DNA of 64,000 nt from a virus. Positions 1 to 64,000 of the stretch are shown in pieces. The DNA lies in the IMG/VR virus record IMGVR_UViG_3300006793_000026, positions 1-64,000 of that record, one strand, 5' to 3'. The position numbers and the translations under genes are program-made. Numbering within the stretch: the first letter of the stretch is position 1; each line of letters starts with the position of its first letter. A model generated the notes under the pieces. That model was not told where the DNA came from. It was given only the letters and a program-made list of their open reading frames with translations, and did no database searches.

Positions 1-1
1 A

Positions 2-169
2 ATTACTCGTAAGAATGGTGAAGAGGTTACTTTACGTGACATGCGTTCTTTGAGTGTTGGCGACATTGTGTTTGATGCGAAGAACGATTCATATCACATT
101 GTTGACCGTTCGGGCTTTAAAGACATCACTTTGGATGTTGTCATTGCAGGTCTTGAGCAGGTAGCATAA
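2..169 (+). CDS. C-terminal fragment of an unknown protein
   Basis: The window opens inside a reading frame that continues without a stop to TAA at 167-169 and encodes the last 55 residues of a protein. The visible part is polar and compact (NGEEVTLRDMRSLSVGD, then a segment ending AGLEQVA), with no membrane segment and no catalytic motif I recognise. The start lies outside the window. It is followed by a sigma70-like promoter for the next gene, so it is probably the last gene of the preceding unit. Function unknown. Confidence 0.6.
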   Translation: MTRKNGEEVTLRDMRSLSVGDIVFDAKNDSYHIVDRSGFKDITLDVVIAGLEQVA

Positions 170-194
170 TGGAAAAAAATGCGGTTTGGCGCAA

Positions 195-231
195 ATTAAC
201 TGTGTACAATATCGCCAAAGCGTGGTACACT
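195..231 (+). promoter_or_regulatory. Early-type promoter 1 (TGTACA - 17 nt - TACACT)
   Basis: ATTAACTGTGTACAA is followed by a 17-nt spacer and TACACT at 226-231, preceded by TGG (extended -10). It is one of nine matches to the same composite element in the window. The predicted start near 238 gives a short leader with a GGAG ribosome site before the ATG at 261. Confidence 0.8.
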
Positions 232-260
232 GTATATACAAAATGATTATGGAGATTGAT

Positions 261-410
261 ATGATGAAACTTACTAAGTACCTTGCTGAAACTGTTATGT
301 CTGTTGGTATTATCGCCGGATGGACTGTTGCGTTTACCGCATTGTTTGCTGGTGTTCCCATCCTTTTTGTAGAAGTGATCATCCCATTTGCAGCAAACAC
401 ATTTGCGTAA
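261..410 (+). CDS. Small membrane protein, unknown
   Basis: A 49-residue protein with two hydrophobic stretches (about residues 13-28 and 30-45) separated by little more than a turn, so probably a helical hairpin in the inner membrane. The start at 261 (or 264) is chosen because GGAG at 251-254 is well placed; an in-frame ATG at 243 lies almost on the predicted transcription start and lacks a ribosome site. It is the first gene behind an early-type promoter. Small early membrane proteins of this kind in T4-like phages are often host-takeover or superinfection factors, but nothing here shows which. Confidence 0.6.
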   Translation: MMKLTKYLAETVMSVGIIAGWTVAFTALFAGVPILFVEVIIPFAANTFA

Positions 411-420
411 GAGAGGTTCA

Positions 421-1626
421 ATGGCTAAAAACCTTCACATGACTCACCTCGAAGATGCTGTACTCTACAACGGCGTCGAAGGATCACGTCAAGCCATTGA
501 CACACTTCGTTCACTTCGTGATATGCTGGCAGGTCAAACGTCTGAAAGATTCAATACGACTGTCAAGTGGGATGGCGCACCCGCTGTCTTTGCTGGTTCA
601 CATCCTGCGGTTGCTGACGGTAAGTTCTTCGTTGCGAAGAAGGGTATCTTCAATAAGAACCCAAAGGTGTACACGACAGATGCTGAGGTTGATGCTGACA
701 CTTCAGGTGACCTGGCAGACAAGCTCAAGGCTGCACTCAAGTATCTTCCACAGCTTGGTATCCAGGGTATCGTCCAAGGCGACATGATGTTTACCGACGG
801 TGACAAGAAGGTCGAGACCATCAACGGTAAAAACTATATCACATTCTAACCTAACACCATTGCCTATGCGGTCGATGCTGCAAGTCCTGAAGGAAAGCGC
901 ATCGCCGATTCCACAGTAGGTATCGTGTTCCACACTCGCTACCAAGGTGATGACCTTGAGAACATGAGTGCGTCATTTGATGTTGATGCTTCTGAGTTCA
1001 GTGAAGCCAGTGATGTGTGGTACCAAGATGCTCAGGTCCGTGATGTGTCAGGTACTTCTGCCATGACTGCACAAGAGACTGCTCAAGCAACTCAGGCCAT
1101 CTCTGTTGCCGGTAAGATCTTCCAGAAGATATCAGGTACCACGATCCGTGAGATACAGAACACTCCACAGATTGCACAGACTATAGAGACCTACAACAAC
1201 CGTCTCGTTCGTGCAGGTCAGAACATTGGCGATACCGCTGCTCATACCGAAGGCTTGATCAAGTTCATCCAAGACAAGTTCGGTGCTGAGATCGAGAAGC
1301 GTAAGACCGAGAAGGGTAAAGCCACACAACAAGCCAAGCTTGATGAGTTCATGAAGTTCTTCTCACCTAAGAACAAAGCCAACCTCAAGTTGGTGTTCGA
1401 CCTTCAGAAAGCTATTGTAGCTGCTAAGCTCCTCATCATCCGCAAGCTTGAAACCATTTCGAAGATGGACACATTTGTCCTGACACAGAACGGATACCGT
1501 GCAACAGGCGAAGAAGGCTATGTTGCTATCGATCGCCATGACGACAGTGCATACAAGCTCGTTGATCGTATGGAGTTCTCAACCAACAACTTTAATCCAG
1601 ACATTATTAAAGGATGGCAGAAATAA
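421..1626 (+). pseudogene. DUF6267-type T4-like phage protein interrupted by in-frame TAA at 847-849
   Basis: The frame starting at 421 (ATG after AGAGAGG) encodes the conserved phage family with motifs THLED, TVKWDGAPAVFAG, GKFFVAKKGIFNKNPKVY and LGIQGIVQGDMMF. It stops at TAA 847-849 directly after NYITF. The same frame then continues with PNTIAYAVD and GIVFHTRYQGD to TAA at 1624-1626. From memory, family members read through this junction (YITF-x-PNTI), so one codon, most simply CAA or CAT/CAC, has become TAA. Intact length would be 401 residues; the pieces are 142 residues and, from the GTG at 925, 233 residues. No homologous residue seems lost. Alternatives are a true nonsense mutation, ochre readthrough, or a sequencing error. 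The biochemical function of the family is unknown to me. Confidence 0.75.
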
Positions 1627-3371
1627 TGAGTAAGTCAATCGTCACAACATTCGGCCGGTGTAACCCACCAACCACAGGTCACCTCAAGTTAATCGAGAAG
1701 GTTGCGTCGGTTGCTCAGGGTGGTGAGTACAATATCTACGTATCTCACTCGGTAAACCCTAAGAAGAACCCACTCGTATACGAAGCCAAGGTTTCATTCA
1801 TGCGTGAAATGTTCTCTGAGTATGCAAACAATATCACCGAAAGCGAAGCACGTAATCCCCTTGAAGTCCTTCAGGACTTGTATAGACAAGGCTACACCGA
1901 TGTCAAGTTCGTTGCTGGTTCTGATCGTGTTGATGAGTATACCGAACGTCTGACCAAGTACAACGGTACTGAGCCTAACTCATTGTACAACTTCAACTCA
2001 CTTGAGATCGTGTCAGCCGGTGAACGTGACCCTGATGCAGAAGGTGTGTCTGGTATGTCTGCATCTAAGATGCGGCAGGCTGCAGCCGAAGGTCTTCGCG
2101 AAGACTTCCAGCTCGGTCTTCCAGAAGGTTACAACGGCGACAAGCTTTATACTGCAGTCCGTAAGGGTATGCTCATCGAACAAGCTAAAGTGCTAAGTGA
2201 AAAGCTCAAGAGAGCGTACGGCGTCGGTCTGAGTAAGTCAACTCAGGATAAACGTTCAGCCCAGTTTGACAAGCAAGCCAAGAAGCGTGATGATGATCCA
2301 ACCGCATACAAGCCAGCACCTGGTGACGCACGTGCAGAAACCAAGCCATCAAAGCACAAGTCCATCCTTGCCCACGCAGGTGAAGAGGGGACTGATGAGT
2401 TGGTCAAGAATTACAAAGACGATACACCAGGTCAATTGACCGAGATCTCAGCTGCTGCTGAGAAGAACCTGAGGGCAAAGGCTAAGAAGTCTGGTATCCC
2501 TTATGGTATCCTCAAGCAAGTCTACAACCGTGGAATGGCGGCATGGAAGACCGGTCATAGACCTGGTGCTGGTCAACAGCAATGGGCACACGCTCGAGTC
2601 AATAGCTTTACTCGTAAGGCTAAGGGAACCTGGGGCGGTGCCGATAAGGACCTGGCTGCAAAGGCACGTAAGGCGAAGAAGAAGGCAAAGAAGAACGAAG
2701 CGGTAGATCTGCTTGGTCGTATCAGTGTGATCATGGAAAGCAGACAGGAGAAGACACCAACACTGACTGAATATATCAATTCCATAATAGAGTATATGCT
2801 AGACCAAGGAATGAATATAAAACCTTTGCCTAGTATAAAGGTCAGGTATGACGAAGACAACGCCACGGACTTCTTTGGTAAGACAGCCCACTATGATCCT
2901 AATAATAGGGAAGTAGTACTCTACGCCACCGACCGACATCCTAAAGATATATGTAGATCCTTTGCTCATGAGATGATACATCATATCCAGAACCTGGAAG
3001 ATCGGCTTGGTAACTATACGTCAACTGATACTACAGAAGATTCCAACCTACAAGAGATAGAAAAAGAAGCGTACACCCTTGGTAATATAACCTTCCGTAA
3101 CTGGGAAGATAATTACAAGAACCATACCATGAAGAACAAAGCCGTATCAGTCACGGAAGGCGTCAAGAAGAAGTCTGAGTCTTGGGAAGATGGTTACAAG
3201 CGTCGTGTTGTTAAGACCACTGATGCTGACCACAAGAAGGACGGATATAACTGGCGTATCAAAGGCAAAGAGCGTAACGAGGTTACTATCAAGCTCTATA
3301 AGACAAAGCCATCCTTTGCTGAGTTTAAGAAACAAATGCGTAGAGTTGCTGGCCATGAGTTTGGCGGCTGA
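1626..3371 (+). CDS. Nucleotidyltransferase - DUF5824 - zinc-metallopeptidase-like fusion
   Basis: A 581-residue multidomain protein. Residues about 1-190 are a cytidylyltransferase/NadR-like nucleotidyltransferase with the HxGH-class signature GRCNPPTTGHLKLI and a downstream SASKMR. After a charged linker, residues about 280-340 carry the phage DUF5824 signature (GMAAWKTGHRPGAGQQQWA). Residues about 365-500 contain HEMIHH at 448-453, a zincin-type HExxH, followed by a conserved acidic segment ending RNWEDNYKN. The last 60 residues form a basic tail ending RRVAGHEFGG. The ATG at 1626 overlaps the previous TAA and gives the typical family start MSKSIVTTFG; an in-frame ATG at 1614 is possible. 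Substrates of both putative enzymes are unknown; the fusion suggests a nucleotide-transfer activity coupled to proteolysis or to a structural metal site. Confidence 0.75.
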   Translation: MSKSIVTTFGRCNPPTTGHLKLIEKVASVAQGGEYNIYVSHSVNPKKNPLVYEAKVSFMREMFSEYANNITESEARNPLEVLQDLYRQGYTDVKFVAGSDRVDEYTERLTKYNGTEPNSLYNFNSLEIVSAGERDPDAEGVSGMSASKMRQAAAEGLREDFQLGLPEGYNGDKLYTAVRKGMLIEQAKVLSEKLKRAYGVGLSKSTQDKRSAQFDKQAKKRDDDPTAYKPAPGDARAETKPSKHKSILAHAGEEGTDELVKNYKDDTPGQLTEISAAAEKNLRAKAKKSGIPYGILKQVYNRGMAAWKTGHRPGAGQQQWAHARVNSFTRKAKGTWGGADKDLAAKARKAKKKAKKNEAVDLLGRISVIMESRQEKTPTLTEYINSIIEYMLDQGMNIKPLPSIKVRYDEDNATDFFGKTAHYDPNNREVVLYATDRHPKDICRSFAHEMIHHIQNLEDRLGNYTSTDTTEDSNLQEIEKEAYTLGNITFRNWEDNYKNHTMKNKAVSVTEGVKKKSESWEDGYKRRVVKTTDADHKKDGYNWRIKGKERNEVTIKLYKTKPSFAEFKKQMRRVAGHEFGG

Positions 3372-3379
3372 TATAAATA
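3372..3379 (+). promoter_or_regulatory. Late promoter TATAAATA
   Basis: A perfect T4-type late -10 box sits just after the TGA of the upstream gene and 21 nt before the GTG start at 3401. T4 late promoters need no -35 element because gp55 recognises this box. Confidence 0.75.
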
Positions 3380-3400
3380 GGCTAAACACGGGAGATAACA

Positions 3401-3667
3401 GTGCAAACATTCAATGAGTTCTTTGGCAAGAAGAAGAAGCCAGCTAATAAGCTGAAAGACTATATGAAGATGAAAACTGCAGATGAATTCGCAAGTGCGC
3501 TGAGCGATGCTACTGCAGACATGAGTTTGGCCCAAATCAAAAGCCTTGGCAAAAAGGTGTTTGGCCGTAAGGTCGAAGCTATGATGGCCAACGCTAAGAC
3601 TGAGTCAGAGGCTATTGCTGCTTTGAAGAAGCAGTTTCGTAGAGAGGCCGCTATCAGAGACAATTAA
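3401..3667 (+). CDS. Small basic late protein, possible internal (capsid) protein
   Basis: An 88-residue, lysine-rich protein with a GTG start, GGAG ribosome site 6 nt upstream and its own late promoter. No enzyme motif is visible; the body is predicted helical. The N-terminus MQTFNEFFGK resembles the T4 internal-protein capsid-targeting sequence MKTYQEFIAE (M, T, aromatic, E, F at positions 1, 3, 4, 6, 7), but there is no (L/I)xE cleavage site after it. Small size, basic charge and late expression fit an internal protein; this is inference. The TAA at 3665-3667 is followed in frame by codons for LRRVAGHEFGG and a second TAA, matching the C-terminus of the upstream gene. Confidence 0.65.
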   Translation: MQTFNEFFGKKKKPANKLKDYMKMKTADEFASALSDATADMSLAQIKSLGKKVFGRKVEAMMANAKTESEAIAALKKQFRREAAIRDN

Positions 3668-3703
3668 TTGCGCAGAGTCGCAGGTCACGAATTCGGAGGA
3701 TAA
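3668..3703 (+). repeat. Duplicated C-terminal coding remnant (RRVAGHEFGG)
   Basis: Directly after the stop of the preceding gene, and in its frame, the sequence encodes LRRVAGHEFGG and TAA. The last ten residues are identical to those ending the 581-residue protein at 3371, but synonymous codons differ (CGC AGA GTC GCA here, CGT AGA GTT GCT there), so the copies are old. It looks like a remnant of a duplicated or displaced C-terminal end, or an extension reached by readthrough. Confidence 0.7.
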
Positions 3704-3756
3704 CTCCGGATACTTTGTAATGTGCTGTGTGATAACCATTTATACAGGACAGAGAC

Positions 3757-4185
3757 ATGTCACAAATTGCACGTTGTGTGATTTTGGTTTGTACATTATT
3801 GCTTGGTAATCAGTTAACTATACAGGCACAGACGCAAGAGGAGAGGATAGACGAAATAGTATTAGAACGTTATGAACATTTTGAGATGGAACTTCCATAT
3901 CCTGAGGTGGTCATAGTCGACCAATATCATTGGGCAGTTCGAGGATCGGTCATCGGAAGAGCTGTTATGTTCAATGATGGCGTTGAGGTCATCTATCTTC
4001 AAGAGGATAAAGTCAATCGCGATAACGATCTCATTAACTTACTTGACCACGAGATATCACACGTCAAGTATTGGAGAGAGTATGGCGTAAGGGCAGCTAT
4101 CCGTACACCTCACGGTATAAACTATAAACGTATATGCCGTGAGTATGCAAATAGGCGATCATCATGTTCGCCTTATGCCAATTAA
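3757..4185 (+). CDS. Exported SprT/zincin-like metallopeptidase, putative
   Basis: A 142-residue protein with a signal peptide: short N-terminus, hydrophobic core VILVCTLLLG, and a probable cleavage site after residues 22-24 (QAQ). The mature part contains HEISH at residues 98-102, an HExxH zinc-binding motif, and a third candidate ligand H119 in TPHGINYKRIC, the spacing and HG context seen in SprT-like and related zincins. The mature enzyme would act in the periplasm or outside the cell. The ribosome site is weak (AGGACAGAG). It is followed by an early-type promoter. Substrate unknown; the catalytic assignment rests only on the motifs. Confidence 0.6.
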   Translation: MSQIARCVILVCTLLLGNQLTIQAQTQEERIDEIVLERYEHFEMELPYPEVVIVDQYHWAVRGSVIGRAVMFNDGVEVIYLQEDKVNRDNDLINLLDHEISHVKYWREYGVRAAIRTPHGINYKRICREYANRRSSCSPYAN

Positions 4186-4205
4186 AAAAATGGCCTTGTG
4201 CGCAA

Positions 4206-4242
4206 AATAGCTGTGTACAAGGCCTGATTTCTATGGTATACT
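4206..4242 (+). promoter_or_regulatory. Early-type promoter 2 (TGTACA - 17 nt - TATACT)
   Basis: AATAGCTGTGTACAA, a 17-nt spacer and TATACT at 4237-4242 with TGG before it. The predicted start near 4249 gives a 23-nt leader with GGAG before the ATG at 4272. The spacer lacks the CCAAAGYGTGG core seen at several siblings. Confidence 0.8.
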
Positions 4243-4271
4243 GGTATATGTGATTGTTATGGAGAACACGT

Positions 4272-4445
4272 ATGAAAACTATATTCGAAAAGCATCAAAT
4301 CGCTTTCAACCTTGACATGTACAAGCTGTTCTATGAAAAGGTGTATGGCGTAGATTGCCCTGAGTTAAACCCCGATCATTGGTCCGTGAAGTCTTCACTC
4401 AATGCGGCGTCTACACTCAAGGAAAGATATGAGCAAACCCTTTAG
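4272..4445 (+). CDS. Small early protein, unknown
   Basis: A 57-residue soluble-looking protein (begins MKTIFEKHQIAFNLDMYKLF) behind an early-type promoter and a GGAG site 8 nt upstream. No motif recognised. The in-frame ATG at 4254 would lie within a few bases of the predicted transcription start and is less likely. Its end overlaps the start of the next small gene at 4429 by 17 nt in another frame, which suggests translational coupling. Confidence 0.6.
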   Translation: MKTIFEKHQIAFNLDMYKLFYEKVYGVDCPELNPDHWSVKSSLNAASTLKERYEQTL

Positions 4446-4539
4446 TAAAATACAATACAGAACCTTTGAGGCTATCTTCATCATAGTTTATAGTCTCTAC
4501 TTCTTTGGCGTTCCGTACTTGTTACAAGGATCTATATAA
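4429..4539 (+). CDS. 36-residue single-span membrane protein
   Basis: The ORF encodes MSKPFSKIQYRTF followed by a hydrophobic stretch (AIFIIVYSLYFFGVPYLL) and a short tail. One membrane helix is clear. It starts inside the previous gene with a GGAAAG site, and its TAA overlaps the ATG of the next gene at 4539, a compact arrangement typical of real phage genes. Function unknown. Confidence 0.5.
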   Translation: MSKPFSKIQYRTFEAIFIIVYSLYFFGVPYLLQGSI

Positions 4540-5078
4540 TGACCCCGATTGAACAACTGACACAGAGTGTGACACGATTCACCCTACTCGATGACGACTT
4601 CGATCGCATCAAGATGAAGGCCATGGACATCGCTATGAACGATATCACCTCACATGGTCGACAGGCATCACAGATATACCACTCGACCCTCCTCGGCGAG
4701 ATGGCAGAGATTGCACTGATCAGACTCGGTGCCAAGCCAAACCAATACAATCGTGATGGCTTTGACCACACAGACCCTAAGACATACATGTGGGACGTGG
4801 AGTATGACGACCATCGTATTGAGGTCAAGAACATCCCGAACCGTACACAGTATTATAACATGGCAACACGTCAGTACGAGAAGTTTGAACGTGCCATGAA
4901 GTATCCTGACGCGTGTCCGACACGTATCATCGTTGGGTACAACTATAACGTAGACCTGCCTACTCCGGCTAATCCGTATGCTGCGGTCGGTTGGTTACTC
5001 AATGAGGACTTCAAACGGTTTATGGCTCCCGGCAGAATTAGGCCATCACAATATCAAGGCTATTATGCCACGCTGTAG
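4539..5078 (+). CDS. Putative PD-(D/E)XK-type nuclease
   Basis: A 179-residue protein with a pattern matching the restriction-endonuclease-like core: GEMAEIAL (E54/E57), then D86 in WDVEYDD, then the E95-V-K97 triplet in RIEVKNI. No other domain is seen. The ATG overlaps the TAA of the preceding membrane gene by one base. The next gene is a second, better-supported PD-(D/E)XK nuclease, so the pair may process or degrade DNA together. The fold call is from motif spacing only; target and partner are unknown. Confidence 0.5.
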   Translation: MTPIEQLTQSVTRFTLLDDDFDRIKMKAMDIAMNDITSHGRQASQIYHSTLLGEMAEIALIRLGAKPNQYNRDGFDHTDPKTYMWDVEYDDHRIEVKNIPNRTQYYNMATRQYEKFERAMKYPDACPTRIIVGYNYNVDLPTPANPYAAVGWLLNEDFKRFMAPGRIRPSQYQGYYATL

Positions 5079-5089
5079 AAAGAGGTAAG

Positions 5090-5755
5090 ATGTATTTCCC
5101 ACATAACATAATTGACATTGGTCACCAAGATCTCATATGTGAGACTAAGAAGACTGGACGCACGTACGAGACTCCTGATGGGAAGAAGTATCCTTCGATT
5201 ACCACGGTCTTGTCGATCCTATCAAAGGATGCGATTGAAGCATGGCGCAAACGCGTTGGCTACGAGAAGGCCAACAAGATCTCAGCTCAGGCTGCACGTC
5301 GTGGTACACTGACTCACGATGCACTTGAGTCACTCGTTAAGAATATTGAACCAACTCTTGAGACTCCGCTCATTGAGTTCCTCTATAAGCAAGTCGCATA
5401 CGTCCTCGAAGAGCGATTGACCGAAGTCAATGCCATCGAAGCTGCATTATACTCCCACTATTTGGGTGTGGCCGGACGTGTCGATCTCATCGGTGAGTTT
5501 GATGGTAAGCGGTCGATCATCGACTTTAAGACATCATCGAAACCGAAGTCACGTAAGTACATCGATAACTATTTCATGCAAGAGTCATTCTATGCCATTG
5601 CGTGGGAGGAGTTAACCGGTGAACCTATCAGCCAACTCGTTACGATTATCGCTAACGAAGAGACCCCACGGCCTCAGGTCTTTATCGAGAAGCGTAGCGA
5701 TTGGCAACAACCCCTGATGGATACGATCAACTTATGGAGAGAACAGAATGGCTGA
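5090..5755 (+). CDS. PD-(D/E)XK exonuclease (RecB/Cas4-like)
   Basis: A 221-residue nuclease of the type annotated as exonuclease in T4-like phages. Visible motifs are RGTLTH with H76, GRVDLIGEF with D132, and the core IIDFKTS with D145 and K147, in the order H-D-DxK typical of RecB/Cas4/lambda-Exo-like enzymes. It should digest DNA with Mg2+ and act in host-DNA turnover or end processing. The ribosome site is AAAGAGGT before the ATG. It overlaps the next small gene by 8 nt. Confidence 0.75.
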   Translation: MYFPHNIIDIGHQDLICETKKTGRTYETPDGKKYPSITTVLSILSKDAIEAWRKRVGYEKANKISAQAARRGTLTHDALESLVKNIEPTLETPLIEFLYKQVAYVLEERLTEVNAIEAALYSHYLGVAGRVDLIGEFDGKRSIIDFKTSSKPKSRKYIDNYFMQESFYAIAWEELTGEPISQLVTIIANEETPRPQVFIEKRSDWQQPLMDTINLWREQNG

Positions 5756-5921
5756 TTCATTTGCAAAACTAGCTGAGTACATACGCCTCGTCGACGAGTT
5801 TAACCTGAAGTCGAGCCGTGAATATAATGGACAAGACTCACGCAAGATACGTAATACCGAACTGCGTGAGATCGTAGAACGTATTGAAGACACCAAAGAG
5901 GAAATCATCAATGGATTGTAA
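5748..5921 (+). CDS. Small acidic helical protein, unknown
   Basis: A 57-residue protein (MADSFAKLAEYIRLVDEFNL at the N-terminus) ending in a charged helix ([20 protein letters not shown]). The start lies inside the exonuclease gene behind GGAGAGAAC, and the stop overlaps the start of the GMP reductase gene by 11 nt, so it sits in a tightly coupled chain. No function recognised; possibly a small coiled-coil partner of a neighbour. Confidence 0.5.
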   Translation: MADSFAKLAEYIRLVDEFNLKSSREYNGQDSRKIRNTELREIVERIEDTKEEIINGL

Positions 5922-6990
5922 GCTCGACTATAAAGACGTGTTGATCGTACCACGTGCGTCAGACATTGATTCACGCAAAGAGGTCGAGACCTATAACCTC
6001 GATACAGGATTCGGACCTATCTGTGCTGCAAACATGGATGGCGTTGGTACGTTTGAGATGGCAGAGGTCTTAAGTCAGTATGACTGTCTTACGTTCCTTA
6101 ACAAGTCGTACAGCATCGATGAAATCTTTGAGTTTGCCAAGGCATCACCCAGCGTATTCAGACACTGCGTAGTTACGGTCGGTACAAGTAACCGCGACAT
6201 TGAGAATCTATATGCCCTTTCTGAAACGATGACACTTCCATATATCTGCGTCGATGTCGCGAATGGATACCTCGAGAAGCTATTGACTGTGGTCGAGGAG
6301 CTGTCTCATACGTTCGAAGAGTCATTTATCATCGCGGGTAATGTAGTGACTGCGTCACAGACTGAAGCTTTGATACGAGCTGGTGCTAATGCTGTCAAGG
6401 TAGGAATCGGTCCTGGGTCAGTGTGTACGACTCGTATTCAAACCGGTGTTGGTTACCCTCAACTGTCTGCGGTACAAGAGTGTGCGGCCGTGGCTGATCC
6501 GTTAGGTGGAATGATCATCGCGGATGGCGGTTGTACCACACCGGGTGATGTGTCAAAGGCGTTGGTTGCTGGTGCTGATCTGGTTATGCTCGGTGGCATG
6601 TTGGCTGGCCACGACGAAGGTGGTGGTGAGGTTATCACACGATACTTCAAGACCGGTGAGGTTCGTGCTCAAACATACTTCCATGGTGATGTGGATGTGT
6701 TCGAGTGTGGATGGGATGATGTGATCGAAGAACGTCAGTTCGTTAAGTTCTATGGTATGAGTTCACGTGCTGCAAACGACAAACACAATGGTGGTCTTCG
6801 TGAGTATCGTTGTGCTGAAGGTCGTGAGGTCATTGTACCATATCGTGGATCTGTCATCAACACTCTCGATGATCTGTTCGGTGGAATCCGTTCGACATGT
6901 ACGTACGTTGGTGCACGGTCAGTCGGTGACCTACCAAGACTAGGTCGGTTTGTTCGATGCGGCGATACACACAATCGGGTATACGAATAA
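5911..6990 (+). CDS. guaC: GMP reductase (GuaC-type)
   Basis: A 359-residue TIM-barrel enzyme of the IMPDH/GMPR family. The catalytic loop [20 protein letters not shown] with C172 is the GMP reductase version (GPGSVC...TGVGYPQ). [24 protein letters not shown], the FYGMSS flap and VPYRGSV follow in family order. There is no CBS domain insert, also as in GMPR. It converts GMP to IMP with NADPH, releasing ammonia. The start at 5911 has GAGGA upstream and the usual N-terminal [12 protein letters not shown] phage-borne copy would let the virus reroute guanine nucleotides to adenine during infection; that role is inference. tRNA-Lys follows immediately. Confidence 0.85.
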
Positions 6991-6996
6991 TATCAA

Positions 6997-7073
6997 GCGC
7001 CCATAGCTCAGCTGGCCAGAGCGTCCGACTTTTAATCGGAATGTCGTAGGTTCGAATCCTACTGGGCGTACCA
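6997..7073 (+). tRNA. tRNA-Lys (anticodon TTT)
   Basis: A complete cloverleaf: acceptor GCGCCCA pairs with TGGGCGT (one G-T at the first pair), D arm GCTCAGCTGGCCAGAGC, anticodon stem TCCGA/TCGGA around CTTTTAA (anticodon TTT), T arm GTAGG TTCGAAT CCTAC, discriminator A and encoded CCA. It reads AAA/AAG codons. It is the only tRNA found here and lies between guaC and an early-type promoter. Confidence 0.95.
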
Positions 7074-7094
7074 AACTTTTTGCAAAAAGTGCAC

Positions 7095-7131
7095 ATTAAC
7101 TGTGTACAAGACCGCCAAAGTGTGGTATACT
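7095..7131 (+). promoter_or_regulatory. Early-type promoter 3 (TGTACA - 17 nt - TATACT)
   Basis: ATTAACTGTGTACAA, then a 17-nt spacer containing CCAAAGTGTGG, then TATACT at 7126-7131. It is almost identical to promoter 1. The predicted start near 7138 gives a leader with TGAGGA before the ATG at 7161. Confidence 0.85.
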
Positions 7132-7160
7132 GTATATATAATAATAATGAGGATTATATT

Positions 7161-7364
7161 ATGGCCAAATTTTACTGTCAAGCGAACAGCCGGAGTCAAA
7201 AAGAAGTAGCGATCTTTGAGATGCTCGAGAAAGCCAGTGACTATCTTGTTGAGACTCTTGGTCTCCAAGACTATCTTAAAGAAGTCCGGATCGAACGGAT
7301 GAACGGCTGTGTACAAACACGGTCGATCCACAAACACCTGAAGGTAGGAAGTGGGCAGGCGTAG
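7161..7364 (+). CDS. Small early protein, unknown
   Basis: A 67-residue basic protein (MAKFYCQANSRSQKEVAIF at the start, ending KHLKVGSGQA) behind an early-type promoter and TGAGGA site. No motif recognised. Its TAG stop falls inside the first copy of a 28-bp direct repeat (7361-7388), so the gene ends exactly where the kinase cassette begins. The original downstream neighbour was probably the small zinc-knuckle gene now at 8168. Confidence 0.6.
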   Translation: MAKFYCQANSRSQKEVAIFEMLEKASDYLVETLGLQDYLKEVRIERMNGCVQTRSIHKHLKVGSGQA

Positions 7365-7388
7365 CAAGCCTAGAGGATTTCTTTGCGT
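7361..7388 (+). repeat. Direct repeat, left copy (28 bp, matches 8139-8166)
   Basis: Identical over 28 bp to 8139-8166. After one mismatch both copies continue ATGAGT, giving 34 of 35 matches. It contains TAGAGGA, a plausible ribosome site, and here leads into a start codon followed after eight codons by a stop (MSNSFINI). The repeats flank the kinase cassette. Confidence 0.9.
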
Positions 7389-7403
7389 AATGAGTAATTC
7401 CTT

Positions 7404-7411
7404 TATAAATA
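7404..7411 (+). promoter_or_regulatory. Late promoter TATAAATA
   Basis: A perfect late box inside the repeat-flanked cassette, 34 nt before the ATG at 7446; it should make the kinase a late gene, unlike the early-type genes on both sides. Confidence 0.7.
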
Positions 7412-7445
7412 TTTAGCATTCACATATACTAAGAAAGGTATCGTC

Positions 7446-8114
7446 ATGAAGACGCTTATGGATTATCTAAAAGAAGGACCAAATGATCCTTCAATATTTA
7501 AAGCAATATTTTTGGCGGGTGGTCCTGGTTCAGGTAAATCATTTATGGTTGGCGAAACTGCTTTAACAGCTCATGGATTTAAAATTGTGAATTCAGACGA
7601 TATGTTTGAAGCAGCCATGAAAAAAGCTGGATTGACAATGGATCCTGAAACTATCTTCTCTGCACAAGGACAAGCAATAAGAGACAGAGCAAAGAAACTA
7701 ACGGGAATGCGACTCGATCAATGGGTTGAAGGTCGTATGGGTTTGGTTATTGATGGCACAGGAAAAGATGCTGAAAAAATCAAAGGGCAAGCACAAGAAT
7801 TGCAATCGCTAGGATATGAAGTGGCAATGATATTTGTAAACACAGATTTGGAAACTGCCCTTTCTAGAAACCAAGCAAGACAGCGGTCATTGCCTGATGC
7901 AACGGTTAAAAAAATGTGGAAAGATGTTCAAAATAATATTGGAAGATTTCAGGGGCTGTTCGGACAAAATCTTTTAATTCTCGATAACTCTGAAGGAGAA
8001 CAGTGGAAAAAATCTGCACAGGCTGGTTATAAATGGGGTAAGAAGTTTGCTGAGAAACCTGTGAGTCGAAGAGCAATGCACTGGATCTCTTCTTTTAGGG
8101 ATAAACAAAAATAA
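7446..8114 (+). CDS. P-loop (zeta-toxin-like) kinase with capsid-targeting-like N-terminus
   Basis: A 222-residue P-loop protein: Walker A GGPGSGKS at residues 25-32, a Walker-B-like MGLVIDGTG, then RNQARQRSLPDATVKK, the arrangement of zeta-toxin/polynucleotide-kinase-like phosphotransferases. It lacks further domains. The first ten residues MKTLMDYLKE resemble the T4 internal-protein targeting sequence MKTYQEFIAE, and LKE followed by G fits the prohead protease rule (cleavage after L/I-x-E). With its own late promoter this suggests packaging into the head and injection with the DNA, which is inference. The gene is visibly more AT-rich than its neighbours and lies between direct repeats, signs of acquisition as a cassette. 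Substrate unknown. Confidence 0.7.
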   Translation: MKTLMDYLKEGPNDPSIFKAIFLAGGPGSGKSFMVGETALTAHGFKIVNSDDMFEAAMKKAGLTMDPETIFSAQGQAIRDRAKKLTGMRLDQWVEGRMGLVIDGTGKDAEKIKGQAQELQSLGYEVAMIFVNTDLETALSRNQARQRSLPDATVKKMWKDVQNNIGRFQGLFGQNLLILDNSEGEQWKKSAQAGYKWGKKFAEKPVSRRAMHWISSFRDKQK

Positions 8115-8138
8115 AGCTAACGGAAAAAGATTACAAGT

Positions 8139-8166
8139 GTAGCAAGCCTAGAGGATTTCTTTGCGT
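8139..8166 (+). repeat. Direct repeat, right copy (28 bp, matches 7361-7388)
   Basis: The second copy bounds the kinase cassette on its right. Here the repeat leads into the intact small zinc-knuckle gene (ATG at 8168), so this is likely the original gene junction, and the left copy arose with the insertion. Confidence 0.9.
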
Positions 8167-8167
8167 G

Positions 8168-8308
8168 ATGAGTGATGAGTTGAAGGAAATGTACCGAGTG
8201 TACTACGAGAACGTACGTCGGTGTCAGGAGATGTGTAACCACGATATTGTGGATGGTTATTGTTTCCTATGTAATAAGTTTTTTGATGGAGAAGAGAATG
8301 AAGTTTAA
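8168..8308 (+). CDS. 46-residue putative zinc-knuckle protein
   Basis: The small ORF encodes MSDELKEMYRVYYENVRRC, then CNHDIVDGYCFLCNKFF. The set C-x3-C-x-H...C-x2-C offers four or more zinc ligands in under 20 residues, so a treble-clef or zinc-ribbon mini-domain is plausible. A GAGGA site lies in the repeat, though far from the ATG (about 13 nt). It overlaps the methyltransferase gene start by 11 nt. Function unknown; perhaps a protein or nucleic-acid binding adaptor. Confidence 0.5.
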   Translation: MSDELKEMYRVYYENVRRCQEMCNHDIVDGYCFLCNKFFDGEENEV

Positions 8309-8975
8309 GGGATACGAATACCCCAAAGGGGAGAAGCACACTGCTGAGTCCATCTACAATGAATGGAATAACAAAGGTGCTCAGATCTTGGACCTACTCG
8401 AGCGTATCGATGCTCCTGAGACTGGTTCGGCTATTCAGGCCGGTGCCAACTGTGGTTACTTCCCGGTTCAGTTGGCCAAGGCGTTTGACCACGTGGTTAC
8501 GTTCGAGCCACTGCCCGAGCTGTATAAGCTTGCCAAGAAGAACATCGAGAAGCACGGTGGTGACAACATCACTCTGTTGAATATGGGACTTGGTCGTGAG
8601 GCTGACTCTGCATCAATCACGTTCACCGAAGAGGGTAACTGTGGTGCAACAGGTCTCACTGCAGATGCAGATGGTGAGCTAGAGCTCATGAGCATCGACA
8701 ACCTTTATCTGAGTGACTGCCTGCTAATCTGGCTTGACATTGAAGGTATGGAAGCCGAAGCACTACGTGGAGCTGAGAATACCATTAATCGCTGTCGTCC
8801 ATTGATCGTGGTCGAGAATAAAGGTCTCATTCACGGGTTCGATAGTGAAGGCGAAGGCCAGGAACTGCGTCAGGGTAACTCATACTTCAGACGTTGGTTT
8901 GAGAAAGAGTATGGCTACAAGCGTATTACTCGCCTGATGCGTGATGATGTGTTTATCCCAGCGGAGTACTTGTAA
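8298..8975 (+). CDS. FkbM-family SAM methyltransferase
   Basis: A 225-residue Rossmann methyltransferase. The SAM motif is AIQAGANCGYFPVQLAKAF, followed by the acidic strand end VVTFEPLPE, and the FkbM-type block WLDIEGMEAEALRGAE. The start at 8298 has GGAG 6 nt upstream; the frame can be extended to 8247 without a better site. The family usually O-methylates sugars or other small molecules. Here it could modify host surface glycan or a phage component; nothing in the sequence decides. The last base overlaps the next ATG (TAATG). Confidence 0.75.
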   Translation: MKFKGYEYPKGEKHTAESIYNEWNNKGAQILDLLERIDAPETGSAIQAGANCGYFPVQLAKAFDHVVTFEPLPELYKLAKKNIEKHGGDNITLLNMGLGREADSASITFTEEGNCGATGLTADADGELELMSIDNLYLSDCLLIWLDIEGMEAEALRGAENTINRCRPLIVVENKGLIHGFDSEGEGQELRQGNSYFRRWFEKEYGYKRITRLMRDDVFIPAEYL

Positions 8976-9439
8976 TGCGTCTATCGAAGAACTTTATGTT
9001 GGCTGAGTTCGAGAAGTCACAAACAGCTATTCGACTCGGCTATAACAACGAGGTACCTCCTCAACACCTACCGAGCCTTCGGTCACTGGTTGACAACGTG
9101 TTACAGCCAGTCCGTGATGAGTTCGGTCCAGTCCAGATCTCGTCAGGCTATCGTTCGAAGTTCTTGAACACCGCTATCGGTGGTTCGACGCGATCACAGC
9201 ATTGCAGCGGTCAAGCGGCCGACTTCGAAGTACCAGGTGTATCGAACTATGATCTGGCAACATGGATCCGTGACAATCTCACCTTCGATCAGCTGATCCT
9301 TGAAGGTCATCGTAAGTATGTCATAGGATCTGGATGGGTTCACTGTTCGTTCACTGACTTCGGGCCCAATAGAAAGGACGTACTGACAGCTACGTTCGTC
9401 AATGGTAAAGCAACATACACAAGAGGATTATCAGAATGA
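8975..9439 (+). CDS. Endolysin, peptidase M15A family
   Basis: A 154-residue zinc D,D- or L,D-peptidase. The motif SSGYRS (56-61) is followed by SQHCSGQAADFE, giving zinc ligands H76 and D83, and GWVHCSF gives H123, the full M15 SxHxxGxAxD...H set. There is no signal peptide, so release would need a holin. The next gene, overlapping by 4 nt (ATGA), encodes a small two-helix membrane protein that fits that role. It cleaves peptidoglycan cross-links at lysis. Confidence 0.85.
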   Translation: MRLSKNFMLAEFEKSQTAIRLGYNNEVPPQHLPSLRSLVDNVLQPVRDEFGPVQISSGYRSKFLNTAIGGSTRSQHCSGQAADFEVPGVSNYDLATWIRDNLTFDQLILEGHRKYVIGSGWVHCSFTDFGPNRKDVLTATFVNGKATYTRGLSE

Positions 9440-9645
9440 ATATGCTACTCGACTTCGCACTAGACTATCTGGGCTTTGCACTCATGGTATGTGGTTTTAT
9501 CCTTGGTGCTCGTACGTTGACAAGTATCGTCATGGACCTCAAGAATGCAGTTCAGTCATGGAGAGACATTGATCTTGAGGATTGGGTTGACCTTGTCGTC
9601 AGTGCGGTGTTTCTACTCGTAGGACGCTTATTGACTCTGTACTAA
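9436..9645 (+). CDS. Two-helix membrane protein, holin candidate
   Basis: A 69-residue protein with two hydrophobic segments (about residues 4-27 and 50-67) joined by an acidic loop (WRDIDLEDW). It overlaps the M15 endolysin gene by ATGA, so the two are translated together. Size, topology and position fit a class II holin, but holins share no sequence signature and T4-like phages often use unrelated ones; the call is positional. Confidence 0.45.
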   Translation: MNMLLDFALDYLGFALMVCGFILGARTLTSIVMDLKNAVQSWRDIDLEDWVDLVVSAVFLLVGRLLTLY

Positions 9646-9682
9646 AATAACTGTGTACAAACGATCCAAAGCGTGGTATACT
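9646..9682 (+). promoter_or_regulatory. Early-type promoter 4, leaderless arrangement
   Basis: AATAACTGTGTACAA, a 17-nt spacer with CCAAAGCGTGG and TATACT at 9677-9682. A start 7 nt after the -10 falls on the A of the ATG at 9689, so the transcript would have no leader and no ribosome-binding site. Confidence 0.8.
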
Positions 9683-9688
9683 GGTTAT

Positions 9689-10330
9689 ATGATGAGAAAC
9701 CTTGACAACAAGACGAAGATCGGTTTGGCTATATCAGTCGGCCTACCGATCTATATGAGTATGGCCACACTCGTTAGTGCCTTGGCTGAAGAAACACCAA
9801 GAGAACCAGACCACGTGGTCATCATGTCAGAAGGTGTGATCGAGCCATCCTCGGAGGTATCTGCTACGGTTGACTACGTTCCTATGGTATACCACTATAA
9901 CGACACGAACCGTCGTCTGTATCAAGAGACCGATATCATCAGTGAGATCGGCGAAGATGTAGATGACCGTGAAGAGTTGCTATGTATGGCAATCAACATT
10001 TACCATGAAGCTCGCGGATCAACCACCGAAGACCAGATTGCTGTGGCTGAAGTCGTCAAGAACCGCACAGCGGATTGGCGTTGGCCTGACACTGTATGTG
10101 ATGTCGTATGGGACAATAAGCAATTCTCATGGACACACGATGGACTCAGCGACATGCCACGTGAAGATCGTGCATGGGAAACCAGCCAGTACATTGCCTG
10201 GCTCAGCCTGAACAATATGGTCGAGAATCCAGTCGGTAACGCCAACCACTACCATACAACTGAGATTGATCCGTACTGGAGTGTTTCGGCACGACAGCAG
10301 GTTGGCTCACATTTCTACATGGAAATGTAA
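9689..10330 (+). CDS. Exported SleB-type cell wall hydrolase
   Basis: A 213-residue protein with an N-terminal membrane/signal segment (about residues 11-33) and a C-terminal SleB (Hydrolase_2) domain: INIYHEARG with E107, QIAVAEVVKNR, WPDTVCDVVW, FSWTHDG, and GNANHYHT. SleB enzymes are lytic transglycosylases or glucosaminidases of peptidoglycan. Export would let it act independently of the holin. It starts exactly at the predicted transcription start of promoter 4 (alternative ATG 9692) and has no ribosome site. Together with the M15 endolysin it makes a two-enzyme lysis region; an entry role is also possible. Confidence 0.8.
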   Translation: MMRNLDNKTKIGLAISVGLPIYMSMATLVSALAEETPREPDHVVIMSEGVIEPSSEVSATVDYVPMVYHYNDTNRRLYQETDIISEIGEDVDDREELLCMAINIYHEARGSTTEDQIAVAEVVKNRTADWRWPDTVCDVVWDNKQFSWTHDGLSDMPREDRAWETSQYIAWLSLNNMVENPVGNANHYHTTEIDPYWSVSARQQVGSHFYMEM

Positions 10331-10367
10331 ATTAGTTGTGTACAATACCATCGAAATGTGATATACT
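10331..10367 (+). promoter_or_regulatory. Early-type promoter 5 (TGTACA - 17 nt - TATACT)
   Basis: ATTAGTTGTGTACAA, a 17-nt spacer and TATACT at 10362-10367. The predicted start near 10374 gives a 20-nt leader with AGGAG before the ATG at 10394. It starts the unit leading through small membrane genes to the gp33 candidate. Confidence 0.8.
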
Positions 10368-10393
10368 GGTATTATGATTGAATAGGAGTTACT

Positions 10394-11509
10394 ATGGCAG
10401 CAAAGAAGAAGAACAAGAAGTCTACCGGACCGACACTCTCTCGTAAGTACGATACTAAGTATATCGGTAACGAGATGGAGTTCGACAAGGTTAACTTCGA
10501 CACTCTGAGTGAACGTGACCGCCGACTGATGCAAAGTCAGGCACTCAACTGGTATGCGTACATGTATGACGTCAAGAAGGATTACCGTGACGTCATCAAG
10601 GCGTACGCCAAAGAGTTGGGTTGGTCTGCCGCAGACATCACAGGTCTCAATGGTATTCAGTTCGAGAACGAACACACTGGCTTCATGAAGCTGGTTCGTA
10701 TGTACCAACTCGGATGGAAACTCGATGAGCGTGAGGCTGGTCACGTGAGTAACCTTATGGCCAGACTCAAAGGACTGGTCACCGAAGCTCGTAAGTCAGT
10801 GGCTGATACAAAGCCACGTGCTGTTCGTAAGGTATATGACTCTGACACACAGATCCTCTACGAACTCGAGTATGACTTCGAGGATGTGGTTATCGAGAAC
10901 AAAGAGATTCCTGAGTTCAATCTCTATGATCGTATTCGTACCTTCAATCCATCACGTACCATACTCAATGGTGTTGTTCGTGAGTGGTTAGAAGGTCGTA
11001 TCGCTGAAGCCAAGACCGCTGAGTCCAAAGAGACCTATGGTGTTCGGTTCCAGAAGAAACTAGTCAAAGCGTACGAGGCCATGGTCGTTGATCTGGATCG
11101 TTCGTTGGTCACTCCGAAGCGTGTGTCAAAACCCCGGGTCAAGAAGAAGACCCCCGCGGTTCGTCAGATACGTGACCTCAAATATCTCAAAGAGTCGTCC
11201 GAATACAAGGTGGTGTCTATCAATCCTGAGAAGGTTGTGGGCGCAAACAACGTCCTTGTGTTCAACACTAAATACCGAAAGCTCATATGGTACTTCAGTA
11301 CTGGCGGGTTTGAGGTATCGGGTACTTCGTTGAAGGGTGCGAATAGTTCCGCCCAGAAGACCCTCCGTAAGCCTGAAGAACAGCTTCAGGCCTTCCTGAA
11401 AACTGATGCTAAGACCAAGTTGACAAAGGCTTTTGCGACCATCAAGTCAAGTGAGTCACAAGCATCCGGTCGTCTGAATGACAACTGCATAATTATGAAA
11501 GCGTTCTAA
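10394..11509 (+). CDS. Conserved-looking protein of unknown function (371 aa)
   Basis: A soluble protein with a lysine-rich start (MAAKKKNKKSTGPTLSRKYD), a charged helical middle and a second basic stretch (RVSKPRVKKKTPAVRQIRD, about residues 242-260). The C-terminal part (KYLKESSEYKVVSINPEKVV onward, then VFNTKYRKLIWYFST) looks like a beta-rich domain. The basic tracts suggest nucleic-acid binding. I do not recognise the family. It starts an early-type transcription unit, and its stop overlaps the next ATG. Confidence 0.65.
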   Translation: MAAKKKNKKSTGPTLSRKYDTKYIGNEMEFDKVNFDTLSERDRRLMQSQALNWYAYMYDVKKDYRDVIKAYAKELGWSAADITGLNGIQFENEHTGFMKLVRMYQLGWKLDEREAGHVSNLMARLKGLVTEARKSVADTKPRAVRKVYDSDTQILYELEYDFEDVVIENKEIPEFNLYDRIRTFNPSRTILNGVVREWLEGRIAEAKTAESKETYGVRFQKKLVKAYEAMVVDLDRSLVTPKRVSKPRVKKKTPAVRQIRDLKYLKESSEYKVVSINPEKVVGANNVLVFNTKYRKLIWYFSTGGFEVSGTSLKGANSSAQKTLRKPEEQLQAFLKTDAKTKLTKAFATIKSSESQASGRLNDNCIIMKAF

Positions 11510-11736
11510 TGGTAAGTTTATTAATATTTGGCCTGTGTGTGATTGGGAGTACGTGTATCTCCAAGATACTGTCTGGGTGGATTTACCACTTCGATCTTCA
11601 ACGGACCCTGGACGAGAATGATGTTGAAGTTGAAGATGCAGTTGTGATGACACCTGTATCACCAGGTATCTTACTTCTTGACCGGTTCATCGTCTTCTCG
11701 TTGTCGTTCATCAGCCTTTCACTGTTGTGGAAATAG
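11509..11736 (+). CDS. Small membrane protein, unknown
   Basis: A 75-residue protein with a hydrophobic N-terminus (LLIFGLCVIGSTCISKIL), a polar acidic middle (LDENDVEVEDAVV) and a hydrophobic C-terminus (FIVFSLSFISLSLL). Two spans are likely. The ATG overlaps the previous TAA. The order is followed by another tiny membrane protein; no function recognised. Confidence 0.5.
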   Translation: MVSLLIFGLCVIGSTCISKILSGWIYHFDLQRTLDENDVEVEDAVVMTPVSPGILLLDRFIVFSLSFISLSLLWK

Positions 11737-11737
11737 T

Positions 11738-11827
11738 ATGAATAGTTTTGAAGCCACAATGGCTGTCTTCGCAGTCGTCCTAGTTATCTATGGCGTGATA
11801 TTCGCTACATTTGGAGTTATAATATGA
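11738..11827 (+). CDS. 29-residue single-span membrane peptide
   Basis: The ORF encodes MNSFEATMAVFAVVLVIYGV and a hydrophobic end (IFATFGVII). It lies 1 nt after the previous stop and overlaps the next gene by ATGA, so it fills the space exactly, as expected of a translated small gene. One transmembrane helix; function unknown. Confidence 0.45.
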   Translation: MNSFEATMAVFAVVLVIYGVIFATFGVII

Positions 11828-12039
11828 AACTACGTAAGGTTGAAATTGAACGCTTGACCGATGAGTCAGACGCAAAGCTACTGACAAAGAAGCAGTTCAG
11901 CAGCTTGGTCGTCAACATCAAGAAAGAGTATGAGGTCGGGACAATTGAAGCTGTGCTTCAGGTATGTGAAGAACGTTCTATCGATCCTGAAGACGTAAAG
12001 AATCTAATCGATCCTACCGTACGTGGGATGATTGAATAG
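11824..12039 (+). CDS. 33: Probable late-transcription coactivator gp33
   Basis: A 71-residue acidic helical protein. The segment QFSSLVVNIKKEYEVGTIEA followed by VLQVCEERSIDPEDVKNLI follows the pattern I recall of gp33 in distant T4-like phages (helix, then AV-x-x-CEE-x-x-I-x-x-E-x-V-x-x-L-I). In T4, gp33 binds the RNA polymerase beta flap and the gp45 clamp and, with sigma gp55, activates late promoters; gp45, gp55 and TATAAATA boxes are all in this window. The short length fits, but the call rests on remembered family pattern. It overlaps the 29-residue peptide gene by ATGA. Confidence 0.5.
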   Translation: MKLRKVEIERLTDESDAKLLTKKQFSSLVVNIKKEYEVGTIEAVLQVCEERSIDPEDVKNLIDPTVRGMIE

Positions 12040-12049
12040 GAGGCATTGG

Positions 12050-12067
12050 CTCTCAATCTGTTGAGAG
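12050..12067 (+). other. Perfect 7-bp hairpin upstream of promoter 6
   Basis: CTCTCAA-TCTG-TTGAGAG forms a short perfect stem-loop 10 nt after the stop of the gp33 candidate. There is no T-tract, so it is more likely an mRNA 3' end protector or processing site than an intrinsic terminator. Confidence 0.4.
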
Positions 12068-12098
12068 GTAGTAAGGCATCACTCGGTGCATTTCTGTA

Positions 12099-12135
12099 AT
12101 TGACTGTGTACAATCCCTTCAATATGTGATAGAAT
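12099..12135 (+). promoter_or_regulatory. Early-type promoter 6, leaderless arrangement
   Basis: ATTGACTGTGTACAA, a 17-nt spacer and TAGAAT at 12130-12135. The predicted start, 7 nt downstream, is the A of the gp59 ATG at 12142. Confidence 0.75.
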
Positions 12136-12141
12136 AATAGT

Positions 12142-12732
12142 ATGACGCCTTTCGAAGCATACCGTATCTATATTGCTGTGTCCACTCATTTTTCGAGTGA
12201 CAGTTACGACATTCACAAGTACAACGGACGTGCGAATGTCAGTGAGTCCTCATTCTTGAGGAGACGTGATGCTTCGTTCTTTTACCGTGCCCCGAAGATA
12301 TACAAGACGCAAGACAAGTGGACAAAGGCCATCGTTGCGTGTACACTTCAGGACAAGGGTTATGTTGCTGATGTGTTGAGTTCAGATGACATAGTAGACG
12401 AGTTCATGGTACGACGTGAGAATATGTCACGCCATTATCAAGACGATCTTCGTGATCTCCTTGACATCACTCGTAAGCTTGACCATCTGTTCATACAGGA
12501 TTATGATACCACCGATCCGGTCATCATATCGAAGATACATCACGGCGAAATCAGTTATGAGTCAGCGGTTTTAATGGATATGGTTTTCCGTTGGCTCAAC
12601 AAGGCTCGTAGTAGTGACACACTGCTCTGGCCAACCACACGTAAGAAGTTGATCAAGTACCGGTCATTCTTCAATATCGATGTGGATAAATATAAAGACC
12701 TTACTGCTAAGGTCATCAAAAATCATATTTAG
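12142..12732 (+). CDS. 59: gp59 helicase loader / replication fork protein
   Basis: A 196-residue protein matching T4 gp59 in length (217) and pattern: FEAYRIYIAVSTHF, then YDIHKYNGRANVSESSFLRR with RRDASFFYR, the acidic middle, and a C-terminal LLWPTTRKKLIKYRSFFNID. T4 gp59 loads the gp41 helicase on gp32-covered forks and recombination intermediates. It sits directly before gp32, its known partner. No ribosome site precedes the ATG, which coincides with the predicted start of promoter 6, so a leaderless message is likely. Confidence 0.85.
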   Translation: MTPFEAYRIYIAVSTHFSSDSYDIHKYNGRANVSESSFLRRRDASFFYRAPKIYKTQDKWTKAIVACTLQDKGYVADVLSSDDIVDEFMVRRENMSRHYQDDLRDLLDITRKLDHLFIQDYDTTDPVIISKIHHGEISYESAVLMDMVFRWLNKARSSDTLLWPTTRKKLIKYRSFFNIDVDKYKDLTAKVIKNHI

Positions 12733-12755
12733 TCGATAGTTAAAAGGAAAATAAT

Positions 12756-13469
12756 ATGTCGTTTGCTTCAATGAAGAAGTCACGTCAAGCTGAACTTGAC
12801 AAGCTGAAGTCTCAAATCGAGTCTACCAATAAAGGTGGTGCTGGTAACCGAGACAACTTCTGGAAACCAGAGCGTGATAAAGCTGGCAATGGCCAGGCTA
12901 TCATTCGCTTCCTCCCCGCAGCTGAAGGTGATACCACACCCTGGATTACCTATTATGACCACTGGTTCAAAGGACCTACAGGTCAGTATTACACAGAGAA
13001 GTCGTTGACCACAATCGGTCAGGATGATCCAGTCTCTGAGTTCAACAGCCGTCTCTGGAATTCAGGTGTCGATGCTGATAAAGATCAGGCACGTGCTCAG
13101 AAGCGTAAAATGCACTATGTTGCGAACATCCTTGTGATCAAAGACTTTGCCAATCCCGAGAATGACAACAAGACATTCCAATACCGGTTTGGTCCAAAGA
13201 TCTTTGACAAGATCAAGGATGCAATGAACCCCGTCTTTGACGGTGATGAGCCAGTCAATCCGTTTGACTTCTGGGAAGGTGCAGACTTCCACATGAAGAT
13301 TACAAACGTAGAGGGTTGGGTCAACTACGATAAGTCACACTTCCGTGACAAACGTGTCCTGTCAGAGGATGATGCAAAACTCGAAGAGATCTACAATGGC
13401 CTGACTCCATTGTCTTCGCTCATCGCACCCGATAAGTTTAAGTCGTATGCTGAGTTGAAGGCTAGTTGA
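12756..13469 (+). CDS. 32: gp32 ssDNA-binding protein, core (frameshifted before its acidic tail)
   Basis: 237 residues covering the N-terminal self-association region (MSFASMKKSRQAELDKLK) and the OB-fold core of T4-type gp32 (FWKPERDKAGNGQAIIRFLP, ITYYDHWFKG, FQYRFGPKI, NPFDFWEGADF). The frame ends ELKAS-TGA at 13467-13469. The expected continuation, LNRVLCIEAEEPV onward, is in the -1 frame and overlaps at TTGA. Joined, the protein would be about 300 residues, like T4 gp32 (301). No slippery heptamer is present at the junction, so this looks like a 1-nt deletion or a sequence error rather than programmed frameshifting. The AAAAGGA site precedes the ATG. Confidence 0.85.
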   Translation: MSFASMKKSRQAELDKLKSQIESTNKGGAGNRDNFWKPERDKAGNGQAIIRFLPAAEGDTTPWITYYDHWFKGPTGQYYTEKSLTTIGQDDPVSEFNSRLWNSGVDADKDQARAQKRKMHYVANILVIKDFANPENDNKTFQYRFGPKIFDKIKDAMNPVFDGDEPVNPFDFWEGADFHMKITNVEGWVNYDKSHFRDKRVLSEDDAKLEEIYNGLTPLSSLIAPDKFKSYAELKAS

Positions 13470-13654
13470 ACCGTGTATTGTGTATCGAAGCTGAAGAGCC
13501 AGTACGGCCATCGGCTCCTGCACCAACGGTCAGCCGAGATCCTGATGAGTTTGCACCGACACGTCCAGCCCCATCTGCAGATCCTGCACCTGCAGCGGAT
13601 GATGACGATGATGATACATTGTCGTTCTTCCAAGGTCTGGCTGACGAGGACTAA
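13466..13654 (+). CDS. 32: gp32 acidic C-terminal tail (separated by frameshift)
   Basis: The -1 frame opening at TTG 13466 encodes LNRVLCIEAEEPVRP, a Pro/Ala-rich linker, and DDDDDDTLSFFQGLADED, the signature acidic tail of T4-like gp32. In T4 this tail binds gp59, polymerase and other partners and regulates DNA binding. It could be made separately from the TTG that overlaps the upstream TGA, with GAAGG 4 nt upstream, but the simpler reading is a broken single gene. Confidence 0.75.
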   Translation: MNRVLCIEAEEPVRPSAPAPTVSRDPDEFAPTRPAPSADPAPAADDDDDDTLSFFQGLADED

Positions 13655-13659
13655 TATCA

Positions 13660-14373
13660 ATGGCGTTACCTAAGCTAAACAGTACACTACTGTATAAGAC
13701 CACAGTACCTTCGACAGGTGAGACTGTTGAGTTCAGGCCCTTCCTTGTTGGTGAGGAGAAGCTCTTTCTTATTGCGTCACAGTCTATGGCACCGCGAGTG
13801 TTGTATGATGTAATCAAGAGAGTTGTATCACAATGTGTTACGACCGAAGGCTTTGATGTGACCCAACTGAAGGGCTACGACCTCGACTACATGTTTCTAC
13901 AGTTACGTGCTAAATCTGTAGGAGAACAAGAAACGCTCAATCTGTCATGCGGCTCGTGTGATACCAAGAACGTATACGACATAGATTTCGAGAATGGCGT
14001 ATACGTATCCAAAGGACCTGAGAGTAACAAGGTCGATCTTGGTGGTGGTATCACGCTCGGGCTTACTGAGCCAGGCATCGACGATGTTATTGAGATCCAA
14101 GAGGTACTCGAAGATCAGGCTGAACTGGCCTTCGCAATGCTAGACTTGGTGATCGATAAGGTATACACGGTCGATGAGGTGATGGTATTCCATGATGAGA
14201 CTCTCGAAGAGCGTCAGTCATTTATTCAGTCTATGACAGCTGATCAGATGCAATTGATATTGGCATTCATTCAAGAGATACCTCAAGTGTCTATGGACGT
14301 TTCGTTTGTATGTGGTAACTGCGGTAAGCACAACCAGACGGTACTCAAAGGTGTATCTGATTTTTTCGCATAG
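13660..14373 (+). CDS. 26: gp26-like baseplate hub assembly protein (T4_baseplate family)
   Basis: A 237-residue member of the T4 base plate protein family: MALPKLNSTLLYKTTVPSTG, VEFRPFLVGEEKLFLIA, GYDLDYMFLQLRAKSVGE, a CGSCDTKN and a later CGNCGKHN pair of Cys-x2-Cys knuckles, ending KGVSDFFA. In T4 this group assists hub assembly. The last codons are GAT TTT TTC GCA TAG, containing the classical slippery heptamer T TTT TTC, and the gp51-like frame begins in -1 right there. This matches the G/GT tail assembly chaperone layout upstream of a tape measure gene, which lies 3 kb downstream. Cys knuckles suggest zinc binding. Confidence 0.8.
   Translation: MALPKLNSTLLYKTTVPSTGETVEFRPFLVGEEKLFLIASQSMAPRVLYDVIKRVVSQCVTTEGFDVTQLKGYDLDYMFLQLRAKSVGEQETLNLSCGSCDTKNVYDIDFENGVYVSKGPESNKVDLGGGITLGLTEPGIDDVIEIQEVLEDQAELAFAMLDLVIDKVYTVDEVMVFHDETLEERQSFIQSMTADQMQLILAFIQEIPQVSMDVSFVCGNCGKHNQTVLKGVSDFFA
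14347..14367 (+). promoter_or_regulatory. Putative -1 ribosomal frameshift signal (AAAGGTG ... T TTT TTC)
   Basis: In the gp26 frame the sequence reads GAT TTT TTC GCA TAG. T TTT TTC (14361-14367) is an X XXY YYZ heptamer two codons before the stop. AAAGGTG at 14347-14353, 7 nt upstream, is a Shine-Dalgarno-like element at the distance that stimulates dnaX frameshifting. Slippage by -1 gives CGC ATA GGC CTG and the gp51-like frame. Confidence 0.65.
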
Positions 14374-14555
14374 GCCTGGGATATAACAATCTCGAGAACT
14401 ACTACAAGACCAACTTCGTTATGAAGCACAAGATGAATTGGTCGTTCCAAGAGATTGAGTCTCAGGCACCATGGGAACGCGAAGTCTATATCCAGCTTTA
14501 TATCGATGATTTGAAGAAGGAAGAAGAGCGTATGAAAGAATCTGGACAGATCTAA
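14361..14555 (+). CDS. 51: gp51-like ORF, probably expressed by -1 frameshift from gp26
   Basis: The -1 frame is open from just after TGA 14358-14360 to TAA 14553-14555. It encodes NLENYYKTNFVMKHKMNWSF, QEIESQAPWEREVYIQLYID and a charged helical end. This resembles the short proteins following gp26 in T4-like phages (NYY-x-TNF...PWER...). There is no ATG, GTG or TTG before the conserved block; the first ATG (14421) would cut off its NYYKTNF part. Frameshifting from gp26 would yield a fused protein of about 300 residues, parallel to lambda gpGT. Independent start at 14421 or at a non-standard codon cannot be excluded. Confidence 0.6.
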   Translation, partial: FFRIGLGYNNLENYYKTNFVMKHKMNWSFQEIESQAPWEREVYIQLYIDDLKKEEERMKESGQI

Positions 14556-14560
14556 AGAGA

Positions 14561-14585
14561 AAGGCCCCTTGCGGGGCCTTTTTTA
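14561..14585. terminator. Bidirectional intrinsic terminator between gp51-like and gp48
   Basis: AAGGCCCC-TTGC-GGGGCCTT is a perfect 8-bp stem followed by TTTT on the plus strand; on the minus strand it is followed by TCTCTTT. It separates the convergent plus-strand gp51-like ORF from the minus-strand gp48 gene, whose stop codon lies just to its right. Confidence 0.85.
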
Positions 14586-15758
14586 TTATACCTCGTTACC
14601 TTCGTACGCCAATCGTATATCTTGGCGGTTGAGGGTTTCGATCTCCTTGAACTGTAAGGTCATGTTCGTAGCAGGGAATCCACCATCCGGACGTTGAGCC
14701 ATTGAACGGTTTGGGTCAAAGTCAGTTGCGACACCGGCCAGGATACACTCCTTGTAGAAGAGACCCGATCCAGCAAGTGAGACCATTTCACCGTCTTCGT
14801 TGACACGCCATGCGGATAGACGGAATGTGTTCGGGTGGATGAAGGCTACACTGACGTCAGCGATTTCACCAGCGGTCGTGCCAGGTACCAGAAGGTCCGT
14901 GTTCGACTCGGTAGTTTCGGTCACAGCACCGGTGATTTCGTAGTCAGACGGAAATGCATCCTTGGCCTTGATCGATACAGGATACATGACAGTACGGAAG
15001 AAGCGGATGATGGCCGAGACTTGTTGTCCTTCAGCTGCAGAAGTAGGTACGAAGTTAAACGCGAATTCGTGCGCACGTAGGTTCACCTTCTGGAACAGTG
15101 AGATCGCATGAGGATCTTTGGTAATACCAACAGTGGCTGATACAGTGTTCGACACCTTCTTCACGACAGGTATATCCTTGGACAGACCGATGGCTGTTGC
15201 GATAGTACCAATGCTCGGTGTGTTACCAGATCTCATATCAGATACGGTCGATGCCATCTGAGTCATACCTTGATCAGCCGCAGCTGTTAGGCCAGACATG
15301 ATACCACCTTGAGAATTCTGAATGGCCGAAGCAGCTGCACGACCCATGACACCAAGTTCGGTTTCGTCAGTCTGAATTGAATCGTTTTGTGACATGGTAG
15401 GCATATACAACCAGATGGTCTTGGTAGTGATACCGGTCTCTTGTTCACGAATGACTTCGACACCCCGCTCAAGTCCAAGTGTATTGGCCGCAGTCAGGGT
15501 CTTGGTCTCCTGGGCTTCAATCTTCAGCCAGTATGCAGTACGATCACCCCGTGGGTTATCAGGAGAACGATCGAGTGGGTAGTACAGTGACTCCTCACGA
15601 CCGGGCATACTTGCACCGGTTCGGGCATTCGGATTCAGGAGACCATTGATACGGTTCACTCCGGTGTTGATCTCACCTATGGCACGATTCTTACCATCCT
15701 GGATTGCACCCTGAAGCTTATTGCCCAGACGTTCTTTTGCTTTACTGAAGAGTCCCAT
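14586..15758 (-). CDS. 48: gp48 baseplate tail-tube cap protein
   Basis: A 390-residue protein on the minus strand. The N-terminus is helical and basic (MGLFSKAKERLGNKLQGAIQ); the C-terminal half has the tail-tube-like fold typical of gp48/gp54: HPNTFRLSAWRV, LFYKECILAGVATDFDPN, and the family ending NMTLQFKEIETLNRQDI. In T4, gp48 caps the baseplate and, with gp54, seeds tail tube polymerisation. It is the only clear minus-strand gene in the window. A TATAAATA box on the minus strand (plus coordinates 15790-15797) should drive it. Confidence 0.8.
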   Translation of the reverse strand: MGLFSKAKERLGNKLQGAIQDGKNRAIGEINTGVNRINGLLNPNARTGASMPGREESLYYPLDRSPDNPRGDRTAYWLKIEAQETKTLTAANTLGLERGVEVIREQETGITTKTIWLYMPTMSQNDSIQTDETELGVMGRAAASAIQNSQGGIMSGLTAAADQGMTQMASTVSDMRSGNTPSIGTIATAIGLSKDIPVVKKVSNTVSATVGITKDPHAISLFQKVNLRAHEFAFNFVPTSAAEGQQVSAIIRFFRTVMYPVSIKAKDAFPSDYEITGAVTETTESNTDLLVPGTTAGEIADVSVAFIHPNTFRLSAWRVNEDGEMVSLAGSGLFYKECILAGVATDFDPNRSMAQRPDGGFPATNMTLQFKEIETLNRQDIRLAYEGNEV

Positions 15759-15769
15759 TCGATACCTCG

Positions 15770-15777
15770 TATAAATA
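15770..15777 (+). promoter_or_regulatory. Late promoter TATAAATA (toward gp4)
   Basis: A perfect late box 19 nt before the gp4 ATG at 15797. It faces a minus-strand late box at 15790-15797; the two predicted starts nearly coincide around 15783-15784. Confidence 0.75.
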
Positions 15778-15789
15778 AATGCTATGGAG

Positions 15790-15797
15790 TATTTATA
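15790..15797 (-). promoter_or_regulatory. Late promoter TATAAATA on the minus strand (toward gp48)
   Basis: The plus strand reads TATTTATA, i.e. TATAAATA on the minus strand, 31 nt before the gp48 start at 15758. The box overlaps the A of the gp4 start codon on the other strand. Confidence 0.7.
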
Positions 15798-16249
15798 TGG
15801 CGTTCGGTAAGCAGACTCACAAAGGCAAGTACAGAGTCAAGAACCCCTCGAAGTACATAGGCGACATCGATGATGTGGTCTACAGATCTTCGTGGGAACG
15901 TGCTGCATTTCTGTGGTGCGATCGTCAGCCACACGTCAAACAATGGAACAGTGAAGGTATAGTCATTCCGTATCGTAGTTCGGTTGATGGTAAACCCCAT
16001 CGGTACTTTGTGGACCTGTACCTTGAGATGGCCGATGGTAGGAAATGGATCATTGAGATCAAACCATCCAAGGAGACCAGACCCCCACGTAAGTCTGCTA
16101 ACCGACAGAGGTATATGACAGAGTCATTGACCTACATCAAGAACCAAAACAAGTGGGACGCAGCGCGACAGTTTGCGAAGAAGCAAGGGTGGACTTTTAT
16201 GATCTGGGATGAGCACTTCCTGAAGAGCAGTGGGATATTAAAGTTCTAA
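15797..16249 (+). CDS. 4: gp4 head completion protein (nuclease-like fold)
   Basis: A 150-residue protein, the same length as T4 gp4. Motifs: KNPSKYIGDIDDVVYRSSWE, CDRQPHVKQWNSEGIVIPY, RYFVDLYLEMADG and IIEIKPSKE. D in FVDLYLE and the IEIK triplet form a PD-(D/E)XK-like site resembling TnsA-type nucleases. In T4, gp4 (gp50/65) completes DNA-filled heads before tail joining. The start is at 15797 because GGAG lies 7 nt upstream; the longer frame from 15779 has no site. It ends with ATG overlap into the next gene. Confidence 0.85.
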   Translation: MAFGKQTHKGKYRVKNPSKYIGDIDDVVYRSSWERAAFLWCDRQPHVKQWNSEGIVIPYRSSVDGKPHRYFVDLYLEMADGRKWIIEIKPSKETRPPRKSANRQRYMTESLTYIKNQNKWDAARQFAKKQGWTFMIWDEHFLKSSGILKF

Positions 16250-16680
16250 TGGCAAAGCTAATCGATTACTGGACTAGGGGCAAAAAAATGAGATTCAGTG
16301 GTAGTACCAATCTAACACCGTACAGCATATACGCGTTTGAGTTCAAGAATCCGGCAGATGACATTGAGTTGCTACCCGCAGCGTTCTTGTTCGTACCCGC
16401 ACCTGGTCGTGATCCTCGACGTGGTATCTATGGGATCAATCTCATGGCACTGACAGATCCGAAGCTACGGGTTACGGTAGTCAATGAGTATTTGACGATC
16501 AATGCGTACAAGGATCAGAAGTATCGTGACATGCAAATGCGACGTCTGTTTTATCGTGTATACCGTTACCACGCATCCTACAGCCCGGCCTATAAATACA
16601 TTCCATGGGCACGAGTAAAGAACGGACTCTTTGTTGAGTTAGACCCCATTCGGTTAAGAGAGATAACGAGAGAACCATGA
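16249..16680 (+). CDS. Unknown protein in the structural cluster (143 aa)
   Basis: A 143-residue basic protein starting MAKLIDYWTRGKKMRFSG. The middle reads FLFVPAPGRDPRRGIYGINL, a block (G-x-NL after a short beta strand) I associate with conserved T4-like proteins of unknown role, followed by a basic helix (MQMRRLFYRVYRYH). It overlaps gp4 by one base and gp54 by four (ATGA), so it is translated with them. A virion assembly role is likely from context; no function is assigned. A TATAAATA at 16591-16598 lies inside it. Confidence 0.6.
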   Translation: MAKLIDYWTRGKKMRFSGSTNLTPYSIYAFEFKNPADDIELLPAAFLFVPAPGRDPRRGIYGINLMALTDPKLRVTVVNEYLTINAYKDQKYRDMQMRRLFYRVYRYHASYSPAYKYIPWARVKNGLFVELDPIRLREITREP

Positions 16681-17348
16681 CCCTTGACGTAAGAAGATTT
16701 ATGCATACGCTGAGTAAGCACGGCGGACCTCAGTATACTAACAGATTCCAGGTACGACTACCGGTCATTAACCTGCCCTTGATCGAAAAGGCATTGGGTT
16801 ATGAAGATGCCAATGGATCGGAGCTCAATGTACTGTGTAAGAGTGTGCAAGTACCAGGCTTTGATCTTGAGATGAAGGCCGAACGGAAACATGGGTCACG
16901 CGCACCGCTCGCGCACGCAACCGGATTCCAGATATCAGAATCACGGTTAGTCTTTACGGATACAGCGAACGGATTAATACGTACGTACTTTGAGAATTGG
17001 TTTGATAGTATCGTTGATGAGCATGGTCGGGTAGCGTACTACAGTGATTCGGTCAAGGATATACATGTCGACACGTTAGACAAAGAAGGGAATGTCACAA
17101 TGACAACTCGCCTGATGGATTGTTTCCCGAAGACAAGAGTATCGTATGAACTGTCGAACGCAAACTCGGACACACCACTTGAATTAACCGTGACACTACA
17201 GGTCGCAAACTACGAAATGAAAACCGGTACCGAAGCCAAGGTCAATAAAGCCATAGGGAAGATCACCAAGGCCAATCGTATCATTCGAGACATCACCGAC
17301 ATAGACATCGCAGGCTCGGTCGCAAATAGTGTAAGGAGATTATTCTAA
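16677..17348 (+). CDS. 54: gp54-like baseplate tail-tube initiator
   Basis: A 223-residue protein with the tail-tube fold pattern: GGPQYTNRFQVRLP, then FENWFDSIVDEHGRVAYYSD, VDTLDKEGNVT and CFPKTRVSYELSNANSDTPL, ending in a beta strand LTVTLQVANYE. T4 gp54 sits on the baseplate and starts polymerisation of tube protein gp19. Position beside the tape measure gene fits. gp48 and gp19 share this fold, so the exact name rests on context. It overlaps the upstream and downstream genes by ATGA and one base. Confidence 0.7.
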   Translation: MTLDVRRFMHTLSKHGGPQYTNRFQVRLPVINLPLIEKALGYEDANGSELNVLCKSVQVPGFDLEMKAERKHGSRAPLAHATGFQISESRLVFTDTANGLIRTYFENWFDSIVDEHGRVAYYSDSVKDIHVDTLDKEGNVTMTTRLMDCFPKTRVSYELSNANSDTPLELTVTLQVANYEMKTGTEAKVNKAIGKITKANRIIRDITDIDIAGSVANSVRRLF

Positions 17349-19042
17349 TGGCAGACCTTCAACAGGTTATTGATGTACTGAATATACACAATAACGAAAG
17401 AAGAGCAACCGAAGAACTACAGATCGGGCGTGACATCGATAATAATATCATTATGCGCGAAACCAATACGCTGCTCAATAGTCAACTTGAAGCGCTCAAT
17501 GCGGTCAATGAGTCTATTATAAGGTTAGGTGCGGTACTGGTTGGTACGGCGGACTCCATGTCAAAGATGAATGTAGCTCTTGCGAAGGGTAATCAGCTTG
17601 ATAAGCGTGGTAATAGCGAAACAGACGAAGGTCTTGAGAGTATAACAAAAGCTCAGAACAAATCGGGTACGTTTCTTGGTAGACTTTTCAATCTCGAGAA
17701 AAAACGCGAACGGGACGCGCAACTCGTGAGAGAGTCACGTGATACAGGGACGGTGAAACCAAAGGTTATAGGGGATAAGAAGGATAGCGAAGATCGCAAT
17801 ACGCCTGGTGGTTTCATAAGGAAGGTACTGGGGATGATCTCAGGTCTTGTGCTGGGGGGCATTGCGGCTGTCCTCGGTTCAGAGCTCTGGCTAGCGCTGA
17901 AAGGGATTACGGATGGGGCTGTGTTCGAAGGGATCCGTGATAAGATAGCGATGGTCGGGCGTGGTATTACAACGTTCGTGTCTCTGTTCGCGAATGCAGG
18001 AAAGATGATAGCGGCGGTCGGCGCAGGCTTCAGCCTCGGCATATCCAAGGTAGGAAAGGTATTCCCGATCGCTGGGCGAGCGCTGCGCATGGTCGCGGGT
18101 GGTATTAAAACGTTCGGGTCTCTGTTAGCGAAGGTAGGAAAGGTAATACCGATCGCTGGTAAGTTCCTGCGTGTGATCCCCGGACTCGGCCAGGCGATAA
18201 CTCTCATCACGTCCGTATTCAGCGGGATCTACGCGGGTATAAGGACGTTCATGGAAACCGGTGATATCGTAGAGGCTCTGAAGGCCGGGCTCTCAGCAGC
18301 GATCAGTACGTTCATTAATGGGTTCGTTGATCTGGCCGGATTCATATTCGGTATGGACCCGGAACAGACCGCTGCCATAAAGACCCGGGTCGAAGAGATC
18401 GTATCCGCCACTGTGGGTTTCGTCGTTGATTTCTTACAGGGGACATATGATATCGTAAAGAGTCTGGTAGGGAAGACGTTGGATCTCTTTACTGAATCAC
18501 AGATCGAAGCGGATCGTGCAATGGCTGAGGCCGAAGAGGCCCGGGTACGGCAGCGTATGCATAACCTTGCGCGAATACGTCGCGATCGCCGTACAGAGGC
18601 CGAACAGGCAGAGCTCGAATCATTGCAAGAAGCGTTACCTGAGGCCACAAGACGTGCTGAGATCGCAAGGCTCCGTGGTCGTATGGAAGACTCTGGTTAT
18701 GATATGAGTTCTGATCAGTATACGATGAATGAGTTGATGTCTATGACGGACGAGGAGCTGGCCGCAGCTGGTCTTATGGAAGCGTATCAGACCCGGCAGG
18801 GGAATACGGCTTATAGGATTAAGAAGCGTGGTGAGCTGCGTGTGGCCAATCAGCCGACGGATGTTGAAGCTGCTAATGATAATGCGGAAGCAATGCGACT
18901 GGCTGCTGCGGCTGCTGGATTGGGTGGATTGGGTGGTGGCAATGTGGCGATCTCTGAGAATAATACGAACATACAGTCTAATATGAGTCTTAACCAGCAG
19001 GGTGGTATGAGCTCTACGAACGATCAGATAGGACCTGCGTAA
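17348..19042 (+). CDS. 29: Tail tape measure protein (gp29-like)
   Basis: A 564-residue protein; T4 gp29 has 590. Residues 1-150 are helical and coiled-coil-like; residues about 155-370 hold a long run of Gly/Ala/Val-rich hydrophobic segments, typical of tape measures that later insert in the host membrane; residues about 380-450 are a charged coiled coil (EAEEARVRQRMHNLARIRRD); the end is Asn/Gln/Ser-rich. An internal duplication is visible in the DNA: 17961-18005 resembles 18099-18143, and 18047-18075 matches 18131-18159 at 27 of 29. Helix length should set tail length. It lies between gp54 and gp53. Confidence 0.75.
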   Translation: MADLQQVIDVLNIHNNERRATEELQIGRDIDNNIIMRETNTLLNSQLEALNAVNESIIRLGAVLVGTADSMSKMNVALAKGNQLDKRGNSETDEGLESITKAQNKSGTFLGRLFNLEKKRERDAQLVRESRDTGTVKPKVIGDKKDSEDRNTPGGFIRKVLGMISGLVLGGIAAVLGSELWLALKGITDGAVFEGIRDKIAMVGRGITTFVSLFANAGKMIAAVGAGFSLGISKVGKVFPIAGRALRMVAGGIKTFGSLLAKVGKVIPIAGKFLRVIPGLGQAITLITSVFSGIYAGIRTFMETGDIVEALKAGLSAAISTFINGFVDLAGFIFGMDPEQTAAIKTRVEEIVSATVGFVVDFLQGTYDIVKSLVGKTLDLFTESQIEADRAMAEAEEARVRQRMHNLARIRRDRRTEAEQAELESLQEALPEATRRAEIARLRGRMEDSGYDMSSDQYTMNELMSMTDEELAAAGLMEAYQTRQGNTAYRIKKRGELRVANQPTDVEAANDNAEAMRLAAAAAGLGGLGGGNVAISENNTNIQSNMSLNQQGGMSSTNDQIGPA

Positions 19043-19875
19043 TGAGTTACTTCAAGAACTTTAGTTTGATACCATATAAGTTTGGTACGAACGCTGATAC
19101 CACAGAGTATACGAACATCAGTCAGTACAGTACCATACTGGATCAGATTGAGGATAACAGTTCGGCGTATCAGTTGGTACAGTTACGTGATGGTGAGAGG
19201 CCAGATCAGTTAAGTCAAAGGTTGTATGATACTGTTGATTTGCACTGGACCTTCTTCTTGTTGAACCCGGGGTTAAAGGATCATGGTTGGCCATTGAGTC
19301 AGCAGGACCTGTTGGTACAGATGGACAAGGACTTTCCGGGTGTTTGTATGGTGGTCTTTGGCAGTAAGGTATCAGGCGAGACCGGTAATGAGATGCATAT
19401 ACTGGTGGGATCGTTTGACGTAGGTGATACTGTTGTGGGTCAGGACAGTGGTGCGACCGGTGTGGTCTATGCGAAGAACGTATTGATGGGTCAGGTGTTC
19501 GTAAAGGATATTGTGGGTACGTTTGATGTGAACGAGACCATACGATCTGGTGATCATGACGTAACGGTGAGTATACTACACGATCCGGCGTATCTGGGTT
19601 TCAGTCATGTTGAGGACGGGAATGGGGACAATGTGGACGTTGACTATTCGGTTGACTTCAGAGGTCGTGGTCCGGAGGGTGATGATGACGCACAGGGGGG
19701 TGTGTTCGATGATCCGGATAACCCGGACGTGTATACCCATTTATCGCCATACAATATGGTATCTTTCTATGAGGAATATGTGGACCTGAATGATGAGTTA
19801 CGACGGGTGAAGGTACTGACACCTGGTATTGCACGGCAGGTCACTAAGCTATTAAGAGAGTCGTTAGATGCCTAA
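19042..19875 (+). CDS. 53: gp53 baseplate wedge protein with insert
   Basis: A 277-residue protein. The N-terminal 105 residues carry the gp53 signature: YFKNFSLIPYKFG and the LysM-like block RDGERPDQLSQRLYDTVDLH followed by WTFFLLNP. A central insert (about residues 115-225) includes GDTVVGQDSGATGVVYAKN and a second similar strand pattern (GTFDVNETI), resembling small beta modules of tail proteins, then an acidic loop. The C-terminal part (VSFYEEYVDLNDELRRVKVL) returns to the family pattern. T4 gp53 has 196 residues, so this one is enlarged. In T4 it joins wedges to the hub. It overlaps gp27 by 8 nt. Confidence 0.75.
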   Translation: MSYFKNFSLIPYKFGTNADTTEYTNISQYSTILDQIEDNSSAYQLVQLRDGERPDQLSQRLYDTVDLHWTFFLLNPGLKDHGWPLSQQDLLVQMDKDFPGVCMVVFGSKVSGETGNEMHILVGSFDVGDTVVGQDSGATGVVYAKNVLMGQVFVKDIVGTFDVNETIRSGDHDVTVSILHDPAYLGFSHVEDGNGDNVDVDYSVDFRGRGPEGDDDAQGGVFDDPDNPDVYTHLSPYNMVSFYEEYVDLNDELRRVKVLTPGIARQVTKLLRESLDA

Positions 19876-21169
19876 TTACGCTGCAGCACCGAATGCCTTT
19901 ATCCCGTACGAGGATTCTATTGTATTACGTATCGAGCGTGATGCACCTATTGAGATGAACATCACGAACAGCTGTCCTGAGGTGAACATATACGAGGACA
20001 TTAACCTACCCTACCTGACAGGTACCATTGCTGTGATCGATAGTGCTGGTATTGGGTCATTACAGTTCGGTGGTACAGAGAAGATCATACTCAAGTTACA
20101 GAACAACACAGACGCCAAGGTCGTGACCAAGGAGTTTGTTATCTACCAGGTGACAGATCATAAACGTCAAGAGAACGGTATGGTCGTATCCTTTATCATT
20201 CACATTATGGAGACTCATGGGTATCAGAACCATTTCCGTCATGTGAGTCGAGTATACGATACCAACCACAGTAATATGATACGTAGCATCTGTGCGACGG
20301 ATCTTGATGTTGATATAGGTGATATGGACATTAGTTACCAGAGTTCGAAGTTGATTGTACCGAACCTACGTCCATTACAGGCGTGTCGGTGGATCCTGGA
20401 CCAGACCACCACCTCAGAGGGTAAGCCATTCTTCTTCTATAGTTCACTGAAAGAAGGGTTACACCTCAAAAGTCTTGAGAGTCTCTATGACAGTGAGAAC
20501 GTACTCAACACGTCCTTCTCATTACGACCGGCCGGTGTCAGTGACTTTAATGACAACGCTAACCAGATACTGAGTCACGTACAGAAGAGTAATGACCGTA
20601 TCATTGACGCTCAACATACCGGTATCCTTGATGCGTTACGGTGTACTGTGGATCCATTCAAGAACGAGGTACGGTACTTTGACTATAGCCATAGAGAGTA
20701 CCACGAGAACAAAGAACCTGAGTTGGGTTATGATGGTCTGCCGTATGATAAGAACTTTGAGATACGTGGCCAGGCGTTCGTGACCACACTGAACACAAGT
20801 CTTTCGTTTGGTGATGAGAGTACCGCGTACGAAGAAGAGACCGAGTTGGCCGATTACCGGTTGGGTCTGAACAGTAAGGCCGATAAGTACTTCCTTGACA
20901 AGAGCTGTTCCGAGATTGCGATTAATGGATGGCACATGTTCTCACAGGATATGAACACCTCCATTGGTCGGGTGATCGATATAAATATTCCTATAACAAG
21001 TCCACAGACAACTGAGGTTTCGATTGATGGGATGATTGACCAGAAGTACTCAGGTAAGTTCCTCATCACGGCCGTACGTCATAAGTTCAGTGTCCATACA
21101 AATAACTATGTGTGTTCCCTGGGTTTGAAACGTACAAGTAACCAAGGTGAGTTTGATGGTACACGATAG
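19868..21169 (+). CDS. 27: gp27 baseplate hub protein
   Basis: A 433-residue protein with the pattern of T4 gp27 (391): VNIYEDINLPYLTGTIAVID, KEFVIYQVTDHKRQ, RWILDQTT, and a C-terminal beta domain (SGKFLITAVRHKFSVHTNNY). gp27 trimers form the hub ring that grips gp5 and continues the tail tube channel. It lies directly before gp5, its structural partner, with overlap to gp53 upstream. A TATAAATA at 20980-20987 near its 3' end could give gp5 extra late transcription. Confidence 0.8.
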   Translation: MPNYAAAPNAFIPYEDSIVLRIERDAPIEMNITNSCPEVNIYEDINLPYLTGTIAVIDSAGIGSLQFGGTEKIILKLQNNTDAKVVTKEFVIYQVTDHKRQENGMVVSFIIHIMETHGYQNHFRHVSRVYDTNHSNMIRSICATDLDVDIGDMDISYQSSKLIVPNLRPLQACRWILDQTTTSEGKPFFFYSSLKEGLHLKSLESLYDSENVLNTSFSLRPAGVSDFNDNANQILSHVQKSNDRIIDAQHTGILDALRCTVDPFKNEVRYFDYSHREYHENKEPELGYDGLPYDKNFEIRGQAFVTTLNTSLSFGDESTAYEEETELADYRLGLNSKADKYFLDKSCSEIAINGWHMFSQDMNTSIGRVIDINIPITSPQTTEVSIDGMIDQKYSGKFLITAVRHKFSVHTNNYVCSLGLKRTSNQGEFDGTR

Positions 21170-21177
21170 GATCCATT

Positions 21178-23886
21178 ATGAAAAATGATACGTACTATGG
21201 GAATACCTCACATTGGGGTATCGGTGTCTGTGAGGATATAAGAGATCCATTACAGGCAGGTCGGGTTCGTATACGTATCTTTGGTATCCATACACCTGAC
21301 AAGACACTCATACCAACACGGGATCTTCCATGGTCTCAGGTTATGACACCGGTCAACAGTGCCAGTATCTCTGGTACAGGGACATCACCTGTCGGTATGC
21401 AGGTTGGGTCTATGGTCTATGGTATCTTCCTGGACAGTAGCTATCAACAGTTCCTGGTACAGGGTACGATGCCTGGTATTAAGAGTACCACAGACGTACA
21501 GTACGTGAACTCGGAATCTTCGGTACAGAACACTGACATTGAAGAGTTAGGTCTCAGTCCACAGGAACAGGTATATAACATCGCACGGGCTCAGGGGTTG
21601 AGTGAGAACCAAGCCTCTGGTCTCTTGGCCGCACTTGATACCCATGCAGGTTATGACCCATTGTACGAAGGTGATAATGAGTATGGTATTGGTCTATGGG
21701 ACAGTCGAGAGAAAGAATCATTAAGAGAGTTCGCAAGTTCTCTTGGTACCACACACGAAGACTTTAAGACTCAGGTATTGTTCCTTGTTGAACAGGTACG
21801 TGGTATTACTTCCTATACGGTTGAAGACAATAATGGTGGTACTGTACAGAGATCGGTTGATACACCGGGTGATGCCGCAGCTGCTATTACCCAACAGAAG
21901 TTCTTCAAGGATCCTGAAGAGAATCGGGAACAGACAACCACGAGCGCAAATCAGGCCGCGGCTGCTTATAGTTCGAACCGTAATGAGGATGACACCGGTT
22001 CTTATCCAATCGCGATACCCGCCGAGGAACTGGATACTGGCTCGAACATACAGTCCGAAGAACATATTACCTATTTCTTTGAACAGGCCAGAGATGCTCG
22101 TCAGACGCCTGAATCACGGGTGGTTGGTCTTGTGGTAAATGCTGCACACCCTATCGATTATCCATACATATTAGGATTCGGTGGTGATGTAGGTGCCAAT
22201 GCTGTTGAGGCTCTGAACGAAGCTGCTGGTGATGACAAAAACTATAAGACTCACCTTCTGATTGGTACTGATGGTAAGTTGATCGTGGTCAAACCCGCTA
22301 CCGAAGGTCTTGATGCTGGGTTAGGTGGTACGACAACCGAAACCATTGAACAACCTGAAAGACTGATTGACCATATTGGGTCACTGTTCCGTCTGGGTGG
22401 TGGTGAGACCGGTAATGATGATAACCTTGACTTCGATATGGAATTCGAACTCAAACTGATGTCCATGCTCAAAGAGTATCGGGATGATGGTAACCCTGTA
22501 CCGACCCTGACCAGTGGTACCCGTACAGAAGAAGAGCAACGTATCGTCTCTAACCAAACCGAATACTTCGCCGCTACCCGTAACAAGTCTCGACACGAAC
22601 GTTTCCAGGCAGTTGATTTCAACACTGTGGACGTAGTACGTATGAGAGATGGGGGTTACCTCGAAAGACACGGGTTACATCAGAGATATGGTGATCGAGA
22701 TCCGGTACACATTGAAGAGATTGGTACCTTCCGTGATCCTCATACCGAATGGCCATACGACGGGTTTGGTGTTACGATCCGCACAGTCCTTGACGCAAAG
22801 GTCCTTGGTGTAGAATTCGTAGGTACATGGGATCCCAATGAGGACTCCGGATACGCATCGAACTATACTGACGCTCAATGGGAAACCTATAAGATACTTG
22901 TACGTTCCTTCCTGTCCGTGTTCCCTTCTGCGTGGACCAAAGGGTTTGGTGCTCTTGAGCCACATCAGAACGAAGGTCGGAAGTCTGCTAATGGTTTCTA
23001 TACTCCGTACTTCGATGTCGAAGGCTATTCTGCATCTGTGTTCTCTGATCAACGTGGTATACCTTCTGAGTCCCTGCAACCGACCGAAGAAGCTCCGAAA
23101 ATTTCTGACCCCTCAAAGGTACCGGAGACCACGAGTCCTGAACCGGAAATAGCTACGACACCATCTGATACATCTGATGCACAACCAGCACCGGAAGGAA
23201 AGATAGAACTTCCGAAACTGGATCCATTTAACTTCCCGACGATACCGACCCCGGATGTGGGCGGACTGGGGAACATTGGTAACCTCGGTGACCTATTACC
23301 GGATGTTGGTGACTTTGGCGGACTGGGTGACGCAAGTGGTCTGGGTGATCTGATCGATCTGGGTTCGCTAGTATCTGATCCGGCATCGAAGGATGTAACT
23401 GCTACTGGTGGTAACGCTGATACCCTGAACAATGAACCTGGTTCGTACTATCTGGACTTTAATAACTTTACGGGTCTACCATCTCCGGTGATTACGGTCA
23501 ATGGTGATGCGACTGGTTCTGTTACGCTGAACGAACTGGGCAGTGGTACTCTGTCACTCTCGATACCGGCAGGTGGTGGTTCGACCGTTACAGCAAATAC
23601 AACATCAACCGGTCAGACAGTCATCTGGTCTCTTGATGCTACAACATTCGCTGGGGTTGAGTTGGTTCTGACCTGTACTGATACTGTCGCGACCGAACGT
23701 CACATTGTGAAGCTTCTGATCACCCATGACGGAACAACCGCTGTTGCGACCGAGTATGGTACTGTGTTTACCAATACAAGTCTTGCGACATTCGATGTGG
23801 ATATAAATAGTGGGAATGTCCGGTTACTGGTTACTGCCGCTAGTGCAAACAGTACGGACTATGTAATCAACGTAACAACATTATAG
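21178..23886 (+). CDS. 5: gp5-type baseplate hub with several peptidoglycan-enzyme-like domains
   Basis: A 902-residue hub protein. Residues about 10-110 form the gp5 OB-fold (GIGVCEDIRDPLQAGRVRIR, VGSMVYGIFLD). Residues about 125-260 are a phage tail lysozyme-like domain (NIARAQGLSENQASGLLAAL, GIGLWDS). Residues about 290-385 show an amidase-like pattern (VVGLVVNAAHP, YKTHLLIGTDGKLIVVKP). Residues about 430-560 have an M15-peptidase-like set (SGTRTEEEQ, SRHERFQAVDF near 472, DPVHIE near 508). A Pro/Gly-rich linker then leads to a tail-fibre-like beta module (SYYLDFNNFTGLPSP, INGDATGSVTL-like). The T4 gp5 needle is absent here and appears as the separate gene at 26690. Enzyme activities are inferred from motifs; the amidase is the weakest. 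Confidence 0.75.
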   Translation: MKNDTYYGNTSHWGIGVCEDIRDPLQAGRVRIRIFGIHTPDKTLIPTRDLPWSQVMTPVNSASISGTGTSPVGMQVGSMVYGIFLDSSYQQFLVQGTMPGIKSTTDVQYVNSESSVQNTDIEELGLSPQEQVYNIARAQGLSENQASGLLAALDTHAGYDPLYEGDNEYGIGLWDSREKESLREFASSLGTTHEDFKTQVLFLVEQVRGITSYTVEDNNGGTVQRSVDTPGDAAAAITQQKFFKDPEENREQTTTSANQAAAAYSSNRNEDDTGSYPIAIPAEELDTGSNIQSEEHITYFFEQARDARQTPESRVVGLVVNAAHPIDYPYILGFGGDVGANAVEALNEAAGDDKNYKTHLLIGTDGKLIVVKPATEGLDAGLGGTTTETIEQPERLIDHIGSLFRLGGGETGNDDNLDFDMEFELKLMSMLKEYRDDGNPVPTLTSGTRTEEEQRIVSNQTEYFAATRNKSRHERFQAVDFNTVDVVRMRDGGYLERHGLHQRYGDRDPVHIEEIGTFRDPHTEWPYDGFGVTIRTVLDAKVLGVEFVGTWDPNEDSGYASNYTDAQWETYKILVRSFLSVFPSAWTKGFGALEPHQNEGRKSANGFYTPYFDVEGYSASVFSDQRGIPSESLQPTEEAPKISDPSKVPETTSPEPEIATTPSDTSDAQPAPEGKIELPKLDPFNFPTIPTPDVGGLGNIGNLGDLLPDVGDFGGLGDASGLGDLIDLGSLVSDPASKDVTATGGNADTLNNEPGSYYLDFNNFTGLPSPVITVNGDATGSVTLNELGSGTLSLSIPAGGGSTVTANTTSTGQTVIWSLDATTFAGVELVLTCTDTVATERHIVKLLITHDGTTAVATEYGTVFTNTSLATFDVDINSGNVRLLVTAASANSTDYVINVTTL
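23802..23809 (+). promoter_or_regulatory. Late promoter TATAAATA inside the 3' end of gp5
   Basis: A perfect late box 96 nt before the GTG start of the tail fibre gene at 23905. It lies in coding sequence, so chance is possible, but position suits extra fibre expression. Confidence 0.5.
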
Positions 23887-23904
23887 ACACGGGGAAAGTG
23901 AACT

Positions 23905-26028
23905 GTGGCAAACGATAAAGATTTCAAGGTCAAGAATGGCCTAGTCGCTGGTGGTACAATCGAGACCACTGTCGGAGGTGTTAAATTTCCTGATGGGACA
24001 ACACAGACCACAGCGGCTACAACAAGTACAGAGGTGAATGACCTGACCTCTGCTGTGACATGGGCTAACGTACCAGCTGCGAATATAACACAGGTGAGTG
24101 TTACCCAACACCAAGCGGCTCTGAGTATTACTGAGTCCCAAATCTCTGACCTCCAAGATTATCTGACAAGTACTGACCTGAGCTCGTATGCACCTTTGGC
24201 ATCACCGGCTTTGACCGGTACCCCGACTGCACCAACCGCAGGTTCTGGAACGAATACGACTCAGATTGCTACAACCGCCTTTGTGTCAGTTGCTATTGCG
24301 GATCTTGTCGACTCGGCTCCGGGTACTCTTGATACACTGAATGAACTAGCCGCAGCTCTGGGTGATGATCCTAACTTTGCAACAACCGTTACTGACTCGA
24401 TTGCGCTAAAGGCACCTCTTGCTTCTCCTGCTCTTACTGGTACACCAACAGCACCGACCGCTACAGGTGGTACGAACACAACCCAACTTGCAACAACGGC
24501 TTTTGTTCAGTCAGCGGTCGGTGCGGCAGGTGGTGGTGACGTATCCAAGGTTGGCACCCCGGTCGATAACCAGATTGGCGTATGGACCGGTGACGGTACG
24601 ATTGAAGGTGACTCAGACTTTACGTGGAACGGAACCACGTTATACGTATCGAATACCAGTACGTCATCTCCGGCCATGACTTTATCCACAGCGAATGATA
24701 CGTCAGACGCTGCGCCTATCCTTGACTTTGTACGTACGTCTGCATCTCCTGATGATGGTGACTATATTGGTCAGATCAAGTTTAAAGGTGACAACGATAC
24801 TTCGGGCGAAGTCGTATACGCTAAGATTACTGGTAAGGCCTCGGACGTAACTAACGGAACCGAAGACGGCCTTATTGAGTTTGCGGTGAAGTCAAATGGT
24901 TCGAATGTCATTGCGGCACGTCTAACTAACAATGACCTCAAGTTGCTCAACGGTCATGGTATTACAATTGACAGTCCGGGTACTCTGACCGTTGCCGGAA
25001 CAAATGTCATTACCGAATTGGGTACGAAGGCCGATCTGGCTTCACCTACTTTGACCGGTACTCCAACCGCACCAACCGCTGCAGCTTCGACTAACACGAC
25101 ACAGATTGCTACAACAGCATATGTTCAGGGTGAGATCTCTGGTCTTGGTGGCGGAACAGGTAACGTATCAAATACCGGTACTCCGGTTGATAATCAGATT
25201 GCGGTATGGACAGATGCCACGACAATCGAAGGTGATTCTGAGCTAACTTGGGATGGTAATACACTGAGCATTAACACCACCGGGGCCCCGAACGTTGTGA
25301 TTGATGGAGGCGGTCCTCAGACTATTCAATTTAAAGAGAGTGGTAGCACAACTAACTCTCCGCAAATCGTTCACCGTACAAGCCCTGATACCATAGGTAT
25401 TGAGAAGGCGGTCGACAATACTAAGTTATTCACGTACGATATAGACGATGACTGGGCCTACTTTAAAGGTAATGTTGGTATTGGCGTTGAAGGTGCAACC
25501 GAAGCTCTCGAAGTGGTCGGTACTATTACTGCGACAACTGGTTTACATCTTGACGATAATGTTGATATTACCCTTGGGACCGGTAGCGATATTCAGTTCC
25601 GGTTTGATTCCTCGAACCTTTATACTGACATTGATGTAGGTGATTGGTACGTTCGTGATGGTACAACCACAAGGTTTACGTTTGCACGTACGACCGGTGA
25701 CTTTACCGCAACAGGTAACGTGACTGCTTACTCTGATCGTCGCCTTAAGAATTGTATTGTACCGCTTAGTGTGACCGAAGCTATTGATAAGATCCGGCCT
25801 GTTCGTTACAATCGCCATGACCTCAATCGGTTTGAGTTTGGGTTTATAGCACAAGAAGTGCGTGAGTTATTCCCCGAAGTGGTGCATGAGAATGATAATG
25901 GATTGCTATCTATTGACTATAGTAAGCTGAGTGCTGTAGCCATTCAGGCTGCAAAGGAGAATAAGGCGAAGATTGAAGATATGCAAAAACAGATCGATGA
26001 GTTAAAAAAACTGATGAAGGGGCTGTAA
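23905..26028 (+). CDS. Tail fibre with C-terminal S74 intramolecular chaperone
   Basis: A 707-residue fibre. The N-terminus (FKVKNGLVAGGTIETTVGGV) is a common fibre start. Three copies of ASPALTGTPTAPT-type repeats with TNTTQIATTAFV, and two copies of a GTPVDNQIxVW...TIEGDS module (about residues 215 and 430), form the shaft. The C-terminus carries the peptidase S74/endosialidase chaperone: YSDRRLKNCIVPL with the autocleavage Ser, FGFIAQEVRELFPEVV, then a trimeric coiled coil (QAAKENKAKIEDMQKQIDEL). The chaperone trims itself off after trimerisation. GTG start with GGGGAAAG upstream. It shares near-identical DNA with the fibre at 38769. Likely receptor binding. Confidence 0.85.
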   Translation: MANDKDFKVKNGLVAGGTIETTVGGVKFPDGTTQTTAATTSTEVNDLTSAVTWANVPAANITQVSVTQHQAALSITESQISDLQDYLTSTDLSSYAPLASPALTGTPTAPTAGSGTNTTQIATTAFVSVAIADLVDSAPGTLDTLNELAAALGDDPNFATTVTDSIALKAPLASPALTGTPTAPTATGGTNTTQLATTAFVQSAVGAAGGGDVSKVGTPVDNQIGVWTGDGTIEGDSDFTWNGTTLYVSNTSTSSPAMTLSTANDTSDAAPILDFVRTSASPDDGDYIGQIKFKGDNDTSGEVVYAKITGKASDVTNGTEDGLIEFAVKSNGSNVIAARLTNNDLKLLNGHGITIDSPGTLTVAGTNVITELGTKADLASPTLTGTPTAPTAAASTNTTQIATTAYVQGEISGLGGGTGNVSNTGTPVDNQIAVWTDATTIEGDSELTWDGNTLSINTTGAPNVVIDGGGPQTIQFKESGSTTNSPQIVHRTSPDTIGIEKAVDNTKLFTYDIDDDWAYFKGNVGIGVEGATEALEVVGTITATTGLHLDDNVDITLGTGSDIQFRFDSSNLYTDIDVGDWYVRDGTTTRFTFARTTGDFTATGNVTAYSDRRLKNCIVPLSVTEAIDKIRPVRYNRHDLNRFEFGFIAQEVRELFPEVVHENDNGLLSIDYSKLSAVAIQAAKENKAKIEDMQKQIDELKKLMKGL

Positions 26029-26029
26029 T

Positions 26030-26671
26030 ATGGGATGGAAGGACGTATTATTCTTACTAGTGGTTGGTATCGCTTTTTGGTGTACAAGCATTATTGCTGA
26101 GGCCGTGGCTCAAGACGAAAAAGGTCACCACATAGGAATTGAGAAGTTTGTGTGTACAAACAGTAACGGACCAGCGGTAGGTACTGTTGTAGAGTTTGAT
26201 GACTTTATTCTAACTGCAAATCACGTAACCAGCAGTTGTACCGATGGCCAACAAGAAGGATGGGAACGGTTTCCAACGTGGGACTTGGCAATTAAGTTAA
26301 AGACATCTATCGAAAACATAAAGGTACCCTTTCAGTGTATGTACCAACCGGAAGGACGTAACGTAGCGTTCATCGGTTATCCGGCTAACTGGATCGGAAT
26401 GCATAATTCTGAGGTCGCGGTTGGGGTTATTATGTCAGAAGACCCGCAGTTCATGATAGCCAACGGGAGTCTACTCGTAAACGATGTTCAGCTCGCCTGG
26501 ACTGATCGAGTACGTCCGGGCTACTCTGGTGGTGCGGTGGTTACTGGTGACCACACGTTTGCGGGTATTGCTATCGCTGTTCAAAATAGCCGTGAACGTG
26601 GCAAACCTCGGGGTGCATTCTTTGTTCCGACTCATACTATTTGCGCAGCTTTTGATACCTTGTATAAATAG
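26030..26671 (+). CDS. Exported trypsin-like serine protease
   Basis: A 213-residue protein with a signal peptide (hydrophobic VLFLLVVGIAFWCTSIIAEA, probable cleavage after AVA or AQ) and a chymotrypsin-fold core. The triad is visible: H65 in FILTANHVTSSC, D85 in FPTWDLAIKL, S166 in RPGYSGGAVV, with VAFIGYP between. There is no C-terminal PDZ. It starts 1 nt after the fibre stop, so it is co-translated with the fibre; the ribosome site lies in the fibre end (AAGGGG). A mature protease outside the cytoplasm could process fibres or host surface proteins, or serve the infected host; none is shown. Confidence 0.75.
   Translation: MGWKDVLFLLVVGIAFWCTSIIAEAVAQDEKGHHIGIEKFVCTNSNGPAVGTVVEFDDFILTANHVTSSCTDGQQEGWERFPTWDLAIKLKTSIENIKVPFQCMYQPEGRNVAFIGYPANWIGMHNSEVAVGVIMSEDPQFMIANGSLLVNDVQLAWTDRVRPGYSGGAVVTGDHTFAGIAIAVQNSRERGKPRGAFFVPTHTICAAFDTLYK
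26663..26670 (+). promoter_or_regulatory. Late promoter TATAAATA
   Basis: A perfect late box overlapping the last codons of the protease gene, 19 nt before the spike gene ATG at 26690, with AAAGGA between. Confidence 0.75.
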
Positions 26672-26689
26672 TCATTAAAGGATGTTACT

Positions 26690-28669
26690 ATGGCGAATGA
26701 CAAAAACAAGGGACTCAGACCAACTGCGGGTTTCCAGGATCCGACAGGGGCATATCCTCGTATTGACTCACGGGATGGTGGCGGCTCTGATGTTAACCTT
26801 GGGTCTGTCGAACGTACAGTAACGAACAAGAACAATCGAGTCGGCCGTAAGTCACTGACTGACTCGGCGTATTCGTCGAAGACTATCATACCTTCACCGG
26901 CTCAGTTCAATCCACAATATCCACATAACAATATCACGAAGACGCCCGGCGGTCATGTCATTGAGTATGATGATACACCTGGCTTTGAACGTATTCACAT
27001 ACGACATGCGAATGGATCGGCAGTTTCACTTTTAGCGAATGGTGATACCGAGATAATTTCTGAAGGGTCATCGTATTCCATTACGGCCAAAGACCATAAC
27101 GTCATCGTTCGTGGTGTCTGTAATATTATTGTTGAGTCTGATGCGAATATACGTGTTAAGGGTGATACGAATCTCGAGTCCGACGGTGACCTTAACCAAG
27201 TGGTACGTGGTAACTATAACCTTGAGGTCAATGGTAATCACACCACTCGGGTTCATGGGTACCTTGATGAGAAGGTTACAGGTTATCGTCTTGAAGAGAC
27301 ACGTGGTAACTCTGAGTACCGTCACTTGAATAACCATAGAGAACGTGTCGTTGGTACACAAACGATCGAACTCGGCGGTAATTACTCATTCACCGGTGAG
27401 GGAACATATTTCTGTCGGACGTATGGTGAAGTTCAAATGTCATACCATGGTGGTCTTGTTACACTCAATGGTTACAATCAGGCGTCAACCGATCCTGAGA
27501 CTGGAGAGGTTGTCGAAGCCGTTCCAGGTCTTGGTAAAATGGTCTCGAACGAATTCTTTGGTACGGACGCTCATCTTGCGACAATCAAGACATCCGGTGA
27601 TGTGGACTTTGGTGGAACCGTAGTCGGTGGTTCAACGGCCGACTTTACTGGTCAGGTTACAGCCCCGACACTTCATGGTGACCTCGAAGGTACGGCTAAG
27701 AAGTCTGAATACGCTGATACGGCCGGTGCTGCTCCTGACGGTGCGGCATCTCCAACTTCACCTTCTCCGGACACACCTGAAGAGTTTGATGAACGTCTGG
27801 TGGATCCAGAGTCTGTGCTGACGGTTACTGACGTTACGGGAACATCAGTTCCGTTAATTGTTGCGCTCGATCGTTCGGCCGTAAATGACTCACACGGTAC
27901 TCGTAAGTTGTCCACGTCCGAGGTTACGTCACGTTGTCGTAATACAACACTCTTCAAGAATGGAACTTGGTTGGTCGATCAGATCGGACTTGGTTCAGTC
28001 AAAGAATCGATTCAGACATCGTCGGCTCAGAGCGCAAAACGTACTGGAGCAAAGACCACGTTTGCGTCAGGTAAACGCGGTCTACCGAATACGAAGAACT
28101 CAAAGAACTTCCAACGTGTTGTTGGTGATGTTAATAATGTTATCGTTCCACCATACGTCAAAATCACCGAGACGCCAGACCCATCGAAACGTCTGAGTTC
28201 GTCTTACTACGTATCTCATATGTTAGGTGGTGACTCAGAGGCGGCACAACTGGCTGGTCAGGTTGGTATGACTGATGTCGAGATCGCAAACAACATGCAG
28301 ATCCTGGCGTATACCGCACTTGAGAAAATACGGAAAGAGTTCGGTGACATCTTCACTATCTCTGAAGGTCTGTACGTTAAGTACGAAAATGAAAAATACG
28401 ATGAGGACAGCTTCGCCTACGACCGTATGATCGGCCTTGGTTGTGGTATCCAGTTCCCAGAGAGTGACAACTCAATCTACTTTGATGTTGCCCAATGGTG
28501 TATGAACAATCTCATCTTTGAGAAGGTCGGGTTGAGTTATATCGACTATGATCCTGACGAAGTTAATGAGCCAACACTTCTCATATCGGTACGTACTGGC
28601 TCAAATAGTAAAACAACTTTCACTGAGTTCAATCACGTGAAACAGAGCGATAAGCTGGAGGAATACTGA
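26690..28669 (+). CDS. Central spike/needle protein (gp5 C-terminal / VgrG-like beta-helix)
   Basis: A 659-residue protein. Residues about 95-220 hold the repetitive gp5C/VgrG needle pattern: HIRHANGSAVSLLANGDTEI, ITAKDHNVIVRG, then NIRVKGDTNLESDGDLNQVV and NLEVNGNHTTRVHG, strands of a triple-stranded beta-helix. A GDVDFGGTVVGGSTADFTG module follows, then a Ser/Pro-rich linker (AASPTSPSPDTPEEF) and a C-terminal globular domain (about residues 500-659) starting near VSHMLGGDSEAAQLAG that I cannot place with certainty; its GLYVKYENEKYDEDSFAYDR region recalls peptidase-like tail domains. It supplies the needle that is missing from the gp5-type hub at 21178. Confidence 0.7.
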   Translation: MANDKNKGLRPTAGFQDPTGAYPRIDSRDGGGSDVNLGSVERTVTNKNNRVGRKSLTDSAYSSKTIIPSPAQFNPQYPHNNITKTPGGHVIEYDDTPGFERIHIRHANGSAVSLLANGDTEIISEGSSYSITAKDHNVIVRGVCNIIVESDANIRVKGDTNLESDGDLNQVVRGNYNLEVNGNHTTRVHGYLDEKVTGYRLEETRGNSEYRHLNNHRERVVGTQTIELGGNYSFTGEGTYFCRTYGEVQMSYHGGLVTLNGYNQASTDPETGEVVEAVPGLGKMVSNEFFGTDAHLATIKTSGDVDFGGTVVGGSTADFTGQVTAPTLHGDLEGTAKKSEYADTAGAAPDGAASPTSPSPDTPEEFDERLVDPESVLTVTDVTGTSVPLIVALDRSAVNDSHGTRKLSTSEVTSRCRNTTLFKNGTWLVDQIGLGSVKESIQTSSAQSAKRTGAKTTFASGKRGLPNTKNSKNFQRVVGDVNNVIVPPYVKITETPDPSKRLSSSYYVSHMLGGDSEAAQLAGQVGMTDVEIANNMQILAYTALEKIRKEFGDIFTISEGLYVKYENEKYDEDSFAYDRMIGLGCGIQFPESDNSIYFDVAQWCMNNLIFEKVGLSYIDYDPDEVNEPTLLISVRTGSNSKTTFTEFNHVKQSDKLEEY

Positions 28670-29109
28670 TGGCACGTAAGTACGCAAACGATGACGCAAA
28701 TCTAAATACTGGTTCTATCTTTACCACTCGGAACCGTGACTATTCTGATATCAACATGCTGTTTGAAGCCAATCCAAATACAGGTGACATCTATAAAGTA
28801 AAAGACGCTGCAGCTGTTAAGCAATCAGTAAAGAATATTGTCCTTACTAACTTTCATGAACGACCATTTCAGCCGTTCCTTGGTGGTAATGTGCGAGCCC
28901 TTCTTTTTGAAAACATAACGGCATTCACAATCAACGAAGCCAAGACAGCATTGGCTAAAGCTATTGCTCGCCATGAACCTCGTGCGCAGGTAACTAGTAT
29001 AAATATAGCAACCGGTACTGCAAATACAATTGCAGTGAATATAGTATTTCGGGTAAAAGAAACCCAACAAGTTGACACGATCAACATAAGCTTAGAGAGA
29101 CTACGATAA
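28669..29109 (+). CDS. 25: gp25 baseplate wedge protein
   Basis: A 146-residue protein of the gp25/GPW family, lysozyme-like in fold: DINMLFEANPNTGDIYKVKD, AVKQSVKNIVLTNFHERPFQ, PFLGGNVRALLFENIT. In T4 it is the wedge core component that contacts the first sheath ring. It overlaps the spike gene by one base (TGATG) and is followed at once by gp6, the T4 order 25-6. A TATAAATA at 28998-29005 within it could boost gp6. Confidence 0.9.
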   Translation: MARKYANDDANLNTGSIFTTRNRDYSDINMLFEANPNTGDIYKVKDAAAVKQSVKNIVLTNFHERPFQPFLGGNVRALLFENITAFTINEAKTALAKAIARHEPRAQVTSINIATGTANTIAVNIVFRVKETQQVDTINISLERLR

Positions 29110-30906
29110 ATGGCCACACGTATCAATCCAAGCCAGCTTGACTTTGAACAGATTAAGGCTGCGCTAAAGCAATATTATAAGGACTCAGGTGAGTTCAATG
29201 ACTATAACTTTGAAGGTTCTGGTCTGTCTGCGGTTGTCGACGTCCTTGCTTATGACACCCACATGAAAGCGCTAACTGCTAACTTTGCGTTGAACGAAGC
29301 GTTCCTTGACTCAGCGCAACTTCGTGGTTCGGTTGTGTCACATGCCAAGTCACTTAACTATCTTCCAGGTTCTCGTAACTCATCAACCGCTGTCCTCAAT
29401 GTGGCCATTGCTGGCGCGGATCCTCTGATTACTTACAACCTACCAAAATACTCATTGTTCTCATCGACCATCGATAACGTTGCTTATACGTTTTATACCC
29501 TTGACGAGTATGATACTAATCAAGCTGCTGGGTTTATCTTTAGTAACGTCAACGTGTACGAAGGCCGGCTGCTCACAAAACGTTTTATTGTTGATGCTGA
29601 TACCTCGGCCAACCCGATCTACGTAATACCTGATGACAAGATGTACGTCGGATCACTTGATGTTCAAGTGAGAGATGGTCTGGGTTCTGAGTCTATTACT
29701 CGTTACCGTCGGGCTTCACGTGTTGAAGACTTTGCTTCTGATCAGAATGTTTACTTTATCTCTGAAGCAGCAAATGGTTATTACGAACTGACATTTGGTG
29801 ATGGTCTTATCGGTAAGGCTCCAGGTGAAGGTTCGGTTATTGAGGTCAAGTATCTTCAGTCGAATGCTGCTACGCCTAACGGTGCTGCTACGTTCTCGAC
29901 ATCTGATACTATTGCAGGCCTTACGTTGACTCCATCGATTGTACAGGTTGCGACAGGCGGTGCCGAAAAGGAAACACTTGAGTCTATTCGCTTTAATGCT
30001 CCTATGAGCTATGCATCTCAAGACCGAGCTGTCACTGAGTCTGACTTCACTGCATTAATCAAAAACGCTGTTACGTATGTCGAATCGTTAAACGTCTATG
30101 GTGGTGAAAAAGCAGATCCGCCTGAGTTCGGTAAAGTGTTTATCTCGGTCAAGCCTTTTGGCGTCGATGCAATGACTGACGCTCAGAAGTCTCAACTACT
30201 AACTAATACCTTGAACGATCGTGTCATTTTATCAGTTACTCCGGTACTCATAGATCCCATCATTCAGTACCTTGAAGTCACATCGAACTTTGTTTATGAC
30301 GACGCGAAGACGCCTCTGACCGAACAGACTCTTGAGTCAAACGTGGCTGGGGTCATTGAGACATACGGTGAAGAAAACCTACTTGGTTTCCAATCGCCAT
30401 TCCGCCGTTCAGTTCTGACGTCTACGATTGACGCGTCAAATGATTCTATTCTTTCTTCGGATGTGGTTGTACGTCTTCAGGGTCGCGTTAAGCCGACTGC
30501 TGCGCAGCTCGGCGTTAATACACGTTACGATGTTGAGTTCACTAATAAGTTTGCTGAGCCATCGAGTGCAACGTATATCGTCGACTCTGATCCTTTTATT
30601 TACAGCGTCGAAGGTGTTGCGTATACGTGTTTCCTTCGTAACAAGACCGGCACGAAGCAACTTGAGATCTACCGTAGATCAGCTGCGGGTGAGTCTATTA
30701 TTGTGGTTGATGATGCTGGTATTATCGATTACACACGGAACGTTATTAGTCTGACACCATTTGCACCAAGTCAAGTACAAGATTCTGACATTGGTATTCG
30801 TATTTCAATATTACCTGCGTCCCAGAATAAGATTAATCCAATACGTAATATACTACTACGTTTAGACACAACTAAAACACGAGTGACTGCAGAAAAAGAT
30901 GGCTGA
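29110..30906 (+). CDS. 6: gp6 baseplate wedge protein
   Basis: A 598-residue protein matching T4 gp6 (660): INPSQLDFEQIKAALKQYY, NFEGSGLSAVVDVLAYDTHM, ANFALNEAFLDSAQLRGSVV and a C-terminal baseplate J-like part (NAPMSYASQDRAVTESDFTA). gp6 dimers form the inner iris of the baseplate and trigger sheath contraction. It sits in the order 25-6-(7-like)-8 and overlaps the next gene by 8 nt. Confidence 0.9.
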   Translation: MATRINPSQLDFEQIKAALKQYYKDSGEFNDYNFEGSGLSAVVDVLAYDTHMKALTANFALNEAFLDSAQLRGSVVSHAKSLNYLPGSRNSSTAVLNVAIAGADPLITYNLPKYSLFSSTIDNVAYTFYTLDEYDTNQAAGFIFSNVNVYEGRLLTKRFIVDADTSANPIYVIPDDKMYVGSLDVQVRDGLGSESITRYRRASRVEDFASDQNVYFISEAANGYYELTFGDGLIGKAPGEGSVIEVKYLQSNAATPNGAATFSTSDTIAGLTLTPSIVQVATGGAEKETLESIRFNAPMSYASQDRAVTESDFTALIKNAVTYVESLNVYGGEKADPPEFGKVFISVKPFGVDAMTDAQKSQLLTNTLNDRVILSVTPVLIDPIIQYLEVTSNFVYDDAKTPLTEQTLESNVAGVIETYGEENLLGFQSPFRRSVLTSTIDASNDSILSSDVVVRLQGRVKPTAAQLGVNTRYDVEFTNKFAEPSSATYIVDSDPFIYSVEGVAYTCFLRNKTGTKQLEIYRRSAAGESIIVVDDAGIIDYTRNVISLTPFAPSQVQDSDIGIRISILPASQNKINPIRNILLRLDTTKTRVTAEKDG

Positions 30907-31864
30907 TAAGCGTGACAATATAATTCGAGACCAGAAGCCTGGTAGCCGTAAGTTGGTACACTCACCAGTTGCGGCTGTTACGCCTTCTTATTATCAACAG
31001 GAATACCCTCAACTGGTAGAGTTCCTTGAGAAGTACTTCGAATATATTGAAGACACTGCTGGCTTCGGTGATCTACTTCAGAAACTAAAGGACATCCGTA
31101 ACATTGATGTCACCGAAGAGGCATACGCACAAATACTGTCGTCAAAGGAATACGGTGCTGCCCTACCAGACCTTTCTAGTATCGATGAGACGGCGGCGGT
31201 TCGCCTCTTTGAATATTGGTACAAGGCAAAAGGTACACGGGCTGCGGTCGAGATGTACTTTAGGATTTTCCTTAACACGAATGTTGAGGTTGTATATCCA
31301 CGTGAGAATATGCTGATCGTGGATGGTGGTGACTGGGACGAGAGTCAAGTTCGTTACACCACAGTCAAAAGTCTTATTGATGAGCCACGTGCAGTTATAC
31401 AAGATGACTTCTATTATCAAGCGTTCTCGTATCTGATACGGTCAGGACAGTCGATCGATGATTGGGGTGACACATTTTACCGGGCTGCTCACGCTGCTGG
31501 CTTTAAGGTGTTTGGTGAAGTCGAGTTGTCAGGTGTCATTGGTAACTTCAACAACATCGCCACTAACTCACCTACGATTCAGCCTGGCTTCCAGACACTT
31601 GATGCTGAGATCCTTATTCTCGGTGCTGCTGCTCATGCGATGGGTGTATCACCACAAATCATTACGAAGGCCTTTAAGATCCTTGGACGTGTCGGACAGG
31701 TCGATGACTTCACATTTGCTGAGATCAATAATAACTTACAACTGTCCACATATCGTGTGTATGACTTCCATGAGACGCCAATCAGTGACTTTGATCCTGT
31801 TGGTGCGGAATCGCGTTACACAACATTACATAGACCGGCTAGAATTATTGTCGAGGCCGTATAA
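30899..31864 (+). CDS. Baseplate wedge/virion structural protein at the gp7 position
   Basis: A 321-residue protein starting MADKRDNIIRDQKPGSRKLV. It has the pattern of the structural protein that follows gp6 in distant T4-like phages: YYQQEYPQLVEFLEKYFEYI, NIDVTEEAYAQILSSKEYG, EYWYKAKGTRAAVEMYFRIF. The position equals T4 gene 7, but T4 gp7 has over 1000 residues, so homology beyond the N-terminal part is uncertain. It overlaps gp6 by 8 nt, then a late promoter follows for gp8. Confidence 0.7.
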   Translation: MADKRDNIIRDQKPGSRKLVHSPVAAVTPSYYQQEYPQLVEFLEKYFEYIEDTAGFGDLLQKLKDIRNIDVTEEAYAQILSSKEYGAALPDLSSIDETAAVRLFEYWYKAKGTRAAVEMYFRIFLNTNVEVVYPRENMLIVDGGDWDESQVRYTTVKSLIDEPRAVIQDDFYYQAFSYLIRSGQSIDDWGDTFYRAAHAAGFKVFGEVELSGVIGNFNNIATNSPTIQPGFQTLDAEILILGAAAHAMGVSPQIITKAFKILGRVGQVDDFTFAEINNNLQLSTYRVYDFHETPISDFDPVGAESRYTTLHRPARIIVEAV

Positions 31865-31871
31865 GAAAGCG

Positions 31872-31879
31872 TATAAATA
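31872..31879 (+). promoter_or_regulatory. Late promoter TATAAATA
   Basis: A perfect late box in the 46-bp gap before gp8, 31 nt before the ATG at 31911. Confidence 0.8.
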
Positions 31880-31910
31880 AGAATAACTATTCACACCCAC
31901 GGAAAAGATT

Positions 31911-33458
31911 ATGACAGCTATTATAACCAATCAGTTCAGGATCCAGAACCTGCAATACGCTAAGCGCGATATTGATTCTGGTATTGACGATATATTTCTC
32001 GCCGTCGGCCGAGCTTCTGCTTGGGATAACGACACAAACCCACCAGCTCCAAACATCGATCCACAGGATGAGATGAACGCACGCCTTAACTTCCAGTCGA
32101 TGAAGAAGGTTGCGGACATCATTCCTTGTGTTGCTCGGTACAACTGGACAAGCGGTAACACATATGTTGCTTGGGACAATAACGACCCAACGCTGGCGAC
32201 TAAGCAGTTCTATGTATTGAACCAGTCGACCTTTAATGTGTATATCTGCCTTCGTGCCGGTTCGGGTGCGTCTACAGTTGAACCTACAGGTACATCAACA
32301 GGCAACCCGTCTGAAGGTGCTGATGGTTACGTGTGGAAATACCTTTATACCATTACGGGTGCTCAAGGTGATAAGTTCCTGACTTCTGACTTTATGCCAG
32401 TCCTTCGTGACTCGAGTGTTGCTGCAGCAGCAACCGCTGGTCAAATCTGGGACTACAACATTGTTGAAGGCGGTACTGGTTACGGTTCTGCTCCGACTGT
32501 TACTATCGAAGGTGATGGTTCTGGTGCGACTGCTACTGCAGTAATCGCCGGTGGAGTTTTGACCGGTATCACGGTTACCGCTGTCGGTTCTGGCTACACA
32601 TATGCCCGAGCAGTACTGACCGGTGGTTCTGCTTCAACCGAAGCTTCTATTACACCTGTCTTGTCACCAGTCTCTCTTGGACGTGAACTGACCGGCGTTG
32701 CTGTTACGAATGCTGGATCCAGCTATCCTGCCAGTTCAACTCTAGCTTTGACCATTGTGGGTGATGGTTTTGAAGCTGCTGCGAGTGCGTCAACTGATGG
32801 ATCTGGTACAGTTAGCTCTGTCAGCGTCAGCGACGGTGGATATGGTTACACTAACTTAAGTGTTACTGTGGATCAGTCGACTGCAGGTACAACCGCTGTC
32901 CTGACTCCTCAGTTCTCTGCAGTCAAGGGCGGGTTTGGTTATGACCCAGTCGTTGATCTTCAGGCACATTATCTTATGTTCAACGTCATCCTTCAGGTTG
33001 CTGATGGTATTGACCAAGGCGGTGACTTCGTTATCAATAACGACTATCGTCAGTTGGCTCTTATCAAAAACCCACTGGATACGTCAGGTACTCAGTTGAA
33101 GTACGCATCTGATACAGGTACTGCAATGCCGTTCGTAACCGTTACCGGTGGAACGTGGATTCCTGATGACCTTATCACGGGTGGAACATCAACTGCTCAA
33201 GCGTATGTCTTGTATTACGATTCAGCTAATACACGGGTCTACTATGTTCAAGACGAAACGACTGGCTTCGATGCGTTCTCGGACGGTGAAGCGCTGTCTG
33301 GACCAGGTGGTTCGAGTGGTACTATTGACACTGGTGGCCACATCGGTGTCCGTGACATTGATAACTTCTCAGGTCGTATGTTGTACCTCGAAAACCGTGT
33401 TGCGGTTTCCCGTGCTGCTGACCAAACAGAAGACATCAAACTCGTCGTACAATTCTAA
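31911..33458 (+). CDS. 8: gp8 baseplate wedge protein with beta-repeat insert
   Basis: A 515-residue protein; T4 gp8 has 334. The N-terminus ITNQFRIQNLQYAKRDIDSG with FLAVGRASAWDND, the EGADGYVWKYLYTIT block and the C-terminal SGRMLYLENRVAVSRAADQT are the gp8 signatures. Between about residues 185 and 345 there is an insert of glycine-rich repeats (GGTGYGSAPTVTIEGDGSGA, then VTAVGSGYTYARAVLTGG, then VTNAGSSYPASSTLALTIVG), the short-repeat beta module often seen in phage tail proteins. It likely decorates the outside of the wedge. Own late promoter upstream. Confidence 0.85.
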   Translation: MTAIITNQFRIQNLQYAKRDIDSGIDDIFLAVGRASAWDNDTNPPAPNIDPQDEMNARLNFQSMKKVADIIPCVARYNWTSGNTYVAWDNNDPTLATKQFYVLNQSTFNVYICLRAGSGASTVEPTGTSTGNPSEGADGYVWKYLYTITGAQGDKFLTSDFMPVLRDSSVAAAATAGQIWDYNIVEGGTGYGSAPTVTIEGDGSGATATAVIAGGVLTGITVTAVGSGYTYARAVLTGGSASTEASITPVLSPVSLGRELTGVAVTNAGSSYPASSTLALTIVGDGFEAAASASTDGSGTVSSVSVSDGGYGYTNLSVTVDQSTAGTTAVLTPQFSAVKGGFGYDPVVDLQAHYLMFNVILQVADGIDQGGDFVINNDYRQLALIKNPLDTSGTQLKYASDTGTAMPFVTVTGGTWIPDDLITGGTSTAQAYVLYYDSANTRVYYVQDETTGFDAFSDGEALSGPGGSSGTIDTGGHIGVRDIDNFSGRMLYLENRVAVSRAADQTEDIKLVVQF

Positions 33459-33473
33459 GTGAAAGAATAATCA

Positions 33474-36400
33474 ATGGCTATCGATCTCAGTCTCGCACCT
33501 TACTATGACGACTTTAACGACGACAAGGGCTTTCACAAGCTCTTGTTCCGTCCAGGTCGTGCTGTACAGGCTCGCGAACTTACACAACTTCAAACGATCC
33601 TTCAAAATCAGATGGCACGGTTTGGTCAGAATATCTTCCTCGAAGGTACTGTGGTCATTCCAGGCGGTGTTACGATCGATACCAACTATGAGTATGTTAA
33701 ACTCAGTGCCGGTGTCTTGGCCAACCTACAGGTAGGGGCGACTCTTCAAGGCTCGAGTGGTCTGACTGCTGTCCTTCTTCAGGCGGTTGCGGCTGATGGC
33801 AGTGATCCTGATACGATCTACGTTCGTTATACGGGTGGCGGTTCAGGTAATGGTGGACGTTTTGGTGCAGGTGAAACAATCACTTTTCAAAACCCAGCCG
33901 TTGTTGATGGTGGTAATGCAGTCACTGGTTCGGTTACTGCAGCGGTCTCAGCACCTTCTGGTGTTGGTACTAAAGTCAACCTCGATAAGGGTATCTACTT
34001 TATCAAGGGTTACTTTGTCGTTGCGACGTCTCAGTCACTCATCGTTGAGAAATATGGTATTCCATCCGGCACGGTTAAGCTTGGCTTGATTTCTTCAGAA
34101 GAGATTGTTGACTCTGCGGCTGACTCATCACTTCTTTCAAACGCGATCGGTTCATCAAACGCAAATGCTCCTGGTGCCGATCGTTATAAGCTTGCACTCA
34201 CGTTGGCTCTTGAAGCAGACGTCGACGCAAGTACACAAGACTACTTCACTATTGCTACGATTAAGAATGCAGTCATCGTTGAAGCCCTGACACGTACACA
34301 ATACGGTCTACTGGGTGATGAGCTTGCACGTCGTACATATGATGAGTCTGGCAACTATACAGTCAACCCATTCATTGTTCGTGTTGAGCCATCGAGTACC
34401 AGTGGAAAGTTGAACTTTGTTGCTGATCCTGGTCGTGCATATGTCCGTGGTTACGAAGTTAACAAGACAACCTCAACGACCATCGAGGGTAACAAAGCCG
34501 AAGTAACAGGTGAGCGTAACAGTTCACGTACGGCTACTCCTTTGGGTAACTATGTTCGTGCTGAAGCACCAAACGGCAGTGACAATACTGGCTTGCCAAA
34601 CATTGGTACCTTCGCACAAGTCAACTTACGTAACTCAAGTGATACCGTCGTTGGTACTGCTAGAGTTCGTGCAGTTGAAAAAGAGTCTGCTTCAGTATAT
34701 CGTTATTACCTGTTTGATGTGTCCATGTCTTCAGGAAGCTTTAGTGCAGTTCGTGACCTGCAGGCTACTGGCTTTGAAGCGAACCTTGTTGATGCAAGCG
34801 GAACAGAGCTTACGACTGATAGTGCAGTATTACATGACACTGGTACAAACGCATTGTTGTTCTACCATCCACAAGATCGTGTTAAGCAACTGTCCGACGT
34901 GTCTATTCGTGTTCAACGTTATGTGACATTCACAACTGACGGATCGGGTTCGGTTACTGTCGACTCTGGATCATCTGATGAGAAGTGGGCAAATAGCTCA
35001 GACTGGATTCTGGTCAAAGACTCTGATGGATCGGTTGATGCATCTGGCTCTATCGGTACTGTTGGCACTGACGAAGTTACAATCACAGGTCTTGATGCGT
35101 CTGCTGGTTATAAGATGATTGCATACCTCGATAAGGATGCTCCTGTCCAAAGGCCTAAGACGAAGACTGATGTTGTTGACGAAGTCATTACACCTGTCGG
35201 TAATGTGGTTACACTTGCTGATGGTGGTACTGCGGCACACGATATCTATCAACTCGTCTCTGTTAAGGACGTTGGCGCTGGTGATGCGGACATTACAAGT
35301 CGTTATGTTCTTGACAACGGACAACGGGATAACTATTATGGCATTGGTAAGCTTACTCTTAAGGCGACTGCGGTTGCACCTACTGGTAACGTCAAAGTTT
35401 CTTTTAGCTACTTTGCTCATGCTGCCGGTGACTATTTTGCTGTCGACTCTTATGACAATCTTGTTGCTGCTGGTTCCTACTCTGATATACCTACGTATGT
35501 CAGGCCGGACGGTTCGTCAATCTTCCTTGCCGATGTCTACGACTTCAGACCAGTCATAAACGACGCTGGAACAGGTTACACCGGAGCAGGTGCTGTTGTT
35601 CAAGATCTTCCACAGATCAACGAAACGATTCAGGCCGATGTCGAGTACCACCTTCCGCGTATCGATATTCTGTACATTGCCTCAGATGGTGAGTTCGGGT
35701 TTGCAAGTGGTATCCCATCACTGAACCCAGTCCCACCACAGACGCCTGCAAACGCTATGGCAATCTATCACATCTTGTTTAACGCTGGTACGTTTGACGA
35801 GACTGACGTAACTATGGCCTTTGTCGACAATAAACGTTACACGATGCGTGACATTGGTCGTATCGAAGAGCGTGTTTCACGCGTCGAAGAGTGGTCAACA
35901 TTATCACTTCTTGAGTCTGAGACTGCTACACTCGATGTCCTCGATGAGGATGGTAACAACCGATTCAAGTCTGGTTTCTTTGTTGATAACTTCGAAGACC
36001 ATCTGTTCGCAGACTTTAATAACGCAGCATATCGTGCATCGATTGATCCACGTGTTGGTGAAGTACGTCCGACATTCCAAGAGGATAATATCCGTATGGT
36101 TTATCAGTCGTCACCGACTGACGGTAGTACATCAACAAACGTTGTCATCAAAGGTGACTTCCTGTATATGGATTATACCGAGTCGGTTGAAGTCAGCCAG
36201 TTACAAGCGTCGTCTGCGGTTAACGTGAACCCATACGCGGTTATCACCGGAACAGGTATGATCACCTTGTCTCCAGAGTCTGACGAGTGGAGAGACATAA
36301 ATACAGATACACGGTCTGTGTCTCAGGTTGATACCGAGAGAGTGGTGTCACCTGCACAAGAACAGAACTTTAACAACTGGGAATGGAACTGGGGTGGTTT

Positions 36401-36503
36401 CACTGAGCCTGAGCCAACCATCAATACTAATACTGGCGGCGGTGGCGGCGGCGGTGGAATTGACAATACTCTCGGATCCGGTGTACGGTTCAGAGCAAGA
36501 TAA
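33474..36503 (+). CDS. Large virion structural protein, DUF4815 family
   Basis: A 1009-residue protein beginning with the DUF4815 signature LAPYYDDFNDDKGFHKLLFR then PGRAVQARELTQLQTILQNQ. This family occurs in the baseplate/fibre-attachment region of distant T4-like phages, at the place of T4 gp9/gp10. The body is beta-rich with many Gly/Ser/Thr segments, a helical block near residue 790 (RDIGRIEERVSRVEEWSTLS) and a Gly-run tail (NTGGGGGGGGID). It probably links wedges and fibres; direct evidence is limited to family and context. The next gene looks like the continuation of the same system. Confidence 0.75.
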   Translation: MAIDLSLAPYYDDFNDDKGFHKLLFRPGRAVQARELTQLQTILQNQMARFGQNIFLEGTVVIPGGVTIDTNYEYVKLSAGVLANLQVGATLQGSSGLTAVLLQAVAADGSDPDTIYVRYTGGGSGNGGRFGAGETITFQNPAVVDGGNAVTGSVTAAVSAPSGVGTKVNLDKGIYFIKGYFVVATSQSLIVEKYGIPSGTVKLGLISSEEIVDSAADSSLLSNAIGSSNANAPGADRYKLALTLALEADVDASTQDYFTIATIKNAVIVEALTRTQYGLLGDELARRTYDESGNYTVNPFIVRVEPSSTSGKLNFVADPGRAYVRGYEVNKTTSTTIEGNKAEVTGERNSSRTATPLGNYVRAEAPNGSDNTGLPNIGTFAQVNLRNSSDTVVGTARVRAVEKESASVYRYYLFDVSMSSGSFSAVRDLQATGFEANLVDASGTELTTDSAVLHDTGTNALLFYHPQDRVKQLSDVSIRVQRYVTFTTDGSGSVTVDSGSSDEKWANSSDWILVKDSDGSVDASGSIGTVGTDEVTITGLDASAGYKMIAYLDKDAPVQRPKTKTDVVDEVITPVGNVVTLADGGTAAHDIYQLVSVKDVGAGDADITSRYVLDNGQRDNYYGIGKLTLKATAVAPTGNVKVSFSYFAHAAGDYFAVDSYDNLVAAGSYSDIPTYVRPDGSSIFLADVYDFRPVINDAGTGYTGAGAVVQDLPQINETIQADVEYHLPRIDILYIASDGEFGFASGIPSLNPVPPQTPANAMAIYHILFNAGTFDETDVTMAFVDNKRYTMRDIGRIEERVSRVEEWSTLSLLESETATLDVLDEDGNNRFKSGFFVDNFEDHLFADFNNAAYRASIDPRVGEVRPTFQEDNIRMVYQSSPTDGSTSTNVVIKGDFLYMDYTESVEVSQLQASSAVNVNPYAVITGTGMITLSPESDEWRDINTDTRSVSQVDTERVVSPAQEQNFNNWEWNWGGFTEPEPTINTNTGGGGGGGGIDNTLGSGVRFRAR

Positions 36504-36521
36504 TATTGGAGAATTATTAAA

Positions 36522-38573
36522 ATGGCACTAACACCACGCGTAACGACTCGGGTTCTCCCAGGTGGCATTCGTGAAACGACTGAGTCACGTATTGTCAACA
36601 CGACATTGATTCCGTTCATTCGCTCGCGGAAGGTCTTCTTTAAGATGGAAGGTCTTTTGCCAAACACTAAGCATCGTCCATACTTTGATGGTATCGACGT
36701 CTCTGTTTGGTGTCGTGAAGAAACCTTTGTTCGTGTTGCCACTGATGGCTCACTTACTCTTAACGTTCCTGATCCATCAGTATTGTCTACTCACCCTGAG
36801 GGTTCGAGTGACTTGATATCTGATGCAAACGGTACGATCGAAGGTTCGTTCTTCATCCCGAATACTGACGCCGTACGGTTTGGTACTGGTACACGCGAGT
36901 TTAAGGTCCTTGACTTTGCTGCTACGACTGATGCGAATGCTGTCTCCAAAGCGTTTGCGTCATACACTGCGACAGGTACACTCGATACACAGCAGACCAC
37001 TATCACAACGATTCGGCCGGTGGTCACGCAACCACCACGGTTCATCGATCCAGTTGCTCAGTCATTCTTAATCGAAAAGCAGTCTGGTGCATATGTTACT
37101 TCGGTCGATGTGTACTTTAAGACAAAGGCTGCGGTTACGCCTGTACGTCTTCAGCTTCGTGAGATGCAAACAGGCCTTCCTACGACGAATGTCGTTCCAG
37201 GTGCTGAGAAGATGTTGGCTCCGGCTTCGGTCAACGTGTCAGCGGACGCAAGTACTTCAACAACCTTTACGTTCGATGCGCCGGTTTATCTTGAAGGTTT
37301 CCGTGAGTATGCCATCGTCGTACTAGCAGAGTCTATCGATTATGAGATCTGGACCGCAGTAACTCAAGAGTTCTTGGTTGGTTCGACCACAAGCCGTATT
37401 ACTAAACAGCCATCACTCGGTTCGTTCTTCAAATCTCAGAACGGTTCGACATGGACACCTGATCAATCGCGTGATCTGAAGTTCCAGGTCAAGCGTGCAG
37501 CATTTAATATTGGCTCAACGACTAACGCATACTTTGAGAACGTGCCGACACAGGAACGGGCTCTTGAAGCTCAGCCGATTGAAACGACTGATACCGAAAG
37601 TACTGTACGTGTCTATATGCCTAACCACGGTTACACAGTGGGCTCAAACGTACTGCTGAGTGGCTGCGTTGATACGAATGGTATTACTGCAGCCCAACTG
37701 AACACAGCACTCACTGTTACTGACGCCGGTGACTTTGATAGTTTTGTGGTTAATACTGCGGGTACTGCAACCTCTACCGGTCGTGGCGGTGGAACAGCGG
37801 TCAATGCCGAGACACAGCTTCAGTTCGATATCATCTATCCTAACGCAAACCAACTGTTACATCCAAATACAGGTGTCGAATGGGGTTCGAAGTTTACTTC
37901 AGGATCTTCGCCGACTCAGGTCGAGACTGACTTTGCGAAAGATACTGGCTTCGGTGGTATCACAGTTAATGCGAATAACCCTCTTGATGACCCACAAATG
38001 ATTGCCTCACCACAGAATGAAACCGATCAGCTCGGTGGTGATAAGTCAATGACATGGAGAGCAGCGCTATCGTCAGATGATGATTACGTCGCTCCGATCA
38101 TTGACCTTGGTCGTTTGTCAGGTACATTGATTCGTAACCGTATTGATAACCCGGTTGCCGCGGCAGCTGACACTGGTGAGAACATTCCTAATAACTATGT
38201 GGCTGAGACTGATGCACGTAGCGGTACAGCTGCAGCGAAACATATCTTTGTTCCTATCACACTGGAAGAAGAAGCCATTGGTCTGAAAGTGCTCTTTGCA
38301 GCGAACCGTCCGGCTGATACATACATCGATCTATACTGGCGTGTTGCCGAGTCTGGTTCTGATGTAGCGCTGAACGACACTGACTGGACATTGGCAACTA
38401 TCGACCAGGCAATGCCAACCGATAATAACCCAGATACGTTCCGTGAATATGAGTATACTATCGAAGTTGGTGTAGCGTTCACGCGTTATCAATATAAGAT
38501 TGTGTTCCGTTCACAGACAACCTCTGCAGTACCACGTATCTCTGATTATCGTAGTATCGCACTTGCTACGTAA
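36522..38573 (+). CDS. Virion structural protein paired with DUF4815 protein
   Basis: A 683-residue beta-rich protein. MALTPRVTTRVLPGGIRETT, IPFIRSRKVFFKMEGLLPNT and YFDGIDVSVWCRE are patterns I recall from the C-terminal parts of longer DUF4815-type structural proteins in cyanophages, which suggests that one ancestral protein is split in two here or fused there. FIDPVAQSFLIEKQSGAYVT and a YAIVVLAES strand recall receptor-proximal attachment proteins. Ribosome site GGAG 11 nt upstream. It overlaps the coiled-coil gene by one base. Tail or baseplate periphery is likely. Confidence 0.65.
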   Translation: MALTPRVTTRVLPGGIRETTESRIVNTTLIPFIRSRKVFFKMEGLLPNTKHRPYFDGIDVSVWCREETFVRVATDGSLTLNVPDPSVLSTHPEGSSDLISDANGTIEGSFFIPNTDAVRFGTGTREFKVLDFAATTDANAVSKAFASYTATGTLDTQQTTITTIRPVVTQPPRFIDPVAQSFLIEKQSGAYVTSVDVYFKTKAAVTPVRLQLREMQTGLPTTNVVPGAEKMLAPASVNVSADASTSTTFTFDAPVYLEGFREYAIVVLAESIDYEIWTAVTQEFLVGSTTSRITKQPSLGSFFKSQNGSTWTPDQSRDLKFQVKRAAFNIGSTTNAYFENVPTQERALEAQPIETTDTESTVRVYMPNHGYTVGSNVLLSGCVDTNGITAAQLNTALTVTDAGDFDSFVVNTAGTATSTGRGGGTAVNAETQLQFDIIYPNANQLLHPNTGVEWGSKFTSGSSPTQVETDFAKDTGFGGITVNANNPLDDPQMIASPQNETDQLGGDKSMTWRAALSSDDDYVAPIIDLGRLSGTLIRNRIDNPVAAAADTGENIPNNYVAETDARSGTAAAKHIFVPITLEEEAIGLKVLFAANRPADTYIDLYWRVAESGSDVALNDTDWTLATIDQAMPTDNNPDTFREYEYTIEVGVAFTRYQYKIVFRSQTTSAVPRISDYRSIALAT

Positions 38574-38779
38574 TGAGAAAAGTAGAAGGTCATTCTAGCC
38601 TTCGGCGGTCAACAAACGGGTCAGTCATATCAGTAGATAAGACTGCCCTGGCCAGAGCCAAGGCTCAGAAGGCAAAAGATGAAGAACTAAAAAGGCTAAG
38701 AGTTGAAGTCGACCAACTCACAAGCCTTATAAATAGTATAAACACACAATTGCAAGAGTTGAAAACCAATGGCAGATAG
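38573..38779 (+). CDS. Small coiled-coil protein upstream of tail fibre
   Basis: A 68-residue basic protein (MRKVEGHSSLRRSTNGSVIS) whose C-terminal half is a clear heptad coiled coil (ELKRLRVEVDQLTSLINSIN, TQLQELK). Its stop overlaps the fibre gene start by 11 nt. Similar short proteins precede fibre genes in related phages; it may trimerise the fibre attachment site or act as an assembly factor. It contains the late box for the fibre gene. Confidence 0.65.
   Translation: MRKVEGHSSLRRSTNGSVISVDKTALARAKAQKAKDEELKRLRVEVDQLTSLINSINTQLQELKTNGR
38728..38735 (+). promoter_or_regulatory. Late promoter TATAAATA
   Basis: A perfect late box inside the end of the coiled-coil gene, 33 nt before the tail fibre ATG at 38769. 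Confidence 0.65.
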
Positions 38780-40880
38780 AACAATTACGGATACCACCCT
38801 TATCGGTGACTGGGCTGATCAATATAACCTACTCGTTGGTGATGTAGGTGACATTGATACAGTTACGACAACTGCGTCGGACCTAGTCGGTGCGGTGAAT
38901 GAGATTGATGGGGAGATTGGTACACTATCGTCCTTGACAACTACAGCAAACTCTAATCTTGTTGTGGCTGTTAATGAGCTCGATGGTGAAATCGGTACCC
39001 TTGCTTCTTTGACGACAACAGCTAACTCAAACCTCGTTGCTGCCATTAACGAGGTTGATGCTGACTTGGCGCTAAAAGCTAGTACAGACTCTCCTGCCTT
39101 TACAACTGCTGCGACCCTCGACGGTGCAGATCTTGCGACAGAAACCTACGTAACGACACAGCTGGGTAGCTATGCAACTCTTGCTTCACCGGCTCTGACA
39201 GGTAGCCCTACTGCTCCAACACAAACCACCGGTGATGCGTCGACAAAGATCGCAACGACTCAGTTTGTTCAGTCCTCAGTCGCTTCTCTTGGCGGCGGTG
39301 ACGTATTGAAAATCGGTACCCCTGTCGATGATCAACTGGCTATCTGGACCGGTGACGGTACGATCGAAGGTGACTCCGGTCTAACGTGGACTACTTCTAC
39401 TTCAACACTTGCTATCGGCGGTAATAAAGTATGGAATGCAGGAAATGATGGTGCAGCTTCTGGTCTTGACGCTGATCTCCTTGATGGCGAGCACGGCGCA
39501 TATTATCTTGACTTCGATAACTTCTCGAACCTTCCTGATCCTGCTATCACTCTTGGAGGTGACGCGACGGGTAGTATCACGCTTACTGATTTGGTTGGTG
39601 GAACGCTTACTGTTACGATCGTTGACGACTCACACAACCACGTAATTGGTAACGTTGATGGTCTGCAAACAGCCCTTGATGACAAAGCTGATTTGGCTTC
39701 TCCTGCTCTGACAGGTAACCCTACCGCAACAACTCAGACTACAGGTGATGACTCAACGCGGATCGCAACAACTGCGTTTGTTCAACAAGAGCTTGATGCT
39801 CAGGTCCATGACGCTGCTGACATTACAACAGGTACACTCAGTGCTGACCGTATACCGAGTCTTGCAGCCTCTAAGATTACGAGTGGGACATTTGCAGTAG
39901 CACGTATCCCATCACTCTCTACTGCTAAGATTACAACGGGCACATTCGCTAACGCACGTATTGCCGAGTCTAGTGTAACACAACACCAAGCAGCTCTATC
40001 GATTACCGAATCACAGATTAGTGACCTTGCCGATTATGGTGTCATTACGTCTGGCACGTCTGCGCCATCTTCAACACCAGGTGCTGTCGGTGATGTCTTT
40101 GTTGATACAACCGGTGACGTTGTCTATGTCGCTAGTGGTAACGCAAGTTCGGCGGACTGGATTCAAGTCTCTGGATCGGGTGGCGTTGGTGACCTAGGTG
40201 ATACTACAATCTCAGGTGGTTTGACGACCGGTGACTTCCTCCGTTACGACGGTGGAGCATGGGTTGATACTCACTTAATCGCTTCTGATATCCCATCACT
40301 TGCAGCTTCAAAGATCACCTCAGGAACGTTGGCCGATGCTCGTATCTCTGAATCAAGTGTAACACAGCATGAAGCAGCCTTGTCTATTGCACCAAGTCAG
40401 CTGTCTGGTAATATTGCCCTTGGTGCTGACACGTCCGGCAACTACGTTGCTACTGTGGCTGGTACGACCAATGAGATCGAAGTCACTGGTGGATCTGGTG
40501 AGGGAACCGCTATTATCGTCGGTCTTCCGAATGATGTAACGATTGGTAACGATCTGACTGTTACCGGTAATATTGCAGGTGATACTATTCAGGCACGTGC
40601 TGCAGCATCAGCGAACACATCGAGTACTCTTGGTGTAGGCGATGAGAACTCGGTTGTTATTGCAACTGGTACTATTACAGTTCCATCAGCCACGTTTACT
40701 GCCCGTGACGTCATCATCATTACAGCGGGCTCATCGGATCGCACTATCAACCGTGGGTCTGGATTGGCTATGTATCTTAACGGTACGGATGAGTCGACTG
40801 TCACGCTGGCAGCTAACGGTATGATGAGTGTCGTATTTGAGACTGCTAGTAAGTGTATTATTTCAGGTAACTTTGTATAA
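38769..40880 (+). CDS. Tail fibre protein, modular
   Basis: A 703-residue fibre. N-terminal repeats alternate LVxAVNELDGEIGTLASLTT-type units (about residues 38-95). An ASPALTGSPTAPT repeat, the GTPVDDQLAIWTGDGTIEGD module (about 180-200) and LDADLLDGEHGAYYLDFDNF (about 233-252) follow; then ITSGTLADARI-type repeats and a beta-rich tip (TINRGSGLAMYLNG). It lacks an S74 chaperone. The DNA of the GDGTIEGD module at 39345-39376 matches 24583-24614 of the other fibre at 31 of 32 positions. The DFDNFSNLPDPAI-like module also occurs at the C-terminus of the gp5-type hub. Host range protein by inference. Confidence 0.8.
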   Translation: MADRTITDTTLIGDWADQYNLLVGDVGDIDTVTTTASDLVGAVNEIDGEIGTLSSLTTTANSNLVVAVNELDGEIGTLASLTTTANSNLVAAINEVDADLALKASTDSPAFTTAATLDGADLATETYVTTQLGSYATLASPALTGSPTAPTQTTGDASTKIATTQFVQSSVASLGGGDVLKIGTPVDDQLAIWTGDGTIEGDSGLTWTTSTSTLAIGGNKVWNAGNDGAASGLDADLLDGEHGAYYLDFDNFSNLPDPAITLGGDATGSITLTDLVGGTLTVTIVDDSHNHVIGNVDGLQTALDDKADLASPALTGNPTATTQTTGDDSTRIATTAFVQQELDAQVHDAADITTGTLSADRIPSLAASKITSGTFAVARIPSLSTAKITTGTFANARIAESSVTQHQAALSITESQISDLADYGVITSGTSAPSSTPGAVGDVFVDTTGDVVYVASGNASSADWIQVSGSGGVGDLGDTTISGGLTTGDFLRYDGGAWVDTHLIASDIPSLAASKITSGTLADARISESSVTQHEAALSIAPSQLSGNIALGADTSGNYVATVAGTTNEIEVTGGSGEGTAIIVGLPNDVTIGNDLTVTGNIAGDTIQARAAASANTSSTLGVGDENSVVIATGTITVPSATFTARDVIIITAGSSDRTINRGSGLAMYLNGTDESTVTLAANGMMSVVFETASKCIISGNFV

Positions 40881-41335
40881 TGAGTATACTCCTTCACATG
40901 GTGGCTAATACACTACATCTCGGCGGAGATCGTGTGCGTATAGACAGTGCTACTATTACTGATGATGCAATCACTGATACTACAGCCGATGTAAAATCTA
41001 CGATTCGGTTACAATCTGATGGTACAGTTGACTATCTCAGAACTGCGAACTCGAATAGTAGTAATGTATATAACTGGGTCTTACCGGTAGAAAACGCCGG
41101 AAACTATCACGTCAGGGGTACGGTTACAGATTCACCCGCGAGTGCGTCTATTGATTTACCTTTTGGTTGGCGGGCTCTGACCAGTTCAACTACGTATGGT
41201 ATCTTTAAAAATACTGTCGGGTCTAATTACGATGACTCATGTACTATGTTACTTGAACTTTCAGATGATGGTGGTTCAACCACATTAAAAAGCGCCTCGG
41301 TTACGTTTAGACTGCAGGTTGAGAAAGTTATATAA
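40880..41335 (+). CDS. Small beta-rich protein, possible fibre tip or tail accessory
   Basis: A 151-residue protein with no motif recognised. It has alternating beta-strand-like segments (STIRLQSDGTVDYLRT, YNWVLPVENAGNYHVRGTVT, VTFRLQVEKVI). The ATG overlaps the stop of the tail fibre gene, so the two are coupled; a distal tip, adhesin or fibre chaperone is plausible from position only. It is followed by a late promoter and gp13. Confidence 0.55.
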   Translation: MSILLHMVANTLHLGGDRVRIDSATITDDAITDTTADVKSTIRLQSDGTVDYLRTANSNSSNVYNWVLPVENAGNYHVRGTVTDSPASASIDLPFGWRALTSSTTYGIFKNTVGSNYDDSCTMLLELSDDGGSTTLKSASVTFRLQVEKVI

Positions 41336-41338
41336 ATA
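41331..41338 (+). promoter_or_regulatory. Late promoter TATAAATA
   Basis: A perfect late box overlapping the stop of the preceding gene, 17 nt before the gp13 ATG, with AAAGGA between. Confidence 0.8.
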
Positions 41339-41355
41339 GTCATAAAGGATAACAC

Positions 41356-42105
41356 ATGGCGACTCCATCAAACCGTACTGACTTTAAAGAATTCGTTCTA
41401 CGCTTCCTCGGTAAGGATGTGTTGGAAATTAACGTATCCGATGCTCAGGTTGAAGACCGTATCGACGATGCCATTCAGTACTGGCAAGAGTTCCACGGTG
41501 ACGCTGTCGTCGAAAGTTACTTTAAGACTCAATTGACTCAAACTGACATTGACAACCAGTATATTACGGTTGGTAATGAGGTTGCTTATATCACGAAAGT
41601 CCTTCCTATCAATAACCGTTCTGGTTTTGACAGTGGGATGTTTAACATTGAATACCAAATGCACTTGAACGACCTGTTCGACCTGTCATTCTCTGGTGGT
41701 GTTACGACATACGTTCAAGCTAAACAGTACCTTGGATTTCTTGATGACGTCTTTCAAGGCGTTGATCACTTCCAATACTCACTGTATGAAAACAAGGTAT
41801 CGCTTCAAATCGACTGGGATAAAGACGTAAAAGTTGGTGATCACTTAATAACACGTGGCTATCGTTTCGTTGATCCTGATACAGCAACAAAGGCCTGGAA
41901 TGACCGTTGGTTAAAAGCGTATGCTGCAGCCTTGATCCAAAAGCAGTGGGGTATGAACCTCATGAAGTTTAATGGTGTCTCTCTCATCGGCGGTGTTACC
42001 ATGGATGGCTCGAGTATATTCAACGAGGGTAAAGAGCGTCAGGCTGAATTGGAACAAGAAGTGAAGAACAGATACGAACCTCCTGTTGACTTCTTTATTG
42101 GGTAA
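41356..42105 (+). CDS. 13: gp13 neck protein
   Basis: A 249-residue protein with the gp13 signature: FVLRFLGKDVLEINVSDAQV, EDRIDDAIQYWQEFHGD, then ITRGYRFVDPDTATKAWNDR and QWGMNLMKFNGV, GGVTMDG. T4 gp13 (309 residues) forms the neck ring that seals the portal and joins head to tail. It opens the T4-ordered run 13-14-15. Confidence 0.9.
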   Translation: MATPSNRTDFKEFVLRFLGKDVLEINVSDAQVEDRIDDAIQYWQEFHGDAVVESYFKTQLTQTDIDNQYITVGNEVAYITKVLPINNRSGFDSGMFNIEYQMHLNDLFDLSFSGGVTTYVQAKQYLGFLDDVFQGVDHFQYSLYENKVSLQIDWDKDVKVGDHLITRGYRFVDPDTATKAWNDRWLKAYAAALIQKQWGMNLMKFNGVSLIGGVTMDGSSIFNEGKERQAELEQEVKNRYEPPVDFFIG

Positions 42106-42110
42106 GTGAT

Positions 42111-42962
42111 ATGGCAATAAATCCTTACTTTACAGAAAGCGGTGGCGTTACGACTCAGAAGAGCCTTTATGAGGATCTTATCATTGAGGCGTTGAAGATA
42201 TACGGCCAAACCTTTCATTACATTCCACGAGAAGTGTTGAACCACGACAAGCTCTTTGGTGAAGACCAGCTTGCACGTTTCGATGACGCATATGAAATCG
42301 AAATGTATATCGAGAATGAAAGCTTCGGTGATGGATCTGACCTGTTCCAGAAGTTTGGTGTTGAGATCCGCGATGAAGCAACAGTCGTCGTATCCAAGTC
42401 AAGATGGCTTCAAGAGGTCGTAACAGATGGCGGTGAGTCATTGACTCGACCAAGAGAAGGTGACCTTGTATACTTTGACTCTGCCAAAGCTTTGTTTGAG
42501 ATCACGTTCGTTGAACACGAGAAACCATTCTATCAGTTGAACAACCTACCTGTATATAAACTAAATATCAGTCCGTTCGAGTATAGTGGTGAAGAGATGG
42601 ACCTTGAGGCTATCGGGGTCGATGAGAAAGAATATGCATCGACGTATGTCGTTACTGTAGCTGACGCTGCTGGTTACGCTGACGGTGAGACTGTGACTCA
42701 GACTGTTGGAACTACGACGGTCACCGGTGAGATCCAGTCGATCTCAGGTAATGAGATTACTGTATCGAATGTATCGAATGATACATCTAGCTTTATCATC
42801 TTCTCGGCAGGTTCTGATCTTGTAGGTGCAACAAGCTCAACTGCCTCGAATGTTACTGAGGTGGCTGCTCTTGAAGATCGCTACTCTGACAATAACGATA
42901 TTGAATCTATAGCAGATGACATTACGGCGTTTGATGCATCGAATCCGTTCGGAGACTTTTAA
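42111..42962 (+). CDS. 14: gp14 neck protein
   Basis: A 283-residue protein matching T4 gp14: INPYFTESGGVTTQKSLYED, IIEALKIYGQTFHYIPREVL, FEDQLARFDDAYEIEMYIEN-type block, YFDSAKALFEITFVEHEKPF, YKLNISPFEYSGEEMD. About residues 175-255 form a Thr/Ser-rich insert (GYADGETVTQTVGTTTVTG) seen as small beta modules in tail proteins. gp14 completes the neck ring with gp13. Its stop overlaps the gp15 ATG. Confidence 0.9.
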   Translation: MAINPYFTESGGVTTQKSLYEDLIIEALKIYGQTFHYIPREVLNHDKLFGEDQLARFDDAYEIEMYIENESFGDGSDLFQKFGVEIRDEATVVVSKSRWLQEVVTDGGESLTRPREGDLVYFDSAKALFEITFVEHEKPFYQLNNLPVYKLNISPFEYSGEEMDLEAIGVDEKEYASTYVVTVADAAGYADGETVTQTVGTTTVTGEIQSISGNEITVSNVSNDTSSFIIFSAGSDLVGATSSTASNVTEVAALEDRYSDNNDIESIADDITAFDASNPFGDF

Positions 42963-43726
42963 TGTACGGTCAGTATAGTTACAACTCACATATTCGAAAG
43001 CTAGTGGCACTGTTCGGTGACATGTTTAATAACATTTCAACGGCTCGTCAGGATACGTCAGGTAACTTGACAAACCAAAAGCGGGTACCGCTGGCGTACG
43101 CACCACGTGAGTCATTCCTTGCAAGGCTTGAAGAAAACCCAGACCTGACTGATGATCGCGTAGCCATATCGCTACCTCGTATGTCCTTTGAGATTACGGG
43201 TACTTTGACCTATGATGCACTGCGACAGCTGCCAAAAAATAATGTATGTCGTGTTACTGACTCGAACGGTAGCCCGACAAAGATATATGCACCAGCTCCG
43301 TATATTATACCGTTTGAGCTGAACGTATATTCGAAAAACCAAGATGAGGCTCTGCAGATCGTTGAGCAGATCATACCATACTTTAAACCTTCGATCCGCC
43401 GTACGTATTATCCAATTGATGGTGAGACGTTTACTGACGAGGTTATCTTCCGGTTGGTCTCGGTTACCAAGGAAGACACATATGCAAACGACTTTACTAA
43501 TAACCGTAAGATCATCTATACTATCATGTTTGATGCTCGTATAAATATCTTTGCACGGGTAGACACTGACGCGTCGGTTATTCTTAACTCTATTGTTAAC
43601 TTTACGACTGATGCAACTAAGGATACTAATGACCTTACGATTACTCAGTCTGTCAATCCACAGAGTGCAACGGTACCAACTGATACACATACGATTGATA
43701 TCACCTATAATTACGGATTCGAGTAA
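42962..43726 (+). CDS. 15: gp15 tail completion / sheath terminator protein
   Basis: A 254-residue protein matching T4 gp15 (272): MYGQYSYNSHIRKLVALFGD, KRVPLAYAPRESFLARLEEN, SLPRMSFEITGTLTYDALRQ, and PYIIPFELNVYSKNQDEALQ then IVEQIIPYFKP. gp15 hexamers cap the finished tail and bind the neck. It contains a TATAAATA at 43540-43547, and its stop overlaps the next ATG. Confidence 0.9.
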   Translation: MYGQYSYNSHIRKLVALFGDMFNNISTARQDTSGNLTNQKRVPLAYAPRESFLARLEENPDLTDDRVAISLPRMSFEITGTLTYDALRQLPKNNVCRVTDSNGSPTKIYAPAPYIIPFELNVYSKNQDEALQIVEQIIPYFKPSIRRTYYPIDGETFTDEVIFRLVSVTKEDTYANDFTNNRKIIYTIMFDARINIFARVDTDASVILNSIVNFTTDATKDTNDLTITQSVNPQSATVPTDTHTIDITYNYGFE

Positions 43727-44214
43727 TGAACGAAGAAATGCTAGACGAAGGGTTTATTGATAGCCTCAGGAAAATTATTGGTCCTGATAACTCTAACCTT
43801 ATGGATGGCATAATTAAGTTCTTTGCTCAGACACTGACTCTTAAGAAGGCTGATAGAGCAGCGTCTCTTGAGAAAATGTCTAAAGCGTTTAGTGATACGT
43901 ATAATAGTGAGTTCAAAAACATTGAAGCTGCGGTGACAAACCCTAGTCCTGAGACATTAGCAAAGGCTAGTAAGTCTATGGCTAAGTTGTCGACTGATGT
44001 TCTTCGTATGATAGGTCTTGGAGCTTTTGCGGCAGTTCCAATACCAGGCACTGGACCGGCAACGGTTCTTGTTGCACATATGTTGTTAAAGAAAGTGACG
44101 GGTGATAAACTCGGTCTCATCCCTCCTTCGACGTATCAAACATTTCGTAAGTACCAAGAACTAAGTAAGCCAAAGACCGAGCGTAAGTCATTTAAAGAGT
44201 TCCGACGTGGATAA
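43726..44214 (+). CDS. Unknown late protein with hydrophobic segment
   Basis: A 162-residue protein in the neck-terminase run, where T4 has no extra gene. N-terminal part is helical (LDEGFIDSLRKIIGPDNSNL); a hydrophobic stretch at about residues 100-125 (IGLGAFAAVPIPGTGPATVL) is followed by GLIPPSTYQTFRKY. The Pro/Gly-containing membrane segment with a following PPST recalls LETM1/holin-like membrane inserts, but I cannot assign it. It starts MNEEMLDEG, with LDE-G, a possible prohead protease site. It overlaps gp15 by one base and gp16 by 8. Confidence 0.6.
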   Translation: MNEEMLDEGFIDSLRKIIGPDNSNLMDGIIKFFAQTLTLKKADRAASLEKMSKAFSDTYNSEFKNIEAAVTNPSPETLAKASKSMAKLSTDVLRMIGLGAFAAVPIPGTGPATVLVAHMLLKKVTGDKLGLIPPSTYQTFRKYQELSKPKTERKSFKEFRRG

Positions 44215-44644
44215 CAAAGAAACTGCTAAGAAGATGATCGCCGAGATTAATGAGGCGGATGATCTCGAGAAGGATTACACTTTCTCGCGTGATACATATC
44301 ATGAGCTAATTCAGGTATCCATTGATGCGATCCAAGACCTACAGCAACTCTCGAAGGATTCTGAACATCCTCGGGCGTTTGAAGTCTTGTTTAATGGTAT
44401 CAAACATACCGCCGACATCAACAGTAAGTTAGTTGATCTACAACGTAAAGTTCAGGTCATTCAACAGGATGGTAAGACGACTGAACATCAGCCAGGAAGA
44501 CAGGTTCTCAGTGAGGAAGATCCTTCCGCGCAGATTGCATTCCAAGGTACAACGCGTGAGTTGTTATCTGCTATTGATAATGTCAAAGCTGATATCATAG
44601 ATGCCGAGTACGAAGATAACGATGACACAGAAGACCCATCATAA
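44207..44644 (+). CDS. 16: gp16 terminase small subunit
   Basis: A 145-residue acidic, helical protein: DYTFSRDTYHELIQVSIDAI, then LSKDSEHPRAFEVLFNGIKH and ADINSKLVDLQRKVQVI match T4-type gp16 (164). It forms the ring that recognises concatemeric DNA and stimulates gp17. The C-terminus is strongly acidic (DAEYEDNDDTEDPS). It overlaps the gp17 start region by about 23 nt, as in T4. Confidence 0.85.
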   Translation: MDNKETAKKMIAEINEADDLEKDYTFSRDTYHELIQVSIDAIQDLQQLSKDSEHPRAFEVLFNGIKHTADINSKLVDLQRKVQVIQQDGKTTEHQPGRQVLSEEDPSAQIAFQGTTRELLSAIDNVKADIIDAEYEDNDDTEDPS

Positions 44645-46274
44645 TCGCCAGATAAAAGACGCCTATCTCGGAAATCCCAACATCAAACGTGATGGGGTTG
44701 AACACTCGTTTACGCAAGCTGAACTTGAAGAGTACCTAAAGTGTAAGGCAGATCCTGAGTACTTTGCCGAGAAGTACATTAAGGTTATCCATATCGATCA
44801 CGGTCTTGTGCCATTCAAGCCATATCCGTATCAGAAAGAGTTGTTCAAATCGTTTAACGAGAATCGATTCTCGGTTGTCCTTGCGTGTCGGCAGTCGGGT
44901 AAGTCTATCTCGACCTGTGCATATCTGCTATGGTACTCGCTCTTTCATTCTGAAAAGCTCGTGGCAATCCTTGCCAACAAGGCCGCAACCGCGAAGGAGA
45001 TGTTATCTCGTATTACCTTGATGCTTGAGAACCTACCATTCTTCCTGCAGCCTGGCTGTAAAGCGTTGAACAAAGGTAGTATCGAGTTCTCAAACAATAC
45101 TCGTATGGAAGCTCACGCAACGTCGTCGTCTTCTATTCGTGGTAAGTCTGTCAGTCTTCTATATCTCGATGAGTTTGCGTTTGTCGATAATGATACTGAG
45201 TTCTACACTTCAACATATCCAGTTGTTTCGTCAGGTAAGACCTCACGTGTTATTATCACATCGACCGCCAATGGCATTGGCAATATGTTCCACAAAATAT
45301 ACGAAGGTGCTGTACAAGGTACCAACGAATTTAAGGCATGTCGCGTTGATTGGTGGGACGTTCCTGGCCGTGATGAGAAGTGGAAAGAACAAACAATCTC
45401 GAACACCTCACAGGAACAGTTCGAACAGGAATTCGGTAACTCGTTTGGTCGGGGTACTGGTAAAACACTTATTGCTCCCGCTGCACTCTTGGCACTCCGG
45501 GCGATCAACCCCGTTGAGATCAAAGGTGATACACACATATACTCGCGTCCTATTGAAGGTCATCAATACGTGATGACAATTGATACTGCTAAAGGTCGTG
45601 GACAAGACTACTCTGCATTCTCGGTTATTGATGTTACCGAGGTACCATTTAAGCAGGTTGCGGTCTTTAGAAATAACATGGTCTCGCCACTTATATACCC
45701 TGACTTCGTTTACAAGATGGCTGTTTATTACAACAATGCTTATCTTGTGGTCGAATCAAATGACCAGGGATCTATGGTATGGAGAGCATTACGTTACGAG
45801 TTTGAGTATGAAAATATGTATGTTGGTAAGGTTGCCAATGGTACTACGTTTGGCCTTGAACAGACTCGTAAGACAAAAAGAATTGGTTGTTCGAATCTCA
45901 AGGATCTTATCGAAGAGGGTAAGCTTGAGCTCCAAGACGCTGAGACCATTCGTGAACTAGGTACGTTCGAAGCTCGTAAGACATCTTACGAAGCCTCGCC
46001 TGGTAACCACGATGACTTGGTCATGACTCTTGTCATGTTTGGGTTCTTCGCGACAACTAATATGTTTGGTTATGTGGCTGATGAAAACCTTCGCGATATG
46101 ATGTTACAAGAAAAAGATCGCCTGATTGCGGACTCGGTTCCCTTCCTTGGTTCTATTCAAGATGGAGACCTAGATCGTGACGTCGTATTCCAGGCACAAG
46201 AAGACGACTATGGTGATTTTGCAGTCCAATTCAAACGGGACGATGTATTCGGTATAATTATCGAAGAGTCATAG
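44622..46274 (+). CDS. 17: gp17 terminase large subunit
   Basis: A 550-residue ATPase-nuclease. Walker A ACRQSGKS ends near residue 95, Walker B LLYLDEFAF is at about 179-187, then ITSTANG (coupling motif). The RNase-H-like nuclease begins VMTIDTAKGRGQDYSAF with D321, and ends with HDDLVMTL. It packages the genome into proheads and cuts the concatemer (headful). The start at 44622 (MTQKTHHNRQIKD) is preferred; an in-frame ATG at 44601 adds seven residues. Nothing suggests an intein or intron, which are common in this gene in relatives. Confidence 0.95.
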   Translation: MTQKTHHNRQIKDAYLGNPNIKRDGVEHSFTQAELEEYLKCKADPEYFAEKYIKVIHIDHGLVPFKPYPYQKELFKSFNENRFSVVLACRQSGKSISTCAYLLWYSLFHSEKLVAILANKAATAKEMLSRITLMLENLPFFLQPGCKALNKGSIEFSNNTRMEAHATSSSSIRGKSVSLLYLDEFAFVDNDTEFYTSTYPVVSSGKTSRVIITSTANGIGNMFHKIYEGAVQGTNEFKACRVDWWDVPGRDEKWKEQTISNTSQEQFEQEFGNSFGRGTGKTLIAPAALLALRAINPVEIKGDTHIYSRPIEGHQYVMTIDTAKGRGQDYSAFSVIDVTEVPFKQVAVFRNNMVSPLIYPDFVYKMAVYYNNAYLVVESNDQGSMVWRALRYEFEYENMYVGKVANGTTFGLEQTRKTKRIGCSNLKDLIEEGKLELQDAETIRELGTFEARKTSYEASPGNHDDLVMTLVMFGFFATTNMFGYVADENLRDMMLQEKDRLIADSVPFLGSIQDGDLDRDVVFQAQEDDYGDFAVQFKRDDVFGIIIEES

Positions 46275-46287
46275 GAATTGTACAACG

Positions 46288-46295
46288 TATAAATA
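46288..46295 (+). promoter_or_regulatory. Late promoter TATAAATA flanked by an inverted repeat (gp18)
   Basis: A perfect late box in the 111-bp gap before the sheath gene. It is flanked by GAATTGTA (46275-46282) and TACAATTC (46302-46309), and the predicted 5' UTR contains the palindrome CGTTGCAACG. The long UTR (about 85 nt) before the ATG at 46386 is unusual here. Confidence 0.75.
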
Positions 46296-46385
46296 CTTTA
46301 TTACAATTCGTTGCAACGTGAAATTCTTATTATGACTCATCGTTATATTGCCATATCATATAAAGCTAAAATAAGGAAAAGCTAA

Positions 46386-48083
46386 ATGCCCTTGAATCGA
46401 GTATCTCCTGGGGTCAGTGTTGCCGAGATCGATCTTACGACTCGCGCGCCAGCTGTCTCCACCTCTATTGGTGGTTTTGTTGGTAACTTCCGTTGGGGTC
46501 CAGTTGAAGAAATTACAACTGTATCTTCTGAGAATGACGTTCTCAATAAGTTCGGAACACCTACTGCCGCTACAACAATCGACTTCCACGTCCTTGCACA
46601 GTTCTTAAGCTACAGCAACAATGCTGAAGTTATTCGTGTCATCGACGGTGACGGTAACAATGCAAACGCCGGTGGCGATGATGACTGTGTTGTTAAGAAC
46701 CGTACCAACTATGACGCACAGACATTCACACTTGGAACCGAAGGCCACTGGGTTGCTAAATACCCTGGCGCTCTCGGTAACTCTCTGAAGGTTGAAGTCT
46801 TCGGTTTTAAAACCGACACTGGAACAACACAAACTAACTTTGATGCATGGACATACAACGGACGTTTTGATGGTCCTCCAGCAACGTCAGATTATGCATC
46901 TACACGTGGTTCATCTAACGACGAAATCCACGTCATCGTAATCGACGAAGATGGTCTCATCAGCGGAACCCCTGGTTCTGTCCTGGAAGTCTTCCCGTAT
47001 CTTTCACAAGCATCCGACAGTAAAGACGCGTTCGGTGCTGCTAACTACTATAAGACTGTCATCAATGAAAACAGTTCGTATATCTGGTTTGGTGCGACAG
47101 ACTCTACTAACTTTGCTAACGCTGGTTCGCCGGCTACTTCTGCACTTAACTACGAAGTCACTCCTGCGAGCGGTGTTGTTTCAACAGCGTTGACTGCGGG
47201 TGCAGACTCTGGTGCAATTGACTCTGCAGAGTATGCAACTGGTTTTGCACTGTTTGACGATCCAGCTCAGTCTGACGTCTCTATCCTCATTGGCCCTGAC
47301 TTCCCAGTCGGTTCTGGTGTAACGATTGCTAATGACATTATTGCGACAGTCGAAGGCCGTAAGGATTGTGTATGTACTATCTCACCTGAGCGTACTGACG
47401 ATACTGCAGCAGAGATTAAAGCATTCATGGATCAGGTCACCTCTTCCACATATGCAATCTGTGACTCAGGTCGTCTGACTGTCTTTGACCGTTTCAACGA
47501 CGCTCTGATTAACATCCCAGCATCTGGTTCGGTTGCAGGTCTTATGGCTGAAACTGACCGTACACGTGGATCGTTCTTCTCACCTGCTGGCTTCCGTCGT
47601 GGTCAAGTACGTAACGTTGTCAAGCTTGCTTACAACCCTGTCGAAGCTGATCGTGACACATTGTACAAAGCCGGCATTAACCCAATCGTTTCTTTCCCAG
47701 GTGAAGGTACGGTTCTGTTTGGTGACAAGACTCACACCGGTCGCCCATCTGCTTTCGATCGTATCAACGTACGTCGTCTCTTTATCCTTCTTGAGAAGAG
47801 CATTCGCATTGCAGCTCGTGACACCTTGTTTGAGTTCAACAACGAGTTCACAAGAGCTCAGTTCACAAGCATCGTTGAGCCTTTCCTACGTACCATACAG
47901 GGTCTGCAAGGTATCACCAACTTTGCGGTTGTCTGTGATGAAACCAACAACACTGGTGACGTTGTAGATCGTAACGAGTTTGTTGCAGACATCTATGTTC
48001 AGCCTGCACGTTCGATTAACTACATTCAGCTTAACTTCGTTGCGACACGTACTGGTGTTGCTTTCGAAACCGTTATATCTTAA
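46386..48083 (+). CDS. 18: gp18 tail sheath protein
   Basis: A 565-residue protein (T4 gp18: 659). MPLNRVSPGVSVAEIDLTTR, then GGFVGNFRWGPVEEITTVSS, NKFGTPTA and a C-terminal core (RINVRRLFILLEKSIRIAAR, then FEFNNEFTRAQF and ARSINYIQLNFVATRTGVAF) are diagnostic of contractile sheaths. It polymerises around the gp19 tube and contracts during infection. Own late promoter and gp19 11 nt downstream, as expected for two abundant proteins. Confidence 0.95.
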   Translation: MPLNRVSPGVSVAEIDLTTRAPAVSTSIGGFVGNFRWGPVEEITTVSSENDVLNKFGTPTAATTIDFHVLAQFLSYSNNAEVIRVIDGDGNNANAGGDDDCVVKNRTNYDAQTFTLGTEGHWVAKYPGALGNSLKVEVFGFKTDTGTTQTNFDAWTYNGRFDGPPATSDYASTRGSSNDEIHVIVIDEDGLISGTPGSVLEVFPYLSQASDSKDAFGAANYYKTVINENSSYIWFGATDSTNFANAGSPATSALNYEVTPASGVVSTALTAGADSGAIDSAEYATGFALFDDPAQSDVSILIGPDFPVGSGVTIANDIIATVEGRKDCVCTISPERTDDTAAEIKAFMDQVTSSTYAICDSGRLTVFDRFNDALINIPASGSVAGLMAETDRTRGSFFSPAGFRRGQVRNVVKLAYNPVEADRDTLYKAGINPIVSFPGEGTVLFGDKTHTGRPSAFDRINVRRLFILLEKSIRIAARDTLFEFNNEFTRAQFTSIVEPFLRTIQGLQGITNFAVVCDETNNTGDVVDRNEFVADIYVQPARSINYIQLNFVATRTGVAFETVIS

Positions 48084-48093
48084 GGAGACCTAA

Positions 48094-48627
48094 ATGACTC
48101 TCAATATCAACAGCTTTAAGTCTCAGTTGGTTGATGGCGGCGCGCGCGGTAATTTATTCCGCGTCGTTGTCAACTTCCCGGGATTCGTCGGTGGGGACGT
48201 CGAAAAGACTTCGTTCCTATGTCGAGCGACTTCAATCCCAGGTGCCCAGGTCGGAACGGTCAACGTTCCATTCCGTGGTCGTCAGCTTAAGCTTCCGGGT
48301 GATCGTACATTCGCACCTTGGACTGCTACATTCTATAACGATGCTGCCTTCGACGTACATACAGCGTTTGTTCGCTGGCAGGACGGCATGAACGGCTTCT
48401 CTACAAACACTGGCTTCACTAACCCTGAGTCTATGTTTGTGGACATCAAAGTTCAACAACTTGACCGTAAAGAGAATGTCATCAAGGAGTTCCTTATTGA
48501 GGACGCTTGGCCATCACTCGTAGCTGCGATCGATCTGACATATGAGCAGACAGAACAGATCGAACAGTTCCAGGTGACCTTCGAGTACCTTCAGTGGACT
48601 ACCATTGACACGACCGGACAGGTCTAA
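48094..48627 (+). CDS. 19: gp19 tail tube protein
   Basis: A 177-residue protein (T4 gp19: 163): LNINSFKSQLVDGGARGNLF, VNFPGFVGGDVEKTSFLCRA, VPFRGRQLKLPGDRTFAPWT and a C-terminal TYEQTEQIEQFQVTFEYLQW are the gp19 signature. It forms the inner tube through which DNA passes. GGAG precedes the ATG; a late promoter and hairpin follow before the portal gene. Confidence 0.95.
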   Translation: MTLNINSFKSQLVDGGARGNLFRVVVNFPGFVGGDVEKTSFLCRATSIPGAQVGTVNVPFRGRQLKLPGDRTFAPWTATFYNDAAFDVHTAFVRWQDGMNGFSTNTGFTNPESMFVDIKVQQLDRKENVIKEFLIEDAWPSLVAAIDLTYEQTEQIEQFQVTFEYLQWTTIDTTGQV

Positions 48628-48634
48628 AAAACGT

Positions 48635-48642
48635 TATAAATA
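48635..48642 (+). promoter_or_regulatory. Late promoter TATAAATA (gp20)
   Basis: A perfect late box 49 nt before the portal gene ATG at 48692. It abuts the hairpin at 48642-48671; the predicted start near 48649 lies in the hairpin's left arm. Confidence 0.8.
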
Positions 48643-48676
48643 AGGGTGTGAGGATTCTTCTTCACATCCTTATTTT
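48642..48676 (+). terminator. Hairpin with T-rich tail between gp19 and gp20
   Basis: AAGGGTGTGAG (48642-48652) pairs with TTCACATCCTT (48661-48671), one G-U and one weak end pair, followed by ATTTTG. Transcripts coming from gp18/gp19 would form it; those starting at the overlapping late promoter lose most of the left arm. It is a weak terminator or 3' end stabiliser. Confidence 0.5.
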
Positions 48677-48691
48677 GATGAAAGAGTTATA

Positions 48692-50503
48692 ATGGCAATC
48701 GATCCACGACATACACAAAAAGGAAATAAAGAACTCGATACCGAAGCGGCCAGAAAGGAACGTAAGGATAATGAGTTCTTTGGCTTTGAAGTAAAAGGTG
48801 ACAAGTCTGCACCTGACTCGGCCAAGTCCTTTATTCCTCCACAGGAAGAGAACGATGCATCAGAAGTTATGTACGGCGGTGCCGGTGGCTTCTATGGTCA
48901 GACACTTGATACCCGTGGTGATAACTATGCCAGTGAACGTGACCTTGTTGCTAAGTACCGCAACGCTTCAATGCAGCCTGAAGTTGATGCTGCTATCCAA
49001 GAAATTGTAAACGAAACCATCGTCAATAACGATGAAGATCTACCGCTTTCCCTCAACCTTGACCATCTCGATCTCGATGACGACGTGAAGGATAAACTTC
49101 ACGATGAGTTCTCTGAGATCTTGAAAAAGCTTGACTTCCGTAAGTACGGTTCAGATATCTTCCGTCGTTGGTATGTTGACGGCAAAATCGTTTACCACAT
49201 TGTCATCGACCTAGACAATCCAAAAAAAGGTATCATAGATTTACGACCGATCAATCCTACTCATATTCGTAAGATTAAAGAGATCGAAAAGGAAACGGAC
49301 CCACGTACGGGTGCTGAGTTCATCAAGGGTATTGATGAGTATTACATCTATGCTGAGGATCAATATAAAAATAACAGCTCGGCTAATACGTTTGCGTCAC
49401 AGGTAAGTGGGTCAGCTACGAGCGGTCTTAAACTTGCTAAGGACGCAGTTGCATATGTCACCTCCGGTTTGACCGATGCATCAAAGACCGTATCATTATC
49501 TTATATCCATAAGGCACTACGCTGTATCAACCAACTTCGTATGATGGAAGATGCACTGATTGTGTATCGTACTGTTCGCGCGCCGGAGCGTCGTATCTTC
49601 TCGATTGACGTCGGCGATATGCCGAAGAAGCAAGCCGAAGAATATATCTCTAACTTGATGTCGAAGTATAAGAACAAGATCACATATGATGCCGAGACCG
49701 GTGAGATTAATTCTAACCGCCATCATCAGCATATGCTCGAAGACTTCTGGCTTCCTAAGACTGCTGGTGGTAAAGGTACAGAGGTATCTACACTTGCCGG
49801 TGGTGAAAACCTTGGTAACATTACCGATGTTGAGTACTTCCAGCAACGTCTGTATAAAGCGCTAAACGTTCCTATCGGCCGACTAACACCGAGTGAACAG
49901 TCATTCTCTATCGGTAGGAACGGCGAGATTGACCGTGAAGAGATTCGCTTCCAGAAGTTTATCGATCGTCTACGCGTTCGGTTTGCGCAGTTGTTCAAAG
50001 AACTACTTCGTACTCAGCTACTTTTGAAAGGTATTATGAAAGAACACGAATGGGAAGATGTTCGTGAAAATCTCATTGTTGACTATAACCGTGATAACTA
50101 CTATTCAGAACTGAAAGACGCTGAGATCTTAAAAGAGCGTATCACGATGCTCAAAGATCTTGGGTTCAATCCAACTGAGTTCTTCTCGCGTGAATATATC
50201 CGTAAGCATGTCCTTAAGCAGACTGACGAAGAGGTCGAAAAGATTAAGGCTGAGATGCGTCAAGAGTATATCAACAATGACAACCTGTTCAAGAAGATGG
50301 GTGGTGAAGGTGATGATATTGGTGCCGATGACTTCGGTGGCGGTGGACTTGACGCTATAGGTGACGACTTCGGTGATCTCGGTGGAGACGCCGGTGCCCC
50401 TGAGGGTGACGAAGAGTTCGAAGTCGGTCAACCAACCGGAGCGGCAACCGATATCGAAGATGAGGATGACAGTATTCCTGAAATTGATATTGATAATCTA
50501 TAA
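48692..50503 (+). CDS. 20: gp20 portal vertex protein
   Basis: A 603-residue protein (T4 gp20: 524). Signature blocks: ASERDLVAKYRNASMQPEVD, AAIQEIVNETIVNNDEDLPL, LKKLDFRKYGSDIFRRWYVD, LRPINPTHIRKIKE, and RAPERRIFSIDVGDMPKKQA. The C-terminus is long, Gly/Asp-rich and acidic (GGGLDAIGDDFGDLGGDAGA), longer than in T4. The portal dodecamer starts prohead assembly and is the packaging channel. Confidence 0.95.
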   Translation: MAIDPRHTQKGNKELDTEAARKERKDNEFFGFEVKGDKSAPDSAKSFIPPQEENDASEVMYGGAGGFYGQTLDTRGDNYASERDLVAKYRNASMQPEVDAAIQEIVNETIVNNDEDLPLSLNLDHLDLDDDVKDKLHDEFSEILKKLDFRKYGSDIFRRWYVDGKIVYHIVIDLDNPKKGIIDLRPINPTHIRKIKEIEKETDPRTGAEFIKGIDEYYIYAEDQYKNNSSANTFASQVSGSATSGLKLAKDAVAYVTSGLTDASKTVSLSYIHKALRCINQLRMMEDALIVYRTVRAPERRIFSIDVGDMPKKQAEEYISNLMSKYKNKITYDAETGEINSNRHHQHMLEDFWLPKTAGGKGTEVSTLAGGENLGNITDVEYFQQRLYKALNVPIGRLTPSEQSFSIGRNGEIDREEIRFQKFIDRLRVRFAQLFKELLRTQLLLKGIMKEHEWEDVRENLIVDYNRDNYYSELKDAEILKERITMLKDLGFNPTEFFSREYIRKHVLKQTDEEVEKIKAEMRQEYINNDNLFKKMGGEGDDIGADDFGGGGLDAIGDDFGDLGGDAGAPEGDEEFEVGQPTGAATDIEDEDDSIPEIDIDNL

Positions 50504-50514
50504 AACTTAAATCG

Positions 50515-50522
50515 TATAAATA
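50515..50522 (+). promoter_or_regulatory. Late promoter TATAAATA
   Basis: A perfect late box in the 46-bp gap after the portal gene, 27 nt before the ATG at 50550. Confidence 0.8.
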
Positions 50523-50549
50523 CATTATTGGGACAAATAGGAACCTATT

Positions 50550-50993
50550 ATGAACTTAAGACTCGTTAAAAACGTCGAAGGTACAGAGTTCTATCGTAGA
50601 GATATGAGCAAAATAGCTTACTGGCTTATAGGTGCTGGCAAGAAGATAGTCGGTACTCTTAGTTTCTCGGGTGGTGGTCTAACAGATGATCCTTACTTTA
50701 AACTGGATATGGCGGAAGACCCAAAAGATGGTGAGGAGCTTCGGCAGTCAGAAGTTATTAAGATGTTTGGCCAACCCCAGACAGGTCAAAACGAAATGAA
50801 AGAATCAATTGAAATGAGTGAAGACACACGTAATGAAGCTACTGTCAGTAGCGTTATAAATATGATAAGGCAAGGCAATAACTTAAAAGCCGAAGAAGCC
50901 TTTAAAGTTGTTATGGACCAGAAAATCGGTGCAGCAGTCAGAGCTAAGACTCCTGAAGTTGCACAGTCTATGTTCAACAGTAAAGAAAGATAA
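50550..50993 (+). CDS. Prohead core protein (gp67/gp68 position)
   Basis: A 147-residue protein between portal and prohead protease, where T4 has the core genes 67 and 68. The C-terminal part (VSSVINMIRQGNNLKAEEAF, then KVVMDQKIGAAVRAKTPEVA, QSMF) follows the pattern of small prohead core proteins (a helix, D-x-I-x-x-x-x-R, then EVA-x-x-MF). The N-terminal part (LVKNVEGTEFYRRDMSKIAY) is unlike T4. It probably joins gp22 in the scaffold core and is cleaved by gp21. Confidence 0.65.
   Translation: MNLRLVKNVEGTEFYRRDMSKIAYWLIGAGKKIVGTLSFSGGGLTDDPYFKLDMAEDPKDGEELRQSEVIKMFGQPQTGQNEMKESIEMSEDTRNEATVSSVINMIRQGNNLKAEEAFKVVMDQKIGAAVRAKTPEVAQSMFNSKER
50856..50863 (+). promoter_or_regulatory. Late promoter candidate TATAAATA inside core gene
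   Basis: A perfect box within the core protein gene, 136 nt before the gp21 ATG. It might raise expression of gp21 to gp23; chance occurrence cannot be ruled out. Confidence 0.4.
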
Positions 50994-50999
50994 GAAGAT

Positions 51000-51632
51000 A
51001 TGAAACTTATTACCGATGCAAATCTTATCACCGAAGCTAAAGTCGATGAGCGCACCGGTGATGTTTATATCGAAGGCGTTTTTATGCAGACGAAGCCTAA
51101 CCGCAATAAGCGGAAGTACTCGTTGGATCTGCTAAAGAATGCCGTTAATGAATATGTAGAGAGACAGGTTAAGACTGGTCGGGCCGTCGGTGAACTGAAC
51201 CACCCCGACTCACCTATTGTCGACTACAAAAATGTTTCTCATCGCATCCTTTCCCTAGAATGGCAAGGAGAAAATGTGATGGGGAAAGCGCTTATATTGA
51301 ATACACCTAGTGGACAGATCGTTAAGGGTCTGCTCGAAGGCGGTGTTCAGCTGGGCGTTTCTTCTCGTGGTATGGGTACTTTGGGACAGCCCGACAAGGA
51401 TGGTATTGCACCAGTCAATGATGACTTTAACCTTGTTACCATCGATATCGTTCAAGACCCTTCAGCACCAGATGCTTTTGTAAATGGCATCAACGAAAGT
51501 GTTGAGTGGTATCAGAACAATAAAGGTGTATGGCAGTCGCGAAATGTTGAAATAAAAGAAAATGAGACTGAGCTTGTAAGTGAAAACACGAAACTTCGTG
51601 ATATGAAACAGCTCCTCTCGAGTCTTATTTAG
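51000..51632 (+). CDS. 21: gp21 prohead protease
   Basis: A 210-residue serine protease (T4 gp21: 212; U9/S77 family). The conserved TGRAVGELNHPDSPIVDYKN with catalytic H68, and QLGVSSRGMGTLG with Ser121/Ser122, match the family, and VTIDIVQDPSAPDAFV follows. It cleaves scaffold and capsid proteins after (L/I)xE during head maturation. It lies 6 nt after the core gene and 10 nt before the scaffold gene. Confidence 0.95.
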   Translation: MKLITDANLITEAKVDERTGDVYIEGVFMQTKPNRNKRKYSLDLLKNAVNEYVERQVKTGRAVGELNHPDSPIVDYKNVSHRILSLEWQGENVMGKALILNTPSGQIVKGLLEGGVQLGVSSRGMGTLGQPDKDGIAPVNDDFNLVTIDIVQDPSAPDAFVNGINESVEWYQNNKGVWQSRNVEIKENETELVSENTKLRDMKQLLSSLI

Positions 51633-51642
51633 GAGCATTATA

Positions 51643-53046
51643 ATGCAACACAAAAGTAAACTTGATCAGCTCCTTGAAAATACTCAAGGAGCACTAAGCG
51701 AAGACGAAATCGAAGTCTACGGTGGTGAAGGCGAAGCTGACGCTGATATGGATATGGGTTATGAAGATGACGAGGCAGTTGACCTCGACGCTAAAGCACC
51801 AGAATCCGCTGGAAAAGACGATCATGACTTTAAAGTCATGACCGGAGATGACGATCTCGATGGACTAATTGATCAACTCAAAAATATTGTCGATGAGCTC
51901 GAAGGTATGGAAGATGACCTTGGTGCTGGCGATGACGAAATCGAAGTCGATGTTGAATCAGGCGACGATGAAGTAGACCTCGAGTTTGAGGACGAAGTTG
52001 AAGAAGCCAAGTGTGGTCAGCACGACGAAGACTACGGTCTAGACGAAGCTACTGACACTGCGTCTGGTGCTGGTGATGTTGCCCCTGAGGGTGGTAAAGC
52101 ATCGGGTCCAGAAGCTAAAGAAGGTGGTTCTGCTGGTAAAGCTGACGATTCTAAAGTAGCTAAAGCTGCTGATGATGAAGAAGCTATCGATGATACTATC
52201 GATGCTATTGAAAAGTCTGCCCCTGGCAAAGACAATACCGCACAGACTGGTAACAAGGTTGACGTCAAGAAAACCAACCCAGCTATCGCTGGAACTGGTG
52301 AAGGTGTCGCCGAAGTCAAAGTTGAGAACGTTGAAGTCGACCTCTCGAAAGAGATTGCTGCAATCGTTTCCCTTGATTCTACTCTTTCTGAATCTGCACA
52401 AAAGAAGACTGCAAAGCTCTTCGAAAACGCAGTAAACAAGAAAGTTTCGATGATTAACCGGGAATTGAGTGCACAGTACACCGAACTCGTTGAGAGCCGT
52501 TGTGCTGACTTTGAAACTCAGCTGGTAGAAAAAGTTGATCAATACTTAGATTATGTTGTTGAAAACTACATGACTGATAACGCCCTTGCAATTGAAGAGG
52601 GTTTGAAAGTTCGTGTATCAGGTTCATTCCTCGAAGGCCTTGGCCGACTGTTTGAAGAGCATTACGTCTCTGTCCCATCTGGAAAAGTTGATCTTGTTGA
52701 GAAACTTGAAGGTGAGATTGAACAAGCCGAAGCTAAACAAAACAAATTGTATGAGCACGCAATCAAGCTACGTCGTGAGAATATCTCGCTCCGTAAAGCT
52801 TCTGCAGTCCGTAAGCTGACTGAAGGTATGAGTGCTGTTGAGGTTTCTAAGTTCAAGACTCTTGTTGAGAGTGTTGAGTACAAGAGCCAAAACCAATTTG
52901 TCAAAGCTATTGAAGCTGTAAAAGCAACACACTTTATCAACGAAGATGTTGCTACACCTGAACCGCAAGAGTTTGAAACCCTTGCTGAAGAAACTAAAGC
53001 CTCATCTATGGATAAGTACGTAAGTGCAATCCGTAGGTTCAAATAA
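51643..53046 (+). CDS. 22: gp22 major scaffold protein with acidic N-terminal extension
   Basis: A 467-residue protein; T4 gp22 has 269. Residues about 1-215 are extremely acidic with Ala/Gly-rich stretches (GEADADMDMGYEDDEAVDLD, then SGDDEVDLEFEDEVEEAK). Residues about 220-467 are the helical gp22 scaffold: VSLDSTLSESAQKKTAKLFE, VNKKVSMINRELSAQYTELV, VEKVDQYLDYVVENYM, and HAIKLRRENISLRKASAV. The C-terminal end (MDKYVSAIRRFK) is typical. The scaffold core is digested by gp21. The acidic half may mimic DNA or hold space for packaged proteins; inference. Confidence 0.9.
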   Translation: MQHKSKLDQLLENTQGALSEDEIEVYGGEGEADADMDMGYEDDEAVDLDAKAPESAGKDDHDFKVMTGDDDLDGLIDQLKNIVDELEGMEDDLGAGDDEIEVDVESGDDEVDLEFEDEVEEAKCGQHDEDYGLDEATDTASGAGDVAPEGGKASGPEAKEGGSAGKADDSKVAKAADDEEAIDDTIDAIEKSAPGKDNTAQTGNKVDVKKTNPAIAGTGEGVAEVKVENVEVDLSKEIAAIVSLDSTLSESAQKKTAKLFENAVNKKVSMINRELSAQYTELVESRCADFETQLVEKVDQYLDYVVENYMTDNALAIEEGLKVRVSGSFLEGLGRLFEEHYVSVPSGKVDLVEKLEGEIEQAEAKQNKLYEHAIKLRRENISLRKASAVRKLTEGMSAVEVSKFKTLVESVEYKSQNQFVKAIEAVKATHFINEDVATPEPQEFETLAEETKASSMDKYVSAIRRFK

Positions 53047-53066
53047 TCTAACTAGGAAAAAGAAAA

Positions 53067-54398
53067 ATGAAAACTACAGATCTTTTGATCGAAAAGTGGT
53101 CGCCGGTTCTGGATGCTCCAGAAGCTGGTCAGATCCAAGATCACTACCGTAAGAGCGTAACTGCTCAAATCCTCGAAAACCAAGAGAAAGCCTTTGCTGA
53201 GCAAGGCATGATCAACGAAGCAGTTCACGGTTCTTCTGTCTCTAACGGCGGCGTTGAGAACTGGAACCCAATCCTGATCAGCCTCGTACGTCGTGCGATG
53301 CCTAACCTGGTTGCTTATGACATTGCTGGTGTTCAGCCAATGTCTGGTCCAACTGGCCTGATCTTCGCAATGAAATCACGTTACGGTGCTAACAACTCTG
53401 GTGTTGAAGCTCTGTTCAACGAAGCTGACACAGACTTCGGTGGTGCAGGTACGCACGCTGGCGATTCTTCTTCGCTGGTAACTGGTGCTGGTGGCGCAAC
53501 TGACGTTGGTGCTGGTGGTTCTGGTACAGGTGACGACATTGCTGATAACTTTGGCTTCGGTACCGGTATTGCTACCGGAACTGGTGAGGACCTTGGTTCT
53601 GGTTCGACTATGAACGAAATGTCTTTCTCAATCGAAAAAGCAACCGTTACTGCGAAAACACGCGCGCTCAAAGCTGAGTACACGATGGAAATCGCACAGG
53701 ACCTGAAAGCAATCCACGGCCTCGACGCTGAAGCTGAGCTTGCTAACATCCTGTCGACTGAAATCTTGGCTGAAATCAACCGTGAAGTTGTTCGTACGAT
53801 CAACTCGAAAGCTAAGCTCGGTGCACAGACTGCTAACGTCACGACTCCAGGCGTATTCGACCTGCACACTGACGCAGACGGTCGTTGGTCGGGTGAGAAG
53901 TTTGCTGGTCTCCTGACACAGCTTGACTTCGAAGCCAACCAAATCGCGAAAGAAACACGTCGCGGTAAGGGGAACTTTGTTCTTTGTTCGTCGAACGTTG
54001 CAACTGCTCTTCACATGAGCGGCATGCTTGCGTACACTCCAGCCCTTAACACGAAGCTGGACGTTGACGATACAGGTAACACCTTCGCAGGTGTCCTGAA
54101 CGGCAAGATCAAAGTTTACATCGATCCATATGCGACTGTTGATTACGCAACTGTTGGTTACCGTGGTACGAGCCCGTATGACGCTGGTATGTTCTACTGC
54201 CCATACGTACCTCTGACGATGGTTCGTGCTGTTAACGAGTCTACCTTCCAGCCAAAAATCGGATTCAAAACCCGTTACGGTATGGTTGCTAACCCGTTTG
54301 CTGAACCTGCAGCTGCAGTTGACAACACTGGTGCGGACCGTAGCAACGTCTACTTCCGTATCTTCCGCGTTGCAAACCTGCTGAACGCTGGTGCATAA
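53067..54398 (+). CDS. 23: gp23 major capsid protein
   Basis: A 443-residue HK97-fold protein (T4 gp23: 521). Signatures: WNPILISLVRRAMPNLVAYD, then VQPMSGPTGLIFAMKSRYG, EMSFSIEKATVTAKTRALKA, EYTMEIAQDLKAIHGLDAEA and the C-terminal FQPKIGFKTRYGMVANPFAE. INE-A at residues 49-52 fits the gp21 cleavage rule, so about 51 residues would be removed at maturation. A strong terminator follows. Confidence 0.95.
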   Translation: MKTTDLLIEKWSPVLDAPEAGQIQDHYRKSVTAQILENQEKAFAEQGMINEAVHGSSVSNGGVENWNPILISLVRRAMPNLVAYDIAGVQPMSGPTGLIFAMKSRYGANNSGVEALFNEADTDFGGAGTHAGDSSSLVTGAGGATDVGAGGSGTGDDIADNFGFGTGIATGTGEDLGSGSTMNEMSFSIEKATVTAKTRALKAEYTMEIAQDLKAIHGLDAEAELANILSTEILAEINREVVRTINSKAKLGAQTANVTTPGVFDLHTDADGRWSGEKFAGLLTQLDFEANQIAKETRRGKGNFVLCSSNVATALHMSGMLAYTPALNTKLDVDDTGNTFAGVLNGKIKVYIDPYATVDYATVGYRGTSPYDAGMFYCPYVPLTMVRAVNESTFQPKIGFKTRYGMVANPFAEPAAAVDNTGADRSNVYFRIFRVANLLNAGA

Positions 54399-54421
54399 GT
54401 CTAACGACTTATAACTAACAG

Positions 54422-54453
54422 GAAGGGTCCTCTCACGAGGGCCCTTCTTTTTT
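54422..54453 (+). terminator. Intrinsic terminator after gp23
   Basis: GAAGGGTCCTC-TCAC-GAGGGCCCTTC forms an 11-bp stem with one G-U pair, followed by six T. It ends the head-gene transcription block directly after the capsid gene, and a late promoter for the next gene begins 2 nt after the T-tract. Confidence 0.9.
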
Positions 54454-54454
54454 A

Positions 54455-54462
54455 TATAAATA
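54455..54462 (+). promoter_or_regulatory. Late promoter TATAAATA
   Basis: A perfect late box immediately behind the gp23 terminator, 23 nt before the ATG at 54486. Confidence 0.8.
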
Positions 54463-54485
54463 CATGTACAGAACATAGGTGACAT

Positions 54486-54938
54486 ATGATTAATCAGACG
54501 TATACGACAGCAACTAGCTTTGGGATGTTTATTCCAGGTGAAGAGTATGCTGGTCTTCAAATGAAAATAACTAGCTTTGGGATTCCACAAGTTAGTGCAG
54601 CTGCGGTTGAGCAAGGTACTCGTGTACTTCAGGCGAAGCACGCTGCATCAAGGGTAAAATTTGAGCCTCTACGTGTAAGTGTATTGTCGGACGGTGGACT
54701 GTCGAATATAAAGCCAGTCCATAATTGGCTTATAAATAATGTTATAGAGAATGACACAGTTACAAAGGACATTCGCGTCATTGGGTATTCTGCATCTGAG
54801 GTCCCTGTATTTACGGTCGATTTCCATGATGCGTTTCCAACCAGTATTGACATTGATAAGTTTGATTCAATGGATTCAACCGACGCGTTAATTAAAGCAC
54901 AACTCGAATTCGCGTATGACCTTTATACTTATGGATGA
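54486..54938 (+). CDS. Tail-tube-fold protein, possible gp3 or second tube protein
   Basis: A 150-residue protein with the gp19-like pattern: FEPLRVSVLSDGGLSNIKPV, HNWLINNVI, then PVFTVDFHDAFPTSIDIDKF and a C-terminal AQLEFAYDLYTYG. It is smaller and diverged from the gp19 at 48094. Proteins of this type in distant T4-like phages are tube, tube terminator (gp3) or baseplate components; I cannot choose. It stands alone between the capsid and UvsY with its own late promoter. A TATAAATA also lies inside at 54731-54738. Confidence 0.6.
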   Translation: MINQTYTTATSFGMFIPGEEYAGLQMKITSFGIPQVSAAAVEQGTRVLQAKHAASRVKFEPLRVSVLSDGGLSNIKPVHNWLINNVIENDTVTKDIRVIGYSASEVPVFTVDFHDAFPTSIDIDKFDSMDSTDALIKAQLEFAYDLYTYG

Positions 54939-54942
54939 TTAA

Positions 54943-55389
54943 ATGAAAGTTGAAGACCTTCTTTTAGAATGGAAAAAAGACTCAGAGATCAACAAGTCAA
55001 AGCTAGATGATGAGTCAATTAAAACAGCGATGCTCCACGCCAAGTACCTGGAGATCCATTCTGCTGTTAAAATCCGATACAACAAGTTACGAGCAAGACT
55101 CAAAGATCTTGAGTTTGAAAAACGTCGTTGGCTGAAAGGTACGATGACAAAAGAAGAAATGGACGATCGCGATTGGGACTATGACCCCTGGAAGGGAATG
55201 TCTAAACCGATGAAGTCCGAAATGGATGATCACCTGTTTGCTGATAGTGATGTCAAGAAGGTGGTTGAAAGATTAAAAGACACAGAGGTTCTCCTTGAAA
55301 CCCTTGAGTCAATAATGCAGAATATACAATGGAGACATCAATCGATCAAAAACTCGATTGACTTTATGAAGTTCCAAGCCGGTGGGTAA
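54943..55389 (+). CDS. uvsY: UvsY recombination mediator
   Basis: A 148-residue helical protein (T4 UvsY: 137). MKVEDLLLEWKKDSEINKSK, then HAKYLEIHSAVKIRYNKLRA and a C-terminal ESIMQNIQWRHQSIKNSIDF with MKFQAGG follow the UvsY pattern, including the aromatic-basic end. It loads the UvsX recombinase onto gp32-covered ssDNA; UvsX is not in this window. Its stop overlaps the UvsW start, the conserved uvsY-uvsW pairing of T4. Confidence 0.8.
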   Translation: MKVEDLLLEWKKDSEINKSKLDDESIKTAMLHAKYLEIHSAVKIRYNKLRARLKDLEFEKRRWLKGTMTKEEMDDRDWDYDPWKGMSKPMKSEMDDHLFADSDVKKVVERLKDTEVLLETLESIMQNIQWRHQSIKNSIDFMKFQAGG

Positions 55390-56903
55390 TGACCGAAACA
55401 ATAGTCCTCTCTTATAAGAACCAAGCGAAGATTCGTATAGACTCTACTGACGGTGGAATTCTACACGAACTGCAAGAACATTTCTCGTTTTATGCTCAGG
55501 GTTATAAGTACATGCCGGCATACAAGTCCGGCATGTGGGACGGTAAGATTCGTTTGTTCGATATGAGAACGCAGACGTTACCAGCTGGTTTGTACCATGC
55601 TATACAGGAATTCGCGGCTAATAAGTCCCGGCAATACACCATCGCCCTTGAGAATAACAGTTATTTTGGCACAGTAGGATCTGCGGACAATGTCTCGTAT
55701 GACGAGTTCTACGCCTTCGTTCAAGGCCTAAATCTTTCAGCCGACGGTAAACGTATTGAGCCGCGTAATTATCAGATCCAGTCTGCATATAGTGCAATCA
55801 AAAACTATAGACAGCTAATACTGTCACCGACTGGAACAGGCAAGTCTCTTATCATGTACATGATCATGAGATGGGTACTTCACTGTATGGACGGTGAAAG
55901 GTTTGTCATTATCGTTCCTACGACTACGTTGACCCACCAATTGATCAGTGACTTTGAGGATTATGCCGCTCTTGACGAAGAGTTCGCGGTCGGGGATATG
56001 TGTTACCCTATCTTTGCTGGGCAGGATAAGAAGGCACCACAGCAAGTTATTGTATCAACATGGCAGTCGTTGGCTAAGTTTGATCGTACATGGTTGATGG
56101 AAGTAGGCGGTGTTATTGGTGACGAAGCACATACGTGTTCGGCCAAGATATGCCAGGGCATCCTCGACAAGATGACTAATGCTCAGTATCGTATTGGGAC
56201 GACCGGAACCCTCGATGGTTCAAAGGTGCATGAGATGGTTCTTGAAGGTATCTTCGGCCCTACAATTGTGGCTACCACGACGAAGGAACAGATCGACGAA
56301 GGTAACCTGGCACAGCTTCAGATCAATGTGATGAAGCTACAATATCCTGAAGAAGAACGCAGATTTGCTAAGTTCAAATACGCAGATGAGATACAGTATA
56401 TTGCTAAACATGAAAAGCGCAATCGGTTTGTAGCTAAGCTTGCGCTGAATACAGAAGGCAATACCTTGGTGATGTTTCGATTTAAAGAGCATGGACAGCT
56501 TCTGTATGATATGATCAAAGAGAAGTCAGGTGATAGACGTAAGGTCTTCCTTGTGCACGGTGAGATTGATGGTGCATATCGTAACGAAATCCGTGGCGTG
56601 GTTGAGAAAGAACAAGACGCGATCATTGTTGCGTCCATAGGTACATTCTCGACAGGTATAAATATAAAGAATTTGCATAACCTGGTATTTGCCACACCTC
56701 ATAAAGGCAGAATTAAAGTATTACAGTCCCTCGGCCGGGCGTTACGTAAATCAACAGATGGACGAGAAACGATCATGTATGACATATGTGATGACCTCTC
56801 ATGGAAAAAGCGTAAGAACTTTGCGCTTGTTCATTCGATCGAAAGAATCAAACAGTTTAGTGCTGAAAAGCTAAGTTATAAAATATACGATATAAAATTA
56901 TAG
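55389..56903 (+). CDS. uvsW: UvsW DNA/RNA helicase
   Basis: A 504-residue SF2 helicase (T4 UvsW: 503). The N-terminal DNA-binding part includes HFSFYAQGYKYMPAYKSGMW. Walker A LSPTGTGKSL (about 145-154), motif II GDEAHTC, motif III GTTGTLDG, and the C-terminal motifs NLVFATPHKGRIKVLQSLGR then ALRK are present. It unwinds R-loops and Holliday junctions and switches replication from origin-dependent to recombination-dependent in T4. A TATAAATA at 56657-56664 lies inside. Confidence 0.95.
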   Translation: MTETIVLSYKNQAKIRIDSTDGGILHELQEHFSFYAQGYKYMPAYKSGMWDGKIRLFDMRTQTLPAGLYHAIQEFAANKSRQYTIALENNSYFGTVGSADNVSYDEFYAFVQGLNLSADGKRIEPRNYQIQSAYSAIKNYRQLILSPTGTGKSLIMYMIMRWVLHCMDGERFVIIVPTTTLTHQLISDFEDYAALDEEFAVGDMCYPIFAGQDKKAPQQVIVSTWQSLAKFDRTWLMEVGGVIGDEAHTCSAKICQGILDKMTNAQYRIGTTGTLDGSKVHEMVLEGIFGPTIVATTTKEQIDEGNLAQLQINVMKLQYPEEERRFAKFKYADEIQYIAKHEKRNRFVAKLALNTEGNTLVMFRFKEHGQLLYDMIKEKSGDRRKVFLVHGEIDGAYRNEIRGVVEKEQDAIIVASIGTFSTGINIKNLHNLVFATPHKGRIKVLQSLGRALRKSTDGRETIMYDICDDLSWKKRKNFALVHSIERIKQFSAEKLSYKIYDIKL

Positions 56904-56913
56904 GAACGTGAAT

Positions 56914-57420
56914 ATGAGTGAAGATACTGAAAAAAAAGAATGGCCTGAAGTATATGATGAGCGGATGATTAAGATCCTTACTCTATCGTCCGGTGAAAAG
57001 ATTATTACGTACGTAAGAGAACTCGGTGAGTACGGACAATATATTTGTGAGAGACCATTTACGGTTTGTGCGGATCTTAAAGAGGGTGAGTACTTCCTAA
57101 CCCAGTTCTGTCCATACGCAGATACTTCAGTACCATTTGTATTCCAGACAGCAGGAGTTATTGGAGTTGCCAATACGACAGCAGACTCTCGAGCTCATTA
57201 CTTCCGGTGTATTAGAGAAGAAGTTGTGGCTGAAGCTGCACAAAACGGAACTATTGATGAGAATGCAGACTTTGGTGTTATGATGGAACAGTTACAGGAA
57301 CAGTTATCGACTGCACTTGGTCCTAAAAATGACGTCGGGTTTTTTGAATCTTCCTCTGACACTGATGGTGATAACGTTGTAGATCTCTCTAATTGGTCAC
57401 CTGATACTAAACCTAACTAA
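56914..57420 (+). CDS. Unknown protein with possible Sm-like N-terminal domain
   Basis: A 168-residue acidic protein. Residues about 17-70 (IKILTLSSGEKIITYVRELG, then ICERPFTVCADL and FLTQFCPYAD) have the strand pattern of small LSM-like proteins found in cyanophages (K-L-L-x-G-E-x-I...V...P). The C-terminal part is acidic and low-complexity (FFESSSDTDGDNVVDLS). AGGA 7 nt before ATG 56914 supports that start; GTG 56908 is in frame. The Sm-like reading is tentative; RNA-binding residues cannot be confirmed. Confidence 0.5.
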   Translation: MSEDTEKKEWPEVYDERMIKILTLSSGEKIITYVRELGEYGQYICERPFTVCADLKEGEYFLTQFCPYADTSVPFVFQTAGVIGVANTTADSRAHYFRCIREEVVAEAAQNGTIDENADFGVMMEQLQEQLSTALGPKNDVGFFESSSDTDGDNVVDLSNWSPDTKPN

Positions 57421-57423
57421 TAC

Positions 57424-57431
57424 TATAAATA
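57424..57431 (+). promoter_or_regulatory. Late promoter TATAAATA with no following gene
   Basis: A perfect late box 4 nt after the preceding stop. The next ORF starts 330 nt further on and has its own early-type promoter, so this box probably drives a non-coding RNA. Confidence 0.65.
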
Positions 57432-57690
57432 CTAATTCAGGTGCCTTGATGCTATATCAAGTGCACCTGCAATGGTAACTCTATTCTATTACCCCAACTC
57501 TATATACTATACCCCTGACCGTATCAGAGATAAGTAACTGAATAACCAGAATAACAGTAGTTATTTAACGTTGTCTTGAAGGTATCTTTACGATTATGTT
57601 CGTTACACGATTATGTATACAAGTTTGCGCCAAAAAACCGCAGTTTTTACCCAACTATTTTATTACAAATTCGTAATACTCCAGACCGCA
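57432..57690 (+). ncRNA. Intergenic region, candidate late non-coding RNA or origin
   Basis: No ORF of note. The predicted late transcript would begin near 57437, at the foot of a hairpin, CAGGTGCCTTGA (57438-57449) with TCAAGTGCACCTG (57457-57469). Further on are AATAAC-AGTA-GTTATT (57550-57565), a direct repeat of ACGATTATGT (57590-57599 and 57607-57616), and AAAAAC-CGCA-GTTTTT near 57640, which may terminate. The 10-bp repeats and AT-rich stretches could also be protein-binding sites of a replication origin. No function is demonstrated. Confidence 0.35.
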
Positions 57691-57727
57691 ATTAACTGTG
57701 TACAAACACGGTAATTCGTAGTATAAT
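57691..57727 (+). promoter_or_regulatory. Early-type promoter 7 (TGTACA - 17 nt - TATAAT)
   Basis: ATTAACTGTGTACAA, a 17-nt spacer and a consensus TATAAT at 57722-57727. The predicted start near 57734 gives a leader with AAGGA before the ATG at 57759. Confidence 0.85.
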
Positions 57728-57758
57728 GTATATAAGGTTATACACAAGGAAAAAAAAT

Positions 57759-58169
57759 ATGATACAATTAATGGGATGGGTAGTCGCCATCGTAGGCTTA
57801 GCAGCGCTTGGACATCTTATATCCCAACTCGCAAAAGCTACATGGGATGTAATGATTGCTGGATTCAGAGGTGCTTTCGGGCTCATGGTACTTCCAGCAT
57901 TGATGATTATAGTCGCGATTATGTTCTTCCATCGTCGTAAGGTCAATTACGATACGTCTGAATCATGGGATGTGGTATACCGCTTTCTTGTGATTACAAT
58001 GCAACTTGCATTATGCATACTTTTAATTATGGTAGGAACCGCGATAATCACAGGATTCCAGTCGGGTGAATACGTACTTTGTTTCCAGGATCCAACAACT
58101 CCCGGCAGAGAGGTGCTTATGAAAGACGAATTTGGTAAGCCGTTTTGTATGAAAGACTGGAGAGGCTAA
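57759..58169 (+). CDS. Multi-span membrane protein, unknown
   Basis: A 136-residue protein with three hydrophobic segments (about residues 3-24, 38-57 and 75-100), then a polar tail with two Cys (VLCFQDPTTPGREVLMKDEF ... PFCMKDW). The start at 57759 has AAGGA 9 nt upstream. An early-type promoter stands before it and another directly after it. The final domain may be outside the cytoplasm with a disulfide. Early membrane proteins like this can block superinfection or alter the host envelope; nothing specific is recognised. Confidence 0.6.
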   Translation: MIQLMGWVVAIVGLAALGHLISQLAKATWDVMIAGFRGAFGLMVLPALMIIVAIMFFHRRKVNYDTSESWDVVYRFLVITMQLALCILLIMVGTAIITGFQSGEYVLCFQDPTTPGREVLMKDEFGKPFCMKDWRG

Positions 58170-58205
58170 TTAACTGTGTACATTACTTTAAGAACGTGTT
58201 ATAAT
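58169..58205 (+). promoter_or_regulatory. Early-type promoter 8 (gp55), leaderless arrangement
   Basis: ATTAACTGTGTACAT, a 17-nt spacer and TATAAT at 58200-58205. The predicted start is the A of ATG 58212, which opens a 14-codon ORF overlapping the gp55 start. Confidence 0.8.
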
Positions 58206-58211
58206 AATATT

Positions 58212-58256
58212 ATGATGAACACTTACATACATGGATCACAATATGGCACGATCTAA
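58212..58256 (+). CDS. Possible 14-residue leaderless leader peptide before gp55
   Basis: The predicted transcript begins exactly at ATG 58212, which reads MMNTYIHGSQYGTI and stops at TAA 58254-58256, 13 nt inside the gp55 gene if gp55 begins at 58243. The gp55 ATG has only a weak GGA upstream, so termination at this stop could feed ribosomes to it (coupling). Translation is not shown; the ORF could be fortuitous. Confidence 0.3.
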   Translation: MMNTYIHGSQYGTI

Positions 58257-58803
58257 AAAGAAGCCTGAGCACTACGTCGATAACGCTAAGTTTACCCAAG
58301 CAGTCCATGAGTACGTTATGGCCTGCCGCGAAGCTGAAGAGTGTGGTGAAGACGTACCACCTGTCACTAACTATATCGGTGAGTGTTTTTACAAGATTGC
58401 AACCGGACTAACATACACTCGTAAATTTATACGTCGTACCTACAAAGAAGAACTGGCGATGGATGCGATTGAAGACTGTCTCAAGCGTATACGTAATTAC
58501 AATATCGATGCATCAACACGTACTGGTAAACCAAATGCGTTTGCGTACTTTACCCAGATTTGTTATTACTCGTTCCTTCGTACCGTTGAACGTCATAACA
58601 AAGAGTTACGTAAGAAGCTTCGGTTTATCGAGAAGACCGCAATCGAGATTGGTGCATCAACTGAGTACGGTGACACTAACAAAGTCCTAGAATATCTTGA
58701 CGAGGTACGAGCTCCATGGGAGAACGCAGTACCACAGCCAAAAAAAGAAGAACCAAAACCTAAGGTTGAAAAGGCCAAAGGTCTGGAGAAGTTTGCCAAA
58801 TGA
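58243..58803 (+). CDS. 55: gp55 late sigma factor
   Basis: A 186-residue protein (T4 gp55: 185). PPVTNYIGECFYKIATGLTY, then YKEELAMDAIEDCLKRIRNY, NIDASTRTGKPNAFAYFTQI and CYYSFLRTVERHNKELRKKL match the sigma-2-like core of T4 gp55, which recognises TATAAATA. The C-terminus is basic (PKKEEPKPKVEKAKGLEKF), where T4 gp55 carries its clamp-binding end. The start could be 58243 (MARSKKKPE) or 58231 (MDHN...). It overlaps gp47 by 4 nt. With gp45 and probable gp33 it forms the late transcription set. Confidence 0.9.
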   Translation: MARSKKKPEHYVDNAKFTQAVHEYVMACREAEECGEDVPPVTNYIGECFYKIATGLTYTRKFIRRTYKEELAMDAIEDCLKRIRNYNIDASTRTGKPNAFAYFTQICYYSFLRTVERHNKELRKKLRFIEKTAIEIGASTEYGDTNKVLEYLDEVRAPWENAVPQPKKEEPKPKVEKAKGLEKFAK

Positions 58804-59867
58804 CACGTGTTGCTATTCTCAACGATACTCATGCCGGTGCTCGTAACTCGTCGGGTATCTTTATCGGCTATCAAGAGCGTTTCTATACTGACATATTCTT
58901 TCCGTACCTTCGTGAACACGGTATCGATCGTATCCTACACCTCGGTGACTACTATGAACATCGTAAGTTTGTAAACTTCAAGGTCCTAAATGCTAATCGT
59001 ACTCACTTCCTTGAGAAGTTGCGTGAGTACAATATTACTATGGACATAATTCCAGGTAACCATGACGTCACGTATCGTAATACAAACGACCTATGTTCCC
59101 TCAGTGAGCTGATGATTGGCTTTGACGATGTGGTTAATATTCACATGAAGCCAACCGAACTGAAGTTTAGTGAGACCGATCAGAAGATCCTTATGCTTCC
59201 ATGGATCAACAGTGAGAATGAACACTATACCCTCAAATGTATCGAACAAACCGATGCCAAGATCTGTTTAGGTCACTTCGAGTTCTGTGGCTTCGAGATG
59301 TATCGTGGTGCTATCTGTCATGAAGGTATGGATATGAAGCCATTCGGCAAGTTTGACTCGGTGTACTCTGGTCACTTCCATACGAAGTCGTCTAATGGTC
59401 ATATCATGTACCTCGGATCGCAAATGGAATTCACCTGGGCTGACTGTGAGGACCCTAAGTACTTCCACATTCTTGACCTTGAAGACGGTCAATTGACAGC
59501 AGTAAATAATCCACTCACGTTGTTTACCAAAGTAACCTATGACGACGAATCCTTCGAATATGCTGACTTTGACTATAGTATCTTCGATAGACAGTTCGTC
59601 AAGGTTGTGGTTGCAAACAAAACTGATCGTCATCAGTTTGAAGACTTTATCGCCAATGTCCAGCTACGTAAGGTATACGACCTCAAAATCGTAGAGTCAT
59701 TCGAAGGTGTTAAGGTGACTGATGACGACGAGTATACACATTTCGAAGAGACAAGCGAGTTGATATCACAATATGTGGATGCGATCGACACTCTACTTGA
59801 TCGTGACCTACTTAAGACCCAACTAAAAGAACTATATAATGAGGCACTCCATGCAGAACAACTTTAA
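58800..59867 (+). CDS. 47: gp47 recombination endonuclease subunit (Mre11-like)
   Basis: A 355-residue calcineurin-type phosphoesterase (T4 gp47: 339). Motifs in order: LNDTHAG (D9, H11), LHLGDYYEHR, IIPGNHD, LGHFEF and YSGHFHT. It is the nuclease partner of gp46 and prepares DNA ends for recombination-dependent replication. The gene overlaps gp55 by ATGA and the diphosphohydrolase gene by 17 nt. Confidence 0.95.
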   Translation: MTRVAILNDTHAGARNSSGIFIGYQERFYTDIFFPYLREHGIDRILHLGDYYEHRKFVNFKVLNANRTHFLEKLREYNITMDIIPGNHDVTYRNTNDLCSLSELMIGFDDVVNIHMKPTELKFSETDQKILMLPWINSENEHYTLKCIEQTDAKICLGHFEFCGFEMYRGAICHEGMDMKPFGKFDSVYSGHFHTKSSNGHIMYLGSQMEFTWADCEDPKYFHILDLEDGQLTAVNNPLTLFTKVTYDDESFEYADFDYSIFDRQFVKVVVANKTDRHQFEDFIANVQLRKVYDLKIVESFEGVKVTDDDEYTHFEETSELISQYVDAIDTLLDRDLLKTQLKELYNEALHAEQL

Positions 59868-60222
59868 GTCAGGCGTCAAATATGACGGAGGAAAACCTAT
59901 GATGAGTCTAGTACCGCCTAGAGCATTGCGTGAAACAGCTAAGGTCCTTACATTTGGGGCACAAAAGTATGCACCTGACAATTGGCGTAAGCTCGATAAT
60001 CTACAAGGTCGTTACCTTGATGCTGCACTGCGTCATATTAACGAGTTTCAGACTGGTACAATGGTCGACGAAGAGTCGGGTTGTCCTACTCTGGCCCATG
60101 CCATTTGTGACCTCATGTTTGTCCTTGAGGATCTTCTTATGGAAGAGTCAGAGCCAAAGACCGATCGGGAGACCGACGTTAACAATACCATTATGAAGTT
60201 AAGCGAACTACTGGATGATTAA
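59851..60222 (+). CDS. dATP/dGTP diphosphohydrolase-like protein (DUF5664)
   Basis: A 123-residue protein of the phage family with the pattern GVKYDGGKPMMSLVPPRALR, VLTFGAQKYAPDNWRKL, ALRHINEFQTG and CPTLAHAICDLMFVLE. InterPro-type annotation places it in the dATP/dGTP diphosphohydrolase N-terminal family, an all-alpha NTP pyrophosphohydrolase fold; members related to MazZ act on dGTP. It would release nucleoside monophosphate and pyrophosphate. The start at 59851 has GAGG 6 nt upstream. It sits between gp47 and gp46, separating two genes that are usually close. Confidence 0.7.
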   Translation: MQNNFKSGVKYDGGKPMMSLVPPRALRETAKVLTFGAQKYAPDNWRKLDNLQGRYLDAALRHINEFQTGTMVDEESGCPTLAHAICDLMFVLEDLLMEESEPKTDRETDVNNTIMKLSELLDD

Positions 60223-60223
60223 T

Positions 60224-61948
60224 ATGTCAATTGTGTTTAAGACCCTACGATGGAAGAACTTCTTATCGACAGGTGACAATTTTACCGAGATCAATTTCCT
60301 TAAGTCACCGAAGACCCTTATCGTAGGTGAAAACGGTGCTGGTAAGTCTACTATGCTTGATGCGTTGAACTATGTACTGTTCAACAAACCTCACCGTAAT
60401 ATTAATAAACCGCAACTTATTAACTCGATCAATGAAAAGGGTCTTGTGGTTGAGATCGAGTTTACGATCGGCCGTAATGACTATAAAGTTATTCGTGGTC
60501 ATAAACCAGGTATCTTTGAGATTTATCACAACGGTAACCTCATTAATCAAGCTGCTTCGGTTCGTGATTATCAGGTCCACCTTGAACAGACCATCCTGCG
60601 CCTTAACTACAAGTCATTTAACCAAGTGGTTGTTCTTGGATCGTCATCGTTCGTTCCGTTTATGCAGTTACCTACTGGTCAGAGACGCCAGATCATCGAG
60701 AATCTACTTGATATAGATATCTTTACCAAGATGAACCAACTGCTACGTGAGTCACATAGTATTCTGAAAGAACAACATCGTGATAATACTACCAAGTTAG
60801 AGGTGATACGTAACAAGATCAATGTTCAAAAGAAGTACATTCACGACCTTGAGCAACTTAATAAAGGTCTGATTGACGAGAAGAGAGCTGAGATCGACAA
60901 ACTGTTTATCGATCATGATAACTATGACGCATCAGTTGCCAAGATACAAAAGAGAGTTGATGCTGGTAACGATGAATATGTACGTCGTATGGACTCACTT
61001 CAAAACAAAATGGACGCTGAACGCAAGACGCTTTCAGGCCTCGACGGCGAAATCAAGACATCGAAGAAGACTATTAAGTTCTTTGAGCAAAACGATACGT
61101 GTCCTATCTGTACTCAAACCGTTGAGCCTGAGCTATCTAAATCTGAGATCAAACGCCACCACGATTGTATCGAAGAGTTGACTAATCAGAAGACCAACAT
61201 CGGTGGTACCATTGATGTTATTGCAGGTAACATGGATAAGTTAAATGCAGTACGTACTAAGATCGTTGAAGAAGAGAACAAACTACGTAGCTATCAAGAA
61301 GAGATGCGTATCATTACTCGTCGTATCAACGGGTTGAATCAAGACATTGCTAACCTTCAAGAGAAGGGTGGTGACGTTAAAGCTGCTACTCGTGACCTTC
61401 GTGGCTATGAGGCTGATCAAGAAGACATCAACCTTGAAATACGTGACATCAATGAACAGATGAACTATAACGCTCTGAAGTTCGAGATGTTAAAAGACAC
61501 CGGTATCAAGACGAAAATCATTCGTAAGTACAGACCAGTCATTAACAAACTGATCAATGAGTACTTACAAGTTCTCGACTTCTTCGTACAGTTCACTCTT
61601 GATGAGAACTTCAAGGAGATTATCAAGTCAAGACATAGAGACATATTCTCTTACTCGTCATTCTCAGAAGGTGAGAAGTCAAGAATCGATTTGGCATTAC
61701 TCTTCACATGGCGACAGATTGCAGCTATGAAGAACTCGATGTCAACCAACCTACTTATCCTTGATGAGACATTCGATTCTAGTCTCGATACTGATGGCGT
61801 TGACAACCTACTCAAGATCCTTGACACTCTTGAAGAGGGTACTAACGTGTTTGTTATATCTCACAAGAAAGATATGTTAGACTCTAAGTTCCCACGTAAG
61901 CTGAACTTCAAGAAGATTAATAACTTTAGTGTCTGTTATGAGGATTAA
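60224..61948 (+). CDS. 46: gp46 recombination endonuclease subunit (Rad50-like)
   Basis: A 574-residue SMC-like ATPase (T4 gp46: 560). Walker A VGENGAGKSTM at about 34-44, a coiled coil, the zinc hook CPIC at 293-296, and the C-terminal signature SYSSFSEGEKSRIDLALLFT, Walker B LLILDETFDSSLD and ISHKKD. With gp47 it forms the T4 Mre11/Rad50 complex. The start at 60224 gives MSIVFKTLRWKNF; ATG 60215 is in frame. A 440-nt gene-poor gap follows. Confidence 0.95.
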   Translation: MSIVFKTLRWKNFLSTGDNFTEINFLKSPKTLIVGENGAGKSTMLDALNYVLFNKPHRNINKPQLINSINEKGLVVEIEFTIGRNDYKVIRGHKPGIFEIYHNGNLINQAASVRDYQVHLEQTILRLNYKSFNQVVVLGSSSFVPFMQLPTGQRRQIIENLLDIDIFTKMNQLLRESHSILKEQHRDNTTKLEVIRNKINVQKKYIHDLEQLNKGLIDEKRAEIDKLFIDHDNYDASVAKIQKRVDAGNDEYVRRMDSLQNKMDAERKTLSGLDGEIKTSKKTIKFFEQNDTCPICTQTVEPELSKSEIKRHHDCIEELTNQKTNIGGTIDVIAGNMDKLNAVRTKIVEEENKLRSYQEEMRIITRRINGLNQDIANLQEKGGDVKAATRDLRGYEADQEDINLEIRDINEQMNYNALKFEMLKDTGIKTKIIRKYRPVINKLINEYLQVLDFFVQFTLDENFKEIIKSRHRDIFSYSSFSEGEKSRIDLALLFTWRQIAAMKNSMSTNLLILDETFDSSLDTDGVDNLLKILDTLEEGTNVFVISHKKDMLDSKFPRKLNFKKINNFSVCYED

Positions 61949-61980
61949 TACGTCTCAACCTGATAGGTATAAGAATAAAA

Positions 61981-62145
61981 ATGTCACAATTGGACAATAA
62001 AATTGTCTATATTAATACAAGTGACTATCGTGATTGTATAAATAAATACAATCGGTCATTAATAGCAGATGATCGATTACTAAAAGTGTTATACCCCAAC
62101 CAAGGATCGGACTCCTCCCTATATTATTACCTCACTATTGGCTGA
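61981..62145 (+). CDS. Possible 54-residue protein
   Basis: The ORF encodes MSQLDNKIVYINTSDYRDCI, then NKYNRSLIADDRLLKVLYPN and a Ser/Tyr-rich end. Its composition looks protein-like, but the ribosome site is poor (TAGGT) and the late box at 62037-62044 lies inside it, which argues that part of this stretch is regulatory. No family recognised. Treat as unproven. Confidence 0.35.
   Translation: MSQLDNKIVYINTSDYRDCINKYNRSLIADDRLLKVLYPNQGSDSSLYYYLTIG
62037..62044 (+). promoter_or_regulatory. Late promoter TATAAATA flanked by inverted repeat
   Basis: A perfect late box between GATTGTA (62032-62038) and TACAATC (62047-62053). No gene of convincing length starts behind it before the gp45 promoter; a terminator ends the stretch near 62312. 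Confidence 0.55.
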
Positions 62146-62312
62146 ACATTTTTATGTATCGTCCTGAATTGAACTGACATTATTGTGAATTGAAATATAA
62201 CGGAGTTGACGGAAAACGATATTATCCATGGGGACCAAGCGGATAATATCCAGTGTAACACCTTTACTCGTACCGAGTCGGGAAGAGGGGACAAAAAAGG
62301 TTCCCTCTTTTT
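62050..62312 (+). ncRNA. Candidate late non-coding RNA between gp46 and gp45
   Basis: A stretch of about 260 nt bounded by a late promoter and an intrinsic terminator. It holds a perfect 10-bp inverted repeat, GATATTATCC (62218-62227) and GGATAATATC (62241-62250), with a 13-nt loop, and a short perfect stem ACTCG/CGAGT at 62266-62278. The possible small ORF 61981-62145 overlaps its 5' part. An RNA of defined ends is plausible; no known family is recognised. Confidence 0.35.
62283..62312 (+). terminator. Intrinsic terminator upstream of gp45
   Basis: AAGAGGGGA (62283-62291) pairs with TTCCCTCTT (62301-62309), including a G-U, and a T-run ends at 62312. It insulates the gp45 promoter, whose -35 begins 12 nt further on, from upstream transcription. 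Confidence 0.75.
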
Positions 62313-62317
62313 GCACT

Positions 62318-62352
62318 TTATGGTGTACAAACCCTCCAAAACGTGATATGAT
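62318..62352 (+). promoter_or_regulatory. Early-type promoter 9 (gp45)
   Basis: TATGGTGTACAA, a 17-nt spacer with CCAAAACGTGA and TATGAT at 62347-62352. The left half of the long -35 block is degenerate here. The predicted start near 62359 gives a leader with GGAG at 62374-62377 before the ATG at 62389. Confidence 0.75.
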
Positions 62353-62388
62353 ATAATTATAGTTGAATAACAATGGAGCTACTATATA

Positions 62389-63057
62389 ATGACCCAACTA
62401 TCTCAAGACGTGATCGGTGTACTTACCAACTTTGCGTCTATTAACCCAAACTTCGTATACGAGTCTGATAAACCACTCGGTACGATTTCACCTACTAAAT
62501 CGATTGTCGCTCAGTATACGGGTGACGCAGAAGTCTTTCCGGTTGACTTTAGTAAGTACGGTATCTACGACCTTAACGAGTTTCTTACGGCTCTCGGCCT
62601 GGTCGGTGATAACGCCAACCTAGACTTCTCTGAAAAGTCTGTTTCGATAAATGGTGATTCTGGATCCATTGAGTACTTCTTCTCACGTCGTGAGACTCTT
62701 AACGTCTCTGTTGTATCGATCACAATGCCAGGTGAAGAACTTAAGTTCAACATCACACAGGCCGAGCTCGGCCAACTGAAAAAGGCATCATCTGTATTTG
62801 GTCACAAGAAGGTACAAATCTCATCGACTGACGGTGTCGTCACTGCTCGGGTCTGCGATCCAGCAAACGCTACTGCAGCATCGTTCTCTCTGACTATCGA
62901 AGGTGCAACTCAAACCGAAGACGTTAAGTTCGTCCTCGATATTGATAACCTCAAGTTGGTAAAAGGTGACTATGAAGTGACTTATGCAAAGGCAGGTATT
63001 ACACTCTTCGATAACGCAGCTGAAAACATGCGTTACTGGATTGCTGTTGAACGATAA
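62389..63057 (+). CDS. 45: gp45 sliding clamp
   Basis: A 222-residue protein (T4 gp45: 228). The two-domain clamp fold is visible as FPVDFSKYGIYDLNEFLTAL (domain 1) and EELKFNITQAELGQLKKASS (domain 2), with VVTARVCDPANAT and LVKGDYEVTYAKAG. gp45 trimers tether DNA polymerase and also activate late transcription through gp55 and gp33. It has its own early-type promoter and is followed by the clamp loader gp44, as in T4 (45-44-62). Confidence 0.9.
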   Translation: MTQLSQDVIGVLTNFASINPNFVYESDKPLGTISPTKSIVAQYTGDAEVFPVDFSKYGIYDLNEFLTALGLVGDNANLDFSEKSVSINGDSGSIEYFFSRRETLNVSVVSITMPGEELKFNITQAELGQLKKASSVFGHKKVQISSTDGVVTARVCDPANATAASFSLTIEGATQTEDVKFVLDIDNLKLVKGDYEVTYAKAGITLFDNAAENMRYWIAVER

Positions 63058-63083
63058 ACCTCTCTTTGTGAAAGACACATATA

Positions 63084-64000
63084 ATGATGAATGAACTATG
63101 GGTCGAGCGGTATCGCCCGGCAACCGTCGCTGACACTATCCTCCCAGCGGCCCTAAAGAAAACGTTCCAAGGCATGGTCAACAATGGCGAGATCCCTAAC
63201 ATGATCTTGTCAGGCTCTGCGGGTCTAGGTAAAACTACTTTGGCCCGTGCCTTGTGCAACGAACTCAACCTTGACTATATCTTTATCAACGGATCCGATG
63301 AACGTAATATCGAAACACTCCGTAACAAGATACGTCAATTTGCATCCACCGTTTCTCTGGCCGGTGGTATGAAGGTCGTCATCCTTGATGAGGCCGATTA
63401 TCTAAACCCACAGTCAACTCAACCAGCCCTTCGTGGTTTTATGGAAGAGTTCCACAACAACTGTCGGTTTATTCTTACGTGTAACTTTAAGAACAAGATC
63501 ATTGACCCACTCCACTCTCGGTGTGCAGTCTATGACTTTACGTATGACAGTAAGGGTCTTCCTCAGCTGTGCGCGCAGTTCTTTAAGCGTCTGACAAATG
63601 TCCTCGATGAGAACACAATTCCATATGACAAGAAGACTGTCGCTGCTCTGATTCAGAAGCACGCACCTGACTGGCGACGTTGCCTTAACGAATGCCAAAG
63701 GTACTCTGCATCCGGTCAGATCGATGAGGGTATCCTTGCCAACATGGAACTTGAGAACTTCGAGGTGCTCATCAACGCACTCCGTACCAAACAGTTTAAG
63801 ACCATGCGTAAGTGGGTGTCTCAAAACATCGACCTCAGCCCTGTGACTGTGATGCGTAAGCTGTATGATACCATGAGTACGTACGTTGAGCCTGAGTCAA
63901 CACCACAACTGATTCTCATATTGGCTGAGTATGATTACAAAAATGCCTTTGTGGCTGATCACGAACTCAACTTGGTGGCTTGTCTCACTGAAGTTATGGG
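63084..64000 (+). CDS. 44: gp44 clamp loader large subunit, 3' end beyond the window
   Basis: 305 residues visible of a AAA+ clamp loader (T4 gp44: 319). MNELWVERYRPATVADTILP, Walker A SGSAGLGKTT (about 43-52), Walker B VVILDEADYL and the SRC box (DPLHSRCAVYDF) are present. It loads gp45 on primed DNA with gp62, which should follow outside the window. The start may be 63084 or 63087; the ribosome site is poor, so coupling with gp45, 26 nt upstream, is possible. Confidence 0.95.
   Translation, partial: MMNELWVERYRPATVADTILPAALKKTFQGMVNNGEIPNMILSGSAGLGKTTLARALCNELNLDYIFINGSDERNIETLRNKIRQFASTVSLAGGMKVVILDEADYLNPQSTQPALRGFMEEFHNNCRFILTCNFKNKIIDPLHSRCAVYDFTYDSKGLPQLCAQFFKRLTNVLDENTIPYDKKTVAALIQKHAPDWRRCLNECQRYSASGQIDEGILANMELENFEVLINALRTKQFKTMRKWVSQNIDLSPVTVMRKLYDTMSTYVEPESTPQLILILAEYDYKNAFVADHELNLVACLTEVM

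Follow-up and report, generated by a model that had tools for sequence, protein, structure and literature searches.

In the window (the whole 64,000-nt stretch of DNA analysed, positions 1 to 64,000 of IMG/VR virus record IMGVR_UViG_3300006793_000026, which is 68,955 bases long), a gp26-like gene of a marine T4-like virus very probably yields both a short and a long tail assembly chaperone, the long form arising through a programmed −1 ribosomal frameshift at the heptamer T_TTT_TTC. A fusion of gp26 and gp51 by −1 frameshifting had been proposed in an earlier, sequence-only reading of this DNA, and the proposal is now strongly supported by the −1 stop that abuts the heptamer, by the lack of a start codon for the gp51 part and by an in-register TTTTTT at every locus (79/79) of a selection-free scan of relatives.

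A single candidate slippery site leads into the gp51 frame

The 3′ end of the gp26-like open reading frame (ORF) reads GTA TCT GAT TTT TTC GCA TAG (Table 1). Because a TGA in the −1 frame directly precedes the heptamer, this frame cannot be entered from upstream, and no ATG, GTG or TTG was found in the window's −1 frame ahead of the ATG at 14421, which falls where the conserved block LENYYKTNF ends. The sequence-only reading had reported the GAT TTT TTC GCA TAG end, the heptamer, AAAGGTG 7 nt upstream and the missing start, all of which hold on re-reading. The predicted fusion has 298 amino acids (236 + 62), with SDFF joined to RIGLGYNN at the junction; the junction peptide predicted for the frameshift product is of the SDFFRIGLGYNN-type, and the S-PM2 version contains LQSFFRISMFYNN.

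Profile searches matched the gp26 part to PF12322 and phrog_150 and the −1 part to phrog_634, annotated 'baseplate hub assembly catalyst' (E ~1e-21). The −1 product also weakly matches the C-terminal end of phrog_150, the profile of which runs past the junction. Across 62 non-overlapping window ORFs, 19 shifty heptamers lie in frame, three of them T_TTT_TTN, and only the one in gp26 is followed by 30 or more open codons in the −1 frame.

Table 1 Features of the gp26/gp51 region in the window.
Feature	Coordinates	Strand	Evidence
gp26-like ORF, 237 aa; short 0-frame product, TAC-N / gpG-like	13660..14373	+	PF12322 T4_baseplate 9e-47; phrog_150 5e-48; T4 gp26 alignment probability 99.6
AAAGGTG, Shine-Dalgarno-like, 7 nt 5′ of heptamer; doubtful stimulator in the window	14347..14353	+	Sequence; no better than synonymous shuffles
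TGA stop of the −1 frame, adjoining the heptamer	14358..14360	+	Sequence
Slippery heptamer T_TTT_TTC, X_XXY_YYZ register	14361..14367	+	Sequence; TTTTTT in register at 79/79 + 23/24 junctions
−1 frame ORF, gp51 domain (FFRIGLGYNN...SGQI); stop at 14553-14555	14361..14555	+	phrog_634 1.2e-21; frame shared with relatives; coding-type substitutions
0-frame TAG stop, 3 nt past the heptamer	14371..14373	+	Sequence
Predicted stem, 9-bp outer helix (14374-14382 with 14459-14467); candidate shift stimulator	14374..14467	+	−36.7 kcal/mol, z −4.55; structure excess at same position in relatives
First ATG in the −1 frame, too late for the whole gp51 domain	14421..14423	+	Sequence
Hairpin AAAGGCCCC-TTGC-GGGGCCTTT then T; likely terminator just past the −1 stop	14557..14584	+	−20 kcal/mol, z −4.3

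The heptamer and frame relation are conserved

Using tblastn, we located gp26 in 579 phage records and gp51 in 649. IMG/VR and three cyanophages supplied 58 non-identical junctions, and in each of them the heptamer stands in register (TTTTTTC at 52, TTTTTTT at 4, TTTTTTA at 2). In the selection-free scan, loci were picked solely by the N-terminal motif [YF]RP[FW]LVKE and the gp51 profile was built without the FF residues; the gp51 domain lay in the −1 frame, together with the in-register TTTTTT, at each of the 79 distinct IMG/VR loci. We also inspected 24 junctions case by case, drawn from Kyanoviridae, Straboviridae, Pootjesviridae and unplaced phages, covering cyanophages, pelagiphages, KVP40- and Aeh1-like phages and phages of Rhizobium, Caulobacter, Acidovorax and Stenotrophomonas, and TTTTTT was in register at 23. 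Across relatives the run comprises 6–8 T. The T-rich heptamer is thus conserved in the junction alignment over T4-like phages for which the sequence-only reading had called. Relatives with their own gp51 start and no slippery site, which that reading had named as counterevidence, are represented among the 24 by one phage: Pseudomonas phage Cygsa01 (L103:1440-1680) has ATTTTC and a TAATG overlap in place of the heptamer, and coupled initiation may replace frameshifting there.

Codon usage at the site is strongly biased. All 77 sites have TTT as the first Phe codon of the heptamer; in the rest of these genes, TTT accounts for 551 of 873 Phe codons (nominal log10 P −20.8, relatedness ignored). 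In the GC-rich phages ACP17, phiM9 and DLP_6, gp26 contains one TTT, the slippery codon, versus 11–13 TTC. Were selection to act on the gp26 protein alone, TTC could stand at this position as well.

At 49 of 52 non-redundant loci, the −1 frame holds no start upstream of the heptamer. Between the window and a related locus (L023), the stretch ahead of the first ATG differs at 10 synonymous versus 6 non-synonymous codons when read in the −1 frame, and at 0 versus 14 when read in the 0 frame. By this sequence comparison, substitutions are of the coding type in the −1 frame even before the first possible start.

RNA structure is positioned downstream of the heptamer

The window RNA is predicted to form a long, stable stem beginning 6 nt past the heptamer (Table 1), a stronger stimulator candidate that the sequence-only reading had overlooked. 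Among 52 non-redundant loci, the 100 nt right after the heptamer (+7) gave a mean z of −1.92, with half of the loci below −2, while six other offsets at the same loci gave means of −0.2 to −0.5. The excess persisted against synonymous permutation (mean −1.87; control stretches of gp26, −0.77; P = 3e-5, a value that, like all our RNA-structure P values, ignores shared ancestry). At 54 further, independently chosen loci scanned in 80-nt windows, mean z reached its extreme of −1.48 at +13, or 6 nt beyond the heptamer, where 39% of the loci were below −2.

About half of the loci lack significant downstream structure, and the stems vary between clades in sequence and topology. A single conserved stem with covariation was rejected, since comparison of the window with L023 gave few compensatory pairs and many broken ones. 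What is conserved is the position of the stem, not one structure, and the stem probably stimulates the shift. The sequence-only reading had instead singled out AAAGGTG as a Shine-Dalgarno-like stimulator. The pairing strength of this motif in the window does not exceed that of synonymous shuffles, whereas in relatives such pairing is slightly stronger than in shuffles on average (−5.9 versus −4.9).

The two products resemble T4 gp26 and gp51

With hhalign, T4 gp26 (208 aa) aligned with the unshifted part (probability 99.6, E = 3e-24) up to its end at ...GLKEFFELL, where the shift site lies, and T4 gp51 (249 aa) aligned over 244 columns with the fusion (E = 2e-17, probability 98.9). The two T4 proteins also aligned with each other (probability 97.2, E = 4e-11), the N-terminal 200 residues of T4 gp51 being gp26-like. 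As T4 gp26 corresponds to the unshifted product and T4 gp51 to the fusion, T4 has a separate gene for each form, short and long. Homology of the short and long products, as in the T4 gp26/gp51 family, is thus indicated by hhalign, PF12322, phrog_150 and phrog_634.

By analogy with gpG/gpGT, we infer that gp26 and gp51 are short and long tail assembly chaperones. As in genes of that class, a first ORF overlaps a second that lies in the −1 frame and lacks a start of its own, and a slippery heptamer is conserved in register near the end of the first. The functional parallel to lambda G/GT that the sequence-only reading had drawn gains strong support from the alignment of T4 gp26 with the short form and of T4 gp51 with the fusion.

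The AlphaFold2 model of gp26 (pLDDT 91.5) strongly matched models of T4-like gp26. Its match to the HK97 chaperone structure 2ob9 was weak (E = 1.2); 2ob9 and 3fgx had the top probability (0.54), both with E >1. GTP cyclohydrolases, which had the best Foldseek E-values against the PDB, were rejected (TM 0.15, rmsd near 19). A link to contractile injection systems through DUF6760 (PF20546) was dropped, as the match reached 16.6 bits against a cut-off of 27 and occurred in 1 of 18 members; our literature search found no mention of the family.

Alternative routes to gp51

Most annotations list distinct gp51 genes, and an ATG overlaps the gp26 stop in V09, RL2RES, Cr30, Mendera, phiM9, Atu_ph04, phiM12 and Cygsa01, as would be expected if gp51 were a separate protein made by reinitiation or from a non-standard start (ATA, CTG) after gp26 termination. 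However, the earliest start in the window comes only where the conserved block finishes. Of 52 non-redundant loci, 29 are free of start codons all the way from the upstream stop to +30, and starts occur at scattered positions. Separate initiation would also leave unexplained both the invariant TTTTTT and the gp26-like N terminus of T4 gp51, and we consider it very unlikely. Coupled initiation could nevertheless operate alongside frameshifting in several phages of alphaproteobacteria and KVP40-like phages with TGATG or TAATG, giving free gp51 as a third product. At L101, L104, L107, L114, L116, L117 and L121, the heptamer is kept together with an ATG overlapping the gp26 stop (TGATG or TAATG).

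Still less probable is slippage of RNA polymerase on the T run, which would produce mRNAs with one extra U and an identical fusion peptide. A run of 6–8 T could invite it, but efficient transcriptional slippage in bacteria usually needs more than six T. The XXXYYYZ pattern is preserved by the base that follows the run, and the RNA structure excess lies about 6 nt further on, which is in line with slippage of ribosomes. Errors of sequencing or assembly, or decay of the gene, have to be considered for an assembled record of an uncultured virus, but are refuted by the data. The T6 run is identical in three other IMG/VR contigs (99.7% identical over 5–8.7 kb), which makes an assembly slip unlikely, and the frame relation is common to hundreds of relatives, including isolates. 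Programmed −1 ribosomal frameshifting is the reading that we retain.

Genomic surroundings

In the window, gp26/51 is followed by a terminator-like hairpin and then by a convergent gp48/54-like gene (14586-15758, minus strand). The sequence-only reading had placed the pair upstream of the tape measure gene. This fits HTVC008M, in which the tape measure gene lies two genes downstream of gp26/51; in the window, however, it does not hold directly, as the hairpin and the convergent gene intervene.

Two further observations concern this region. The hairpin is GC-strong, is followed by T and may terminate both convergent genes; it is absent from the output of a consensus terminator scan. Between the tail-tube-like and gp53-like genes, a 564-aa ORF (17348-19042) is a tape measure candidate by position, and profile searches gave no tape measure family match for it.

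Discussion

We infer that expression would proceed as follows. The majority of ribosomes would complete gp26 and release the 237-aa short chaperone. A minority would pause at T_TTT_TTC, probably aided by the stem 6 nt downstream, where the two Phe tRNAs could re-pair one base back, on TTT TTT; these ribosomes would then read the −1 frame to 14555, producing the 298-aa protein with its C-terminal gp51 domain. Both forms would aid assembly (tape measure, hub, start of the tube) as lambda gpG and gpGT do, with the extra domain on the minority form only. T4 and close relatives devote one gene to each form, 26 to the short and 51 to the long.

The sequence-only reading had regarded the arrangement as new for this group, a claim that does not stand. 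Vladimirov, Gautam and Davidson 2022 (Virology 566:9-15), as cited in PMC10885494 and PMC12846349, identified the chaperone genes of T4-like phages. With reference to that work, the PRFect paper (PMC10885494) describes T4-like phages with one short and one long fused tail assembly chaperone (TAC) gene and no frameshifting, and the Adele paper (PMC12846349) states that TAC-N genes of T4-like phages contain poly-T −1 signals; judging from our T4 alignments, the genes concerned would be 26 and 51. A 2016 review (PMC5009743) had held G/GT-type shifting to be conserved 'except T4'. The principle was thus already published, going by these two citing papers, and the present analysis may add how widely the site is conserved and where the RNA structure is positioned downstream of it. 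For the wider T4 group, we give roughly even chances to a broader scheme in which the frameshift site has a position-conserved, sequence-variable RNA stimulator, a stem beginning about 6 nt past the heptamer, and lineages have switched among frameshifting, two paralogous genes (T4) and possibly a stop–start overlap (Cygsa01).

Frameshifting would explain why one gene has long been taken for two, both assigned to the baseplate. Sullivan 2010 (PMC3037559) described gp51 of cyanophages and vibriophages as lacking the first ~200 residues. This short 'gp51', read there as truncated, is the same −1 frame domain, and the missing residues would be absent because gp26 supplies them through the frameshift; in marine T4-like phages it would be the C-terminal part of a gp26 fusion and not a truncated gene. 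Many database records annotate gp26 and gp51 apart or omit gp51, and probably hundreds need a joined gp26–gp51 feature. In NC_021530 (S-CAM8), KF156338 (S-MbCM7) and OX359470 (ORM_20), the gp51 domain is unannotated or begun at an internal codon.

Compared with lambda gpG, the first domain in the window is larger, and the likeness is one of gene layout; the lambda slippery site also differs from the T run. As predicted for the window, lambda gpG/gpGT (Levin 1993; Xu 2004) pair a short protein with an infrequent −1 extended form, made at a slippery site close to where the first ORF ends. The genes for gpG/gpGT and their relatives often lie upstream of the tape measure gene, whereas the window pair has no adjacent one. 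TAC genes of Vandenendeviridae and Andersonviridae (PMC12846349) share with the window a T-rich slippery run at the TAC-N end and an uninterrupted −1 frame, but belong to another phage group and use a GTTTTT motif. T4 gp26 and gp51 are likewise homologous short and long proteins, but T4 encodes them in two divergent genes, whereas the window would obtain both from one gene and a frameshift.
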